A stretch of DNA of 52,086 nucleotides. Source: Candidatus Margulisiibacteriota bacterium. Lineage in GTDB: Bacteria > Margulisbacteria > Marinamargulisbacteria > UBA817. Position 1 is the first letter of the stretch, and each line of letters starts with the position of its first letter. Location: positions 1 through 52,086 of the forward strand of contig JADHOE010000005.1 of the NCBI GenBank assembly GCA_016779165.1, given 5' to 3'. Positions 1 to 52,086 of this stretch are shown piece by piece. The notes below the pieces were generated by a model. That model saw only the letters and a list, made by a program, of their open reading frames with translations. It was not told the DNA's origin and made no database searches. The translations under genes were made by a program, and so were the position numbers.

Positions 1-591
1 TTCGATATTGGAAATGTGCTTTTTGGGTACGACCCGCACTATATTTTAAACCAACTGTTGCCTGAAAATGCTCACCATCAACAATATTTGGACCACTTTA
101 TTCATGCTCAAGTGTGGCAGGACTTAGACCGTGGTACGGTGGATGAATCTGCGTTGGTGGACATGTTGGTGAACCGCATTGACGACCCCAATTTGGATGA
201 TAATTTGCATGTTATTCTTCAAAATTTTATTCATCATTTGCATTTAATTGAAGGGTCTAGGACGATTTTTTTGGCGCTAAATAAGACTTACCCCATGTAC
301 TTGCTGTCTAATTTTCAGGCGGTGCCGTTTTCAAAACTCCGAGAAATTCACCCATTCTTGTACATGGCGGATGGGGCCATTATATCGGCACACCATCAAC
401 TCATGAAGCCAGAACCAGCCATTTACCAAAAATTGCTAAAGAAATACCAGTTAGTGCCCAGCGAAACCGTGTTTATTGATGACTTGCCCGAAAACATTGC
501 CGCGGCCAAGGCCTTGGGAATGCATGGCATTGTGTTTCAATCCCCCGATGCCCTGGCCAATGAATTGGAACGTTTGGGGGTTGCCGTTTAA
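1..591 (+). CDS. HAD-superfamily phosphatase (subfamily IA, YihX-like), 5' partial
   Basis: The frame is open from base 1, so the true start lies outside the window. The visible part begins with FDIGNVLF, the HAD motif I of the D-x-G-N-V type. This holds the nucleophilic Asp but not the usual second Asp two residues on. Motif II is the Ser of LLSNF, motif III the Lys of MKPEPAIY, and motif IV is FIDDLPENIAAA followed by an Ala-rich helix, as in subfamily IA (YihX, haloacid-dehalogenase-like phosphatases). It probably hydrolyses a small phosphorylated metabolite in the cytoplasm; the substrate cannot be read from sequence. About 197 residues are visible, so only a few are missing. It converges on ispG. 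Confidence 0.85.
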   Translation, partial: FDIGNVLFGYDPHYILNQLLPENAHHQQYLDHFIHAQVWQDLDRGTVDESALVDMLVNRIDDPNLDDNLHVILQNFIHHLHLIEGSRTIFLALNKTYPMYLLSNFQAVPFSKLREIHPFLYMADGAIISAHHQLMKPEPAIYQKLLKKYQLVPSETVFIDDLPENIAAAKALGMHGIVFQSPDALANELERLGVAV

Positions 592-631
592 GGTGACAGC
601 GCTTGTGCCACATGCGGTAGTTTAGTGGCCC

Positions 632-1870
632 TTAACCTCGCCCAGCGCTAGTGTTTTTCGAAAACCGACGATCAATATAGTCGTCTAAAATCGCCATAAA
701 ATCTTGGGTAATGGTATCGCCCTTTAGGGTGGTTGCCAGTTTGCCATCAATGTAAACCGGGGCCGTTGGGTGTTCCCGAAGGCCAGGTAAGCTGATGCCA
801 ATGTTGGCGTATTTGCTTTCGCCAGGGCCATTCACCACGCACCCCATAACAGCAATTTTAAGCGATTCAACCCCCGGGTACTTGGGGCGCCATTCGTTGA
901 TTTTTTCGTCAATGCGTTGGTTGACATCTTGGGCCAAATGAATAAAATAGTCGGAATCGGTGCGTCCACAGCCGGGGCAACTGGTCACGCTGGGTTTAAA
1001 ATAACGAAAGCCCATGGTTTGAAGCAACTGGGTGCACACGTCAACCTCTCGGGAGCGTGGTTTGCCAGGTTCTGGGGTCAACGATACGCGTATGGTATCC
1101 CCAATCCCTTGCTGCAACAAAATGCCCAATGCCGCCGCTGAACACGTAATGCCCTTAATGCCGGTACCAGCTTCGGTTAAACCCAAATGAATGGGGCATG
1201 GAATCAAAGGTGCCAGGGTTTCGTAAGCCGATATCATGTCCTGTATTTCTGACATTTTGGCGCTCACCACCAAGTGGGTGTCGGGCAAGCCCAAGGCAAG
1301 GGCTGCATCCACACTGCGTTGGGCCGATTCAATCATGGTGTCAATCATAATGGCATTGAAGGGTTTCGGGGTGCTGCGTTTGGCGTTGGCGTCCATGTGA
1401 GCGTCAAGCAGTGATTGATCAATAGACCCCCAGTTCACCCCAATGCGTACTGGGCGATTGTTGTCGATGGCCACTTTGATCATGGTGGCAAAATTGTCGT
1501 CGCGTTTTTGGCCCTTGCCCACATTGCCGGGGTTAATTCGGTATTTCGCCAGTGCTTGGGCCGCCGCTGGGCATTTGGTTAACAATATGTGCCCATTGTA
1601 ATGAAAGTCCCCAACAATGGGTGTGTTGTAGCCGTCGTCTCGCAGTTGCTGAACAATATCCGGCACGGCGGTGGCGGCATCCATGTCGTTCACAGTAATG
1701 CGCACCAATTCGGACCCAGCATCCGCCAATAATTTGATTTGGGCCACAGTGTCGGCCACGTTTTGGGTGACTGTATTGGTCATTGATTGAATAACGATGG
1801 GGTGATTGGACCCCATCATCACACCACCGATAGTAACTGTGGGTGTTTTTCGCCGTTGAATCTGCTTCAT
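632..1870 (-). CDS. ispG: 4-hydroxy-3-methylbut-2-enyl diphosphate synthase (IspG/GcpE)
   Basis: IspG reductively converts methylerythritol cyclodiphosphate to HMBPP in the non-mevalonate (MEP) isoprenoid pathway, using a [4Fe-4S] cluster. The 412-residue length fits the compact bacterial form (TIM barrel plus C-terminal ferrodoxin-like domain). The N-terminus has TPTVTIGGVMMGSNHPIVIQ and SMTNT. The C-terminal domain carries the cluster motif SCPGCGRTDSD (Cys near residues 297 and 300) and MGCVVNGPGESKYANIG (third Cys near 343, followed by the conserved NGPGE). The start codon overlaps the sfsA stop as ATGA, so the two are probably cotranscribed and translationally coupled. No other MEP gene is in the window. 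Confidence 0.97.
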   Translation of the reverse strand: MKQIQRRKTPTVTIGGVMMGSNHPIVIQSMTNTVTQNVADTVAQIKLLADAGSELVRITVNDMDAATAVPDIVQQLRDDGYNTPIVGDFHYNGHILLTKCPAAAQALAKYRINPGNVGKGQKRDDNFATMIKVAIDNNRPVRIGVNWGSIDQSLLDAHMDANAKRSTPKPFNAIMIDTMIESAQRSVDAALALGLPDTHLVVSAKMSEIQDMISAYETLAPLIPCPIHLGLTEAGTGIKGITCSAAALGILLQQGIGDTIRVSLTPEPGKPRSREVDVCTQLLQTMGFRYFKPSVTSCPGCGRTDSDYFIHLAQDVNQRIDEKINEWRPKYPGVESLKIAVMGCVVNGPGESKYANIGISLPGLREHPTAPVYIDGKLATTLKGDTITQDFMAILDDYIDRRFSKNTSAGRG

Positions 1871-2601
1871 GGTGCTTGTATTGTAGCATGCATTGCATGG
1901 GCAACCAACGGCTTTTGCGTCAGCATAAACTGCCCCAAATCATTGAGTGTAAGGGGCAATACCTCGACCCTTACCCCAGCTGATTTGGCATGTTCAACGG
2001 CCGTGGCATAGGCAGGGTCAATGTGTGCGGCCGCTTCAACTTCGGTGGCATCGCCGCGTTGTAGCACATACAATACCACCGCATCATGCCCGCTTTGGCA
2101 CAATTCAGCCAGCTGATTCACATGCTTCGTGGCGCGTGCCGATACAGCGTCAGGGAACAGCCCCATGCCGTTGGCCACGTAGCTCACGGATTTGACTTCA
2201 ACGAAGGTATGCTTGGTGGCACTGGTGTGCAAAAAATCAATGCGGCTTCCTTGTGCATGGGGGACTTCCGATTGCCATTGCGATTTGCAAAGGGATGGAA
2301 ACACCACCCCGCATTCAATGGCCGAGGATGCAATGGCGTTTGCAATGCCAGGGTTGACCCCCACCCAGCACTGACCATTGTGCAACATGTCCAGCCGGTA
2401 TGGGTACTTTCGTTTGCCCATGCCTAAGTGCGTCAATCGAACACGGCTGCCTGGGGCTGAACAGGTTAACATTCGGCCAGGGTTGGGGCAATGGGCCACA
2501 ACGGTTTCTCCCGAGTCCAATTGAACATCGGCTAAAAATCGTTTGTATCGGCGAATCAATGTCCCAAACGCATGATCGTTTGGCAATTTAAGGATGATCA
2601 T
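1867..2601 (-). CDS. sfsA: SfsA family protein (sugar fermentation stimulation protein, nuclease-like)
   Basis: This is SfsA: residues near the start read LIRRYKRFLADVQL and then VAHCPNPGRM, with EVKSVSY and FPDAVSARATKHVNQL in the second half. The E-V-K and D-A motifs resemble a PD-(D/E)xK nuclease core, and SfsA is described as a DNA-binding or nuclease-like protein of uncertain cellular role. The frame extends upstream to 2637. I chose the third Met (ATG at 2599-2601), which gives 244 aa: homologues start close to this point, and a TATAGT box sits exactly 6 nt upstream. The Met two codons earlier (2607) lies inside that spacing. The gene is first in an operon with ispG (4-base ATGA overlap). 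Confidence 0.93.
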   Translation of the reverse strand: MIILKLPNDHAFGTLIRRYKRFLADVQLDSGETVVAHCPNPGRMLTCSAPGSRVRLTHLGMGKRKYPYRLDMLHNGQCWVGVNPGIANAIASSAIECGVVFPSLCKSQWQSEVPHAQGSRIDFLHTSATKHTFVEVKSVSYVANGMGLFPDAVSARATKHVNQLAELCQSGHDAVVLYVLQRGDATEVEAAAHIDPAYATAVEHAKSAGVRVEVLPLTLNDLGQFMLTQKPLVAHAMHATIQAP

Positions 2602-2607
2602 GTGCAT

Positions 2608-2613
2608 ACTATA
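2608..2613 (-). promoter_or_regulatory. -10 box TATAGT of sfsA, 6 nt from start (leaderless)
   Basis: On the minus strand TATAGT is followed by ATGCAC and then the chosen ATG of sfsA. Transcription starting about 7 nt after the box would begin at the start codon itself. No Shine-Dalgarno sequence precedes this ATG. The same spacing recurs at five other gene starts in the window. Confidence 0.5.
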
Positions 2614-2675
2614 TATGGTTTCAAACCATGATGCCAACCCATGGGTGAATAGGTAATTGCAATGATTAAATCGCC

Positions 2676-2704
2676 TTGGGAATTAAAAAAAACATCGATA
2701 AGAT
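2676..2704 (+). promoter_or_regulatory. Promoter of the FAD oxidoreductase (TTGGGA-N17-TAAGAT), leaderless spacing
   Basis: TTGGGA at 2676-2681, a 17-nt spacer and TAAGAT at 2699-2704. The ATG follows after exactly 6 nt (TCAATA), with no Shine-Dalgarno. Confidence 0.5.
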
Positions 2705-2710
2705 TCAATA

Positions 2711-3862
2711 ATGACCAATGAAGTTGCAATCATAGGTGGTGGTTGTGCCGGGCTTGCCTGTGCCATTCGATTAAAGGAACGCAATATTCCATTTAAATTG
2801 TTTGAGGCAAGCAGTAAGCTTGGTGGTCGCGTTAGTTCCGAGGTGACGGGGGATTTTATGATTGATAAGGGGTTTCAGGTGTTGTTGCCTCATTACAAAA
2901 CAGCCAAAAAGTTGTTGGATTATAAAGCGCTTGACTTGTGCAAATACCCAAAGGGGGCTAGCATATTAACCCCAAATGGAACGCAGTGGTTTGGTCTTCA
3001 ATTACCGCCTCATTTAAAAGCAGGCGAAAAACTTAAGCCAACGTATCGAGATTACATGCAGCTGGGGCTTGATGTCATGTGTGGGGCATTTCCGCCAAAA
3101 AAGCCCAGTGGTGCAACGGTGGATCATTTTTTGGCCAATTATTCCACCCATTTTGCCAATCAATTTTTAATTCCATTTTTTCGTGGGGTGTTTCTCGATC
3201 CCAATTGTGAAAAAAGTTCCAATCAATTTCAATATTACTTGCATGCCTTTTTAAGGGGTGGGGCGGCCATTCCCGCCAAGGGCATGGCCACTATTCCCTT
3301 GCAGTTGGCCAGCCAACTGCCAGACCATTCCATTGAATATAAGTCAACAGTGACCGCCATTCACAACAATACCGTTACGGTGAATGCCAATGTGCATTCC
3401 TTCAAACACATTGTGCTTGCTACTGATTTGTCGAATGCGCATCGGCTGTTGAATCAACCCTTGCCTAAAACCCCATGGTTGGGGGTGCATAATGTGATAT
3501 TTTCCAAAAAAGGCAACACCCAGTTGGCCCCACTAACCTTGGTTGCCCGACCGTCAATTATTTCTCATATCAATGTTCCTACCTTGGTATCTAAATCATT
3601 GGGCCCTATCGGCACGCATGTTGTGAATGTGAGCTTGTTTGATCATCACGACCCTGCAGATGTGCAGAGGGAGTTGGTTGCACTCACCAATGAGTCTGAT
3701 TGGGAATTTTTGCATGCCAATGCCATTCAAAATGCACTGCCAAAATACCAGTTAACCCCCATAATCACACCAAATGTTTCCATTTGTGGGGACTGGATGT
3801 CAACCATTCAATCGATCGAGGGGGCCTTGCATTCTGGTTACAACGTCCCCTTACCGTTTTAA
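2711..3862 (+). CDS. FAD-dependent oxidoreductase of the amine oxidase / phytoene desaturase type
   Basis: The 383-residue protein opens with a Rossmann dinucleotide-binding motif, VAIIGGGCAGLACAIRL. It continues with FEASSKLGGRVSSE, the second FAD-contacting segment of flavin amine oxidases, protoporphyrinogen oxidases and carotenoid desaturases. The C-terminus has ICGDWMSTIQSIEGALHSGY, the conserved end motif in which Gly-Asp contacts FAD and SIEGALxSG caps the fold. I see no signal peptide or membrane segment, so a cytoplasmic flavoenzyme is likely. The substrate is unknown. It has its own promoter with leaderless spacing. Its last 12 bases overlap the end of the convergent sodC. Confidence 0.85.
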   Translation: MTNEVAIIGGGCAGLACAIRLKERNIPFKLFEASSKLGGRVSSEVTGDFMIDKGFQVLLPHYKTAKKLLDYKALDLCKYPKGASILTPNGTQWFGLQLPPHLKAGEKLKPTYRDYMQLGLDVMCGAFPPKKPSGATVDHFLANYSTHFANQFLIPFFRGVFLDPNCEKSSNQFQYYLHAFLRGGAAIPAKGMATIPLQLASQLPDHSIEYKSTVTAIHNNTVTVNANVHSFKHIVLATDLSNAHRLLNQPLPKTPWLGVHNVIFSKKGNTQLAPLTLVARPSIISHINVPTLVSKSLGPIGTHVVNVSLFDHHDPADVQRELVALTNESDWEFLHANAIQNALPKYQLTPIITPNVSICGDWMSTIQSIEGALHSGYNVPLPF

Positions 3863-4417
3863 GGTTTTTGGCTTTGCAATGCCAATCACGCCCATGCCAA
3901 TGCGGGGTCCGGCATTGCCTGCGGGCTGTTCACCGGTGTCAGGGTTGGCATGAACCACCACGCTTCGGCCAATAATGGGGTTTCTAACCCCAGCAATGGT
4001 AATGGTGGTGTCGAGCATTTTAAACAAGGCGTCTCCGTTATCATTCGCGGTTATATTGCCGAACGATCCGGCATGTCGGTTGGGGTTGGGGGGCAACCCA
4101 TGGCGGTGTTTTTCGGGGTTATAGTGGCCCCCAGCACTTTTTCCGGATTCTTGATCTGACACATTGCCAAATTCATGCACGTGCACCCCATGGTCTTGAT
4201 TGGGCGTTAGCCCTGATAACACGGCATTGACCAATACCCCATTGGGGGTTTGTACAAAATAAAAGGTGCCGGATACGCTGTTCCCTTTTGTTGGTGCAAT
4301 AACCGCAATGGCTTCGTGGTATTCATTTGCATGGCGAGCCAATGTGCTGGTGTGGTCCGCGCAAAAAACCAGGGGGTGAATTGCCATTAATATTGGAAGT
4401 AAATATCGAATAATCAT
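3851..4417 (-). CDS. sodC: Cu/Zn superoxide dismutase family protein with an altered zinc site
   Basis: 188 aa with an N-terminal signal peptide (hydrophobic LLPILMAIHPLVFCA), so exported to the periplasm. Aligned to human SOD1, the copper ligands are kept: His79 and His81 (HVHEFG), bridging His98 (GGHYNP) and His156 (VVVHANPD). Zinc ligands His106 and His115 are also kept. The fourth zinc ligand, Asp83 of SOD1, is Ser118 here (RHAGSFGN). The two disulfide cysteines are Gly92 and Met175, so no conserved intramolecular disulfide can form. The active-site Arg is present as Arg172 (GNAGPRIG). It probably dismutates superoxide or binds copper; activity is uncertain given the zinc-site change. It is transcribed alone from a leaderless-type promoter. 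Confidence 0.93.
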   Translation of the reverse strand: MIIRYLLPILMAIHPLVFCADHTSTLARHANEYHEAIAVIAPTKGNSVSGTFYFVQTPNGVLVNAVLSGLTPNQDHGVHVHEFGNVSDQESGKSAGGHYNPEKHRHGLPPNPNRHAGSFGNITANDNGDALFKMLDTTITIAGVRNPIIGRSVVVHANPDTGEQPAGNAGPRIGMGVIGIAKPKTLKR

Positions 4418-4423
4418 GCTTGC

Positions 4424-4432
4424 ATTGTACCA
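4424..4432 (-). promoter_or_regulatory. Extended -10 (TGG-TACAAT) of sodC, 6 nt from ATG
   Basis: Minus strand: TGG, TACAAT, then GCAAGC and the ATG of sodC. The TGn extension may compensate for the lack of a recognisable -35. There is no Shine-Dalgarno, and the predicted transcript begins at the start codon. Confidence 0.55.
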
Positions 4433-4496
4433 TAGTTTCTTTTAACAGAAGTATTCCAAAATTGGGCTAATAATACATGTTTAGTGGATAAAAAAA

Positions 4497-7400
4497 ATGG
4501 GCATAAACCAATGTATCATGAATTTGTGTAATCACGTGGTTTATCGATGGTGTGTGGGAGTCGTTTTGCTGGTATTTTCGTTGGCAATGCATGCCTATAT
4601 TCCCCCAGAAATAGAGTTGATGGCGGTATTCGACATTGATGAGTATGCCGTGTCTGGCAATCAAACGGTTCATTTGGATTTGTTTTATTCCGACAACCTA
4701 GAGGTCCCATTTTACGAAGAAGTGCTTCGAAATGTGCCATTTGATAACGGGGTTGCGTCATTAATTATCGGCAAAAATGGCGAGTTGTTTAACCATTATT
4801 TTGATCGCCCAGATATTGTTGTGAGCATTAGTGTGCGTCAGCAAAACATTAAATTTCCCATGAATAGTGTGCCATATTCTATTCGAAGCAAAGAATCAAA
4901 CAAAGCACGTCGCGTGGATAACGAAGCCATTGTAAAGTTTTTAGAATCAGAACGCCGGGTGGGGGTGTTAACACAGGCGCCAGAGCTCACATTGGATGTC
5001 AATGGCCCGGTGATTTTGGGGATACATCGGCCCAGTGACGAGGAAAAAAATGGGGTGATGATGTTCAATAGCAATCAGAATCAATTTATGGGGTACAGAA
5101 ATGGTTGGCATTCCATGTCATGGATGCCAGACCCTGAAGATGCAAGTAAATGGGCACGCCTGGAGACGGCCATTCAATCGCCTTTGCCTGTGGGCATTGG
5201 GCGGGCGCCAAACTCGGTGGCCTTATCGGTGTCCAATAATGTTCGCTTTGATTCTGGCCTGCATGTTGATGAGGATATTTATTTGTATGGGGAGGCACGG
5301 TTATCCAGTGGCCATGGGTTTCACCCCAATGGTGATTTGTCAGCTGCATCGGTGATAATGCCCAGTGGAAATTCGTGGGATTCCAATGGGAATCTTATGT
5401 TTTCTGGCATTTTATATGCAGAGGCGGGGCCCAATTTGGTTGGGCTGCACCAGTTTTCAGATGGAGTGTTTAAATCGGAACATTTGAATCAAAACATCAT
5501 TCAAGAATCCCATATTCAGAACCAACAAATTCAACATTTTCATTTAAGTGATGGCAGTGTGGCCACAACAAACATGGCCCCGCAGCAGGTGTCTGCTGTG
5601 TATATTGCCGATGCAGCCATTGCTAGCCGGCACATAGACGACGGTGCTATTCAAACCCATCACATGAAAAAAAATATGATTGCGTCTGAAAATGTGCGTG
5701 GGTATGTGTTTTTGCAGAAAAAATTTGCACCAAAATCTGTGCTGTCTCGGCATGTGGTCGATGGGCAAATCACCAGTGATAAAATTAAATCCAAACACAT
5801 TATCACCGATCACTTCATTGAATCAGCGTTTGTTGATACCCAGCATATTATCGATGGCAGTGTTGTTGGTGATCATGTGCCATTGGCAGGGCTGCCCGTC
5901 GGGGCATTTCATGGGGTGCTCCCATTGCGTCTTGGCGGCACTGGCCAATCCAGCATATCGCCTTATGGGGTGCTGTTGTCTAGCCCTCAGGGGCAATACC
6001 TAAGTGAACCCAACTTTTTTTCGGTGGATGACGGGCATGTTGGCATGGGTGGTTTACCGTCATCATTAGCAACCCTTCGTATTGCATCCAATCAAAACAC
6101 ACAACTCGGCATGGTGTCTGATATTGATTCAGTGTCTGTTGTTTTTAAAACCCCCAGCACGCAATGGCAGTTTCAACTGACGGATTCAGGTAGGTTTGAA
6201 TTGCGTCACAATGATACTGCAATTATGGTGATTTCAGAATACAATCGCGTTGGGCTTGGCGTATCAAATCCGACCGAGAAACTTGCATTGAATGGCCCGA
6301 TGATTCTTGGGGAATCCGTGGCCACTGACTGTGTGCCAGGGTCCATTAAATACAGTGGCGGCCAATTTTCATTGTGCTTTAATAACCAAAACTGGTCGCA
6401 GGTGTCGCCTTCAGGCATTGCCAGAAGATCATTGCTGAAGGATCAACTGGCGAATTCGCATCGTTCATCGGTTGTTTTTGCTAAAGGTAGCCGTATCATT
6501 GGGGATTCACTGTGGGTGGATTCGGCCAATGACGCGACCATTGTGGGGCAGATGTTATCGGTTGCAGGGGGTGAGTCATCGTCAATTTCTGGGAGCAATG
6601 CCATGGCCTTTGAGGTGTCAAATGCCAATGCAATGGTTGGTGGATCGTCGGTGGCATTGGTTCAGGGGGCACGCATTCAGGCCATGGGATCTCGATTGGC
6701 AGATGTGACCATGGTTCATGCCACGGTTGATGCATCGTTGGGGCACGCATTGTCAGCCACCAATCTTCATGCCAACCATGCCCAGGTGGTTGGTGTGTCT
6801 GAATCGACGATTGATGCGAATCATTCTACAGTGGCGTTTGTTGATGGATCAGTCATTCAGTCAGACCTCGCCCATGTTCGTATGGTGCAAGCATCAACCA
6901 TTTTGGCCTCATCAAGCCAGGTGGTAGGCATTGAATCCAGCGATATCCATGCAAGGGCATCGGATGTCATTGGGGTAAATCATTCAGAGATTCATGTTGA
7001 TGATTCAACAATATCCCACGTTGGTGAGTCCCGAATTAAGGGCAAGGGCCATGTTGTGTTTGGCGGTAAGCATCATGATATTGTTGGCGACGAGCATGTG
7101 GCCGTATCTGGGGATGAGCACTCGGGGGCTGGGCACCGTGTTGTCGCCATTGGGTCGCATACGCAATCCAACCACAACGATACGGTCCTGTTAAATGCGT
7201 CTCAGCGCCCACTTCGTTCCGATCGAAATGGCCAATTAAAAATTCAAGCCGATGGTGGTATCCAATTTAAGTTTCGAGATGACTTCGTATTGTCCATGGC
7301 CGATGGCAGTGTGGGGTGGGCCAATGTGAGTGATGCCAATTTGAAAACAATTAAAGGGGGAGTGGACCTTCGTGATATTTTAAAAAAAATCAGCGATTTG

Positions 7401-7901
7401 CCCCTGCATTATTGGACATACAAAGCTCAAAAAGATGTGATGCATATTGGCCCAACGGCACAAGACTTCCATCGAATTTTTCAATTTGGGAATTCGGATA
7501 AAGTGATTCATTCCATTGACTCTGATGGGGTGCTGTTGGCATCGGTTAAAGGGTTAAATAAGGTGTTGGATGACTTAAGTAATGCCTTGTCCGAACAACA
7601 AAGCGCCCTGGGCGTGGCCAATGCATCGGCAACCACAACCGTTGCTACCATAGATAATTATCGCCAGCGCATTGCTCAACTCGAGGCCAACATACACGTT
7701 AATACGCGATTGCTTAAGCAATTTGAGTCGGACCATAACGATCAAAATAACATGATCAACTACATTACTAATGCCATTCGCATGCAATGGTGGCAACGGG
7801 TGTGCAATCGGTTGTTAGAACCCAGTTCGTTGGGGGGAATTGTTTTGGTGGGGGTCTCACTTGGTGCGGTGCTTGGTATCCGTTGGAGGCGATTTCAATG
7901 A
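4497..7901 (+). CDS. Secreted fibre-like protein with C-terminal S74 self-cleaving chaperone domain and membrane anchor (paralogue 1)
   Basis: 1134 aa. Layout: signal peptide (GVVLLVFSLAMHA; the Met at 4518 is an alternative start); an N-terminal beta domain ending PMNSVPYSIRSK, as in many tail-fibre-like bacterial surface proteins; segments of the type VNGPVILG and WHSMSW; a stretch of IxDGxI-xxHI repeats (residues about 320-470); GGTGQ at 480; a beta-roll-like region of short V-x-x-S-x-I repeats (about 640-880). The Peptidase S74 / intramolecular chaperone domain starts at Ser945 (VSDANLK, catalytic dyad Ser945-Lys950) and includes HIGPTAQDF. A coiled coil is followed by a hydrophobic segment GGIVLVGVSLGAVLGI and basic RWRRF at the very end. 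S74 domains trimerise fibres and then cut themselves off. The function of this fibre is unknown. Its stop overlaps the next start (ATGA). Confidence 0.85.
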   Translation: MGINQCIMNLCNHVVYRWCVGVVLLVFSLAMHAYIPPEIELMAVFDIDEYAVSGNQTVHLDLFYSDNLEVPFYEEVLRNVPFDNGVASLIIGKNGELFNHYFDRPDIVVSISVRQQNIKFPMNSVPYSIRSKESNKARRVDNEAIVKFLESERRVGVLTQAPELTLDVNGPVILGIHRPSDEEKNGVMMFNSNQNQFMGYRNGWHSMSWMPDPEDASKWARLETAIQSPLPVGIGRAPNSVALSVSNNVRFDSGLHVDEDIYLYGEARLSSGHGFHPNGDLSAASVIMPSGNSWDSNGNLMFSGILYAEAGPNLVGLHQFSDGVFKSEHLNQNIIQESHIQNQQIQHFHLSDGSVATTNMAPQQVSAVYIADAAIASRHIDDGAIQTHHMKKNMIASENVRGYVFLQKKFAPKSVLSRHVVDGQITSDKIKSKHIITDHFIESAFVDTQHIIDGSVVGDHVPLAGLPVGAFHGVLPLRLGGTGQSSISPYGVLLSSPQGQYLSEPNFFSVDDGHVGMGGLPSSLATLRIASNQNTQLGMVSDIDSVSVVFKTPSTQWQFQLTDSGRFELRHNDTAIMVISEYNRVGLGVSNPTEKLALNGPMILGESVATDCVPGSIKYSGGQFSLCFNNQNWSQVSPSGIARRSLLKDQLANSHRSSVVFAKGSRIIGDSLWVDSANDATIVGQMLSVAGGESSSISGSNAMAFEVSNANAMVGGSSVALVQGARIQAMGSRLADVTMVHATVDASLGHALSATNLHANHAQVVGVSESTIDANHSTVAFVDGSVIQSDLAHVRMVQASTILASSSQVVGIESSDIHARASDVIGVNHSEIHVDDSTISHVGESRIKGKGHVVFGGKHHDIVGDEHVAVSGDEHSGAGHRVVAIGSHTQSNHNDTVLLNASQRPLRSDRNGQLKIQADGGIQFKFRDDFVLSMADGSVGWANVSDANLKTIKGGVDLRDILKKISDLPLHYWTYKAQKDVMHIGPTAQDFHRIFQFGNSDKVIHSIDSDGVLLASVKGLNKVLDDLSNALSEQQSALGVANASATTTVATIDNYRQRIAQLEANIHVNTRLLKQFESDHNDQNNMINYITNAIRMQWWQRVCNRLLEPSSLGGIVLVGVSLGAVLGIRWRRFQ

Positions 7902-10900
7902 TGCTTCGTTTTCTTTTTTTATGTGCCATAAGCGCATGCCTTTATGCGTCGTCAATCAATGTGTATCTGGAGCTGGTATTATCCCGTTCAGGCACGCTCA
8001 TTGATGGGGCAACGGATATAACCGTATCCTTGGTCGGTCCAAGTGGTGATTACCGGTGGGGTGAAACCCATCGTTCGGTTCATGTGTTTGATGGTGTTGC
8101 AGCGTTTCAAATTGGTAACATTACCCCCATTAAACCGCATTACTTTTATGACCAAGGGGTTGAATTATTGGTAACCATTGCCGAAGAGAGCATTTCATTG
8201 CCCATGCGGTCCACGCCATTTAGCTTGTTTTCTCATTCGGCTGATGTGGTGAATGCCATTCATATGGAGGGTGTATTTCATACTGATTTAATTAACAAAC
8301 GCATTGGCATTGGCATTGATCATCCCACACCATCGGTATTGTTGGAGGTCAACGGTGCGCTTCGGGTATCCGATAATGTTTTTGTGGATGAGATTGGGGC
8401 CATTCGATGGCGAAATTTTCGTTTGGAAGGCCGTCATAATCATCAATGGGAGTTGTTGGATATTGGGCCTCAGGATGACTTGGAAACCAAATGGGAAAAA
8501 TCGCCAGCTGTTGATGGCTTTTATTCATTGCAACCGGTGGCCATTGTATCCGAGCATCCATCCGCCATGTTAACGGTGTCTGGAAATGTGTATGTCGATC
8601 AAGATGTTGCTGTGGGTGGGCAATTAAGTGCCCTGGGCCGATTAAGTTTGCCCAACAATTATGGGGTGTCCAACAATGGAGGCGTTACGGCACGATCCCT
8701 TTACCTTGATTCGGATAATCGATTGAACGTGACCGACGGGCTCATGGTATCTGGCCAATTGATGGGCAATGGGGCCGGTGTGTCTGGTATTGGGTCCCAG
8801 CATATTCGTTCGAATGCCGTCCAAGGCCATGAATTAATGCCGTCGGCCATTGCATCGATTAATGTTTTAGATGGTGCCATTACCAACGACAAACTAATGC
8901 CAAATAGCATTACAAAACGAACCCTGTCAGATACTTTTGAACTGTTGAATGAGCACTTTTTACTAGGGGTTATTGATGCCCAAAAAATTCAGCCGTATTC
9001 CATTGGCCAAAATGACCTTTCCCCCACATTTGAATTGTCCGCATTTCATTTTTCCGATGGTATTATTGTCAGCCAAAATATTGGGAATGGGTATCTAGAT
9101 GCCTCTGTTCTGGGGAACGCTGAGTTAGCTGTGAGTGATGTTAATGGTGCTGTTATTGATGATTCGCGCTTATTGGATGATGGCGCAATGCATGAGCATC
9201 ATATACATGATGGGACCATTTTGGCGGAGGATTTTGCCCCAGGGTCATTGGGGTTTAGCCACATTGATGCCCCCTTTGGCATGGCCATTGGTGGCACTGG
9301 TCAAACAGATTATGGAAACATTAACGGGCAATTAATGATGGTGTCTGATAACCGGGTAGAAACAGTGCCCATGGCATTAACCAGTAAAGGCCTTGGGATT
9401 CATACGGCAACCCCAATGGCCCTGCTGCATGTCATGGCTGTGTCTGAGCAACCCGCAGTGCTCATTGAAGCAGTCGATCCAACGACCTCATTGTCAAATG
9501 GCATTCACTTTAAAAATCAATCGGGCCGTTGGTTTATTGGGGTTACCCCCACTGGAAATTTTGCGTTGCAAAATGAGTTGAACCTTGAACGTGTGTTGGC
9601 CATGAACAACAGCAATGGCCATCTTGGTATTGGGCAAGAGCCAGGCATTGAGCGGCTAAGCATTCATGGTGGGGTGGTATTGGGTGATGATGCCCAAACG
9701 GCAGAGTTGCCGCCTGGTAGCGTGTATTTTTCAGCGGATGATGAGCAATTCAAATGGGTAACCGATACAGATACGTTGGTTATCCCACAACCGCTTGATG
9801 GGGCAGTGAGCCAATCGGAGTTTTTTACTGATGATATTCATAATGCATCCACAGATAGCTGGGTGTTGTTGGGGCAGGGTATTGATGCATCGGGGAGCAA
9901 CCATGTGGTCATGGGTGCATCTGAGTCCAGCATTGCTGGCCATGGCCATGTGCTAATGGGGGGGCACCAACTGGGGGTGAGTGGTGACAATCACCACGTG
10001 GTTCAATCGGTAAGCACCGCAGTTGAGGGCAAGAATGCCACCATTCAATTGGCGCATAATACCCACATTGCAGGGAGTGATCATTTGGGTGAACAGTTGC
10101 ATGGTGCACGCATCAATGGCCATGGCCATGGCCTGTTTCAGATTCAAAATAGCCATGTTGGTGGGCAATCCAATCATGTGTCATTTGCAAGCAATGCCAG
10201 GGTAAATGGCTTGAATCATGGGGTTCACCATGCGCATCTTGTCGATGTTGATGGGAACTATCATCAGGTTGGTTTTTCAGATTCAATGGTGGTTCACGGC
10301 CATCAGAATCACCTTTCCCATGCCACCAAAGGTGTGCTGAATGGCACACAAAATATGGTGGCCCAATCCAATAATATTACAGTGGTTGGTAATAAAAATC
10401 ATGTGGCCAATGCATCATCTGCCGTGGTCATGGGGGATGCCAATCAGTGGGTGCAATCGTCTGGATGGGTTGTTGGGTCCAACAATCGGCATTTGGGCAG
10501 TGGTGTGCCAACCATTGTTGGTAATGGGAATTCAATTATTGGGCACAGCAATGCGGCCATTCGTGCCAATCACGTTGTTGCAATGGGAACATCACGCCAG
10601 GGCATTGGCACCGATGAAAGCATTCACTTTTTTGCCCCTGGTGGTGTGGATATAGTGAGTGGTGATACCGCATTGGCGGTGTTGGCCCCCAATGCAGGCA
10701 GTTGGTCCCATGTGTCGGATCGTGCCGTTAAAACGAATGTTCGCGCCATCGATCCCTTAAAGGTATTGCATCAGGTGGCCCAATTGCCCATGTCTGAATG
10801 GAGCTACAAGGGCCAAAATTACGTCCGACACATTGGGCCAATGGCGCAAGACTTTTATCAAATGTTCGAATTGGGAAGCAGTGACCGTTACATTCAAACG

Positions 10901-11200
10901 GTTGATATGGACGGCATTATTTTTTCAGCGATTCAAGGGTTGGGCAAGCGCTACACGCAAGTGAATTACATTCACCAGCATGTGACCAAACAGCATCAGA
11001 ATTTAGCAACCAACAATCAAGTCATTCAACATTCGGTTGACGCTTTATTGGCATCCGCCAATGCCCTTGTACCTCACCATCAAGCATTGAATGACCAATT
11101 TGATGCATTGCATAAAAACGAGCGAGACCAATCAATGGCCATTGATCACTTGGGGCAACGATTGAATCAGCTGCAACAGCAGTTTTTGGAGCAGCCATGA
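7898..11200 (+). CDS. Secreted fibre-like protein with C-terminal S74 domain, no membrane anchor (paralogue 2, His-rich)
   Basis: The start at 7898 overlaps the previous stop as ATGA and gives 1100 aa with a signal peptide MMLRFLFLCAISACLYA. The frame runs upstream to 7787, but that part lies inside paralogue 1. Architecture matches paralogue 1: an N-terminal beta domain ending LPMRSTPFSLFS, a VNGALRVS segment, DGAI-type repeats, GGTGQ at 465, a beta-roll region, and an S74 domain with dyad Ser940-Lys945 (VSDRAVK) and HIGPMAQDF. It ends in a coiled coil (QRLNQLQQQFLEQP) with no transmembrane segment, unlike paralogues 1 and 3. The beta-roll (residues about 670-900) is unusually rich in His, Asn and Gly, in repeats such as VNGLNHGVHHAHLVDVDGN. 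It is probably translated in step with its neighbours. Confidence 0.85.
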   Translation: MMLRFLFLCAISACLYASSINVYLELVLSRSGTLIDGATDITVSLVGPSGDYRWGETHRSVHVFDGVAAFQIGNITPIKPHYFYDQGVELLVTIAEESISLPMRSTPFSLFSHSADVVNAIHMEGVFHTDLINKRIGIGIDHPTPSVLLEVNGALRVSDNVFVDEIGAIRWRNFRLEGRHNHQWELLDIGPQDDLETKWEKSPAVDGFYSLQPVAIVSEHPSAMLTVSGNVYVDQDVAVGGQLSALGRLSLPNNYGVSNNGGVTARSLYLDSDNRLNVTDGLMVSGQLMGNGAGVSGIGSQHIRSNAVQGHELMPSAIASINVLDGAITNDKLMPNSITKRTLSDTFELLNEHFLLGVIDAQKIQPYSIGQNDLSPTFELSAFHFSDGIIVSQNIGNGYLDASVLGNAELAVSDVNGAVIDDSRLLDDGAMHEHHIHDGTILAEDFAPGSLGFSHIDAPFGMAIGGTGQTDYGNINGQLMMVSDNRVETVPMALTSKGLGIHTATPMALLHVMAVSEQPAVLIEAVDPTTSLSNGIHFKNQSGRWFIGVTPTGNFALQNELNLERVLAMNNSNGHLGIGQEPGIERLSIHGGVVLGDDAQTAELPPGSVYFSADDEQFKWVTDTDTLVIPQPLDGAVSQSEFFTDDIHNASTDSWVLLGQGIDASGSNHVVMGASESSIAGHGHVLMGGHQLGVSGDNHHVVQSVSTAVEGKNATIQLAHNTHIAGSDHLGEQLHGARINGHGHGLFQIQNSHVGGQSNHVSFASNARVNGLNHGVHHAHLVDVDGNYHQVGFSDSMVVHGHQNHLSHATKGVLNGTQNMVAQSNNITVVGNKNHVANASSAVVMGDANQWVQSSGWVVGSNNRHLGSGVPTIVGNGNSIIGHSNAAIRANHVVAMGTSRQGIGTDESIHFFAPGGVDIVSGDTALAVLAPNAGSWSHVSDRAVKTNVRAIDPLKVLHQVAQLPMSEWSYKGQNYVRHIGPMAQDFYQMFELGSSDRYIQTVDMDGIIFSAIQGLGKRYTQVNYIHQHVTKQHQNLATNNQVIQHSVDALLASANALVPHHQALNDQFDALHKNERDQSMAIDHLGQRLNQLQQQFLEQP

Positions 11201-14200
11201 GGGTTTGGTTGATTGCCTTGCTTTGTGTGGTTGGTGTGGCGTTTGCGTCGGAGGAAGAAAAAATTATTCATGTCCCCAATCAGCTGACGGTTGATATGAT
11301 ACTCAGTGATCAAAACGGTTACTTAAATGGGTCGTTTTTTGTTCGAGCACGGTTGTACGATTCTATTAACAAGGCATTGCTTTGGTATCAGGATTTTGAA
11401 AACTACCAAGTTGTTGATGGGTCTGTGGTGCTAACCATGAATGAATTAGCAACAATAAACGAATATGACCTTCACCTAAAATCGTTATTGTTTGTGGTGA
11501 GTATTGACGATCAATCTGTCGAAATTCCACTGCTTACCCATTTGTACGCATACCGCAGTAAATTTTCAGAGTTTGGGTGGGACACCCGTTTTCCAAGCAT
11601 TTTTAATATCAATCGAAACGCCAATTATGTTGGCATCGGCAACCCCAATCCCAAAGCCCCATTGCATGTTGGTGGTGGTTTGAAATTAGGGTTCGAGAAT
11701 ACGGTGGTGACTGGTGCCATTGCATGGCGTGATCAAACCCTAAAAGTAAAACATCCCAATGGGTGGGTGGACCTTTTGTATGGCCCCACAACATTTAAAA
11801 AGTCACGGTGGAATGCATTTTCAAGCCATATCCAATTGGCAAGCGCCAATTACAGCATTGGCATTGGGGTAACGTTTCCTCAAGAACAGCTCCATGTTGG
11901 TTCAAACGGGCTTTTTTCCGGCAATTTGAGGGCATTGGATATTCAGGCATCATCCATGAACATCAATACTATGTCGTTGAATTCAGTCAGCGGTCTGTAT
12001 GCCACAGAACTTCGCATTGCAGACAGCAATAAACAACTGGACTGGAACCGTGATTCCTTGCGTGTGCCGCATGGCCAGGTAAATGGCAATGGTGAAGAAC
12101 TCACCCATTTGGGTGCTCAGGCCAATGAAGATGGTCATTTAGGAGGGATGTTGCCCAATAGTCTTCAATCCCATCACATTGATACCAACACCATTGGGGC
12201 TACTCATTTTCAATTGTCGAGTATTTTTAATCGCCATTTGGGTACGGGCCTTGGTATCGATAAATTTAATATCGGTATGTTTGATGGTGACCTTATTGCT
12301 GAAAATGCCATTGCATCCGACAATATCCTGCCAGAATCGTTAACCATTGATTTATTGGAAAATAACAATTTATCCGAGTTTATTCCAGATGGCATTTTTG
12401 GATCAGACAAAATTGAAGATAATAGTGTTTACAATCGTCATTTTGGCCAAGAAAGTATTGCATCCTTTAACATTATTTCGCATATATTTGGTGCAGATCA
12501 ATTGGCACCCAATACCATTGACGCTGGGCGTCATATTGTCCCCAATGCGGTTAGCGCTTCTAAAATTAAGGCCGGGGAAATTGGGGCTGGGTTATTTTCT
12601 GGCGTGCTGCCAACCAGCCAGGGAGGAACAGGAATTACTTCATTAAGCACAAAGCGCGTGATTCGTTATGATTCACTTCAGCAGCAATTTGACCCAACCA
12701 CCAATATGCACATTGTTTTTGATGATGCAGGGCAACCACAATCCTTAGGCATTGCCGACCAATCATTTTTAAATGAACTGGAATTGGGCCATTTTCAATC
12801 CCCACTGACCTTGTTTTCGAGAACAGGGTCTGCAAATGCGCGAATTGAAACAACCACCAACAATACGGTTGGCATGCGACTCAAGCACCCCTTAGCAACC
12901 ATGGACGTTAACCTTCAATCCAATGGTTATCTTCAATTGGCCCTCAATCAGCAGGCGGTATGGTTTCATGACCATGGGTTGTCATTTGATGCCATGCACC
13001 AGCAACATCAGTTGCATGTTGGAGGCGCAGTAACAATTGGGGATACATCATCGTCTCAACCGGTCATCGGAACCATGGAATACGAGTCTGATGCCAATCG
13101 ATTTCGATTTTATATGCCGGACGGGGCTACAAATGAGTGGTATATCTTAAATGGAAGCGTTAGCCGGTTTGGCATTGGGGCCCCATTAAATTTAGCAAGT
13201 GACGTCCATTACATTGACTCATTTATTGGTCAGCTTATTCATGCCACTGGCACTAGCCAGGCATCTCGATTATTGTCGGTTGATCACTCTACTGTCAGTG
13301 TGAATGCTGTGGTATTGGATCGACTGCATCATTCGCACCTTGATGCCACTGCTACACAACTTGGGTCGGTGTCAGGGTCGACCATTCATTCACAGGATGC
13401 CCTGCTCAATCGCATCGCATCCTCAACTATCAGGGTATCAAAATCTCACATTAGCAAGGTGGATGCATCCAACATTCATGCCCAGCATTTGGCAGCCAGT
13501 CAGGTTCAGTCATCGCGTATTCGTGGCAAACACGCGCATGTTCGGGCGATTCAGGACGTGGATGCCACCATTGCCCACAGTGAGCTCATGCAACTGCGAG
13601 ATTCCCACATTCAAGGCAGTCATACCACGGCCTATCAATCCCACCAGCTGTTTCTGACAGGTGATTCAACCTTTGCCCAGGCTGCCAATCGCAGTCGCAT
13701 TATTGGCAATGCCAACCATGCCACTGTTCTTGTAAACGCCCAGGTAACAGGCAATGCAAATCGGCTGACTCTTATGGACGATGCAACAGTTAATGGCAAC
13801 AATAATCAGGCATTAGTTGCGTCAGATGCCATGATTTTTGGTGACTCAAATCGGGTGCTTGGGCATCATCAACGAATAAGGGGCACTCAAAATACGGTGA
13901 TTGGCGACCATGTTGTCGTCAATGGCGATCAAAACATTGTCATTCAAGCATCCAAATCGCCCATTCGGGTGGATGGCAACCAGCAGGTGGTAATGGCTGC
14001 GCCAAATGGGGTGCAGATTCATACTGGTGATGGCATGGTGGTTGCTGCCAACCAAACATCTGGTGGATGGATGATGGTATCGGATGAAGCCCTTAAAGAA
14101 AACTTTAAACCAGTGGATCATTCACGTTTGTTTCAACAGCTTATGGGCTTGCCTGTCGCAAAGTGGGAGTATAAATTTAACCCCGGAGTTGCGCATATTG

Positions 14201-14640
14201 GGCCAATGGCTCAGGAGTTTAATGCCATATTCAATATGGGTGAAGATCCACGGTTCATTAGCGCAACCGATGCGGATGGGGTGGCATTTTCGGCCATTAA
14301 ACACCTTGTTCATGCCACCACGACCATTCAACGTGAATCAATTCCTGTGGGGGTGAATCACCAGCGTGAATGGGGCTCGACGCTTGATCAAATTGGTGAC
14401 ATTATTGTGTCATTGGAATCATCAATGGCAATGAAAAAAAATGCCTTAGATTTTATGGTTCAAAATAATTTAAAACAATACCAAACCCTTGATGGGTACT
14501 TTAAATCGTTAAAGCAGCTGCCGCCACCCCCACATCAGGGGGTGTTGCTCATGACGTCTATGGGTGTTTTAGGCGCCTTTTTTCTGGGGTTTTATTTGGG
14601 ATTTCTGTTCATAAGGCGGTATGATAATAAGAAAAAATAA
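11197..14640 (+). CDS. Secreted fibre-like protein with C-terminal S74 domain and membrane anchor (paralogue 3)
   Basis: 1147 aa starting at an ATGA overlap with paralogue 2. Signal peptide VWLIALLCVVGVAFA; N-terminal domain ending EIPLLTHLYAYRSK; a VGIGNPNPKAPLHVGG segment; DG and IG repeat spacers; QGGTGITS with the Gly-Gly at 476; a repeat-rich beta-roll region (about 690-930) with motifs such as VNGNNNQALVASDAMIFGDS. The S74 domain has dyad Ser962-Lys967 (VSDEALK) and HIGPMAQEF. After a helical stretch and PPPPH comes a hydrophobic segment (VLLMTSMGVLGAFFLGFYLG) and a basic tail (RRYDNKKK). The landmark positions match those of paralogues 1 and 2 closely, consistent with subunits of one fibre. 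gltA follows within 16 bases. Confidence 0.85.
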   Translation: MRVWLIALLCVVGVAFASEEEKIIHVPNQLTVDMILSDQNGYLNGSFFVRARLYDSINKALLWYQDFENYQVVDGSVVLTMNELATINEYDLHLKSLLFVVSIDDQSVEIPLLTHLYAYRSKFSEFGWDTRFPSIFNINRNANYVGIGNPNPKAPLHVGGGLKLGFENTVVTGAIAWRDQTLKVKHPNGWVDLLYGPTTFKKSRWNAFSSHIQLASANYSIGIGVTFPQEQLHVGSNGLFSGNLRALDIQASSMNINTMSLNSVSGLYATELRIADSNKQLDWNRDSLRVPHGQVNGNGEELTHLGAQANEDGHLGGMLPNSLQSHHIDTNTIGATHFQLSSIFNRHLGTGLGIDKFNIGMFDGDLIAENAIASDNILPESLTIDLLENNNLSEFIPDGIFGSDKIEDNSVYNRHFGQESIASFNIISHIFGADQLAPNTIDAGRHIVPNAVSASKIKAGEIGAGLFSGVLPTSQGGTGITSLSTKRVIRYDSLQQQFDPTTNMHIVFDDAGQPQSLGIADQSFLNELELGHFQSPLTLFSRTGSANARIETTTNNTVGMRLKHPLATMDVNLQSNGYLQLALNQQAVWFHDHGLSFDAMHQQHQLHVGGAVTIGDTSSSQPVIGTMEYESDANRFRFYMPDGATNEWYILNGSVSRFGIGAPLNLASDVHYIDSFIGQLIHATGTSQASRLLSVDHSTVSVNAVVLDRLHHSHLDATATQLGSVSGSTIHSQDALLNRIASSTIRVSKSHISKVDASNIHAQHLAASQVQSSRIRGKHAHVRAIQDVDATIAHSELMQLRDSHIQGSHTTAYQSHQLFLTGDSTFAQAANRSRIIGNANHATVLVNAQVTGNANRLTLMDDATVNGNNNQALVASDAMIFGDSNRVLGHHQRIRGTQNTVIGDHVVVNGDQNIVIQASKSPIRVDGNQQVVMAAPNGVQIHTGDGMVVAANQTSGGWMMVSDEALKENFKPVDHSRLFQQLMGLPVAKWEYKFNPGVAHIGPMAQEFNAIFNMGEDPRFISATDADGVAFSAIKHLVHATTTIQRESIPVGVNHQREWGSTLDQIGDIIVSLESSMAMKKNALDFMVQNNLKQYQTLDGYFKSLKQLPPPPHQGVLLMTSMGVLGAFFLGFYLGFLFIRRYDNKKK

Positions 14641-14655
14641 GATATGGGAGACAAC

Positions 14656-15939
14656 ATGGAATTTGATTACTTAAGGCAAGATATTATAGATGCGAACACC
14701 ATTCCTGGGAATTTATACACCGAGTTGGATGTGAAGCGAGGCCTTCGGCATGCCGATGGCAGTGGCGTGTTGGCTGGGTTGAGTCGAATTTCATCGGTGG
14801 TGGGTGTGTCCACAGCCAATGGTACCCGTGAAGCTGCCGATGGGGTGCTTAAATACCGTGGCCGATTGATTCATGACTTGGTTCAGGATACCAATGGAAT
14901 CAGTCGCTTTGAATATGTGGTGTTTTTATTGTTAACTGGTCGTGCGCCTTCACCCAAAGAAATGGGAGACTTGCAAACGTTTTTGTCTCACCATCGAATG
15001 GTGAGTCGTGAATTTACCGATCACCTTATTCGTTCCATCCCATCCAAAAATATCATGAATAAACTTCAAACAGTGGTGTCGGCACTTTACACCCTAGACC
15101 CTCACCCTGAAAGCCTTGACCCTTACGATAACTTTTTAAAAAGCTTGGTTATTATTGCAAAACTGCCAGTGATTGTGGCGCAATCTTACTTGTTGGCCTA
15201 TGAAACCAATCCTGAGTTGGTTACCCCCGAGCCCAACATGAATACCGCGCAATCCTTGCTAACATTGTTGCGGCAAGGTCAGCACCCCGACCCATTTGAG
15301 GTTGATATTTTGGACTTGGCGTTGTTATTGCATGCGGAGCATGGCGGCGGCAATAATTCATCGTTTACAACCGCCGTTGTTTCGTCAACTGCATCCGATA
15401 TTTATGCCACCATTACAGCGGCCATTGGCTCATTAAAGGGGCCCTTGCATGGCGCTGCAAACAAAAAGGTTATGGACATGATGGCTGATATTAAAAGCCA
15501 TGTGCCCGACTGGACCAATGCCAACGAGGTGCGCGGATATCTAGAGAAAATTGTTCAAAAAAAGGGGTATGATCGTTCTGGTAAACTGTATGGCTTGGGC
15601 CATGCGGTGTATACTGCATCGGATCCTCGGGCCATTATCTTAAAGCAGAAGGCCGAGGAGCTGGCAACGCGTGTTGATCGAATGGATGAATTTACATTGT
15701 ATTGCTTGGTTGAGTCTGAAGGCCCTGAGGTGTTCCAGTCGGTTAAGGGGTCCGATAAGCGCATTGCTGCAAATGTGGATTTCTTTTCTGGATTTGTATA
15801 CGATTGCCTTGGTATTCCTGCTGACATTTATACCCCCATGTTTGCCATGGCCCGTACTGCGGGTTGGTGCTCCCATCGATTGGAAGAAATTTTATCTGGT
15901 AAGCGTGTTATCCGCCCTGCATATAAATTTGTTGGGTAA
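14656..15939 (+). CDS. gltA: Citrate synthase
   Basis: Condenses acetyl-CoA and oxaloacetate to citrate at the entry to the TCA cycle. The catalytic signatures are HAEHGGGNNSSFTTAVVSS, GSLKGPLHGAANKKVMDM and GLGHAVYTASDPRA, which contain the active-site His residues, and FFSGFVYDCLGIP near the C-terminus. I chose ATG 14656 (427 aa) because GGGAG stands 6 nt upstream. An in-frame ATG at 14644 would add four residues but has no ribosome binding site. The spacing of 15 bases after the third fibre gene means readthrough from that operon is possible. The downstream convergent region holds hairpins but no other gene. Confidence 0.97.
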   Translation: MEFDYLRQDIIDANTIPGNLYTELDVKRGLRHADGSGVLAGLSRISSVVGVSTANGTREAADGVLKYRGRLIHDLVQDTNGISRFEYVVFLLLTGRAPSPKEMGDLQTFLSHHRMVSREFTDHLIRSIPSKNIMNKLQTVVSALYTLDPHPESLDPYDNFLKSLVIIAKLPVIVAQSYLLAYETNPELVTPEPNMNTAQSLLTLLRQGQHPDPFEVDILDLALLLHAEHGGGNNSSFTTAVVSSTASDIYATITAAIGSLKGPLHGAANKKVMDMMADIKSHVPDWTNANEVRGYLEKIVQKKGYDRSGKLYGLGHAVYTASDPRAIILKQKAEELATRVDRMDEFTLYCLVESEGPEVFQSVKGSDKRIAANVDFFSGFVYDCLGIPADIYTPMFAMARTAGWCSHRLEEILSGKRVIRPAYKFVG

Positions 15940-15973
15940 CTCTTCCCATCATTAAGACCCCCTTAAAGTAAGT

Positions 15974-15993
15974 TGGCGGCCAGGGGGCCGCCA
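15974..15993. terminator. GC-rich hairpin after gltA
   Basis: A perfect 8-bp inverted repeat (TGGCGGCC, loop AGGG, GGCCGCCA) lies 34 bases after the citrate synthase stop. No U-run follows on either strand, so it is not a canonical intrinsic terminator. It may end transcription with help or protect the 3' end. The rest of 15940-16219 holds A/T-rich runs and no recognisable gene. Confidence 0.4.
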
Positions 15994-16179
15994 GGTGTGT
16001 GATGAGATTACGCCTTATATATTACAATTTTTATGCCAAGTTGCATTTTCTTTATTTTTCCGTTGTTTTTTTTCATTTAATTTGAATCTCTAAGTTCAAA
16101 AGTGGTTTTTTTTTTGAATAATAAAAATAGGGGTGACACGAATGTGGTTGTTTGTATTTTTTTAAAAGGTTGCATGAAG

Positions 16180-16204
16180 TGCATATTTTGTTACAAAATA
16201 TGCA
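16180..16204. repeat. Perfect 11-bp inverted repeat in the gltA-mazG intergenic region
   Basis: TGCATATTTTG, loop TTA, CAAAATATGCA. It lies 15 bases beyond the mazG stop, between convergent genes. It could act as a two-way terminator stem or a protein-binding site. No T-run adjoins it on either side. Confidence 0.45.
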
Positions 16205-16219
16205 ATGTGCCTTGGCGGA

Positions 16220-16990
16220 TTACCCCTCGCATTTTTTTGCGTGGTCCCAAAGGGCATCAAGTTCAGTCTCTGAATAATCAGATAATTGACGGTGATGTTT
16301 TTTTGCAATGGTTTCACATTGTTTAAATCTGGATCTAAATTTATGGTTGGCATTTCGCAGCAGGTCTTCGGCATTTAATTGGAGCTTTCGGCAAATGTTA
16401 ACAATGGTGAATAAAATATCTCCCATTTCCTCTGCTTGATGGGTGTTGGAGGCTGCGTCTGAAAATTCTTTGCATTCTTCAGCTAATTTTTTTATTGGTT
16501 CTTTAATGGATGGCCAATCAAAGCCCACGCTGGCTGCTTTTTTTTGGAGTTTTTGGGCATACAATAGCGCGGGCAATTGATTGGGAATGCCATCAACAAT
16601 GCTATTGTGTAATGAATGCTTGGCTTTGTTTTTTTCCCAGGCAAGGTTGACTTCCTCGCTGGTGCTTATGGTGTCATTTCCAAACACATGGGGGTGCCGT
16701 TGAATCATTTTTTCGCTGCAATGGCGGGCCACGTCATCAAAATTGAATCCACCTCTTTCTTGAATCATTTCTGAAATCATAACCACATGCAATAATTGAT
16801 CCGATAATTCATCTATAATTAAAGAATTGTCGTTTGTTTTAATTGCCTCTACCAGTTCGTAGGCCTCTTCAATGATGTGTGGGGTAATGCTCTCCGGCGT
16901 TTGTGCAATGTCCCATGGGCATCCACCTGGTGAGCGAAGTTGATTTACAATTGCCCTTAGTCGATCAATTGGCGAATCAAAGCCCTGCAA
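16220..16990 (-). CDS. mazG: MazG nucleoside triphosphate pyrophosphohydrolase
   Basis: MazG hydrolyses (d)NTPs to NMP and pyrophosphate and cleans the nucleotide pool. The protein has LRSPGGCPWDIAQT followed by EEAYELVEAI and DELSDQLLHV (the E-E-x-x-E and E-x-x-D metal site), then a second repeat, LAEECKEFSDAA ... EEMGDILFTIVN. This is the two-domain layout of E. coli MazG (263 aa). An upstream ATG (17062) would place 86 bases inside sepF and add an unrelated tail. I therefore prefer the TTG at 16990 (256 aa, 14-base overlap with sepF), though no clear Shine-Dalgarno decides it. Last gene of the ferredoxin-nadA-ylmE-sepF-mazG run. Confidence 0.93.
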   Translation of the reverse strand: MQGFDSPIDRLRAIVNQLRSPGGCPWDIAQTPESITPHIIEEAYELVEAIKTNDNSLIIDELSDQLLHVVMISEMIQERGGFNFDDVARHCSEKMIQRHPHVFGNDTISTSEEVNLAWEKNKAKHSLHNSIVDGIPNQLPALLYAQKLQKKAASVGFDWPSIKEPIKKLAEECKEFSDAASNTHQAEEMGDILFTIVNICRKLQLNAEDLLRNANHKFRSRFKQCETIAKKHHRQLSDYSETELDALWDHAKKCEG

Positions 16991-17411
16991 CGTTTTCGAT
17001 TTTATATCCTTCGTATTCTTGGGTTGCTCGTTCAATGTCTGTAATGTCCTCTGCCATTTCAATGAGTGTGTTTTTGGCTGAAAAAATAAACATTTGATCG
17101 CTTACTTTTTTCATGTTTCCGCTCATGGCATATACTGTGCCACATAAAAAATCAATCAAGCGCTTGCTGGTTGATGGGTCCAAATACTTTAAATGAACCA
17201 GGACTGCACGGTGTTGTTGCAAATGGGTGGCAATGTTTACAGAGTCATCATATGTTTTTGGGAAGGCAATGCGTATTTCAAACTTTGGGGCATCATGCTG
17301 CATTGGGTGGATGGTTGGTGTTGATTGGGGTGTTTGCTGTAACAGGGCGGATGTGGGGGCCTCATCTTCATCGTCGCAAAACCCAAAAAATGTCATTACT
17401 GAATTTAACAT
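16977..17411 (-). CDS. sepF: Cell division protein SepF
   Basis: SepF polymerises and tethers FtsZ to the membrane in Firmicutes, Actinobacteria and Cyanobacteria. This 144-residue protein has an N-terminal hydrophobic or amphipathic stretch (MLNSVMTFFGF), an acidic and Pro/Gln-rich linker, and a C-terminal SepF core with the recognisable segment STSKRLIDFLCGTVYAMSG and KKVSDQMFIFSA. It follows a ylmE-type gene with a 7-base overlap, the same pairing as ylmE-ylmF in Bacillus. In a bacterium that appears diderm, SepF is a phylogenetic clue. No ftsZ is in the window. Confidence 0.92.
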   Translation of the reverse strand: MLNSVMTFFGFCDDEDEAPTSALLQQTPQSTPTIHPMQHDAPKFEIRIAFPKTYDDSVNIATHLQQHRAVLVHLKYLDPSTSKRLIDFLCGTVYAMSGNMKKVSDQMFIFSAKNTLIEMAEDITDIERATQEYEGYKIENVAGL

Positions 17412-18061
17412 GGTGATTCAAATACCTTTTTTCCAATGCGTATCATAGTGCTTCCTTCATCAATTGCAATGCGGTAATCATTGCTCATCCCCATGCTTAA
17501 ATGGGAAAACGCAAACCCGTTTGACTTCAGTTTAGCATACAACTGCTGGGTTTGTTTAAATGTTTTTTTTATGGTTATGTTCGGGGCATCGAAGGGGGCC
17601 ATGCACATCAGCCCTTTAATTGAGATATTGCTCAATAACGACCATTCATCTATTTGTGCCAATATGTCATCTGTTGAAAATCCATATTTTGCCTGATCGT
17701 GCATTGGGTTTACCTGAAGGAGTATGGGGGTAACCATGTTTGATTTTTTTGAAATGCCCTGAAGGGTGGTCAATAAACGCAGGCTGTCCACCGATTGAAT
17801 CAGTTGGTATTGTTGAATAACCTTTTGTGCTTTGTTTCGTTGCAAATGGCCAATAAAGTGCCATGGATTTTTAATTCCGGTGGCTTGGTTTTTTTCGCCA
17901 TGTTGCACTCTGTTTTCACCAAATGCAAGTGTGGGGAAATGCGACGAAATAAGTGTGACGTCGCTTGGGGTGGCATATTTTGTAGCCAAAACAATATCAA
18001 CAGACGAAGGAATGCTGGCCTTTAGCTGATGAATGTTGTCAATAATAAAGCTGTTGGACAT
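17405..18061 (-). CDS. YggS/YlmE family PLP homeostasis protein (PLPBP)
   Basis: 218 aa, single-domain TIM-barrel fold of the alanine-racemase N-terminal family without the C-terminal domain. The PLP lysine is expected in VDIVLATKYATPSDV. Further signatures are FGENRVQHGEKN, HFIGHLQRNKAQKV and LSMGMSNDYRIAIDEGSTMIR (phosphate-binding loop). The family buffers free pyridoxal phosphate and affects amino and keto acid balance; it has no known catalytic turnover. It sits 5 bases after nadA and overlaps sepF. A pyridoxine synthesis gene (pdxJ) is elsewhere in the window. Confidence 0.93.
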   Translation of the reverse strand: MSNSFIIDNIHQLKASIPSSVDIVLATKYATPSDVTLISSHFPTLAFGENRVQHGEKNQATGIKNPWHFIGHLQRNKAQKVIQQYQLIQSVDSLRLLTTLQGISKKSNMVTPILLQVNPMHDQAKYGFSTDDILAQIDEWSLLSNISIKGLMCMAPFDAPNITIKKTFKQTQQLYAKLKSNGFAFSHLSMGMSNDYRIAIDEGSTMIRIGKKVFESPC

Positions 18062-18066
18062 GCGCC

Positions 18067-19080
18067 CTATGATGCGTATTTAAACATGGCCATTAGGGAA
18101 GCTTTTGCTTTGCTAATGGTGCTGCTGTTTAAGTGAATTTCAAGTTCTGGTTGGGGTGATTCAAGGACATTTAATATGTTGCCTAGGCTATTGGATTTCA
18201 TGTATTTGCACATGGTGCAGGAACCAATGAACTGTTTTTCAGGGGCCTCCATCTGCAATCGAGCGGTTAAGCCACATTCAGTTAACAGTACATATTGAGG
18301 ATGATCTGTGGTTTTCACATAATTCACCATTTGAGACGTGCTCCCAACGAAAGTTGATTTTTCAATAATTGATGGCTTGCATTCTGGGTGGGCCACAATG
18401 GCGGCATCGGGGTGATTAAGGCGAAGGAATTCAATCATGTCCGGGTCGTATTCTTCGTGAACATAACACGTGCCAGAGTAATACTTAAAGTTTTTGTTGC
18501 TATTTTTAGATGCCAGGTAAGCCTCAATGTTTTTTCCCATTAATTCATCAGGCAAAAAGTAAATGTTTTGGTTTGGGTAATGGTCAACAATATCGTATAC
18601 ATTTGATGATGTCACACAGCAGTCGCACAATGCCTTAACCTCGGCACTGGTATTAATGTAACAAATGAATGCGTGGTCGGGGTACTGTTTGCGAAGGGCA
18701 ATGACGTCGTCAGCTGTAATGGCGTCGGCCAAGCTGCACCCATTAATGGGTGATGGTGTGTAAACCCTTTTTTCTGGGTTTAAAATTTTAGCTGTTTCTG
18801 CCATGAATTTAACCGCAGCAAAAATAATGGTGCTGGCATTGGTTGATTGCGCGGCTTTGCTCAGTTCAAATGAGTCCCCCACATGATCAGCCACGCCATA
18901 AATGATATCAGGACTGACATAAGAATGCGCAAGAATAACTGTATTTTTTTGTTTTTTAAGGGCATTGATTTGATTAATTATTGGGGTTAGTTTTTCGCAA
19001 GTTTCTATGCTGTAATTGCATGTGCTTGCACCAATGGAAATGCCTGATAATGTTTCTTTCAGTTCTTTAGGGGTAATCAT
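18067..19080 (-). CDS. nadA: Quinolinate synthase A
   Basis: NadA condenses iminoaspartate with dihydroxyacetone phosphate to quinolinate in de novo NAD synthesis, using an oxygen-sensitive [4Fe-4S] cluster. The 337-residue sequence has ILAHSYVSPDI, GDSFELSKAA, PINGCSLADAIT (first ligand Cys near 114), YYSGTCYVHEE, IVAHPECKPSI, VGSTSQMVNYV and GSCTMCKYMKSNSL. The last three regions contain the candidate second and third cluster cysteines. Start ATG 19080 overlaps the stop of a small ferredoxin gene (ATGA). nadB and nadC are not in the window. Confidence 0.95.
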   Translation of the reverse strand: MITPKELKETLSGISIGASTCNYSIETCEKLTPIINQINALKKQKNTVILAHSYVSPDIIYGVADHVGDSFELSKAAQSTNASTIIFAAVKFMAETAKILNPEKRVYTPSPINGCSLADAITADDVIALRKQYPDHAFICYINTSAEVKALCDCCVTSSNVYDIVDHYPNQNIYFLPDELMGKNIEAYLASKNSNKNFKYYSGTCYVHEEYDPDMIEFLRLNHPDAAIVAHPECKPSIIEKSTFVGSTSQMVNYVKTTDHPQYVLLTECGLTARLQMEAPEKQFIGSCTMCKYMKSNSLGNILNVLESPQPELEIHLNSSTISKAKASLMAMFKYAS

Positions 19081-19292
19081 GCGCTACGCACCCCAATCGC
19101 CGAAACTGGGCAGCTTTTAAGCGCTTGCATGCTTTTTTTAACCTCGAAAGGTGTTTGTGGTTGTTGGATAATCACGGCCATTGTGCCAGAGTCATTAATA
19201 TCAAACATGGGCCGTGCCATTTGCTGGCATGTGGTGCAGGCAATGCAATGATCAAAAATCATAAATCGTTGTTCTTTTTGTGATAAGCTCAT
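19077..19292 (-). CDS. Single-cluster [4Fe-4S] ferredoxin
   Basis: 71 aa. Three cysteines in C16-x2-C19-x2-C22 (HCIACTTC) and a distal C61-P (SCPVSAIG) make one [4Fe-4S] site, as in mono-cluster bacterial and archaeal ferredoxins. There is no second cluster motif. It is the first gene of the run and overlaps nadA by ATGA. That suggests an electron-transfer or cluster-related role near NadA, but the partner is not shown by sequence. Confidence 0.88.
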   Translation of the reverse strand: MSLSQKEQRFMIFDHCIACTTCQQMARPMFDINDSGTMAVIIQQPQTPFEVKKSMQALKSCPVSAIGVRSA

Positions 19293-19307
19293 ATTTAACG
19301 TTGACTC

Positions 19308-19316
19308 ATTGTACCA
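19308..19316 (-). promoter_or_regulatory. Extended -10 (TGG-TACAAT) of the ferredoxin-nadA operon
   Basis: Minus strand TGG-TACAAT lies 15 nt upstream of the ferredoxin ATG, so the predicted leader is only about 9 nt and holds no Shine-Dalgarno. The box is identical to that of sodC. Confidence 0.5.
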
Positions 19317-19330
19317 AACATAGCCGCAAT

Positions 19331-19364
19331 AAAAAAGATTCGATGCCCCATGAATGGCATGGGG
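19331..19364 (-). terminator. Probable terminator of tatC-tatB
   Basis: Directly after the tatB stop the minus strand reads CCCCATG, loop CCATT, CATGGGG (7-bp stem, 19346-19364). A run of six T follows 9 nt later. The T-run is farther from the stem than usual. Confidence 0.45.
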
Positions 19365-19365
19365 G

Positions 19366-19536
19366 TTAATCCAGGTTCAGTAGATTCAGTTCACGTAAGA
19401 GTTTGGTGTAAAGGGCTTGCAGTTGCCGGTACCCTTTAATTAAAAACTTCAGCACCTTTGGGATGTCTTTTGAAGGAATTAGAACAATGGCAACGGTGGC
19501 TATCATAAGCAGTTCTACTGCACTGATGCCTAGCAT
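19366..19536 (-). CDS. Short TatA/TatB family protein
   Basis: 56 aa from ATG 19536, which overlaps the tatC stop (ATGCTAG). The frame extends farther upstream but only within tatC. It begins MLGISAVELLMIATVAIVLI, a single membrane helix with the conserved Glu of TatB-type proteins. Then come a hinge (PSKDIPKVLK) and an amphipathic helix (FLIKGYRQLQALYTKLL). It partners TatC in twin-arginine export of folded proteins. It is very short for TatB and lacks the long charged tail. It could act as a minimal TatA or TatB; no second Tat A/B gene is in the window. Confidence 0.8.
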   Translation of the reverse strand: MLGISAVELLMIATVAIVLIPSKDIPKVLKFLIKGYRQLQALYTKLLRELNLLNLD

Positions 19537-20258
19537 GGTTGTCCCCAGCCCATTATTTTTGCTAGCAAAATGCACGCAAAGTAACATCCCACAAGTGGCA
19601 AGGCTAAGCAAAGTTGTGAAAAAATATCTGGCGGTGTAACAATGGCCGAACACACAACAATCCCCACAATGAACCACCGTGCGTTTTTAAGAAGGTAGCG
19701 CCGGGTAATCCATTGTTTTGCTAAGAGAACCATCAATAAAATTGGGCTCTGAAAAACAACAATTCCACCCACCAAAAATGCAATCATGGATGACAAGTTT
19801 TCATTGTAATTAAGCAAAACATGAATGTTGTCAGGAACAAATGCTGTTTGCAACAAGCTGGTGACAATGTATGGGAACACAATCGCGTACCCCACATATG
19901 TGCTGCATATGCTAAAAATTGAGCTAGCAAATAATAGGATTATCATCCATTTTTTTTCGCCCGGCTTTAACCCTGGAAGCACAAAGCGGCATATCTGGAA
20001 CAAAATGAAGGGTAAACTCAACACCAGGCCCCCAAGTGCGGATACTTTGATTTTTACAAAAAAACCTTCGTAAATGCTGTTCACATTGATGGACGCGCCA
20101 TCCACCATGCTAGGAAGAAAGGGCGCTAAAATGACCTGTGAAATCATGGGGTACAGGCTGTAACTCGCAATTGAAAATGTGCCAATGCATACCATGCACC
20201 ATAAAAGGCGTTTTCTAAGTTCTTCAAAATGGCCAAGCAGTGGCATGTGCTGTGTCAT
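19530..20258 (-). CDS. tatC: Twin-arginine translocase subunit TatC
   Basis: 242 aa, about six hydrophobic segments. The N-terminus MPLLGHFEELRKRLLW is the conserved TatC cytoplasmic signature that binds twin-arginine signal peptides. FVLPGLKPGEKKWM matches the conserved loop before the third helix. TatC with TatA/B exports folded, often cofactor-bearing proteins. The order tatC then tatB is reversed from the common tatABC. A plausible promoter (TTGACC-N17-TAAATT) lies just upstream, and GAGG stands 5 nt before the ATG. Confidence 0.95.
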   Translation of the reverse strand: MTQHMPLLGHFEELRKRLLWCMVCIGTFSIASYSLYPMISQVILAPFLPSMVDGASINVNSIYEGFFVKIKVSALGGLVLSLPFILFQICRFVLPGLKPGEKKWMIILLFASSIFSICSTYVGYAIVFPYIVTSLLQTAFVPDNIHVLLNYNENLSSMIAFLVGGIVVFQSPILLMVLLAKQWITRRYLLKNARWFIVGIVVCSAIVTPPDIFSQLCLALPLVGCYFACILLAKIMGWGQPC

Positions 20259-20362
20259 TTAACCTCAATTTATGCGGCTTTTTACGTTGGGTCAAGCCTG
20301 AAGGCAGCTAGGTGAAATTCAGTGGGCGCTTTCGACGATAATTAGTAGATAGGAGGGGCATT

Positions 20363-20698
20363 ATGAAACAGTGGGTCATTCGTTTATTCTTAGCATTGGT
20401 TATGCAGTTATCCGTTGGGGTGGTTGGGTCCCCGCTGTCGCAGCCTTCAGTTGGTTCCGCATATGGTGGGCAGGTGGTGAATGTCGCATCAAATCCAACG
20501 CTCCATGTTGACATTTTAACTAGCGATGGGGTGTCTGTTTACCAAAAATACATATCGCCAGAGGATGATTTGGACCTTTACAATCAAATAAGTAAACGTA
20601 ATTTTTTAGCGGTTCAATTGGACGCGGGCCATTATGTTTATCATATTAGTGTATCCGATAAAACCATTGGCAAGGGTCACGTGGCCATTCACTTATAA
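20363..20698 (+). CDS. Small secreted protein of unknown function
   Basis: 111 aa with strong AGGAGG at the right distance from ATG. The N-terminus (KQWVIRLFLALVMQLSVGVVGS) is a signal peptide, probably cut near the Gly-Ser. The mature part of about 85 residues is beta-rich (LHVDILTSDGVSVYQKYI, HYVYHISVSDKTIGKGHVAIH) and has no cysteines. It resembles the small secretion/T9SS-like 'Y-x-V-x-I/L-xx-G' beta-sandwich style only in general pattern; I do not recognise the family. It stands alone between tatC (divergent) and carA. Confidence 0.7.
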   Translation: MKQWVIRLFLALVMQLSVGVVGSPLSQPSVGSAYGGQVVNVASNPTLHVDILTSDGVSVYQKYISPEDDLDLYNQISKRNFLAVQLDAGHYVYHISVSDKTIGKGHVAIHL

Positions 20699-20743
20699 AA
20701 ACATGCAAATGCCATAAAACATCTTTCGCAATTTAATCAGGTC

Positions 20744-20752
20744 TGTTATTAT
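20744..20752 (+). promoter_or_regulatory. Extended -10 (TGT-TATTAT) of carA, short leader
   Basis: TGT-TATTAT ends 11 nt before the carA ATG. The implied leader is about 5 nt and no Shine-Dalgarno is present. Confidence 0.4.
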
Positions 20753-20763
20753 TTTTCTTTAGT

Positions 20764-21864
20764 ATGAGCGAACAAGCCCGGGTGCTTTTGGAAGATGGAA
20801 CTGAATTTTTCGGCCGTTACTTTACGGCGGTTCGTGATTGTTTTGGGGAAATTGTATTTAATACATCGATGTCGGGTTATCAGGAAGTGTTGACTGATCC
20901 TTCGTATGAAAACCAATGTGTTGTGATGACCTACCCACTTATTGGCAATGTGGGTATAAACAATGCGGATATGGAGTCTAATCGAATTTATTTGAATGCG
21001 CTACTGTGCAAAGAATATATCGATACCCCAAGCAATTGGCAAAGCGTTCAAACCTTAAAGTCATATTTGAATCATCACCAGCGCATTGGTGTTCAAGGCC
21101 TGGATACGAGAGCCATTACATTGCATATCCGGTCACATGGTGCACAGCGGGTACTGATTACATCCGATATCAAAACCCCAACCAACGAATTGGTTCAAAA
21201 AATTAATCATCAGCCGGCAATGTCCGGGGCAAATTTAGCAAAGAAAGTCAGCGTGTCTGAGCCTTATGAGTGGGCGGGGGGCTCGTCTGATGTTAAATAC
21301 AGGGTGGCGGTGTTGGATTGTGGGGTGAAGCATAACATTTTAAGGCATCTTGCGCAAAGAGGGTGCCGGTGTGATATTTTGCCCTTGGATAAAGCAGCTG
21401 AGCTGTTGGCCACCACAACGTACGATGGGCTTTTTATATCAAATGGGCCGGGGGATCCTGAACCAGTAAATGATGCCATTGAAATCATAAAGCATTACTT
21501 AGGTAAATTACCCATTTTTGGCATCTGCTTGGGCCATCAACTAATTGCGCTTGCTTTAGGTGGGCAAACATACAAACTAAAATTTGGCCATCATGGCATT
21601 AATCATCCTGTAAAGCACTTGGCAACAGGCAAGGTTGAAATTACATCTCAAAACCATGGGTTTTGTGTTGATTTAAACTCCCTGCCGGATGTAACAGAAA
21701 CCCATGTGAACTTGTATGATAATACCAATGAAGGGTTTCGGCATAACCACCATCCGTTATTTTCCGTTCAGTATCATCCAGAATCAGCCCCTGGGCCTTG
21801 CGATTCGGCGTATTTGTTTGATGAATTTGTTCAACTGATGGAACCCACGCATGTCCATGCATGA
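20764..21864 (+). CDS. carA: Carbamoyl-phosphate synthase small (glutaminase) subunit
   Basis: 366 aa. Supplies ammonia from glutamine to CarB for carbamoyl phosphate, the precursor of arginine and pyrimidines. The N-terminal half has EIVFNTSMSGYQEVLTDPSY and GVQGLDTRAITLHIR. The C-terminal class I glutamine amidotransferase has GLFISNGPGDPEP, the nucleophile loop FGICLGHQLIALALG and the catalytic HPE of YHPESAPGP. It overlaps purF by 14 bases, and carB follows purF. Confidence 0.97.
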   Translation: MSEQARVLLEDGTEFFGRYFTAVRDCFGEIVFNTSMSGYQEVLTDPSYENQCVVMTYPLIGNVGINNADMESNRIYLNALLCKEYIDTPSNWQSVQTLKSYLNHHQRIGVQGLDTRAITLHIRSHGAQRVLITSDIKTPTNELVQKINHQPAMSGANLAKKVSVSEPYEWAGGSSDVKYRVAVLDCGVKHNILRHLAQRGCRCDILPLDKAAELLATTTYDGLFISNGPGDPEPVNDAIEIIKHYLGKLPIFGICLGHQLIALALGGQTYKLKFGHHGINHPVKHLATGKVEITSQNHGFCVDLNSLPDVTETHVNLYDNTNEGFRHNHHPLFSVQYHPESAPGPCDSAYLFDEFVQLMEPTHVHA

Positions 21865-23281
21865 TCTCAAACATAAATGTGGCGTATTTGGTATTTTTGG
21901 AATTGAGGAAGCATCTGTTTTAACCACACTTGGGTTGCATTCATTGCAGCATCGTGGTCAAGAAGGTGCGGGAATTGTTTCCTTTGATGGCGAGCAGTTT
22001 CATGCCATTCGGCGGGAGGGATTGGTTGGTGATAATTTTAACGATACCGACACATTGTCGAAACTTCCTGGACGGCAAGCGGTTGGCCATGTTCGGTATT
22101 CAACCACTGGGGAATCAAGCCTCGAAAACATTCAGCCACTGTTTGCAAACTTGGCTGCTGGCGGGTTTGCTTGTGCCCACAATGGGAATTTAACCAACAC
22201 CTTGTCGTTACGCAATGAGTTGGTCCAAACTGGGTCCATTTTTCATACCACATCGGATACTGAGGTCATATTGCAATTGGTGGCTCGGTCAAAAAAACAT
22301 AAAATAGTGGATAAAATTGCAGATGCCTTGGATCAAATTACAGGGGCATATTCATTGATCATTATGACCAATAAAAAATTGATTGGCATACGAGACCCAT
22401 TTGGCATTCGACCTTTGGTTTTAGGGAAGAAAGACGGGGCCTACGTATTGGCGTCAGAAACCTGTGCCTTAGATATCATGGGGGCAACGACCATACGAGA
22501 CATTAAAAATGGAGAAATGGTTGTCATTAGTGAGTCTGGGGTTGAGAGCATTCAACTCTCGTCACTCCATAACGAGCGCCCTTGCATTTTTGAGCGCATT
22601 TACTTTGCCCGACCAGACAGCATTATTGGTGGAAAAACAGTCTATTCGTATCGAAAACAATTGGGCATTCAGTTGGCCAATGAACATGCCATCGACGCCG
22701 ATGTTGTTGTTCCTATCCCTGATTCTGGCGTTCCGGCAGCCCTTGGGTATGCTCAGGTTTCTGGGGTTCCCTTTGAGTTGGGCATTATTCGAAATCATTA
22801 CATTGGCCGAACATTTATTGAACCATCTCAAACCATTCGTCAATTTGGGGTCAAATTAAAGCATAGTGTTAATCATTCTGTCATCAAGGGCAAACGCGTG
22901 GTGCTCATTGACGATTCTCTTGTAAGGGGAACCACGGCAAATAAAGTGGTGCGAATGATTTTTGAGGCTGGCGCTACGGAGGTCCACTTGGGCATTTCAT
23001 CGCCGCCCATAAAATACCCTGATTTTTATGGCATTGATACCCCAAGGTCAGCCGACCTATTGGCGGCCAACCAGTCGCTTGAAGAAATGACCAGCACCAT
23101 TGGTGCCACATCCTTATTTTTCTTAAGTTTAAGTGGCACGTACCAGGCGATGGGAGTGCCGCATAGGCATTCATCTGTCCCTGAGTTTACGGACCATTGT
23201 TTTACAGGGGATTACCCTATTAATGTTGACGAATTATTGGCATTGGATCGGGTGTGTGAACCACATGGCCGCCATGCTTAG
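21851..23281 (+). CDS. purF: Amidophosphoribosyltransferase (PurF)
   Basis: 476 aa. Transfers the glutamine amide to PRPP in the first committed purine step. A nine-residue propeptide (MSMHDLKHK) precedes the N-terminal nucleophile Cys in CGVFGI, so it is of the processed Bacillus type. The glutaminase domain has LHSLQHRGQEGAGI and AHNGNLTN; the PRTase domain has VVLIDDSLVRGTTANK. Two of the four cysteines that bind the structural [4Fe-4S] cluster in B. subtilis remain (in RPCIFERIYF and HCFTGDYP). Two are replaced, in KYPDFYGID and TDHC. ATG 21857 is an alternative start. Confidence 0.96.
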   Translation: MSMHDLKHKCGVFGIFGIEEASVLTTLGLHSLQHRGQEGAGIVSFDGEQFHAIRREGLVGDNFNDTDTLSKLPGRQAVGHVRYSTTGESSLENIQPLFANLAAGGFACAHNGNLTNTLSLRNELVQTGSIFHTTSDTEVILQLVARSKKHKIVDKIADALDQITGAYSLIIMTNKKLIGIRDPFGIRPLVLGKKDGAYVLASETCALDIMGATTIRDIKNGEMVVISESGVESIQLSSLHNERPCIFERIYFARPDSIIGGKTVYSYRKQLGIQLANEHAIDADVVVPIPDSGVPAALGYAQVSGVPFELGIIRNHYIGRTFIEPSQTIRQFGVKLKHSVNHSVIKGKRVVLIDDSLVRGTTANKVVRMIFEAGATEVHLGISSPPIKYPDFYGIDTPRSADLLAANQSLEEMTSTIGATSLFFLSLSGTYQAMGVPHRHSSVPEFTDHCFTGDYPINVDELLALDRVCEPHGRHA

Positions 23282-23296
23282 ATTAGGAGGAACAAG

Positions 23297-26200
23297 ATGC
23301 CAAGACGCGATGATATAAAGACCATTTTATTGATTGGGTCCGGCCCAATTATTATTGGGCAAGCCTGTGAATTTGACTATTCTGGTACCCAGGCATGCAA
23401 AGCCCTTCGGGAAGATGGCTACCGGGTGGTGCTTATGAATTCCAACCCTGCGACCATTATGACAGACCCGTCAATTGCGGATGCCACGTATGTGGAGCCA
23501 TTAACCGTCCCCATGCTCGAAAAGGTGATTCAAAAAGAGCGGCCATGTGCCATATTGCCAACATTGGGCGGTCAAACGGGATTGAACTTGGTGATGGAGG
23601 CCTCGAAAGCAGGCATACTAAAGCAGTACAATGTTGAGCTCATTGGTGCCAATGAAGCCTGCATTGATAAGGCGGAAGACCGCGATAAATTTAAAGCTGC
23701 AATGAAAAAAATCGGGTGCTCTGTGCCCCTATCAAAAACAGCAAAAACGGTAGAGGAAGCCTTGGCCCATGCCAAAGACTTGGGGTTTCCTTGCGTGATT
23801 CGCCCCGCATTTACTTTGGGTGGAACAGGTGGGGGAATTGCCTATAACGGTGAAGAAGTTAAAGAAATCAGTCGCTTGGGATTGGATAGCAGTTTGATTG
23901 GCGAAGTATTGATTGAGCAATCCATTTTGGGTTGGAAAGAATATGAGTTGGAAGTCATGCGGGACAAAAACGATAACGTGGTGATTGTGTGCGCCATTGA
24001 AAACTTTGACCCCATGGGGGTTCATACTGGGGACTCCATTACGGTTGCTCCAGCTCAAACCCTGACCGATGCTCAATACCAGGAGCTTCGTAATCAGTCT
24101 AAGAAAATTATCCGCGAAATTGGTGTTGAAACAGGCGGCTCAAATATTCAGTTTTCTGTGAACCCGAAGAATGGTGATGTGATTGTTATTGAAATGAACC
24201 CAAGGGTTTCCAGAAGTTCTGCATTGGCATCCAAGGCCACAGGGTTTCCCATTGCAAAGTGTGCAGCAAAACTTGCTGTTGGTTACACATTGGATGAGTT
24301 AAAAAATGATATTACCACCACCACACCGGCCAGCTTTGAACCCACTCTTGATTATTGCGTGGTAAAAATACCACGGTTTAATTTTGACAAGTTTCCAGCG
24401 TCCAATAATCAATTGGGGGTGTCCATGAAGTCAGTTGGGGAAGTCATGGCGATTGGTAGAACCTTCAAAGAGGCCTTCCAAAAAGCGTGTCGATCGTTGG
24501 AGGTTAAGCGCTTTGGCTTTGGCATGGATGGCAAAGATAGCAAGAAAGATCACATTAGCGATGACGAATTGAAACGGTTGTTAAGCATTCCAACCCCAGA
24601 CCGATTATTTGCCCTGCCCTTGGCCATTCAGCGCGGCTTTACGGTTGATAAAATGCATCAGCTATCAAACATTGACCCTTGGTTTTTGCAGCAGCTTAGT
24701 GATTTGGTTATGGAATCAACGGCATTGTCGTTAACGCCCGATTCAATTCGCCGCGCCAAAGAACTGGGGTTTAGTGATGTTCAATTGGCGCATTTGCTGC
24801 AGCAAACAGAAGATGCCATTCATTCATTCTGTAAGGATCACCATATTCAACCAACTTACAAGCTGGTGGACACATGTGCCGGTGAATTTGAAGCAAAAAC
24901 ACCGTACTATTATTCCAGTTACGAGACACTCAATGAGGTTCAGCCCTCATCCAACAAAAAAGTAATGATTTTGGGCGGTGGGCCAAATCGCATTGGGCAG
25001 GGCATCGAGTTTGACTATTGTTGCGTTCATGCCTCGATGGCTATTCGGGATTTGGGATATGAAAGCATTATGGTGAATTCAAACCCAGAAACAGTATCTA
25101 CCGATTTTGATACCTCAGATCGGCTGTATTTTGAGCCTTTAACAGTGGAAGATGTATGCCACATTTACAATCAGGAAAAACCTGAAGGTGTGATTGTTCA
25201 GTTTGGTGGGCAGACACCGCTTAATTTATCAAAGCAACTTGCTTCGCGTGGGGTTACTATATTAGGAACCAGCCAAGATAGCATTGATATTGCCGAAGAT
25301 CGTGACCGGTTTTCAAGTTTGATGAATGCCTCAGGGTTGCTGCAGCCCAATCATGGCATTGTTCACTTTTCAACCGATGGGTTTAGTGAATCGGTTTGTG
25401 AGGTTGCCAATCGCATTGGATACCCAGTGGTTGTTCGTCCATCGTATGTATTGGGTGGCGCGGCCATGAAAGTGGTGAATTCTGACGACGAGCTCCGCAC
25501 GTATTTGGCGACCTCATTTTTAAATTATTCAGACAATGCCTTGCTCATTGATCAGTTTTTAGATGATGCCATTGAAATTGACGTGGATGCCGTGTCGGAC
25601 GGGAAAAAATGCGTGGTTGCTGGCATTATGCAACACATTGAAGAAGCTGGCATTCATTCGGGTGACTCAGCGTCGGTATTGCCTGCATTTTCACTCACCC
25701 CAACCATGATTCAATCCATTAAAGATGCCACATCAACCATTGCACTATCCTTAAATGTTATTGGTTTGCTGAATATTCAGTTTGCCATTCAAAAAGACAG
25801 GTTGTACGTGTTGGAGGTGAACCCGCGTGCGTCGCGAACTGTTCCATTTGTGTCAAAGGCAACGGGCGTTGAATGGGCCAAGTTGGCCACAAAAATTATG
25901 CTTGGGGAAACCGTTGACTCTTTGGGTATTGTGGAATGCTTGCCTCGGCATATTTCTGTTAAAGAATCGGTATTTCCTTTTCAGCGATTTCCTGGCATGG
26001 ACACTTTGCTTGGCCCTGAAATGCGTTCCACAGGTGAGGTGATGGGCATTGCGAAAACCATTGGTCAAGCGTATTTAAAGTCTCAAATGGCAGCGGGCCA
26101 AATTATTCCAAGGTCTGGATGCATGTTCATCAGCGTTCGCCACTCAGATAAACAAAAAATATTGCCCATTGCACGATTGATTATTGGGATGGGATTTTCT

Positions 26201-26518
26201 ATCATTGCGACAAGAGGCACCTGCGATTACCTAAATCAACATGGCGTGAGCGCCGATTTTGTATTTAAAGTTAATGAGGGGCGGCCAAATGTGTTGGACG
26301 CACTCACCAATAATCAAATTCAAATGGTGATTAATACACCATCAACGGGCCAGTCTAGATTTGATGATGCCACCATTCGTCAGCATGCCTATAAATTAAA
26401 TGTCCCGGTGATTACCACCATGCAAGGGGCAAAATCAACCATTGAGGCCATGAACGAAGGATCACAAGACTCATTGGATGTTTGCTCACTGCAACACTAT
26501 TATGAACACGTATCGTAA
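23297..26518 (+). CDS. carB: Carbamoyl-phosphate synthase large subunit
   Basis: 1073 aa, full length. Two tandem ATP-grasp halves: the first begins [20 protein letters not shown], the second [20 protein letters not shown] (about residue 555). Each is followed by the typical [10 protein letters not shown] / [10 protein letters not shown] motif. The C-terminal about 140 residues form the MGS-like allosteric domain ([14 protein letters not shown]). It makes carbamoyl phosphate from bicarbonate, ATP and the ammonia from CarA. AGGAGG lies upstream of the ATG. The purF gene between carA and carB is an uncommon insertion. Confidence 0.98.
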
Positions 26519-28235
26519 TTCATTTATTCATACCATTAAAGAGGCGCCAAATGATGCGGAAGTGATATCGCATCAATTGATGATTCGATCCGGCATGATT
26601 CGAAAGGTAGCGTCTGGTATTTACAGCATTTTGCCACTGGGGCAACGTGTCTTCAGTAAGTTGAATACCATAATTCGAGAAGAAATGAATCAGATTGGTG
26701 CCGTGGAGTGCGACATGCCCCATATGGTGCCATCGGAGCTTTGGAAGACATCTGGGCGATGGAATGCTTATGGAAAGGAATTGCTTCGAATTACCGATCG
26801 GCACGACAGGGAATTTTGTTTTGGCCCTACCCACGAAGAGGTGATTACCGATTTGGTGTCATTTTACACCAAATCATACAAGCAATTGCCGGTGTTTTTG
26901 TATCAAATTCAAACCAAGTTTCGAGATGAAGTTCGCCCTCGGTTTGGCCTAATGCGGGGCCGTGAATTTTTAATGAAAGATGCGTATTCGTTTCATGAGT
27001 CCCGCGCATCATTAGACGATTGTTATCACCAATCCAAAGCCGCCTATAGAGCCATTTTTACACGTTGCGGCCTGCAATTTGTTGAGGCCAATGCTGATTC
27101 TGGTGCCATTGGGGGCGATGAATCCGTGGAGTTTTTAGTGGTCGCGGAATCTGGTGAAGATGAGGTTTTGGTTTGTGAATCAGCGGGTTATGCTGCAAAT
27201 GTTGAGGCGGCCCCCTGCCAACAAAACCAGTTTAACTTTGAAACTTCGGTACATGAAGTGCCTGCGTTTAAGGTAGTGGATACCCCCAAGGTACGAACCA
27301 TCGACGAGGTGGTTAAGTTTTTTGATTCTCCCGATGTTACGCCTGCCACTGTGTTAAAAAGCATATTGGTAATGACAAATGATTCACCCATTATGTGTTG
27401 TTTGGCGGGGGATAAACCATTAAATGAAACCAAATTGACCAAAGTGCTTGGTGCGCCGTTTCGGTTTGCAACCGATGACGAGGTGCGTGCCCATTGTGGG
27501 GCAAGTCCGGGGTTTATTGGCCCAGTGGGGCTGCCATCCAATATCCCCATTTATTTAGACTACTCGTTAGCCCAGTCGTTGACTTATGTATGTGGGGCCA
27601 ATCAGAACGATCGGCATTTGACATCGGTTAGCATTGTTCGCGACGTAAAATTGGCAACAACCAATAGCGTAATGGTGGACATTCGAAATGCCCAGGCAGG
27701 GGATGTTTATGAGTCACCAACTGGCGACCAACGCGGGACGTACACATCCCAACGCGGCATAGAGGTTGGCCATGTCTTTAAGCTGGGTACCAAGTATTCT
27801 CATGCAATGGGGGCGTGCTTTACCAATCAGCAGGGCAAGTTAACAGACTTTGAAATGGGTTGTTATGGCATTGGGGTTGGCCGAACCATAGCGGCCGCCA
27901 TCGAACAGTCTCACGATGAACATGGCATCATTTGGCCAGAGGAGTTGGCACCCTATGATGCTCTAATTATTAATTTAACCCCGAAAGACCCACATGTCTG
28001 CGATGCTGTACAAACAGTGCATGATTTTCTGGTTGGCCATGGCTTGGACGTTATTGTGGATGACCGGGCAGATTCCCCCGGTGTTAAATTTAAAGATGCC
28101 GATTTAATTGGCATTCCCCGGCACATTATTGTTGGAAAGCATGGCCTGTCATCTAACCATATCGAACTAAAGCACCGACGCACGGGTGAAAAAGTAATGG
28201 TCCCTTTTGATTCTTTGGACACCATTCTAAACTGA
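26502..28235 (+). CDS. proS: Prolyl-tRNA synthetase
   Basis: 577 aa from ATG 26502 ([16 protein letters not shown]), overlapping the carB end by 17 bases; an ATG at 26478 would add eight residues without family support. Class II motifs: [19 protein letters not shown] (motif 1), [20 protein letters not shown] (motif 2) and [16 protein letters not shown] (motif 3). A YbaK-type editing insertion (about residues 225-385, with [18 protein letters not shown]) separates motifs 2 and 3, as in the bacterial long form. It charges tRNA-Pro. Confidence 0.97.
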
Positions 28236-28240
28236 AGCGA

Positions 28241-28831
28241 ATGGCCACGGTTTTTTTTGTCTCAGCATTTGTATGGTTTCTGTTTATGTCAGAGCCGAAT
28301 TCAAAACCGGTGCCGCCACACCAGCCATCGCACTTGCGAATGGTTGAAGAAGCCAAGGGTGGCACCAAACAGAAACTGTTAACATTTATTCAGAAAAGTA
28401 ACCCCAAACTAAGCAAAGAAGACGGGGTTGAAATTGCCTATTGGATTGACGAATATTCAAAAAAGGAAGGGGTGGACCCCATGTTGGTGGCCGCCCTCAT
28501 TAACCGTGAATCGTCCTTCAATAAAGCCGCAATAAGTCAAACGGGAGCCAAGGGCCTTGGGCAAATCAAGTCGTTTAATTTTGATTCTTTGGGGATTGAT
28601 GACCCCTATAATATTAAACAAAATGTTCGTGGTACAGTGACGTACTTAAAGCATTTATTTACCTTGTGGAAGGGGTCGGCAAATAAAACTCGGCTCGCAT
28701 TGGCATCGTATTACCAAGGCCCAAACGCCACCAAAAAAAAACAGGACAATATGCCGGAGCACGTCACCAATTACGTGGATGATATTATCAAAAGGTACCA
28801 AGATTTAAACCCAAGTGCACGCTCACTTTAA
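28241..28831 (+). CDS. Membrane-anchored lytic transglycosylase (SLT domain)
   Basis: 196 aa. The N-terminal hydrophobic stretch ATVFFVSAFVWFLFM acts as a signal anchor, followed by a Pro-rich linker. The SLT goose-lysozyme-like domain has VDPMLVAALINRESSFN, with the catalytic Glu at about residue 91, then GAKGLGQIK and LASYYQGPN. It cleaves peptidoglycan between MurNAc and GlcNAc with anhydro ring formation. It starts 6 bases after proS, so probably the last gene of the carA transcript, with only an indirect functional link. Confidence 0.9.
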   Translation: MATVFFVSAFVWFLFMSEPNSKPVPPHQPSHLRMVEEAKGGTKQKLLTFIQKSNPKLSKEDGVEIAYWIDEYSKKEGVDPMLVAALINRESSFNKAAISQTGAKGLGQIKSFNFDSLGIDDPYNIKQNVRGTVTYLKHLFTLWKGSANKTRLALASYYQGPNATKKKQDNMPEHVTNYVDDIIKRYQDLNPSARSL

Positions 28832-28885
28832 GCGAGTTTTAATCGTTAATTGGCGCATCCTTCGTTTACAATTAAGTCGTTTTCT

Positions 28886-28891
28886 TATACT
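28886..28891 (+). promoter_or_regulatory. -10 box TATACT of rpsA
   Basis: TATACT at 28886-28891, with TTTACA 15 nt upstream as a possible -35 (spacer short). It implies a leader of about 65 nt before rpsA. Confidence 0.4.
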
Positions 28892-28906
28892 ATCCAATAC
28901 ATAAGG

Positions 28907-28954
28907 ATGACAGTGCATAATGCGAACGCGTATGCATTGCATTTAATACCATAA
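28907..28954 (+). CDS. Possible 15-codon leader peptide upstream of rpsA
   Basis: ATG 28907 opens a 15-codon frame (MTVHNANAYALHLIP) whose TAA runs straight into the GGAGG of rpsA. Its only purine-rich lead is AAGG directly next to the ATG, too close for normal initiation. The frame also spans an inverted repeat (TGCATA 28914-28919, TATGCA 28931-28936). It may be chance or a coupling device for S1 control. Confidence 0.25.
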   Translation: MTVHNANAYALHLIP

Positions 28955-28965
28955 GGAGGTTTATT

Positions 28966-30228
28966 ATGAGTGATACTCAAATGGATAACAATCAATCCCT
29001 TGACCAGTTGTCCCCTAATGCGGTTAAAGCCCCTCAAGAAACCACAGGAACAAAAATCGGAGAAATTAGTGAGTTTGAAAAAGCATTAATTGACGATGCG
29101 GTTTTGGATGCGCCCAGCAACGCGTCTTCTGAGGATAACCCTGAAGATGCGTCCTCACAGTCGATGTTGGATCAGGTGTTTGAGCAACATTTGTCGCAGG
29201 ACTTTAACGACTACAATGAAGGGGATATTGTAAAAGCCAGGGTTCGAATGGTAAAAAAGGCCGGCGTTCTGGTTGATTTCTCGTACAAGTCCGATGGGTT
29301 TATTCCGTCAAATGAAATTTCGGCTGCATTGGAAACTGAGCTTGAGGAAGGGCTTGAGTTTCATGCCATGATTCAAAAACTTGAAACCAAGGAAGGCTAC
29401 TCATTATTGTCCGAAACCAATGCAAGGGCTGAAATGGTTTGGGATGACTTTTTTGAAATGATGAACCGAAAAGAAGTGGTTGAGGTTGACATTAAAAAAT
29501 TAAATCAAAAAGGCTACTTGGTGAATTACGAAGGCGTTTCAGGGTTTCTTCATGCAGAGGAAGGGGATACTTTTGCTGAAGGTGATCGTGTCCAAGCGTG
29601 CATAATTAATGTCGATAAACGGCGACGAAAAGTGTTGTTCTCAAGCCGAAACATACAGCACATGCTGAATAAGCGAGAAGATGCGGCTAAGTTTTTTGAA
29701 ACATTGGCACCAGGGGATCGTTTAACAGGTACCATTAGTGGAATAAAACGATTTGGAGTCTTTGTGAATTGTGGGTTAGCTGAAGGATTGGTTCACATAT
29801 CTGAAATTTCATGGCGTCGCATTTCTCATCCATCGGACGTTGTTTCCTTGGATCAAGAAGTAACCGTAGAAGTTTTGGCTGTCGATAAAGACCAAGGCAA
29901 GTTATCGTTGGGCATGAAGCAGTTGACCCCAGACCCTTGGGCAACCATTGATTCTGACTATGAAATTGGTCAAGAGGTTGAGGGTACTGTCGTTCGAATC
30001 ATTGATTTCGGTGCATTCGTTCTTATTGGCGATGATTTGGAAGGGTTGGTTCATATTTCTGAAGTGGCTACCAAACGCATTAAAGATTTATCAGAGGTCT
30101 TGGTTGTTGGTGATAAAGTCAATGTGAAAATTATAAAAATAACCAAGCACGATCAAAAAATTGGATTGTCGCTTAAACATGTTGATCAACAAAATACAGA
30201 CTTAATTGCCCGCATTGACGCCATTTAG
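28966..30228 (+). CDS. rpsA: 30S ribosomal protein S1
   Basis: 420 aa with a perfect TAAGGAGG ribosome binding site. An acidic, Ser-rich N-terminus of about 80 residues precedes four S1 (OB-fold) repeats: GDIVKARVRMVKKAGVLVDF, then the divergent EVVEVDIKKLNQKGYLVNYE, GDRLTGTISGIKRFGVFVNC and GQEVEGTVVRIIDFGAFVLI. Proteobacterial S1 has six repeats; four is the Firmicutes-like count. It helps bind mRNA to the 30S subunit. That fits oddly with the many SD-less starts seen here. Its tail overlaps the next gene. Confidence 0.95.
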   Translation: MSDTQMDNNQSLDQLSPNAVKAPQETTGTKIGEISEFEKALIDDAVLDAPSNASSEDNPEDASSQSMLDQVFEQHLSQDFNDYNEGDIVKARVRMVKKAGVLVDFSYKSDGFIPSNEISAALETELEEGLEFHAMIQKLETKEGYSLLSETNARAEMVWDDFFEMMNRKEVVEVDIKKLNQKGYLVNYEGVSGFLHAEEGDTFAEGDRVQACIINVDKRRRKVLFSSRNIQHMLNKREDAAKFFETLAPGDRLTGTISGIKRFGVFVNCGLAEGLVHISEISWRRISHPSDVVSLDQEVTVEVLAVDKDQGKLSLGMKQLTPDPWATIDSDYEIGQEVEGTVVRIIDFGAFVLIGDDLEGLVHISEVATKRIKDLSEVLVVGDKVNVKIIKITKHDQKIGLSLKHVDQQNTDLIARIDAI

Positions 30229-31018
30229 TTGGCCATTATTTAAAAAAAAAGCCCCGGTTATTGGCATTGCCCTTGGGGGAGGGGCAGCTAGGGGAATTGC
30301 TCATTTGGGTGTTCTTCTTGCTTTGGAAGAGCTGAATGCTCCGATTCATATGATATCGGGGGTCAGCTCAGGGGCATTAATTGGGGGGCTGTATGCTGCT
30401 GGGGTGCCAGTGAAATCATTGATTTCCCGATTATCGTCATTGAATTGGCGATCTTTCACGTCGTTTCATTTATCAAAGCGGGGGATGGTTTCATCTGCAC
30501 GCATCCAAGCGTTGGTTGAGTCATTTGTTGGTAAAATAGAGGTTCAGCAATGCCCCATTCCTTTTTTGCCAGTTGCTACCAATATTTGCTCGGGGGAATC
30601 TCGGGTATTTTACCAAAGCGCGCACCGCCTGTCAGTGGTGATTAGAGCCAGCGTTTCGTTTCCTGGAGTGTACCCCCCGGTTCCCATTGACGATGGCCAT
30701 TATATTGACGGTGGCGTGAATCAAAATGTGCCAGTTGCGCCCTTAATTGACCATGGTGCCACCCAAACAGTTGGCGTTGATGTGATTCCACATTTGACAA
30801 TTGACAATGTACCAACACACATTCCCTTGATTGTGGATCGCGCATTGGATTTAATGCTAGTGAATCAACACCGCCATAATCCTGCCCCAGATCTTTTGCT
30901 GTGCCCCTTAAAATCCCAGGTGTCGTCATTTGACATGAAGGCGTATCATCAATTGGTGGAATGGGGGTATCAATCGGTAATGGCGCATCGGGCATGGTTT
31001 GGGCAATGGCGCCAGTGA
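30206..31018 (+). CDS. Patatin-like phospholipase
   Basis: 270 aa starting with TTG 30206 (or TTG 30215), inside the end of rpsA; no ATG start lies near. The oxyanion loop GIALGGGAARGIAHLG, nucleophile elbow GVSSG (Ser near 54) and the catalytic Asp in YIDGGVNQNVP form the Ser-Asp dyad of patatin lipases of the RssA/YchK type. It lacks a signal peptide, so it is likely cytoplasmic and acts on acyl lipids at the membrane. No fused POTRA or barrel (as in PlpD) is present. A barrel protein at 42683 is too far away to be taken as a partner. Confidence 0.88.
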   Translation: MPALTPFSWPLFKKKAPVIGIALGGGAARGIAHLGVLLALEELNAPIHMISGVSSGALIGGLYAAGVPVKSLISRLSSLNWRSFTSFHLSKRGMVSSARIQALVESFVGKIEVQQCPIPFLPVATNICSGESRVFYQSAHRLSVVIRASVSFPGVYPPVPIDDGHYIDGGVNQNVPVAPLIDHGATQTVGVDVIPHLTIDNVPTHIPLIVDRALDLMLVNQHRHNPAPDLLLCPLKSQVSSFDMKAYHQLVEWGYQSVMAHRAWFGQWRQ

Positions 31019-31026
31019 ATCATCTA

Positions 31027-31056
31027 TTGACCTCAAAATCCTGATGACGGTATAAT
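31027..31056 (+). promoter_or_regulatory. Promoter of the rpsP operon (TTGACC-N18-TATAAT)
   Basis: TTGACC at 31027-31032, an 18-nt spacer and TATAAT at 31051-31056. The GTG of rpsP follows 41 nt later behind GGAGG. Confidence 0.7.
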
Positions 31057-31097
31057 GCAACCATTATAGAATATTGTGGGTTTAATGGAGGTACTCA

Positions 31098-31403
31098 GTG
31101 GTTAAAATACGTTTAATGAGAAAAGGCAGAAAAAAGAAACCATTATATCGAATTGTTGTTATTGAGGATTCTTGCCAAAGAGATGGTCGCACCATTGAAG
31201 ATATTGGTACGTACAACCCGCACACAGAGCCATCAACGGTGACTGTGAAAGAAGATAGGGTTAACCACTGGATATCGGTCGGTGCACAACCAACCAATAC
31301 CGTGAATCGGTTATTGTCATCATTTGGTATTACTGAATATGTACCGGCGAATTCCTCAAATCAGAAAGTAGCCAAGAAAGAACGAAAGTCAAACGACGCC
31401 TAA
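31098..31403 (+). CDS. rpsP: 30S ribosomal protein S16
   Basis: 101 aa, GTG start behind GGAGGT. The N-terminus VKIRLMRKGRKKKPLYRIVV and the segment RDGRTIEDIGTYNPHTEP are diagnostic of S16. It heads the conserved rpsP-khpA-ylqD-trmD-rplS cluster, and the promoter is clear. The C-terminal tail is Lys/Ser-rich. Confidence 0.97.
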   Translation: MVKIRLMRKGRKKKPLYRIVVIEDSCQRDGRTIEDIGTYNPHTEPSTVTVKEDRVNHWISVGAQPTNTVNRLLSSFGITEYVPANSSNQKVAKKERKSNDA

Positions 31404-31416
31404 CAAGGAGCATTTC

Positions 31417-31656
31417 ATGAAAGAATTAGTGGAATATATTGTTCGATCCCTTGTGGATAATCCTGAGGATGTATCTGTAAATGAAACATCTGGTTCAAGT
31501 GTGATTATTTTAGAAATCAGTGTGGGCTCAACTGATATTGGCAAGGTGATTGGAAAAGAAGGACGTATTGCCAATGCTATTCGAACCATTGTGAAGGCCG
31601 CCGCTGCCAAGAGCGATAAAAAAGTAACTGTTGAAATTTTAACCAGCGACGAGTGA
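31417..31656 (+). CDS. khpA: KH-domain RNA-binding protein KhpA (YlqC)
   Basis: 79 aa, single KH domain with the GxxG loop in GKVIGKEGRIANAIRTIV. KhpA/KhpB chaperone small RNAs and affect cell elongation in Gram-positives. The position between rpsP and ylqD matches Bacillus ylqC. AAGGAG precedes the ATG. Confidence 0.93.
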   Translation: MKELVEYIVRSLVDNPEDVSVNETSGSSVIILEISVGSTDIGKVIGKEGRIANAIRTIVKAAAAKSDKKVTVEILTSDE

Positions 31657-32033
31657 GTATCAACCTTAAGCGTATGGCTCATGTTCAAGTAATCATGAGC
31701 GATTCATTTAAAAAGCAGTACATCGCATTATTAAACCAATTTTTGGAAACTTTAAATTCAACCATTGATGGCTATATTAAGGCAAAGGAAGCGCATAAGG
31801 GGAATCCATCGTTTATCGTATTTATTGAAAAAAAAATCAATGAGTCATTGCTTAAGACGGAACAATTTCAAGATCAAATTTCAGCCGCAAAAAAATGTGA
31901 GGTTGGATCTCCATTTTTGGTGTCGCAACTCGAAGGGTTTGCCCCAGTAGCGGTGGATGACGGTATCATGCAGGTTTTAAGCCCTATTGTTATTCAGTCA
32001 GATGGAAAAAAAGTAACCGATATTTTGGGCTAA
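31653..32033 (+). CDS. YlqD family protein
   Basis: The GTG at 31653 overlaps the khpA stop; the Met at 31674 (MAHVQVIMSDSFKKQY) is an equally good start. From 31653 it is 126 aa. The layout resembles YlqD: a short N-terminal beta strand, a long helical middle, and a C-terminal beta unit after GSPFLVSQLEGFAPVAV, ending SPIVIQSDGKKVTDILG. Similar endings (beta strand, Gly-x-Val-x-x-Ile) are found in Bacillus and cyanobacterial YlqD. The position after khpA is the same as in Bacillus. Function is unknown. rimM, normally next, is missing. Confidence 0.7.
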   Translation: MSINLKRMAHVQVIMSDSFKKQYIALLNQFLETLNSTIDGYIKAKEAHKGNPSFIVFIEKKINESLLKTEQFQDQISAAKKCEVGSPFLVSQLEGFAPVAVDDGIMQVLSPIVIQSDGKKVTDILG

Positions 32034-32034
32034 G

Positions 32035-32763
32035 ATGCGATTTTCGTTTTTGTCGTTGTATGCGGATGCGGTTGCGACCTTTTTTAACCGAGGGATTTTG
32101 CATCGCGCCATAGATGCAGGGGTAATATCACTCTCAGCCATTCAATGGCGTAATTATGCATCGCCCCCTCACTTTAGTGTGGATGATGCCCCATTTTCGA
32201 ATAAAAAAGGCATGTTATTGAGGTATGACGTGTTGCATAAGGCTTTGTCCGATGCTCCATCCGATGCGGTATTTGTAATGCCTGACCCAAAAGGGCCGCC
32301 ATTTAACCACCAGCATGCACAGCGTTTATGCCAGCATTCCCATGTGTTTTTTATTTCACCGGCCTACGAGGGAGTGGATGCCCGTATTCACGATGCATTT
32401 CCTATTCAACAATATTCCTTGGGGGATTTTATTATTCCAAATGGTGATTCTGCATGCATGATCATGGCGGAGGCCATTGCGCGCTATATTCCTGGCGTGG
32501 TTGGCAATGGGGATTGTATTGAAGATGATTCAATATTATCTGGGCTATTGGAATGCCCTCAATTTACGGCGCCCCGAAGGGTTGACCAATTTGATGTTCC
32601 GGAGGTATTGTTATCTGGACATCATCACCATATTCAAACGTGGAAAATGATGCAAAGTTTACGTCAAACATTATTTTGTAGACCTGATTTACTGAATCGG
32701 TTCTCATTTGATAAAACTTTGGTTAAAATGATAGATCAGATAATTATGGAGGAAGCAGCATGA
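32035..32763 (+). CDS. trmD: tRNA (guanine-N1)-methyltransferase TrmD, divergent
   Basis: 242 aa. TrmD forms m1G37 next to the anticodon and prevents +1 frameshifting. Recognisable: RFSFLSLYADAV, YEGVDARI, ARYIPGVVGN with the conserved Arg, DDSILSGLLECPQF with the catalytic Asp, and VPEVLLSGHHHHI. Several glycine motifs of the SAM-binding knot differ: DDxPxGGGxGM is DDAPFSNKKGM here, CGRYEG is SPAYEG, and TGGE is PNGD. It is still the only TrmD candidate in its conserved position between ylqD and rplS (ATGA overlap). Confidence 0.9.
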   Translation: MRFSFLSLYADAVATFFNRGILHRAIDAGVISLSAIQWRNYASPPHFSVDDAPFSNKKGMLLRYDVLHKALSDAPSDAVFVMPDPKGPPFNHQHAQRLCQHSHVFFISPAYEGVDARIHDAFPIQQYSLGDFIIPNGDSACMIMAEAIARYIPGVVGNGDCIEDDSILSGLLECPQFTAPRRVDQFDVPEVLLSGHHHHIQTWKMMQSLRQTLFCRPDLLNRFSFDKTLVKMIDQIIMEEAA

Positions 32764-33113
32764 ATCATCTTATTGAGGCCTTTGAGAAAAGCCAAGTGGC
32801 AGACACCAATTTCCCAACGGTTGGGGTTGGTGACACCGTTATTGTTCACAAAGAAATTAGTGAAGGTAAAAAAACACGGATTCAGCGCTTTCAAGGGTTG
32901 ATTATTAAACAAACAGGGGCCTATTCTCGAAAATCAATTACCCTTCGAAAAATTGTGGATGGCATTGGTGTAGAAAAATCGTTTATCTTGGCATCCCCCT
33001 TGGTTAAAAACATTGAAGTGGTGAGTAAAGGGCAACCCAGACGTGCACGATTACACTACTTAAGGGATCGAAAAGGAAAAGCCGCATTACGAGTTAAAAA
33101 GCTTGGCAATTAA
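32760..33113 (+). CDS. rplS: 50S ribosomal protein L19
   Basis: 117 aa. Conserved segments GDTVIVHKEISEGKKTRIQ, FQGLIIKQTGAYSRKSITLR, GVEKSFILASPLV and RARLHYLRDRKGKAAL identify L19, at the 30S-50S interface. GGAGG lies inside the trmD end, and the start overlaps the trmD stop. Confidence 0.97.
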   Translation: MNHLIEAFEKSQVADTNFPTVGVGDTVIVHKEISEGKKTRIQRFQGLIIKQTGAYSRKSITLRKIVDGIGVEKSFILASPLVKNIEVVSKGQPRRARLHYLRDRKGKAALRVKKLGN

Positions 33114-34104
33114 TGCCGCAGTTTTGGGGGTGACTGGGTACACAGGCCAGGCACTTATTCGCCTGTTACACAACCACCCTGTATTTAACATAGTCAAGTT
33201 AATTTCAACCAGTCAGCATGGGCCATACCACCAGATGGTGCCTGAGTTTTTTGATGTATCTCTGCCATTGGTCCAATTGTATGATGTCGATCAGTTTGAT
33301 GGCATAGATATTGTATTTTTAGCGGTTCCTCATACCAAGGCCATGGCCATTGTTTCGCCATTAATGACGCGCTACCCAGCGTTAAAAATTGTCGACCTAT
33401 CGGCAGACTTTCGATTGACTGCCCCCAAGGTTTATGAATCGACCTACGGGGTGAGCCACTCAGCTAGCATCCTATTGGCGGAGGCTGTTTATGGGGTGCC
33501 GGAACAGCATTTCTCTGCCATTTCTAATGCGCGTTTGTGCGCCAACCCAGGCTGTTATGCTACGGCCATGATTTTAGGACTGCTGCCCTTGGTTGGGCGT
33601 GTTGATGCCAATGCCCCAATTGTGATTGATGCCAAATCTGGGGTGTCTGGTGCTGGTAAGCAACCAAAGCCCGCATCGATGTTTTGTGAAGTGCATGATC
33701 AATTGTCTGCATATGCCACAGGGGAGCACCGTCATTCTGCAGAACTTGTTCAAGAAACAGGGTTTCAAAATGCATTGTTTTCTCCCCATTTGGTGCCCAT
33801 GGACCGTGGCATTGAATCTGCCATTTATATTCATAATCCCGATATAGGGGATTCTGTAACGCAGTGGTACCAAGACCATTACCGTGCCCACCCGTTTGTT
33901 ACAGTGATGGACACCAACACACAGGTATCCACATCACTAGTGACTGGAACCAATCATTGCGTAATTATTTGCAAGCCAATGGGCGATTGGGTGGTGGTGT
34001 TTTCATTGATTGATAACTTAATGAAAGGTGCCAGTAGCCAAGCCGTTCAAAATGCAAACATTATGTGTGGCTTGGACCAAACCACTGGCCTAAACTTTAA
34101 ATAG
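33103..34104 (+). CDS. argC: N-acetyl-gamma-glutamyl-phosphate reductase
   Basis: 333 aa from TTG 33103, which overlaps the rplS stop by 11 bases. ArgC reduces N-acetylglutamyl phosphate (the ArgB product) to the semialdehyde. It has AAVLGVTGYTGQALIRLL (NADP-binding), CANPGCYATAMILGLLPL with the catalytic Cys, and GEHRHSAE. It is separate from the argBFGH cluster 2.6 kb downstream and attached to the ribosomal operon. Its last 15 bases overlap the convergent VIT gene. Confidence 0.95.
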   Translation: MAINAAVLGVTGYTGQALIRLLHNHPVFNIVKLISTSQHGPYHQMVPEFFDVSLPLVQLYDVDQFDGIDIVFLAVPHTKAMAIVSPLMTRYPALKIVDLSADFRLTAPKVYESTYGVSHSASILLAEAVYGVPEQHFSAISNARLCANPGCYATAMILGLLPLVGRVDANAPIVIDAKSGVSGAGKQPKPASMFCEVHDQLSAYATGEHRHSAELVQETGFQNALFSPHLVPMDRGIESAIYIHNPDIGDSVTQWYQDHYRAHPFVTVMDTNTQVSTSLVTGTNHCVIICKPMGDWVVVFSLIDNLMKGASSQAVQNANIMCGLDQTTGLNFK

Positions 34105-34827
34105 CAACCCCACTATATACGCTAAAATGGCTGCGGTGCCGCCAATAACCAATGTTTCGATTATTGATATTATGTACGAGTCTTTTGTTGCAAAGGCCCG
34201 AAATGAACCCAACAATGCCAAGGCCCCAACGGTAAACAATGAGGAATATACAAATGTGGTGGATGGATCGGTGGTTAGAAAATAGGGGATCAGTGGAATA
34301 AACCCAAAAAATACAAAGGATGAAAACGTGGCCAGGCCGCAGTACAGCGGACTATCCCCTTCAGGATTATTCATATCGCATTCATGTTGCACCATGAACT
34401 TTACCCAAAAGTCTGAGTTTTTGGAAACAATTTGGGTTAATTTTTTAGAGTCTTCTTTGTTAAACCCTTGGTTTTGAAATAACAATTCGGTTTCTTCAAT
34501 TTCATAATCAAAGGCGGTTTGTGTTTCGTGCAATTCTTTTTCGTAGTAGTTGCGAAATAGTTTTTTTTCGGATCGAATGGATAAATAATTGCCCAGGCCC
34601 ATGGCCGCGCCATCAGCAAATAAGTTGGCAAGCCCAAATAACAGCACCGTTACAATTGAAAAGTTGAGGGAATGCTCACCAATATTGGCCCCTGAAAACC
34701 CTGCGACAACAGCAAATGTGGTGACAATGCCATCGTTCCCACCATAAACAAATTCTTTTAGGTACGTTGAGAATGGGGAAATATTATGTTCATTTTCAAT
34801 ATGAGTTTTTAGTGTTTGGTTATTCAT
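34090..34827 (-). CDS. VIT1/CCC1 family iron/manganese transporter
   Basis: 245 aa from ATG 34827 (MNNQTLKTHIENEH); an upstream Met at 34857 is possible. KEFVYGGNDGIVTTFAVVAGF is the first-helix signature of the family, followed by SIVTVLLFGLANLFADGAAM. A cytoplasmic Glu-rich helical metal-binding stretch comes next (RNYYEKELHETQTAFDYEIE), then about three more membrane helices. Members export or store Fe2+ or Mn2+. The predicted -10 (TACACT) lies 7 nt before the ATG. Divergent from cstA. Confidence 0.9.
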   Translation of the reverse strand: MNNQTLKTHIENEHNISPFSTYLKEFVYGGNDGIVTTFAVVAGFSGANIGEHSLNFSIVTVLLFGLANLFADGAAMGLGNYLSIRSEKKLFRNYYEKELHETQTAFDYEIEETELLFQNQGFNKEDSKKLTQIVSKNSDFWVKFMVQHECDMNNPEGDSPLYCGLATFSSFVFFGFIPLIPYFLTTDPSTTFVYSSLFTVGALALLGSFRAFATKDSYIISIIETLVIGGTAAILAYIVGLLFKV

Positions 34828-34890
34828 AATAACCAGTGTACATGATTGGTATAGCAAACTCTATGAGTGTTTGAATGCTTCTGTAATCAA

Positions 34891-34919
34891 TTGACGGGCG
34901 TTGGTCCAATTAATACACT
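34891..34919 (+). promoter_or_regulatory. Promoter of the CstA-type gene (TTGACG-N17-TACACT), leaderless spacing
   Basis: TTGACG at 34891-34896, 17-nt spacer, TACACT at 34914-34919, then exactly 6 nt (TAAGCA) and the ATG at 34926. It is the best example of the leaderless arrangement in the window because both promoter boxes are good. Confidence 0.65.
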
Positions 34920-34925
34920 TAAGCA

Positions 34926-36671
34926 ATGGTGAATGGCCTGTTGGTAATTGGGGTAAGCTATGTGGGGTTTATTTTGGCATACCATACCTATGGGCGCTGG
35001 CTTGGTCAGCGTATCTTTCGTTTGGGACAAAAAAAAACACCTGCCGTTCAAATGGCGGATGGGCACGATTTTGTGCCATCTAAAAAATGGATGGTGTTTG
35101 GGCATCATTTTACATCAATTGCCGGTACGGGCCCCATTGTTGGCCCAGCAATAGGTGTGATATGGGGGTGGTTACCTGCGCTGATTTGGGTAGTATTTGG
35201 GGCCATTTTTATGGGTGCAGTGCATGATTTTGGGGCGCTTGTGCTGTCTCTTCGAAATAACGGGCGATCCATTGGGGATATCGCTGGCGGGCTTATCTCT
35301 CGCCGAGTAGGGATGATGATCTTTTTTATTGTCTGTTTAGCCCTATGGATTGTGATTGCCATTTTTGGCTTAATTATTGCCATTATTTTTGATTTGTTTC
35401 CTGAGTCGGTTGGCCCAGTATGGGCTGAAATCCCAATTGCCATTGCCTTTGGTTTTTTTGCAAGCCGTTACCCAAACCGATTTTTACCCTTGAGCATAAT
35501 GGCCATTTTCAGCATGTGTGTTGTGGTGGTATTGGGGCATGTGTTTCCCCTGCAGTTGCCCAGCATTATGGGCCTTCCTCCTACGGGAGGGTGGACCATT
35601 CTATGTTTGATTTACGCATGCATAGCAGCTGCATTGCCAGTGAATGTGTTATTGCAGCCCCGAGATTATTTAAATGCCTGGCAGTTATTGGTGGCCTTGG
35701 GGCTTTTGGTGCTTGGGGCATTAGCTACCGGATTCACGGGGCAATTGCCCATGGTAGCCCCCGCAATTGTGGGCAGCCCATCGGGTGCCCCACCCATGAT
35801 GCCGTTTTTATGGATCACCATTGCATGTGGGGCAATATCGGGGTTTCACTCATTGGTGGCATCGGGTACAACATCCAAGCAATTGCGCAACGAATCCGAT
35901 GCGCAAATGGTTGGTTATGGGTCTATGCTATTGGAAGGGGCCCTGGCGGTGATGATTATAGTTGCATGTTGCGCAGGCATTGGCATGGGGTATCCGTTGG
36001 AGAATGGGCAATGGGTCACCGGGGAATTGGCTTGGCAAACGCATTATGCATCTTGGGGGGCCAGTGCTGGCTTGGCATCAAAGATTCATGCTGTGGTGAT
36101 TGGCTGCGCGAACATGATGACCACCCTGGGCATTCCCCAACATGTGGGTGCTGTTATTATTGGGGTGTTTATTGCATCGTTTGCTGGAACAACATTGGAT
36201 ACATCCACTCGGTTGCAGCGGACCATGCTATTGGAATTCTTTGCCATGTTTCGGTGGTATCCATCGGTGGGGGTGGCGACATTATTGGCTGCTTTATCAG
36301 GTGGCATGCTGGCCTTTTCAACAGGATTTTCTGGCAAGGGTGCGCTACAACTTTGGCCGGTATTTGGTGTGCTTAACCAGTTACTGGCGTGCATTGGTTT
36401 GGGTGTATTAACCCATTATTTATACAAAAAGAAATCGCGGGTAGTGGGCGTTGCTGCGGCCCCGTTTATTGCCATGATGGGGGTGACATGTTGGGCCAGT
36501 GCTCTGAATCAATATCAGTTTTTTATAACCCAACAATGGGGACTTTTTGGATTAAACCTTCTGATACTTGGTTGTTTTATTGGTATTTGTTATGAAATTA
36601 TGGTGGCCGTTTTCGAGCTAAAAGAAAAAAAGAGCCGGCGCTTGGCATTATTAAGTGATACCTTGGGGTGA
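34926..36671 (+). CDS. CstA family peptide/pyruvate transporter (carbon starvation protein)
   Basis: 581 aa, about 15 hydrophobic segments. HDFVPSKKWMVFGHHFTSIAGTGPIVGPAIG is contained as two adjacent motifs: FGHHFTSIAGTGPI, the CstA signature, and WGWLPALIWVVFGAIFMGAVHD. Others are SLRNNGRSIGDIAGG and ASFAGTTLDTSTRLQR. E. coli relatives (CstA, BtsT) import peptides or pyruvate by H+ symport; this one is shorter than CstA (701 aa). Transcription appears leaderless. It is followed by argB at 70 bases. Confidence 0.92.
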   Translation: MVNGLLVIGVSYVGFILAYHTYGRWLGQRIFRLGQKKTPAVQMADGHDFVPSKKWMVFGHHFTSIAGTGPIVGPAIGVIWGWLPALIWVVFGAIFMGAVHDFGALVLSLRNNGRSIGDIAGGLISRRVGMMIFFIVCLALWIVIAIFGLIIAIIFDLFPESVGPVWAEIPIAIAFGFFASRYPNRFLPLSIMAIFSMCVVVVLGHVFPLQLPSIMGLPPTGGWTILCLIYACIAAALPVNVLLQPRDYLNAWQLLVALGLLVLGALATGFTGQLPMVAPAIVGSPSGAPPMMPFLWITIACGAISGFHSLVASGTTSKQLRNESDAQMVGYGSMLLEGALAVMIIVACCAGIGMGYPLENGQWVTGELAWQTHYASWGASAGLASKIHAVVIGCANMMTTLGIPQHVGAVIIGVFIASFAGTTLDTSTRLQRTMLLEFFAMFRWYPSVGVATLLAALSGGMLAFSTGFSGKGALQLWPVFGVLNQLLACIGLGVLTHYLYKKKSRVVGVAAAPFIAMMGVTCWASALNQYQFFITQQWGLFGLNLLILGCFIGICYEIMVAVFELKEKKSRRLALLSDTLG

Positions 36672-36707
36672 TTGGGACGGATATTGATGGCCAGGACGGC
36701 ATGGTTT

Positions 36708-36737
36708 TGCTAAAATAACCCTTATTTAGAAAAGGGT
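36708..36737 (+). promoter_or_regulatory. argB promoter and leader hairpin
   Basis: Extended -10 TGC-TAAAAT (36708-36716). Directly after it the leader forms ACCCTT, loop ATTTAGAA, AAGGGT (36718-36737). The 3' arm holds the AAGGG that would act as Shine-Dalgarno 5 nt before the ATG, so pairing could hide it. Confidence 0.4.
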
Positions 36738-36741
36738 CCGC

Positions 36742-37596
36742 ATGAAGAACGATAAGCAAAAAAAGGCCATTGCTTTGGTAGAAGCATTGCCATACATTAA
36801 ACAATTTTCTGGTCAGATTATGGTGATAAAGTATGGGGGGTCCTTAATGGTAAACCACACCCTAAGGGATCAGTTTGCCAACGATATTGTGTTGCTTCGG
36901 TATGTGGGCATTAAACCGGTGATTGTGCATGGTGGTGGGAAAGAAATCACCAAATGGATGAAAAAGCTGGGCAAAGAAGCCGTATTCATTGACGGCCAGC
37001 GATTCACCGATGATGAGACCATGGAACTAACAGAAATGGTGCTGTCTGGAAAGGTAAACAATGAAATTGTATCGTTGTTAAATCAGCATGGCGGAAAAGC
37101 TGTGTCATTGTCCGGAAAGTCAGCCAATATTTTTAATGCCAAACGCATTCGATCAAAAAAAGACCAAGACCTTGGCTTTGTAGGAAGCATTGAATCGGTT
37201 GATACTCGGTTGATTCATACCCTATGCAATGAAGGGTATATCCCTGTCATTTCATCGGTTGGGTGTGATGCTGATGGCCATACATTAAACTTGAATGCAG
37301 ATAATGTGGCCAGTGCCGTGGCCCGCTTTTTGGAAAGCAAAAAACTTATTTTTTTAACCGATGTTGATGGGTTAATGATTGATGGAAAACTTCAACCGTT
37401 GATATCCGTTGATGAGGCCAAAGAGCTAATGGCCCACCCGGATATTCAAGGCGGGATGTTGCCCAAACTTGAATGCTCCATTCAGGCAGCCAACAATGGT
37501 GTGGATTGCGTGCATATTATTAATGGCTCAACGGAGCATGCGGTGTTGCTGGAAATATTTACCAACCGGGGCATTGGGACCATGTTAAAACAATGA
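36742..37596 (+). CDS. argB: Acetylglutamate kinase
   Basis: 284 aa. Second step of arginine synthesis, phosphorylating N-acetylglutamate. MVIKYGGSLMVN, VIVHGGGKEITKWM and the Asn-rich HTLNLNADNVASAVA with FLTDVDGL are typical. It begins a tight cluster (argB-argF-argG-argH-ndk) linked by overlaps of 4, 11, 4 and 7 bases. Confidence 0.97.
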   Translation: MKNDKQKKAIALVEALPYIKQFSGQIMVIKYGGSLMVNHTLRDQFANDIVLLRYVGIKPVIVHGGGKEITKWMKKLGKEAVFIDGQRFTDDETMELTEMVLSGKVNNEIVSLLNQHGGKAVSLSGKSANIFNAKRIRSKKDQDLGFVGSIESVDTRLIHTLCNEGYIPVISSVGCDADGHTLNLNADNVASAVARFLESKKLIFLTDVDGLMIDGKLQPLISVDEAKELMAHPDIQGGMLPKLECSIQAANNGVDCVHIINGSTEHAVLLEIFTNRGIGTMLKQ

Positions 37597-38471
37597 CTCA
37601 TTTTATTGATATTGCTGATGAAACGCCGGACACCATTAACGAGATACTGCACTTGGCAGAAACTGCAGCCAACGACGCACCTTTAGCTGGGGCATCGGTT
37701 GGGCTTATTTTTGAAAAGCCATCGAACCGCACGCGATTTTCTTTTGAGGTGGGCATTCAACGGTTGGGTGGGCAAGCCGTCTATATTAAGGGGGAGGACA
37801 TTCAAATGGGAGACCGAGAGCCCATTTCGCACGTGAGTCGGGTGATGAGCCGTTACTTTGATTTGATGGTGTTTCGTACCACACACCACAGCCGCTTGAT
37901 GGCGTTTTCAGAGCATGCCACCGTGCCGGTGATCAATGGGTTATCAAATCACTCTCACCCATGCCAAGCGTTGGCCGATGCGTTAACCATTAAACAACAC
38001 TTTGGCAGCTTTGATGGCCTGTGGCTCACCTACATTGGGGATGGCAATAATGTCTGCCAATCGCTGATGGAAATGTCTGTTGTTTGTGGGTTTAATATGG
38101 TGGTGGTATGCCCCCCAGCGTACCAGCCAAAATCAGTGCCCCATGGGGTGCATGTGACCCATGATATATCCGATGTTATTGCCAACACCCATGTGATATA
38201 CACGGATGTATGGGTGTCAATGGGGGATGAGCATGAAACCAAGGAACGATTGGATGCATTTCAGCCGTATCAAGTGAATTCGGCATTGATGCAACAGGCG
38301 CGAGAGGATTGCATATTTTTGCATTGCCTGCCTGCCAATATTGGGCAAGAAGTGACCAATGATGTGTTTGAGTCAAGCGCGTCTAAGGTGTTTGACCAAG
38401 CAGAAAATCGGATGCATGCCCAAAATGGCCTAATGCGGTGGATAATGAAAGGACGAAACAATGAAAAATAA
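37593..38471 (+). CDS. argF: Ornithine carbamoyltransferase
   Basis: 292 aa, start overlaps the argB stop (ATGA). It carries [15 protein letters not shown] (carbamoyl-phosphate site, S-x-R-T-R), [26 protein letters not shown]-like [12 protein letters not shown], and FLHCLPAN with the ornithine-interacting Cys. It transfers the carbamoyl group made by CarAB to ornithine. Confidence 0.97.
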
Positions 38472-39663
38472 AGTGGTATTGGCATATTCAGGGGGGCTAG
38501 ATACATCGATTATGATTCCATGGTTAAAGGACCATTATGATTGTGACGTGATTGCCATGTGCGCCAATTTGGGCCAAGCTGATGAGCTGGATGGCTTGGA
38601 AGAAAAAGCATTGGCAACAGGTGCTTCGAAGGTATTTGTTGAAGACCTACGGGAGACGTTTATTACGGACTATATTTACCCCACCATGCAAGCGGGTGCC
38701 ATTTATGAACGGCAATACTTGTTGGGGACCAGTTTTGGTCGACCATTGATTGCCAAACGCCAAGTTGACATTGCCAAGCAAGAAGGCGCGACCATGGTGG
38801 CGCATGGGGCCACTGGCAAAGGAAATGACCAGGTTCGGTTTGAATTGACGTTCATGGCCTTGGCCCCAGAGTTGACCATTGTTGCCCCTTGGAAAGATGA
38901 CCAATGGACCCTGCATTCCCGTGAGGATTGCTTGGCCTATGCCGATGAAAAAGGGGTGCCAGTTGCGCAATCCAAAGCTCGAATTTATTCGGAAGATCGA
39001 AACATTTGGCACATTTCTCACGAAGGTGGGGTGTTGGAAGATCCGGCCAATGAAGCGCCAAGCGATGTGTTTACCATTTCGTCTCCTATTGAGGATGCGG
39101 TGGATACCCCTGAGTACGTGGTGATTGCGTATGAGAAAGGGGTACCTGTGTCTGTGAATGGGACCCCCATGGGCCCGGTTGAATTGCTAACTCAATTGAA
39201 TGCATTGGGTGCTGCGCATGGCATTGGGCAGGTGGACATGGTGGAAAACCGTTTGGTTGGCATGAAGTCACGTGGGGTGTATGAAACCCCGGGGGGTACT
39301 ATTTTATATGAAACCCATCGGATGCTAGAGCAATTGGTATTGGACCGTGATACAGCGTTATTGAAGCAAAGACTTGCCATTGAATATGCACAAATGGTGT
39401 ATGATGGGCGTTGGTTTTGCCCTGCAAAACAAGCGCTCGATGCCTTTGTTCAGTCCACTCAAAAAAACATGACAGGCACGGTGAAAGTGAAACTTTATAA
39501 GGGTAATATTGTGCCTGCAGGTGTGGCATCTAAGCAGTCACTTTACCACCATGATTTGGCCTCTTTTTCAGATACCGATTTATATAATCAGCAAGATGCC
39601 ACGGGCTTCATTCGTTTGTTTGGATTGCCCATGAAGGTGAATGGCATGGTTGGGCGATCATGA
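38461..39663 (+). CDS. argG: Argininosuccinate synthase
   Basis: 400 aa. Joins citrulline and aspartate with [19 protein letters not shown] is the N-type ATP pyrophosphatase PP loop; [29 protein letters not shown] and GRSEDRN-like [16 protein letters not shown] follow. It overlaps argF by 11 bases and argH by 4. Confidence 0.98.
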
Positions 39664-41039
39664 CGCAACCTCAATTGTGGGGGGGGCGATTTAAAAAAGG
39701 GTTGGCAGATGCGGCCAAAGCATTTAGCTATTCGTTGTCGTTTGATCAGGCATTATTGCCATACGATATTGCCGTTAATAAAGCCCATGTGTTGGGGCTA
39801 ATGAAAGCGGGTGTGTTAACCAAGGCAGAAAAGAAAACCCTTCATCGGGCATTGGATGAGGTATTGGATGAGGCCCCAGCGGCGTTAACTCCCCTGCCAG
39901 ATGATGAGGATGTGCATGGGTTTGTTGAGCGAATGGTGGTTCAGAAGGTGGGTGATTTGGGTAAAAAAATGCACACTGGAAAATCGAGGAATGACCAGGT
40001 GGCTACGGATGTTCGGTTGTACATTAAGCATCATATTTCAGACATCAACGATTTAATTCATACGACATTAAAGGCATTGTACGACTTGGCTGTTTGCCAT
40101 AAAGAAACAGTGTTCCCTGGGTTTACTCATTTGCAAATTGCGCAACCCGTGGTGTTGGCGCACCATGTGTTGGCTTACATTGAAAAATTTAAGCGGGATC
40201 AAAACCGCTTTGTGGATGCGTTTGAACGGGCCGATGTTTGCCCTTTGGGCTCAGCTGCTATGGCGGGCCCGAATTATGGCATAGACCGGTTGATGGTTGC
40301 GGGCGAACTGGGGTTTTCAGACATTACATTGAACAGCATGGACGCGGTATCCGACCGTGATTTTATGTTTGATTTTTTATATGCGGCATCCATGATTACG
40401 CTTCATTTGTCTCAGTTTTGTGAGGAACTAATTTTTTGGTCGTCTTCCGTGGTTGGCTTCATTCGCATTGGGGATGAATTTACCACTGGCAGTTCGATTA
40501 TGCCGCAAAAAAAGAACCCTGACATTGCTGAATTGATTCGTGGGCAAGCCGGGCCGGTGGTTGGGCAATTCATGGGCTTGCATGAAATGGTGAAGGGGTT
40601 ACCCTTAACATACAACCGTGATTTACAAAACGATAAATTATTGCTGTTTCAAGCGGTTGATATTACCACGTCGGTGTTGGAATGTTTTTCTGGCATGATC
40701 CCCACCATCGACGTCAACAAGGATCGCATTGAATCGGCCATGATGTCGGGCCATATTTTGGCCACTGAGTTGGCGGACTATTTGAGTCAAAAGGGTGTGC
40801 CATTTCGAGATGCGCATCATGTGGTGGGGCAAATGGTGCAGCATGCGGATTCGGTTGGAAAACAGGTGCATGAACTAAGCATTGATGAGCTAAAAGGGTT
40901 TTCCCCAGTGGTTGAATTGGATGTGTCGGATCGGTTATCATTTAAAGCAGCAATTGACCAAAAACAAGGGATTGGATCAACCTCATTTTTGCAAATACAA
41001 GAGCGGTTGAATCAATTGAAGGAGGAATTTAAATGGTAG
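39660..41039 (+). CDS. argH: Argininosuccinate lyase
   Basis: 459 aa. Splits argininosuccinate to arginine and fumarate. [48 protein letters not shown] and the fumarase-family signature [19 protein letters not shown] are all present. It is the last arginine step. Start overlaps argG (ATGA). Confidence 0.98.
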
Positions 41040-41446
41040 AACAAAGTTTGGTGTTTATTAAGCCTGATGGTGTACGGCGCAATTTAATCGCCGAGGTGGT
41101 TGGTCGGTTTGAACGTCGGGGCTTTGGGTTTAAAAAATTGGAGCTTCGCACGTTATCCCCCAACGAGGTGGATGCCCATTACCAAGAACATGTGGGTAAG
41201 GATTTTTACCCACGGTTACGGGACTTCATTTTAAGTGGACCTGTATTGCTAATGGTTTTGGAAGGGGACCGGGCCATTGATGTGATTCGCACCATGGTTG
41301 GCCCGACGGATGCCTTGGACGCATTGCCCGGCACCATTCGCGGTGATTTGGCCTTATCAAAAGGTGAAAATATTATTCACGCTTCTGATAGTGTTGCATC
41401 AGCAGAACGCGAGATTGAGAACTTTTTCGGCGCGCTTGTTGCTTAG
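41033..41446 (+). CDS. ndk: Nucleoside diphosphate kinase
   Basis: 137 aa. [17 protein letters not shown] and the phospho-His segment NIIHASDSVASAEREI are diagnostic. It exchanges phosphate among nucleoside di- and triphosphates. AAGGAGG lies within the end of argH, with a 7-base overlap. Confidence 0.97.
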   Translation: MVEQSLVFIKPDGVRRNLIAEVVGRFERRGFGFKKLELRTLSPNEVDAHYQEHVGKDFYPRLRDFILSGPVLLMVLEGDRAIDVIRTMVGPTDALDALPGTIRGDLALSKGENIIHASDSVASAEREIENFFGALVA

Positions 41447-41450
41447 CCTT

Positions 41451-42368
41451 ATGGTTTTGGTGGGGGTGGCGTTTGTGCTGTTGTGGTTACGTTTAGGCAT
41501 TCACAAAGAGGTGTTCTATGAGGATGACTGGTTGGACTCACCCCTTACCCGAGACATAAACATTGATAACCCAAATCGTTTGGTGTCGATGAGCATTCCA
41601 AACCCAACGCCAGCACAAAAACTGCAGCCAGTGATGGTGTTGGTTCATGGGTTTTCAGCATCGACATTTGAGTTTGAATCATTTAAAAAGGCCATGAGTG
41701 CCAGTGAGCCTTCGGTGCTGTTTTCCAATGTTATTTTGGGTGGCCATGGCCAGGACCATGAGGCGTTTCGACGGGCTACCTATGCCGATTGGCTGGCCCC
41801 CATTGTGGCGGAGGTTCAGGCATTGGTGGCATTGGGGTATGAGCGTATTTATATGGTTGGGTTGTCCACTGGCGCCACTGGTATTTTGCATGTGCTTTTG
41901 GATGGGTTGTTGCCAACTGAATCCCTTCGGGGTCTTTTTTTTGTGGACATATTCATAACGCCCAAGGATACCAATTTGCATATCGTGCCCTATATTCAAT
42001 ATGTGGTAAAAAATACTCGGTCGGGTGCAAGTCGACCCATTGAAACCCGCCATTGGTATGTGAACCGGCCCACCAGCGCATTGGTTCAATTATTGGCCCT
42101 AACAAAAACAGTTCAAACTCAATTAACCCAAGATGCGCAACGCAATACCCCACCCATTCTGTTGTTTACATCGGACAATGATCCGACATCCGATACCATA
42201 GGGTCGGATGTGGTGGCTAAGGCCATTCCAAATGCCAAGGTAATACGTTATGAATCGAATCGGCACATTATTGTTGAGCCTCAAGCCAAGCGAGATTGGA
42301 CGGACGAAGATCAGGCGAATTTTGATTCGGTGATATCGGCCATTGTGTTGGCAATGTCTAAAAAATAA
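41451..42368 (+). CDS. Membrane-anchored alpha/beta hydrolase
   Basis: About 305 aa from ATG 41451; in-frame TTG codons at 41436 and 41439 are also possible, overlapping ndk. A single N-terminal membrane helix (MVLVGVAFVLLWLRLGI) is followed by an alpha/beta-hydrolase fold. Visible: VLVHGFSASTFEFESF (oxyanion loop), the nucleophile elbow VGLSTGATG, the acid in FTSDNDPTSD, and the His in SNRHIIVEP. Probably an esterase or lipase on the outer face of the cytoplasmic membrane; the substrate is unknown. Last gene of the arg cluster and not obviously related to arginine. Confidence 0.85.
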   Translation: MVLVGVAFVLLWLRLGIHKEVFYEDDWLDSPLTRDINIDNPNRLVSMSIPNPTPAQKLQPVMVLVHGFSASTFEFESFKKAMSASEPSVLFSNVILGGHGQDHEAFRRATYADWLAPIVAEVQALVALGYERIYMVGLSTGATGILHVLLDGLLPTESLRGLFFVDIFITPKDTNLHIVPYIQYVVKNTRSGASRPIETRHWYVNRPTSALVQLLALTKTVQTQLTQDAQRNTPPILLFTSDNDPTSDTIGSDVVAKAIPNAKVIRYESNRHIIVEPQAKRDWTDEDQANFDSVISAIVLAMSKK

Positions 42369-42600
42369 GCCATGGGCTTTTTGGCCTCACAATGATATGT
42401 TCTATACCTTCATGTAAGGTACTGTCTGGCCACTTAAGGTCCCCATTGAGTCCACATTTGGTATTAGAATCATTAGGGTTCCATGAAGTTGGAGAAATGC
42501 GCCCGCCTAATGTCATACGACTATCCTTTAAAGGTTTTTCACACGCTTGTTCTGTATTGTCTTTTGCATGTACTGGTGTTGTTCCATGGTAAAATGTCAA
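42358..42600 (-). other. Doubtful small ORF or remnant (80 codons)
   Basis: The frame starts with TTG, lacks a Shine-Dalgarno and ends inside the upstream hydrolase. Its composition (HGTTPVHAKDNTEQACEKPL, LGGRISPTSWNPNDSN) looks more protein-like than a typical shadow frame, with two Cys and mixed polar residues. I do not recognise it. It may be the remains of a secreted protein. Otherwise the 314-base stretch 42369-42682 between convergent genes holds only short repeats (GACGTT twice near 42610-42630, the palindrome GCGAATTCGC at 42665-42674) and no RNA gene that I recognise. Confidence 0.2.
42367..42382 (+). terminator. Short terminator after the alpha/beta hydrolase
   Basis: AAGCC, loop ATG, GGCTT followed by TTT, starting within the hydrolase stop codon. 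A 5-bp stem with a T-run is weak but correctly placed. Confidence 0.4.
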
Positions 42601-42682
42601 TGGTACTGGACGTTATTTAGACGTTCATAAGAGGCAACTCAAATGGCATCGTGAGTAGGTAACGGCGAATTCGCTAAATCAC

Positions 42683-43639
42683 TTAAAACACCTGATTAAA
42701 ACCGAAATAAAACTCTTTGTTGGTTTCGGCAAAAGCAAGTTCCAAACGAAGTGACGCACCACCAAACGGGATGTGGCCAGCAAACCCGTAGGATACCAAT
42801 GATTTTTTTAGCTGACCCGGGTGTGCCCCAATGGCACCACATTCAATGAATGGCACGGCGATAAACCATGCACTAACAGGGGCACGCCATTCCAGCTGAG
42901 CATAGCTTAAGTGCTTATCAAGAATATCACTGGTTTTATACCCGCGAAGGTATGAGTAGCTGCCAGCGCCAGATAAAAACAAAATGTGGGGGTGGTGGGT
43001 GAGTGTCTGTGTGCTATATACTTTTGTTGCTAAAACACCATGTGGCATTGGTTTAAAATAACGCACGTCATTTGAAAAAATGCTGTGGCCGTCATATAGG
43101 TTTAGTGTGAATGCATTGTAGTAACCGTTTTGGGTATTGATGGTTTTGTCTCGGGTATCCAGTTCCGCACCCAAAACAAGCCCCAAGGTGGTTATATTTG
43201 TAAACTCACGTGTGCCACTATTTTTGCCAACGTCTTCATTGTAGTAACTCGCAGTTAAACCAACCACGGCATTCCATTGGTTAACCAGTGGGCGTTCAAC
43301 AGTTATTGTTGTGCTAAGTTCGGAGAAATATAAGGTTTCTGTGTCTGTTTTTTTGGAGGTATTGCCAATGCCGTAATAACTTTTGCCTGTGTTTGAACCA
43401 AAGAGTTGGATGTTAATGGTTTGGTTTCCAAAAGGAAGGTTGGCTGCATTAATAAACCCTGATTGCCCTTTTTTTTGGGTGAGTCCAAAGCTTTGAATGG
43501 CACTTGTTGCACTGATTTCGTTTTGCCAAAATAAGCCGAGCATGGTGCCCGTGTCGTTTGAAAACCCAATGATTGGAAATAGTGCCCCATGGCTTTTTAA
43601 GGTGAATACCACCACTAACGATAACCAAACAATGCGCAT
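42683..43639 (-). CDS. Omp85/BamA-like outer-membrane beta-barrel protein lacking POTRA domains
   Basis: 318 aa, signal peptide (MRIVWLSLVVVFTLKSHGA). The body is alternating beta strands with aromatic girdles. SYLRGYKTSDIL is the L6-loop LRGY/VRGF motif of the Omp85 family, and the C-terminal residue is Phe (FGFNQVF), the usual signal for assembly by the BAM complex. BamA, TamA and FhaC carry 1-5 POTRA domains before the barrel; none fits in this length. It may be a small surface-antigen-like porin or lipid/protein transporter. The start overlaps the symporter stop by one base (TAATG), suggesting coupling. Confidence 0.8.
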   Translation of the reverse strand: MRIVWLSLVVVFTLKSHGALFPIIGFSNDTGTMLGLFWQNEISATSAIQSFGLTQKKGQSGFINAANLPFGNQTINIQLFGSNTGKSYYGIGNTSKKTDTETLYFSELSTTITVERPLVNQWNAVVGLTASYYNEDVGKNSGTREFTNITTLGLVLGAELDTRDKTINTQNGYYNAFTLNLYDGHSIFSNDVRYFKPMPHGVLATKVYSTQTLTHHPHILFLSGAGSYSYLRGYKTSDILDKHLSYAQLEWRAPVSAWFIAVPFIECGAIGAHPGQLKKSLVSYGFAGHIPFGGASLRLELAFAETNKEFYFGFNQVF

Positions 43640-45585
43640 TATTTAAACCGTTTAAAGGCGTTGCCCCTGAGTCTTTTAAAATAGTCGCTGGAATCATCAA
43701 ACACGTCTTCTACCAAAAATAATAGGGCAATCACATTTGGAATCACCATTAGGCCAATCATGAGGTCAGAAAAATTGAGCACGCTGGACAGGGTAATGGT
43801 TGACCCAAGAATGATTACCCCAATAAATATGAATTTAAAAGGCAAAATGGCCCGTTTGCCAAACAAAAACATGATGGCGGTTTCGCTGTAATATGACCAT
43901 GTGATCATGGTTGAAAATGCAAACAATACCACGGCCAAACTAATGAATATTGAGCCAAATCCGCGAAGGAATTGATCAAATGATGCAATGGTTAGGGCAA
44001 TGCCATTTTTTGGCGTGCCCATAAAAATATCATCAACTTCAAGGCCCTCACTGTTTTTGTCCACAATGAATTCCAAGGATAATTTATGCAGATAAGGGCG
44101 TTCTAAAATCCAATCATTGGTGTCTTCTTTGAATTCTAGTGTATGGGTTTGCCAGGTGTTGTTGGATGTTGTCGGGCTTAATTTGAACGACACAATGTCC
44201 AAGTCCTTGTCTTTTTTTGATGAACTAAAAAAGTAAGTTTCATCGCCATGGAGCTTCAAGGCGGCCACTTTATTGCCGTTGGAATCGCGAATGATAAGGG
44301 CATAGTTTCCCCTCCCGCGTTTGGTTTTAAACTGAATGGCATCCCCATTCAATGCGGTCACCTGGGTGCCATACCAAGTGCGTGATGATTTTACCACATC
44401 AATAAAGTGTGTTTGGTACGATTCTACGTCAGTGGTATTTTTAGTGTAAATTAATCGTTTGCCTTGCCCGTCATCTTTATGGGCAATGGCCCAGGAATTG
44501 GATTTGCCTGGCAAAATCGATTCAGTTTCAAATGAAATTTGGTTGGATGTTGGTGAAAATGAGGCTTTGCCGTAATTGCCGCCCAAAATAATCACAATGG
44601 CTGTGGCTGTGCATACCACAATGGTGTCGATGAATGGGCCTATGGCCCCAACCAGGCCTTCACGCACAGGCTCATTGGTTTTTACTGCGGCATGGGCAAT
44701 GGCTGCCGAGCCCAAACCGGCTTCATTTGAAAACACAGCACGACGCACCCCCCACAAAATTACCGTGCCTACTGAACCGCCAGCCACTGCTGCACCACTG
44801 AAGGCATCGCTAATAATAAACCGAATCACCCCAGGAATGGACGTGATGTTCATTATGCATATGACCAATGCCCCAAGCACATAAATAATGCACATGGCAG
44901 GCACTATTTTTGACGCCACTTGGCCAATGCGCTTAATGCCACCAATAATAACCAACGCAATGGCAATCGCAAGTGCACACCCCGTAACAATGTGAGGAAC
45001 ATTAAAGTAGGTGGCCAGGGCAGAGGCGGCTTGGTTGGCCTGAAACATGCCCCCTGCGCCAAACCCCCCAAAAATGGCCGAAATGGCAAATAATATGCCC
45101 AATGGCTGAAGAAACTTTGGTAGTTTTTTCTTTATGTAAAACATGGGGCCGCCATAAACGATGTTGGTTTTTGGGTCGATGTGACGGTACTTGGTGCCCA
45201 AGGTGCATTCCACAAATTTGGTGGCCATGCCCAGAATCCCCACAATCCACATCCAAAAAATGGTGCCTGGTCCCCCAATGCCAATGGCAATGGCAACACC
45301 CGCAATGTTACCCAACCCAATAGTGCCAGAAAGTGCTGCCATTAAGGCTTGAAAATGGGTAATTTGCCCAGGTTCATCCGGGTTGTCGTAACGACCACGA
45401 AGCAATGCGATAGCGTGGCCAAAGCCACGAAACTGTATAAACCAAAATCGTAACGTAAAAAAGATGCCGCAAAACAGGCACAGCATAACAACCGGGTAGT
45501 ACCATACCAACTCAACGGCTTTACCTAACCAAACAGATAATAAAACCAATATTGGGTGAAGAGTGGTGTCTATAAATTGTTGCAT
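43639..45585 (-). CDS. AGCS-family Na+:alanine/glycine symporter with a large inserted domain
   Basis: 648 aa; the family is usually 450-550. The transporter core is clear: GQITHFQALMAALSGTIGLG and NIAGVAIAIGIGGPGTIFWM (signature), GVRRAVFSNEAGLGSAAIAH, FIDTIVVCTATAIVIILGG, and FAFSTMITWSYYSETAIMFL. Between residues about 338 and 525 sits an extra block of about 190 residues, polar and beta-rich. It has repeated strand patterns and ends LSLEFIVDKNSEGLEVDDIF, like the closing strands of jelly-roll (carbohydrate-binding-like) domains. The loop should face outside the cytoplasmic membrane. It imports small neutral amino acids with Na+; the insert may bind a ligand. Confidence 0.92.
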   Translation of the reverse strand: MQQFIDTTLHPILVLLSVWLGKAVELVWYYPVVMLCLFCGIFFTLRFWFIQFRGFGHAIALLRGRYDNPDEPGQITHFQALMAALSGTIGLGNIAGVAIAIGIGGPGTIFWMWIVGILGMATKFVECTLGTKYRHIDPKTNIVYGGPMFYIKKKLPKFLQPLGILFAISAIFGGFGAGGMFQANQAASALATYFNVPHIVTGCALAIAIALVIIGGIKRIGQVASKIVPAMCIIYVLGALVICIMNITSIPGVIRFIISDAFSGAAVAGGSVGTVILWGVRRAVFSNEAGLGSAAIAHAAVKTNEPVREGLVGAIGPFIDTIVVCTATAIVIILGGNYGKASFSPTSNQISFETESILPGKSNSWAIAHKDDGQGKRLIYTKNTTDVESYQTHFIDVVKSSRTWYGTQVTALNGDAIQFKTKRGRGNYALIIRDSNGNKVAALKLHGDETYFFSSSKKDKDLDIVSFKLSPTTSNNTWQTHTLEFKEDTNDWILERPYLHKLSLEFIVDKNSEGLEVDDIFMGTPKNGIALTIASFDQFLRGFGSIFISLAVVLFAFSTMITWSYYSETAIMFLFGKRAILPFKFIFIGVIILGSTITLSSVLNFSDLMIGLMVIPNVIALLFLVEDVFDDSSDYFKRLRGNAFKRFK

Positions 45586-45716
45586 GGACTACCTAATTTT
45601 ATAGAAAAGTATGGGGTAAAACAAGGGGGTAGGAGTGTGGTGCTACCAAATAATCATGCCAATTAGTAATAAATAACTATTCTTGATGGTGGTTAAATAG
45701 CGATTATTTTACTCTC

Positions 45717-48314
45717 TTAAGCTGTATTGGGGAATTCTTCCATTTCTGTTCCTTCATAGCTGAGATTTTTCTTAATGTTACGACAATATATGCAAATAAA
45801 GGTTAAACCACAAAGTAACGATCCTCCACCGATGAATGACGACATTAGAATAATAAATGTCGTATTGGATTTTTTTGGATCGGAGGGTGGTGGTGTTGTT
45901 GGGTTGGAATCTGTTGGAGATGTATTGGAGGGTGGTGGTGGTGTTGGTTTGGAAGCTGTTGGAGATGTATCGGAGGGTGGTGGTGGTGTTGGTTTGGAAG
46001 CTGTTGGAGATGTATGGGAGGATGGTGGTGGTGTTGGGTTGGAATCTGTTGGAGATGTATTGGAGGGTGGTGGTGGTGTTGGTTTGGAAGCTGTTGGAGA
46101 TGTATGGGAGGATGGTGGTGGTGTTGGGTTGGAATCTGTTGGAGATGTATGGGAGGGTGATGGTGTTGTTGGGTTGGAATCTGTTGGAGATGTATGGGAG
46201 GGTGGTGGTGTTGTTGGTTTATGAGTGGCAAGGTTTTCTTGTAAATTTTTAAAGTTATTTGGTTCAAATAAATCTGTGAAAGTGATGTTTAATATGCCGT
46301 TTCTCTTTTTTTGTTTTTCAATGATGACAGGGTTGAAATGAAACGTTATCTTAAAGTATTGATTTCCGATTTTAAATTCAATAAATAGATCTGTGACAGC
46401 GTTATTTTTTTTGAAAAATTCGTATTGGCTTTCGATATGGTGGATTAATGAACCCAACCCTTGAACTGTTGTTGTATTTATTCCATAAGATTCTTTTGTT
46501 TGATAATAATCAAAATAGCTGTGAACCATAAAGGCATCTATTTGATCAGCAATGGAGGATAACGCACGTTCTAAATCATCCCTAATGGATGGAAATATTA
46601 AATGATATGATTCAATGGGTGTTAATGCCATGCGACTGATTTCTTCTGATTTATCTGTCGTTTTTTTTCTTAAGTGTGATTTTCCTGAGAGTGTTTTTAA
46701 AAATAAGTCTGCATATAATTTATTTAAGTATACGTCTCTGTCAAGGCATTCAGATATATTTAGTAGCTTTAATTCGTGAGTTGTGTTGCTTACTTCCATT
46801 TTTCCGCAGTCAGGGCTATGCATGAATGATTGGCCATCGAGTGCTTGAGTGACTTTGGGATCCATCCCTTCTGTGGATAGGATCATGTTGTCTGGCGGCG
46901 AAAGATTAAATATATCAGCGAGGGCTTTTGCATCCATGGGGCCCAATCCCATTTTAATTGGGAATCCACCATTGTATAAATACATCATAATGCTTAGCAA
47001 TCGTGGCGGAAGGTTTGATGCGTGTTGCTCATACATCGCGTTGAAATTTGGATGTGGGACACCAAATACGTGTAGTAATTCGTGGTTAAAAACGTCATCT
47101 ACGTTAACGAACGCACCAAAATATGCGTATGTTAGACTTGGATTGACTTCTATGGGTGTCATAAATGTTATGACCCTTGTACCTTTATTTAGAATGCCAT
47201 CGATGGTTTGCCCATGTAAATATTGTACATACGCATTCATTGCTGTATTTTCTGGTTTGTAAACTAAGAGAGAATTGTTGCTTGGCAATTCTTGGGGTTC
47301 TTTTAAACATATTAGAGGAACTTTATTCCCCGTAGGTATCTTTCCAAACACTGATTGAACGGTTTGTTTGAATGAGTTAATAAAATGTGCTCCTGTATGA
47401 GGTTCCATTGATTGATGTGTGTCACTCCCCGGGTTATTTGGTGGACAGGGCACAAGGTTAGGAAGTCCAAAATGGGCGTATACCCGATTTGTTTCTGTAA
47501 AAGTTGGATATAATTTAGCCGGGTCGCCAGCTGGTTCTGGAATGGTGACCAGGGGCTTACGTTGTTGATCAACAATAACGCTGCCGGCTAAATTTAAGCA
47601 GAGCATTTGGTTTGTTTTAGTTAAACCGTCTTTTACGAATATTTCTGCCCCAGTAAACGAAGCGCCTTTGTAGACACTTTGTGTATGCTTATGTGTTGAT
47701 TGGCGTTCGTGTGGAAGCTTCTTATCAATCCAATACATTGGTACTGAAGGTTGTTGATGATTGTATGGGTCAAAAACAATGGTTGTATTTTCAAAAATTG
47801 CCCCTTCAGCATTGATGCCGTGGAATTGACTGAAGTCTATGTTGGAATTTGTAAATGAAGACCCTCGAATATCACAATTTAACATAGTAATCGTTTGTGT
47901 GTTTTCTAATTGACAACTAAGAAAAATACAATTGGAAAACATAACGTCTTTCGGAATATTAACGAGTTTTGCATTAATATAAAATTGATCTGTTACATGC
48001 ATTTCTTGAGTCCCACCCATATCAATTATTTGAGGCGCTATATTGAAATTGCCGTTTTTGTAGTTAATAAATTTCATCAATACGTCTGTTTCATCGATAC
48101 TGATGTTGTTTGGTAAAGGTTTGCCGGTTGTTAAATAGGTTGCAATTTCATTTTTGTGTGTTTTTATTGTTGTTTCAATAGCAGCACTAGTTTGAATTGA
48201 GTTTGATGGCGTTGTTGACGCTATATTTCCCAACAATAGCCCTATTTTGGTGGCAAGTCTAAGGGCTTTTCCTGGCCAGCGATTATTACATTTTTTTCCT
48301 TCAACTCTATACAT
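45717..48314 (-). CDS. Putative membrane-tethered metzincin protease with pentapeptide-like N-terminus and Pro-rich stalk
   Basis: 865 aa, AGAGGTG ribosome binding site. A basic N-terminus and short hydrophobic stretch (IGLLLGNIAS) may act as export signal. Residues about 125-270 show pentapeptide-like pattern (CDIRGSSFTNSNIDFSQF, KGASFTGAEIF). HELLHVFGVPH at His411-His421 fits the metzincin zinc motif HExxHxxGxxH, with a likely Met-turn downstream (LLSIMMYLYNGG, then LGPMDAKALADIF), as in M10 serralysin-like enzymes. Residues about 697-810 are seven 15-residue Pro/Thr/Ser repeats. A membrane helix (about 816-843, IILMSSFIGGGSLLCGLTFI) and a 20-residue tail end it. Topology: protease outside, tail inside. 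The gene looks more A+T-rich than its neighbours. Substrate unknown. Confidence 0.7.
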   Translation of the reverse strand: MYRVEGKKCNNRWPGKALRLATKIGLLLGNIASTTPSNSIQTSAAIETTIKTHKNEIATYLTTGKPLPNNISIDETDVLMKFINYKNGNFNIAPQIIDMGGTQEMHVTDQFYINAKLVNIPKDVMFSNCIFLSCQLENTQTITMLNCDIRGSSFTNSNIDFSQFHGINAEGAIFENTTIVFDPYNHQQPSVPMYWIDKKLPHERQSTHKHTQSVYKGASFTGAEIFVKDGLTKTNQMLCLNLAGSVIVDQQRKPLVTIPEPAGDPAKLYPTFTETNRVYAHFGLPNLVPCPPNNPGSDTHQSMEPHTGAHFINSFKQTVQSVFGKIPTGNKVPLICLKEPQELPSNNSLLVYKPENTAMNAYVQYLHGQTIDGILNKGTRVITFMTPIEVNPSLTYAYFGAFVNVDDVFNHELLHVFGVPHPNFNAMYEQHASNLPPRLLSIMMYLYNGGFPIKMGLGPMDAKALADIFNLSPPDNMILSTEGMDPKVTQALDGQSFMHSPDCGKMEVSNTTHELKLLNISECLDRDVYLNKLYADLFLKTLSGKSHLRKKTTDKSEEISRMALTPIESYHLIFPSIRDDLERALSSIADQIDAFMVHSYFDYYQTKESYGINTTTVQGLGSLIHHIESQYEFFKKNNAVTDLFIEFKIGNQYFKITFHFNPVIIEKQKKRNGILNITFTDLFEPNNFKNLQENLATHKPTTPPPSHTSPTDSNPTTPSPSHTSPTDSNPTPPPSSHTSPTASKPTPPPPSNTSPTDSNPTPPPSSHTSPTASKPTPPPPSDTSPTASKPTPPPPSNTSPTDSNPTTPPPSDPKKSNTTFIILMSSFIGGGSLLCGLTFICIYCRNIKKNLSYEGTEMEEFPNTA
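45883..46224. repeat. 45-bp tandem repeats (seven copies plus a partial)
   Basis: About seven near-identical 45-base units plus a partial one within the protease gene, each encoding the 15 residues TPPPPS-x-TSPT-x-S-x-P with variants (Asp/Ala, Asn/Lys, His/Asn/Asp). Two sub-types alternate. All frames stay open through the array on both strands, which creates false ORFs. Copy number is likely to vary by slippage. Confidence 0.9.
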
Positions 48315-48629
48315 CTTTCACCTCTTAGAAGGGCTTTTTTTAAACGCTTTTGTATTAAAAAATCATAGTCAATACAGGTAATATCGTAATTTCATCAATC
48401 GAATTTCACAGCAAATCTACTTTGCATTTTACGTGTGATGTTAACAAGGCCTGAACGTGTTGTAAATGAAACGCTGGATAACAATTCAACATTCCCAGTT
48501 TGTTGCGTGGTTGGGGACTCCCATGGTTTGTTGTGTAGATGGTTATATTTTTACTTGCAACTATTCGGGTGGCGATGGATAACAAGTGCCCACTTAAAAT
48601 GTTAAAGTTCCGCGGGTGGTTTATTTTGT
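48315..48629. other. 315-base intergenic region upstream of the protease gene
   Basis: Between pdxJ (whose 3' end is at 48630) and the protease start (48314). Both are on the minus strand, so it holds the protease promoter and the pdxJ 3' end. A/T-rich near the protease. I find no convincing -35/-10 pair, no tRNA, no hairpin with T-run and no ORF. Confidence 0.5.
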
Positions 48630-49343
48630 TTAACTATTCGTCGGGTTTAATAGCCGTTTCATTTCTTGAGTGGCGGTGGTTAATCCCACCTCAACGGCTC
48701 TGCAAATAATGCTATGCCCAATGTTAACCTCTTCAATTTGAGCAATCTGTGAAATGGCGATGATGTTGCTGTAATTTAACCCATGGCCGGCTTGCACTTT
48801 AAGTGCCATATCGGCGGCCAAGGACGCACAATCTTTAATGGCGGCCAATTCGAGTTCGGGGGTAGGGCTTAGGGCATAGGTCCCGGTGTGCAGTTCAATG
48901 CCGTTGGCATTTAAGGATTTGGCAATCTCAACATCTAATGGGGTGGGATTAATGAATAGACTCACCTGAATGCCGTGGTCTTGGAGTTTTTGAATGGTGC
49001 TTTGCAAATGTTGGTTGTTTCCAGCCAGGTAAAGCCCGCCTTCGGTGGTCAGTTCGGTTCGTTTTTCGGGCACGATGCAGGCCCATTCGGGTGTTACTTG
49101 AATGGCAATGTCAATAATATCAGATGCGGTGGCGCATTCAAAATTGAGCTCATTTACCAAGGGGCGAAGGTCAAAAATGTCGGAATCTTGAATATGGCGA
49201 CGGTCTTCGCGTAGGTGCATGGTGATGTTGTCGGCCCCCCCGGCAATGGCCCAACGAGCAGCGTCTGCCAAATTGGGTTGCCCTTCCTTTCGTTGCTGCC
49301 GAAGGGTGGCAATATGGTCGATGTTTACGCCAAGTCGGGTCAT
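48630..49343 (-). CDS. pdxJ: Pyridoxine 5'-phosphate synthase
   Basis: 237 aa. Condenses 1-deoxyxylulose 5-phosphate with aminoacetone phosphate in DXP-dependent vitamin B6 synthesis. LGVNIDHIATLRQQR, GGADNITMHLREDRRHI, ELHTGTYAL and VQAGHGLNYSN are the conserved barrel motifs. The start overlaps the stop of the upstream dsbD-like gene. DXP is also the MEP precursor, and ispG shares this supply. Confidence 0.97.
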   Translation of the reverse strand: MTRLGVNIDHIATLRQQRKEGQPNLADAARWAIAGGADNITMHLREDRRHIQDSDIFDLRPLVNELNFECATASDIIDIAIQVTPEWACIVPEKRTELTTEGGLYLAGNNQHLQSTIQKLQDHGIQVSLFINPTPLDVEIAKSLNANGIELHTGTYALSPTPELELAAIKDCASLAADMALKVQAGHGLNYSNIIAISQIAQIEEVNIGHSIICRAVEVGLTTATQEMKRLLNPTNS

Positions 49344-51151
49344 TTTAGGTGCTCCTTTAATTTATTATGGCTGAGTACGTTGCCGAATACCACGTGGCGC
49401 TGACCGTCAAAGTAAATGTATGTGGGAATGCTGGCTTGTCCGTGCGTGGTAAGCAAGGCCGAAATGTTTGGGGATCGGTTGGTCCAATCGGCCTGAATTA
49501 GGGCAAGGTTCTTCTGTTTAAATAACGATTGAGCGGCAGGGGTATTTAATACGGTTAGTTTATTGGTTTGGCAGGTGATGCACCACTTGGCCGTAACATC
49601 AATAAAATAAGGCGAATATTTGGCCTCTAACTGGGCAATGTGTTGTTTGGAGTAAGGGTGCCAGGTGCTGATTGAGGCGGAAGGGCGCATGATTAATGCC
49701 CCAACAATCACCAAGGCGGCCATGGCCAGCATGGGTGCTGTTTTTTTGGCGTTGCTTTTAAGCGTAAGCCAAAAAAATGTGCCCACGCAAATGCACACAA
49801 ACATTAGCCAAGCGCGCGGGTTGATTTGGGCATGCAGCACCCACATTAGCCAGGCAATGGTTGCAACAAAGCCCAGGTTGAGCCATGATTTGATACGTTG
49901 GTTCCATGCCCCGCTTTTGGGCAGCCAACGGCCAACACGGGGTATTAAAATTATAAGGGCCATGGGCAATGCCAAACCCATTGATAGTGATAAAAATATC
50001 AGTAGCCCAACCATGGGCGATTGAAACAGGGCCACCGACAAAGCCGAGCCCAAAAATGGTGCCGTGCAGGGGGTGGCAATAACGGTGGTGAGCACGCCCG
50101 ATAGCCACATTGTATTGCTGGGGCGGCTGGCCCATGAGGGTAGTGGTAAGTGAATAATGCTTAGGTGAATGGCCATCATGCCCAAGAACAGAACAATGAG
50201 CCCTTGAATAATAATGGGCGACTGCAATTGAAAGCCCCACCCTAGGACACTGCCACTGGCCTTAAGCAAAAGCAACACTGCATATAAGGCCAACAGGCTG
50301 CCGCTAACGCCCATTGCATAATGCAATGCATTGGTTATTTTTGTGGTTGATGGCCGTTGTTGCAGTTGCAGGGCTTTTATGCCCAATATGGGCAACACAC
50401 AGGGCATAATGTTGAGCAAAAGCCCCCCTATGAATGCCCCCAGAATGGCCAGCCATGCGGTGGTAAATGGCGAGGTTTGAATGGGCAGGTTAAGGGCAAT
50501 GGGCGGGTGATTATCAAGAAAGAGTTCGCCTTCAATGGCAGGCAGCGCTTGGGTTATTAGGGGGACGCGAAGTTGAGTGGCCGATGCCTTGGCATTGCCG
50601 ATGCTAAATTGTTGGTTGTGGTAAGGAAAAAATGCTGCTGTTTTTACGGGCGTTGGCCACATTAGAGAAATGCTTCGCCAGTTTTTTTTGGCTGTAATGG
50701 GCAGGCGTGGTGGTTGGGGGGTGGTGATGGCTGGCATGGTTGGGGGCAAGGACAGGGCAATGGTGGCATCTTTTTGAATGCAAAGCTCCAGGCACTCCAG
50801 CCATTCAAACGATGCCCGAATGGTGGCCACGTTGGGGGGTGTTAGCATTGGCAGGTTATAAGTCACCTGATTTGTGTAGCCATAGGTGACCAGGGGGCCG
50901 GCTGGAATAACCGACGGTTTTGGAAACTCAATTGGGCCAAAAGTCACTTCTGGTGTAATGGGGGAAATGCGTGCGCCTTGGCCAGAATCGCCGGGGTTTT
51001 TCCAATACGTGTGCCAGCCTTGGGGCAGTTGGTGATGAATTTGGGTAAGGACATGGCCATTGGGCAGCGTGCCCAGAACCGACCAACTGATGCGTGGTGC
51101 TGCATAGGCAATGGCGGAGCAAAAGGCCACCAATAGCATAGCGTTTCTCAT
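49340..51151 (-). CDS. DsbD/ScsB-like thiol:disulfide interchange protein
   Basis: 603 aa. Signal peptide (LLVAFCSAIAYAAP); N-terminal periplasmic domain with FEWLECLELCIQ (Cys pair near 120 and 124); a central membrane domain of about eight helices with the transport cysteines in NIMPCVLPILGI (near 249) and VIATPCTAPFLGS (near 361); and a C-terminal thioredoxin domain with WCITCQ (near 527). It relays electrons from cytoplasmic thioredoxin to periplasmic acceptors. It precedes pdxJ with an ATGA overlap. A leaderless-type promoter lies upstream. Confidence 0.92.
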   Translation of the reverse strand: MRNAMLLVAFCSAIAYAAPRISWSVLGTLPNGHVLTQIHHQLPQGWHTYWKNPGDSGQGARISPITPEVTFGPIEFPKPSVIPAGPLVTYGYTNQVTYNLPMLTPPNVATIRASFEWLECLELCIQKDATIALSLPPTMPAITTPQPPRLPITAKKNWRSISLMWPTPVKTAAFFPYHNQQFSIGNAKASATQLRVPLITQALPAIEGELFLDNHPPIALNLPIQTSPFTTAWLAILGAFIGGLLLNIMPCVLPILGIKALQLQQRPSTTKITNALHYAMGVSGSLLALYAVLLLLKASGSVLGWGFQLQSPIIIQGLIVLFLGMMAIHLSIIHLPLPSWASRPSNTMWLSGVLTTVIATPCTAPFLGSALSVALFQSPMVGLLIFLSLSMGLALPMALIILIPRVGRWLPKSGAWNQRIKSWLNLGFVATIAWLMWVLHAQINPRAWLMFVCICVGTFFWLTLKSNAKKTAPMLAMAALVIVGALIMRPSASISTWHPYSKQHIAQLEAKYSPYFIDVTAKWCITCQTNKLTVLNTPAAQSLFKQKNLALIQADWTNRSPNISALLTTHGQASIPTYIYFDGQRHVVFGNVLSHNKLKEHLK

Positions 51152-51157
51152 GCCTTA

Positions 51158-51186
51158 ACTATACGAAACAACGGGTCAATTAACAA
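51158..51186 (-). promoter_or_regulatory. Promoter of the dsbD-like gene (TTGTTA-N17-TATAGT), leaderless spacing
   Basis: Minus strand: TTGTTA (51181-51186), 17-nt spacer, TATAGT (51158-51163), then exactly 6 nt (TAAGGC) and ATG. No Shine-Dalgarno is present. Confidence 0.55.
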
Positions 51187-51229
51187 ACCCATCCAACGTC
51201 CCCCAAAGCGTCAGGGTCAATCAGTGGTT

Positions 51230-51946
51230 TTAGTGTCCCGATAGGTGTCGCTTTGTTTTGCGTATGAAATCTGATTTATACAACCTGAAAAAAACAAATA
51301 AATTCATATCCACTAAGGGAATAAACAATGGGAAATAGTGCCCCTTTTTATTGGTGTATGAGCGAATAATTCGGATTAAGTTTTGGCAAGAATTTACGTG
51401 TTGGCGGGTCATTTTTAAATCAATGTCAGCCGAAGATAAATTGAAAATTTTCATTGCTTTTTTTCTTCCAACCAATTGCCCTAATCGCCATGCCCAGCCA
51501 GGGTCACAGGGAATTGCGATATCAATCACGCCATCATCTGTGAGTAAATCAACCCACTTGAGCAAGGCTCCTTCGGCATCAGTCACATGCTCCCAAACAT
51601 GACTTGCGATAATTCGTGTAAATGACTTTCCTGAATGCTTGAAATGGTCGTAATTTGGGTCATCTTCATAAAAGTGCTTTTTTATGTTGTGCTTGGAGAC
51701 CTCGATGTTATGATCTAAGATATGCCTTGCGTCACTGATCCAGTACTCGTGAACATCATTCAATTTGATAATACTGCAGTGCGGTTTCGCTCCCCCACCA
51801 ATCTCTAAGATGTTTTTGTTAAGTACTGGTGGAATGTTACGTGATAAGATTTTATGGTTTTTCCTCATGAGAACCCCCTGAATGCCGGTATATAAGTAGT
51901 CCTGATACCCATCATATTGAAAATTTAATTTTTCTCTATATTGCAT
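51230..51946 (-). CDS. Class I SAM-dependent methyltransferase
   Basis: 238 aa. ILEIGGGAKPH is motif I (SAM-binding glycine loop). IIASHVWEHVTDAEGALLKW is the typical post-motif segment of Methyltransf_11-like enzymes, followed by LLTDDGVIDIAIPCDPGW. The substrate is unknown; members often act on small molecules, quinones or surface polysaccharide precursors. It stands alone at the window end with its own promoter. Confidence 0.85.
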   Translation of the reverse strand: MQYREKLNFQYDGYQDYLYTGIQGVLMRKNHKILSRNIPPVLNKNILEIGGGAKPHCSIIKLNDVHEYWISDARHILDHNIEVSKHNIKKHFYEDDPNYDHFKHSGKSFTRIIASHVWEHVTDAEGALLKWVDLLTDDGVIDIAIPCDPGWAWRLGQLVGRKKAMKIFNLSSADIDLKMTRQHVNSCQNLIRIIRSYTNKKGHYFPLFIPLVDMNLFVFFRLYKSDFIRKTKRHLSGH

Positions 51947-51952
51947 GGTTAA

Positions 51953-51961
51953 ATTATACCA
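51953..51961 (-). promoter_or_regulatory. Extended -10 (TGG-TATAAT) of the methyltransferase, 6 nt from ATG
   Basis: Minus strand TGG-TATAAT, then TTAACC and ATG. It is a perfect extended -10 and implies a leaderless transcript. TTGGAT 19 nt upstream is a weak -35. Confidence 0.6.
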
Positions 51962-52086
51962 AATGCCATTTTAAATAATCCAATGGGACTAATCCGTAAC
52001 CACATGATGGCATGGCTTTTTAAATCAATGGCTTGAATGCATGTTTAAGATGGCCCAAAATGGGGAAAGAACTATATGGGTTTAAC

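Follow-up and report, generated by a model that had tools for sequence, protein, structure and literature searches.

Phage proteins with a Peptidase S74 domain (endosialidase K1F, the T5 L-shaped fibre) and the eukaryotic MYRF protein carry a trimerizing chaperone with an autocleavage dyad, and they assemble as homotrimers from single genes. In MYRF, a membrane span lies behind the S74 domain. Bdellovibrio bacteriovorus produces the so-called mosaic adhesive trimeric (MAT) fibres, a family with an S74 subfamily (Bd3182) and NS74 members (Bd2133, Bd2439 and Bd1334), in which a signal peptide and a β-rich N-domain are combined with S74 or other tips (PMC10769870). MAT crystal structures are trimeric, S74 self-cleavage has been shown, and the solved tips, from a genome with 21 different MATs, are symmetric trimers of one chain (PMC10769870). 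A fibre made of three different chains is described for the virophage DSLV2: three consecutive genes encode a tripartite heterotrimeric tail fibre, supported by 1:1:1 co-purification and AlphaFold3 (PMC12724248). In the literature that we searched, we found no three-gene heterotrimeric fibre that carries S74 or occurs in bacteria. Here we describe a bacterial locus with three old, coupled, co-conserved S74 fibre subunits of equal length that differ in their membrane anchoring.

The locus lies in a window of 52,086 nucleotides (the whole stretch of DNA that was analysed) from a Candidatus Margulisiibacteriota bacterium of the Marinamargulisbacteria, a marine group (PMC6349859). Because its genome (G000; 1.15 Mb, 71% complete) holds two Omp85 genes, the bacterium probably has an outer membrane and is diderm. 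On the forward strand, gene A (4497..7901, 1134 aa), gene B (7898..11200, 1100 aa) and gene C (11197..14640, 1147 aa) were assigned by reading frame, Pfam, hydropathy and orthologues to secreted S74 fibre proteins, with a C-terminal membrane span in A and C and without one in B. ATGA overlaps, also on the forward strand, would couple stop to start at 7898..7901 (A/B) and 11197..11200 (B/C). The A/B overlap is the same in a genome of the same genus (G001) and spans 11 bases in another member of the family (G002); the B/C overlap is 4 bases long in both and 8 bases in a genome from another family of the order (G004). The reading frames and overlaps thus bear out the three tandem paralogues that the sequence-only reading had reported. 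The start of B was taken as the ATG at 7898; a longer mechanical frame begins at 7787 and shares 115 bases with gene A. By equal length we mean within 4.3%, with matched segments. To the right, a citrate synthase gene (14644..15939, forward strand; Pfam Citrate_synt 4.5e-102) lies outside the fibre and keeps this place in G001, G002 and G004. Directly upstream of the triplet, on the opposite strand, is a Cu/Zn superoxide dismutase gene (window 3851-4417).

All three proteins have the same order of parts: a hydrophobic N-terminal segment that fits a signal peptide, a β-rich N-domain (strands E22-E102 in a model of low-to-moderate confidence), VGIG..P...L units, KI..GAI-type repeats and a GGTG motif, then second VGIG-like units, a segment of 15-residue period, the S74 domain and a long helix. 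Peptidase_S74 (PF13884) is found on the forward strand at 7329..7481 in A (30.4 bits, E 4.9e-7), 10715..10867 in B (37.8 bits, 2.3e-9) and 14080..14232 in C (35.7 bits, 1e-8), each time above the Pfam cut-off of 22. The earlier claim of an S74 domain in every chain therefore holds, and the GGTG motifs (residues 480, 465 and 476) and S74 serines (945, 940 and 962) lie where they had been placed. The predicted Ser-Lys dyad motif, SDxxxK, reads SDANLK in A (Ser945...Lys950), SDRAVK in B (Ser940...Lys945) and SDEALK in C (Ser962...Lys967); its S, D and K are invariant in 11 of 11 C-termini from four genomes. The segment before S74, absent from the earlier account, is a β-roll with a clear 15-residue period of hydrophobic residues. 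Anchors and periodicity place it on the forward strand at residues 615-940 of A (6339..7316), 607-935 of B (9716..10702; model pLDDT ~90 over residues 720-840) and 625-957 of C (13069..14067). The full-length model of B is poor outside the roll (mean pLDDT 54), and both protein models render the S74 region poorly. When the B model was used for a fold search, the hits were tailspike-like β-helices with TM-scores of only ~0.1, and they were set aside.

By profile comparison, the closest known family of A, B and C is that of the Bdellovibrio MAT fibres. In fact, a profile of the GGTG-to-GxxxY region matched Bd2133 (8OND, E 1.7e-8), Bd2439 (8OL4, 3.7e-4) and Bd3182 (8OJN, 4e-4) in the PDB. Like A, B and C, MAT fibres have a signal peptide, a β-rich N-domain of ~130 aa (a likeness by description only), a length of ~1000 aa and an S74 end with SDxxxK, and their capping-loop motif, V-G-G/N-x-x-x-P-x-x-x-L, fits the VGIG..P...L repeats. 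Unlike MAT fibres, A, B and C come from three coupled genes, have predicted membrane anchors in A and C, and place a long β-roll ahead of S74; the words heterotrimer, operon, tandem and transmembrane are absent from the main text on the MATs (PMC10769870). The DSLV2 fibre resembles our locus in its three consecutive genes of similar length, the 1:1:1 composition being shown there and only proposed here. It differs in being gp37-like, short (58 kDa for the whole complex) and of a virophage, and the available part of its report mentions no S74 domain, β-roll or export signal (PMC12724248). The sequence-only reading had taken its S74 precedents from K1F, T5 and MYRF; it passed over both the MAT fibres (PMC10769870) and the proven heterotrimer of the virophage (PMC12724248).

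In the β-roll, the full-length profile matched a grass ice-binding protein (3ULT, 2e-9) and the UspA1 head (3PR7, 1.2e-5), and Pfam LbR_Ice_bind stayed below its cut-off. A, B and C are thus like the YadA/UspA1 heads and the grass ice-binding β-roll (LbR) in their roll, and differ from them by the S74 domain that follows it. YadA-type trimeric autotransporters end in an anchor barrel; Pfam detected none at the C-termini of A, B and C, which have S74, a helix and, in A and C, one span. A phage origin of the triplet was considered and rejected: viral contigs have only the S74 domain in common with A, B and C, a tblastn search with B against 50,697 phage records gave no match, no full-length viral relative came to light, and a motif scan of 77 viral loci found no tandem S74 triplet.

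The C-termini set the three chains apart in a way that the earlier account had not recorded. A membrane span followed by a basic tail is predicted in A (residues 1110-1128; 7824..7880, forward strand) and C (residues 1121-1139; 14557..14613, forward strand; a helix in the model), with a Kyte-Doolittle mean of 2.0 in both, and none is predicted in B. In this respect A and C are like MYRF, which also has its span after S74. B ends in a modelled helix of 98 residues (1001-1098; 10898..11191, forward strand), presumably a coiled-coil strand, which stops near the start of the A and C spans. Counted from the DADG aspartate in G000, G001 and G002, the B tail measures 98, 98 and 71 residues, the A span starts at +102, +101 and +89, and the C span at +96, +91 and +82; in G002 all three values are lower than in the other two genomes. 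A three-stranded coil of which two strands are anchored would be expected to show this pattern. The G002 A span is weak (Kyte-Doolittle 1.04), and no span is predicted in either B or C of G004. The sequence of A had suggested a PEP-CTERM-like sorting signal (EPSS-span-RRR), but G001 and G002 do not conserve the motif, and this reading was dropped.

Searching 56 genomes of the phylum with PF13884, we obtained three consecutive S74 hits in each of G000, G001 and G002; a single contig of G004 gave two, and no S74 triplet was found in G003 (65% complete). A, B and C form three orthologous classes, and the order A-B-C-citrate synthase is identical in G000, G001 and G002. Within the family, orthologues are 31-42% identical (to A, 40% in G001; to B, 42% in G001 and 34% in G002; to C, 39% and 32%) and paralogues about 20-25%. 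Since their mutual identity in the window is only 22-25% over ~1000 aa, A, B and C are, to judge from this divergence, old paralogues. The same figure excludes recent gene conversion as the source of their equal length. The frames overlap at every A/B and B/C junction seen. In the IG1-W part, identity is 0.61 among orthologues versus 0.22 among paralogues, so each class has a conserved surface of its own near the predicted base of the fibre.

Contig ends interrupt the A genes of two relatives. In G002, A is divided between the end of C9 (its first 855 residues) and the start of C49 (its last 256), and we infer that the two belong together. In G004, the contig starts inside B, and B and C, probably orthologous to the B and C classes, adjoin citrate synthase. 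The end of another G004 contig, C58, holds an N-terminal fragment (the first ~120 residues) whose best match is G001 A (E 2e-4), preceded by a gene that shares 37.5% identity with the nadB-like gene ahead of A in G001. This fragment would be the start of G004's A, separated from B and C by the contig break. The sequence-only reading had proposed to check homologous loci for a constant set of three genes, and the result, lengths included, is favourable: three consecutive genes of comparable length are conserved together in G000, G001 and G002 (A being split over two contigs in the last), and G004 has B and C, with A represented by the putative fragment. Citrate synthase comparison pointed to L068 and L069 as the closest further Marinamargulisbacteria-like genomes, and in both that gene has no fibre genes beside it.

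How closely are the chains matched? The near-identical spacing of landmarks in the sequence-only reading holds to within a few residues per segment but is not exact, the GGTG-to-serine distance being 465 in A, 475 in B and 486 in C. Over all copies, anchor distances are 29-30 residues for PyS-IG1, 245-254 for IG2-GGTG, 133-149 for GGTG-GxxxY and 62-63 for Ser-DADG. From GxxxY to the tryptophan before S74, a stretch that is mostly β-roll, family members measure 326/324 (A), 329/331/326 (B) and 333/327/323 (C) residues, versus 526 (B) and 516 (C) in G004, ~190 residues above the family; by segmentation, this corresponds to roughly 16-20 roll repeats versus 28-29. The roll ranks among the segments with the lowest sequence conservation (orthologue identity 0.30), yet its length is kept and seems to move in step between chains. 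There is no fine co-variation of segment lengths among members of the family. In a tree built without the roll, G004 B groups with the other Bs (support 82/86), which would make the length change parallel in B and C. The alternative, in which G004 B and C form an in-paralogue clade, is not rejected (p-AU 0.15), and if the two were a separate local duplication their equal length would be trivial. We read the length comparison as supportive, not decisive.

Profile searches uncovered a second tandem fibre triplet, with genes of 1995 and 1932 aa and a cut third in G000 (C13, L147, 5129-19449), of 1908, 1874 and 1835 aa in G001 (C11, L148/L156), and a cut first followed by 1843 and 1832 aa in G002 (C37, L151). 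These genes adjoin or overlap by a few bases; identity is 31-44% at orthologous positions 1-3 and 22-28% between positions. They are without S74 and have His-rich C-termini, and position 1 of G001 matches the phage tail fibre family phrog_8469. G021 (C15, L171/L172), from a different family of the class, has three tandem genes of this kind: one of 3407 aa, one of 3220 aa that lacks ~179 residues at its start (~3399 in all) and a third that runs off the contig. Triplets of equal length thus recur, with a different kind of tip and at a different absolute size. A further fibre paralogue (L147 2133-5078, 981 aa; L148 2225-4975, 916 aa) lies directly upstream of this triplet in G000 and G001, with a weak YadA_head match in G000.

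Paired fibre genes also occur, so that fibre genes in the class do not always come in threes. A tandem pair of large secreted fibre-like proteins is present in G000 (C27, L149, 1454-11797; 1655 and 1787 aa), G001 (C16, L150) and G002 (C61, L153), adjoining an adenylosuccinate lyase-like gene in the first two; its first members keep their length among orthologues (1655/1634/1627 aa). Other families of the class have pairs of giant fibre genes (3457/3253, 3453/3253 and 3458/3225 aa). Complete pairs differ in length by ~6-8%, versus at most 4.3% in the S74 triplets. By eye, giant fibre-like pairs of 3200-3500 aa (L164/L165, L167/L168, L169/L170, L174-L177) flank or adjoin a tyrosine recombinase-like gene and, in some cases, also a zinc-metalloprotease-like gene. 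At two further loci (L191 2052-3838, L199 5222-7068), the fibre genes follow genes for a small protein, whose C-terminal domain is a weak type IX-like match under the cut-off, and for a possible outer-membrane protein. A search for SprA, which would indicate type IX secretion as an exit route, had no match in 23 relatives, and its control matched nowhere either.

To explain these results, we lean with modest confidence towards A, B and C forming a 1:1:1 heterotrimer, that is, one surface adhesive fibre whose chains would run parallel and in register. Three non-interchangeable classes keep a fixed order in three genomes at 31-42% identity, with B and C together in a fourth; their frames overlap at all junctions seen; roll length is held despite its low sequence identity (323-333 residues in complete family copies versus 526/516 in G004); the B tail and the A and C span starts shorten together in G002; the IG1-W part is conserved by class; S74-free triplets of equal length exist in G000, G001 and G002, with one of ~3400 aa in G021; and the DSLV2 fibre provides a three-gene 1:1:1 precedent (PMC12724248). 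Against the heterotrimer we count the one-chain trimers of the solved MAT tips (PMC10769870), the possible local duplication of G004 B and C, the G004 A represented only by an N-terminal piece of ~120 residues on a separate contig, the G004 B and C without a span and the weak span of G002 A, the lack of fine co-variation of segment lengths within the family, and the paired fibre genes of other genomes in the class. The chief rival is a set of three independent MAT-like homotrimers that would be co-produced and stand side by side with tips of different specificity, their length kept by equal height or by packing in a bundle. Bdellovibrio, with its symmetric tips and its 21 different MATs (PMC10769870), offers a model for such an arrangement; giant pairs of similar length and the steady length of first pair members point the same way, and equal height predicts much of what a heterotrimer predicts. 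We nevertheless regard separate homotrimers as rather unlikely: equal height leaves unexplained the matching of every structural segment beyond the total, the fixed A-B-C order with overlapping frames, and a B that lacks a span and has a helix ending near the A and C span starts, and complete pairs are less well matched in length than the S74 triplets.

Could equal length come merely from tandem duplication and conserved domain order, with no joint assembly? The three chains are indeed paralogues of one architecture, and the G004 B and C may be local duplicates. At 22-25% identity, however, repeat numbers would be expected to drift; within the family they have not, the shift of ~190 residues affects both B and C of G004, and the second triplet behaves alike at ~1900 and ~3400 aa, which makes this explanation improbable. 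We give still less credence, indeed very little, to a mixed arrangement with an obligate A/C pair at the membrane and B as a soluble partner, for example in A2B or B2C trimers or in a B fibre on which A and C form a cap. The restriction of spans to A and C in the family and the two-gene fibre loci of the same genomes would fit such a scheme, but all three chains have a complete S74 domain, a β-roll of equal length and a helix of nearly equal length, and none bears a marker of a cap.

If A, B and C do form a heterotrimer, gene coupling would supply them in roughly equal amounts, and the chains would reach the periplasm via Sec. At the inner membrane, the two anchored helices of A and C would form a three-stranded coil with the B tail and so hold it there. 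The S74 domains would nucleate the trimer; after folding, a predicted cut before the serine would detach the fibre and let it travel to the surface, comparable to the release of MYRF from the membrane by cleavage. The β-roll region may be the exposed, variable and probably ligand-binding tip, and fibre length would evolve only if all chains change together.

More tentatively, and rather as a possibility than as an expectation, we envision obligate A:B:C heterotrimers as the surface fibres of this order and, in the case of the second fibre type, of a wider part of the class, with repeat numbers in lock-step, a two-span inner-membrane anchor and release by S74 self-cleavage; those of the order would then be the first bacterial heterotrimeric S74 fibres. 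The trimeric bacterial and phage S74 fibres that we compared have one kind of chain and hence a threefold-symmetric tip. A heterotrimer would instead present an asymmetric tip with three ligand faces. Its composition would have to be enforced, and the system could show whether the S74 domain selects its partners. Repeat numbers that change together in separate genes would, in addition, be a genome signature by which other heterotrimeric fibres might be recognized.
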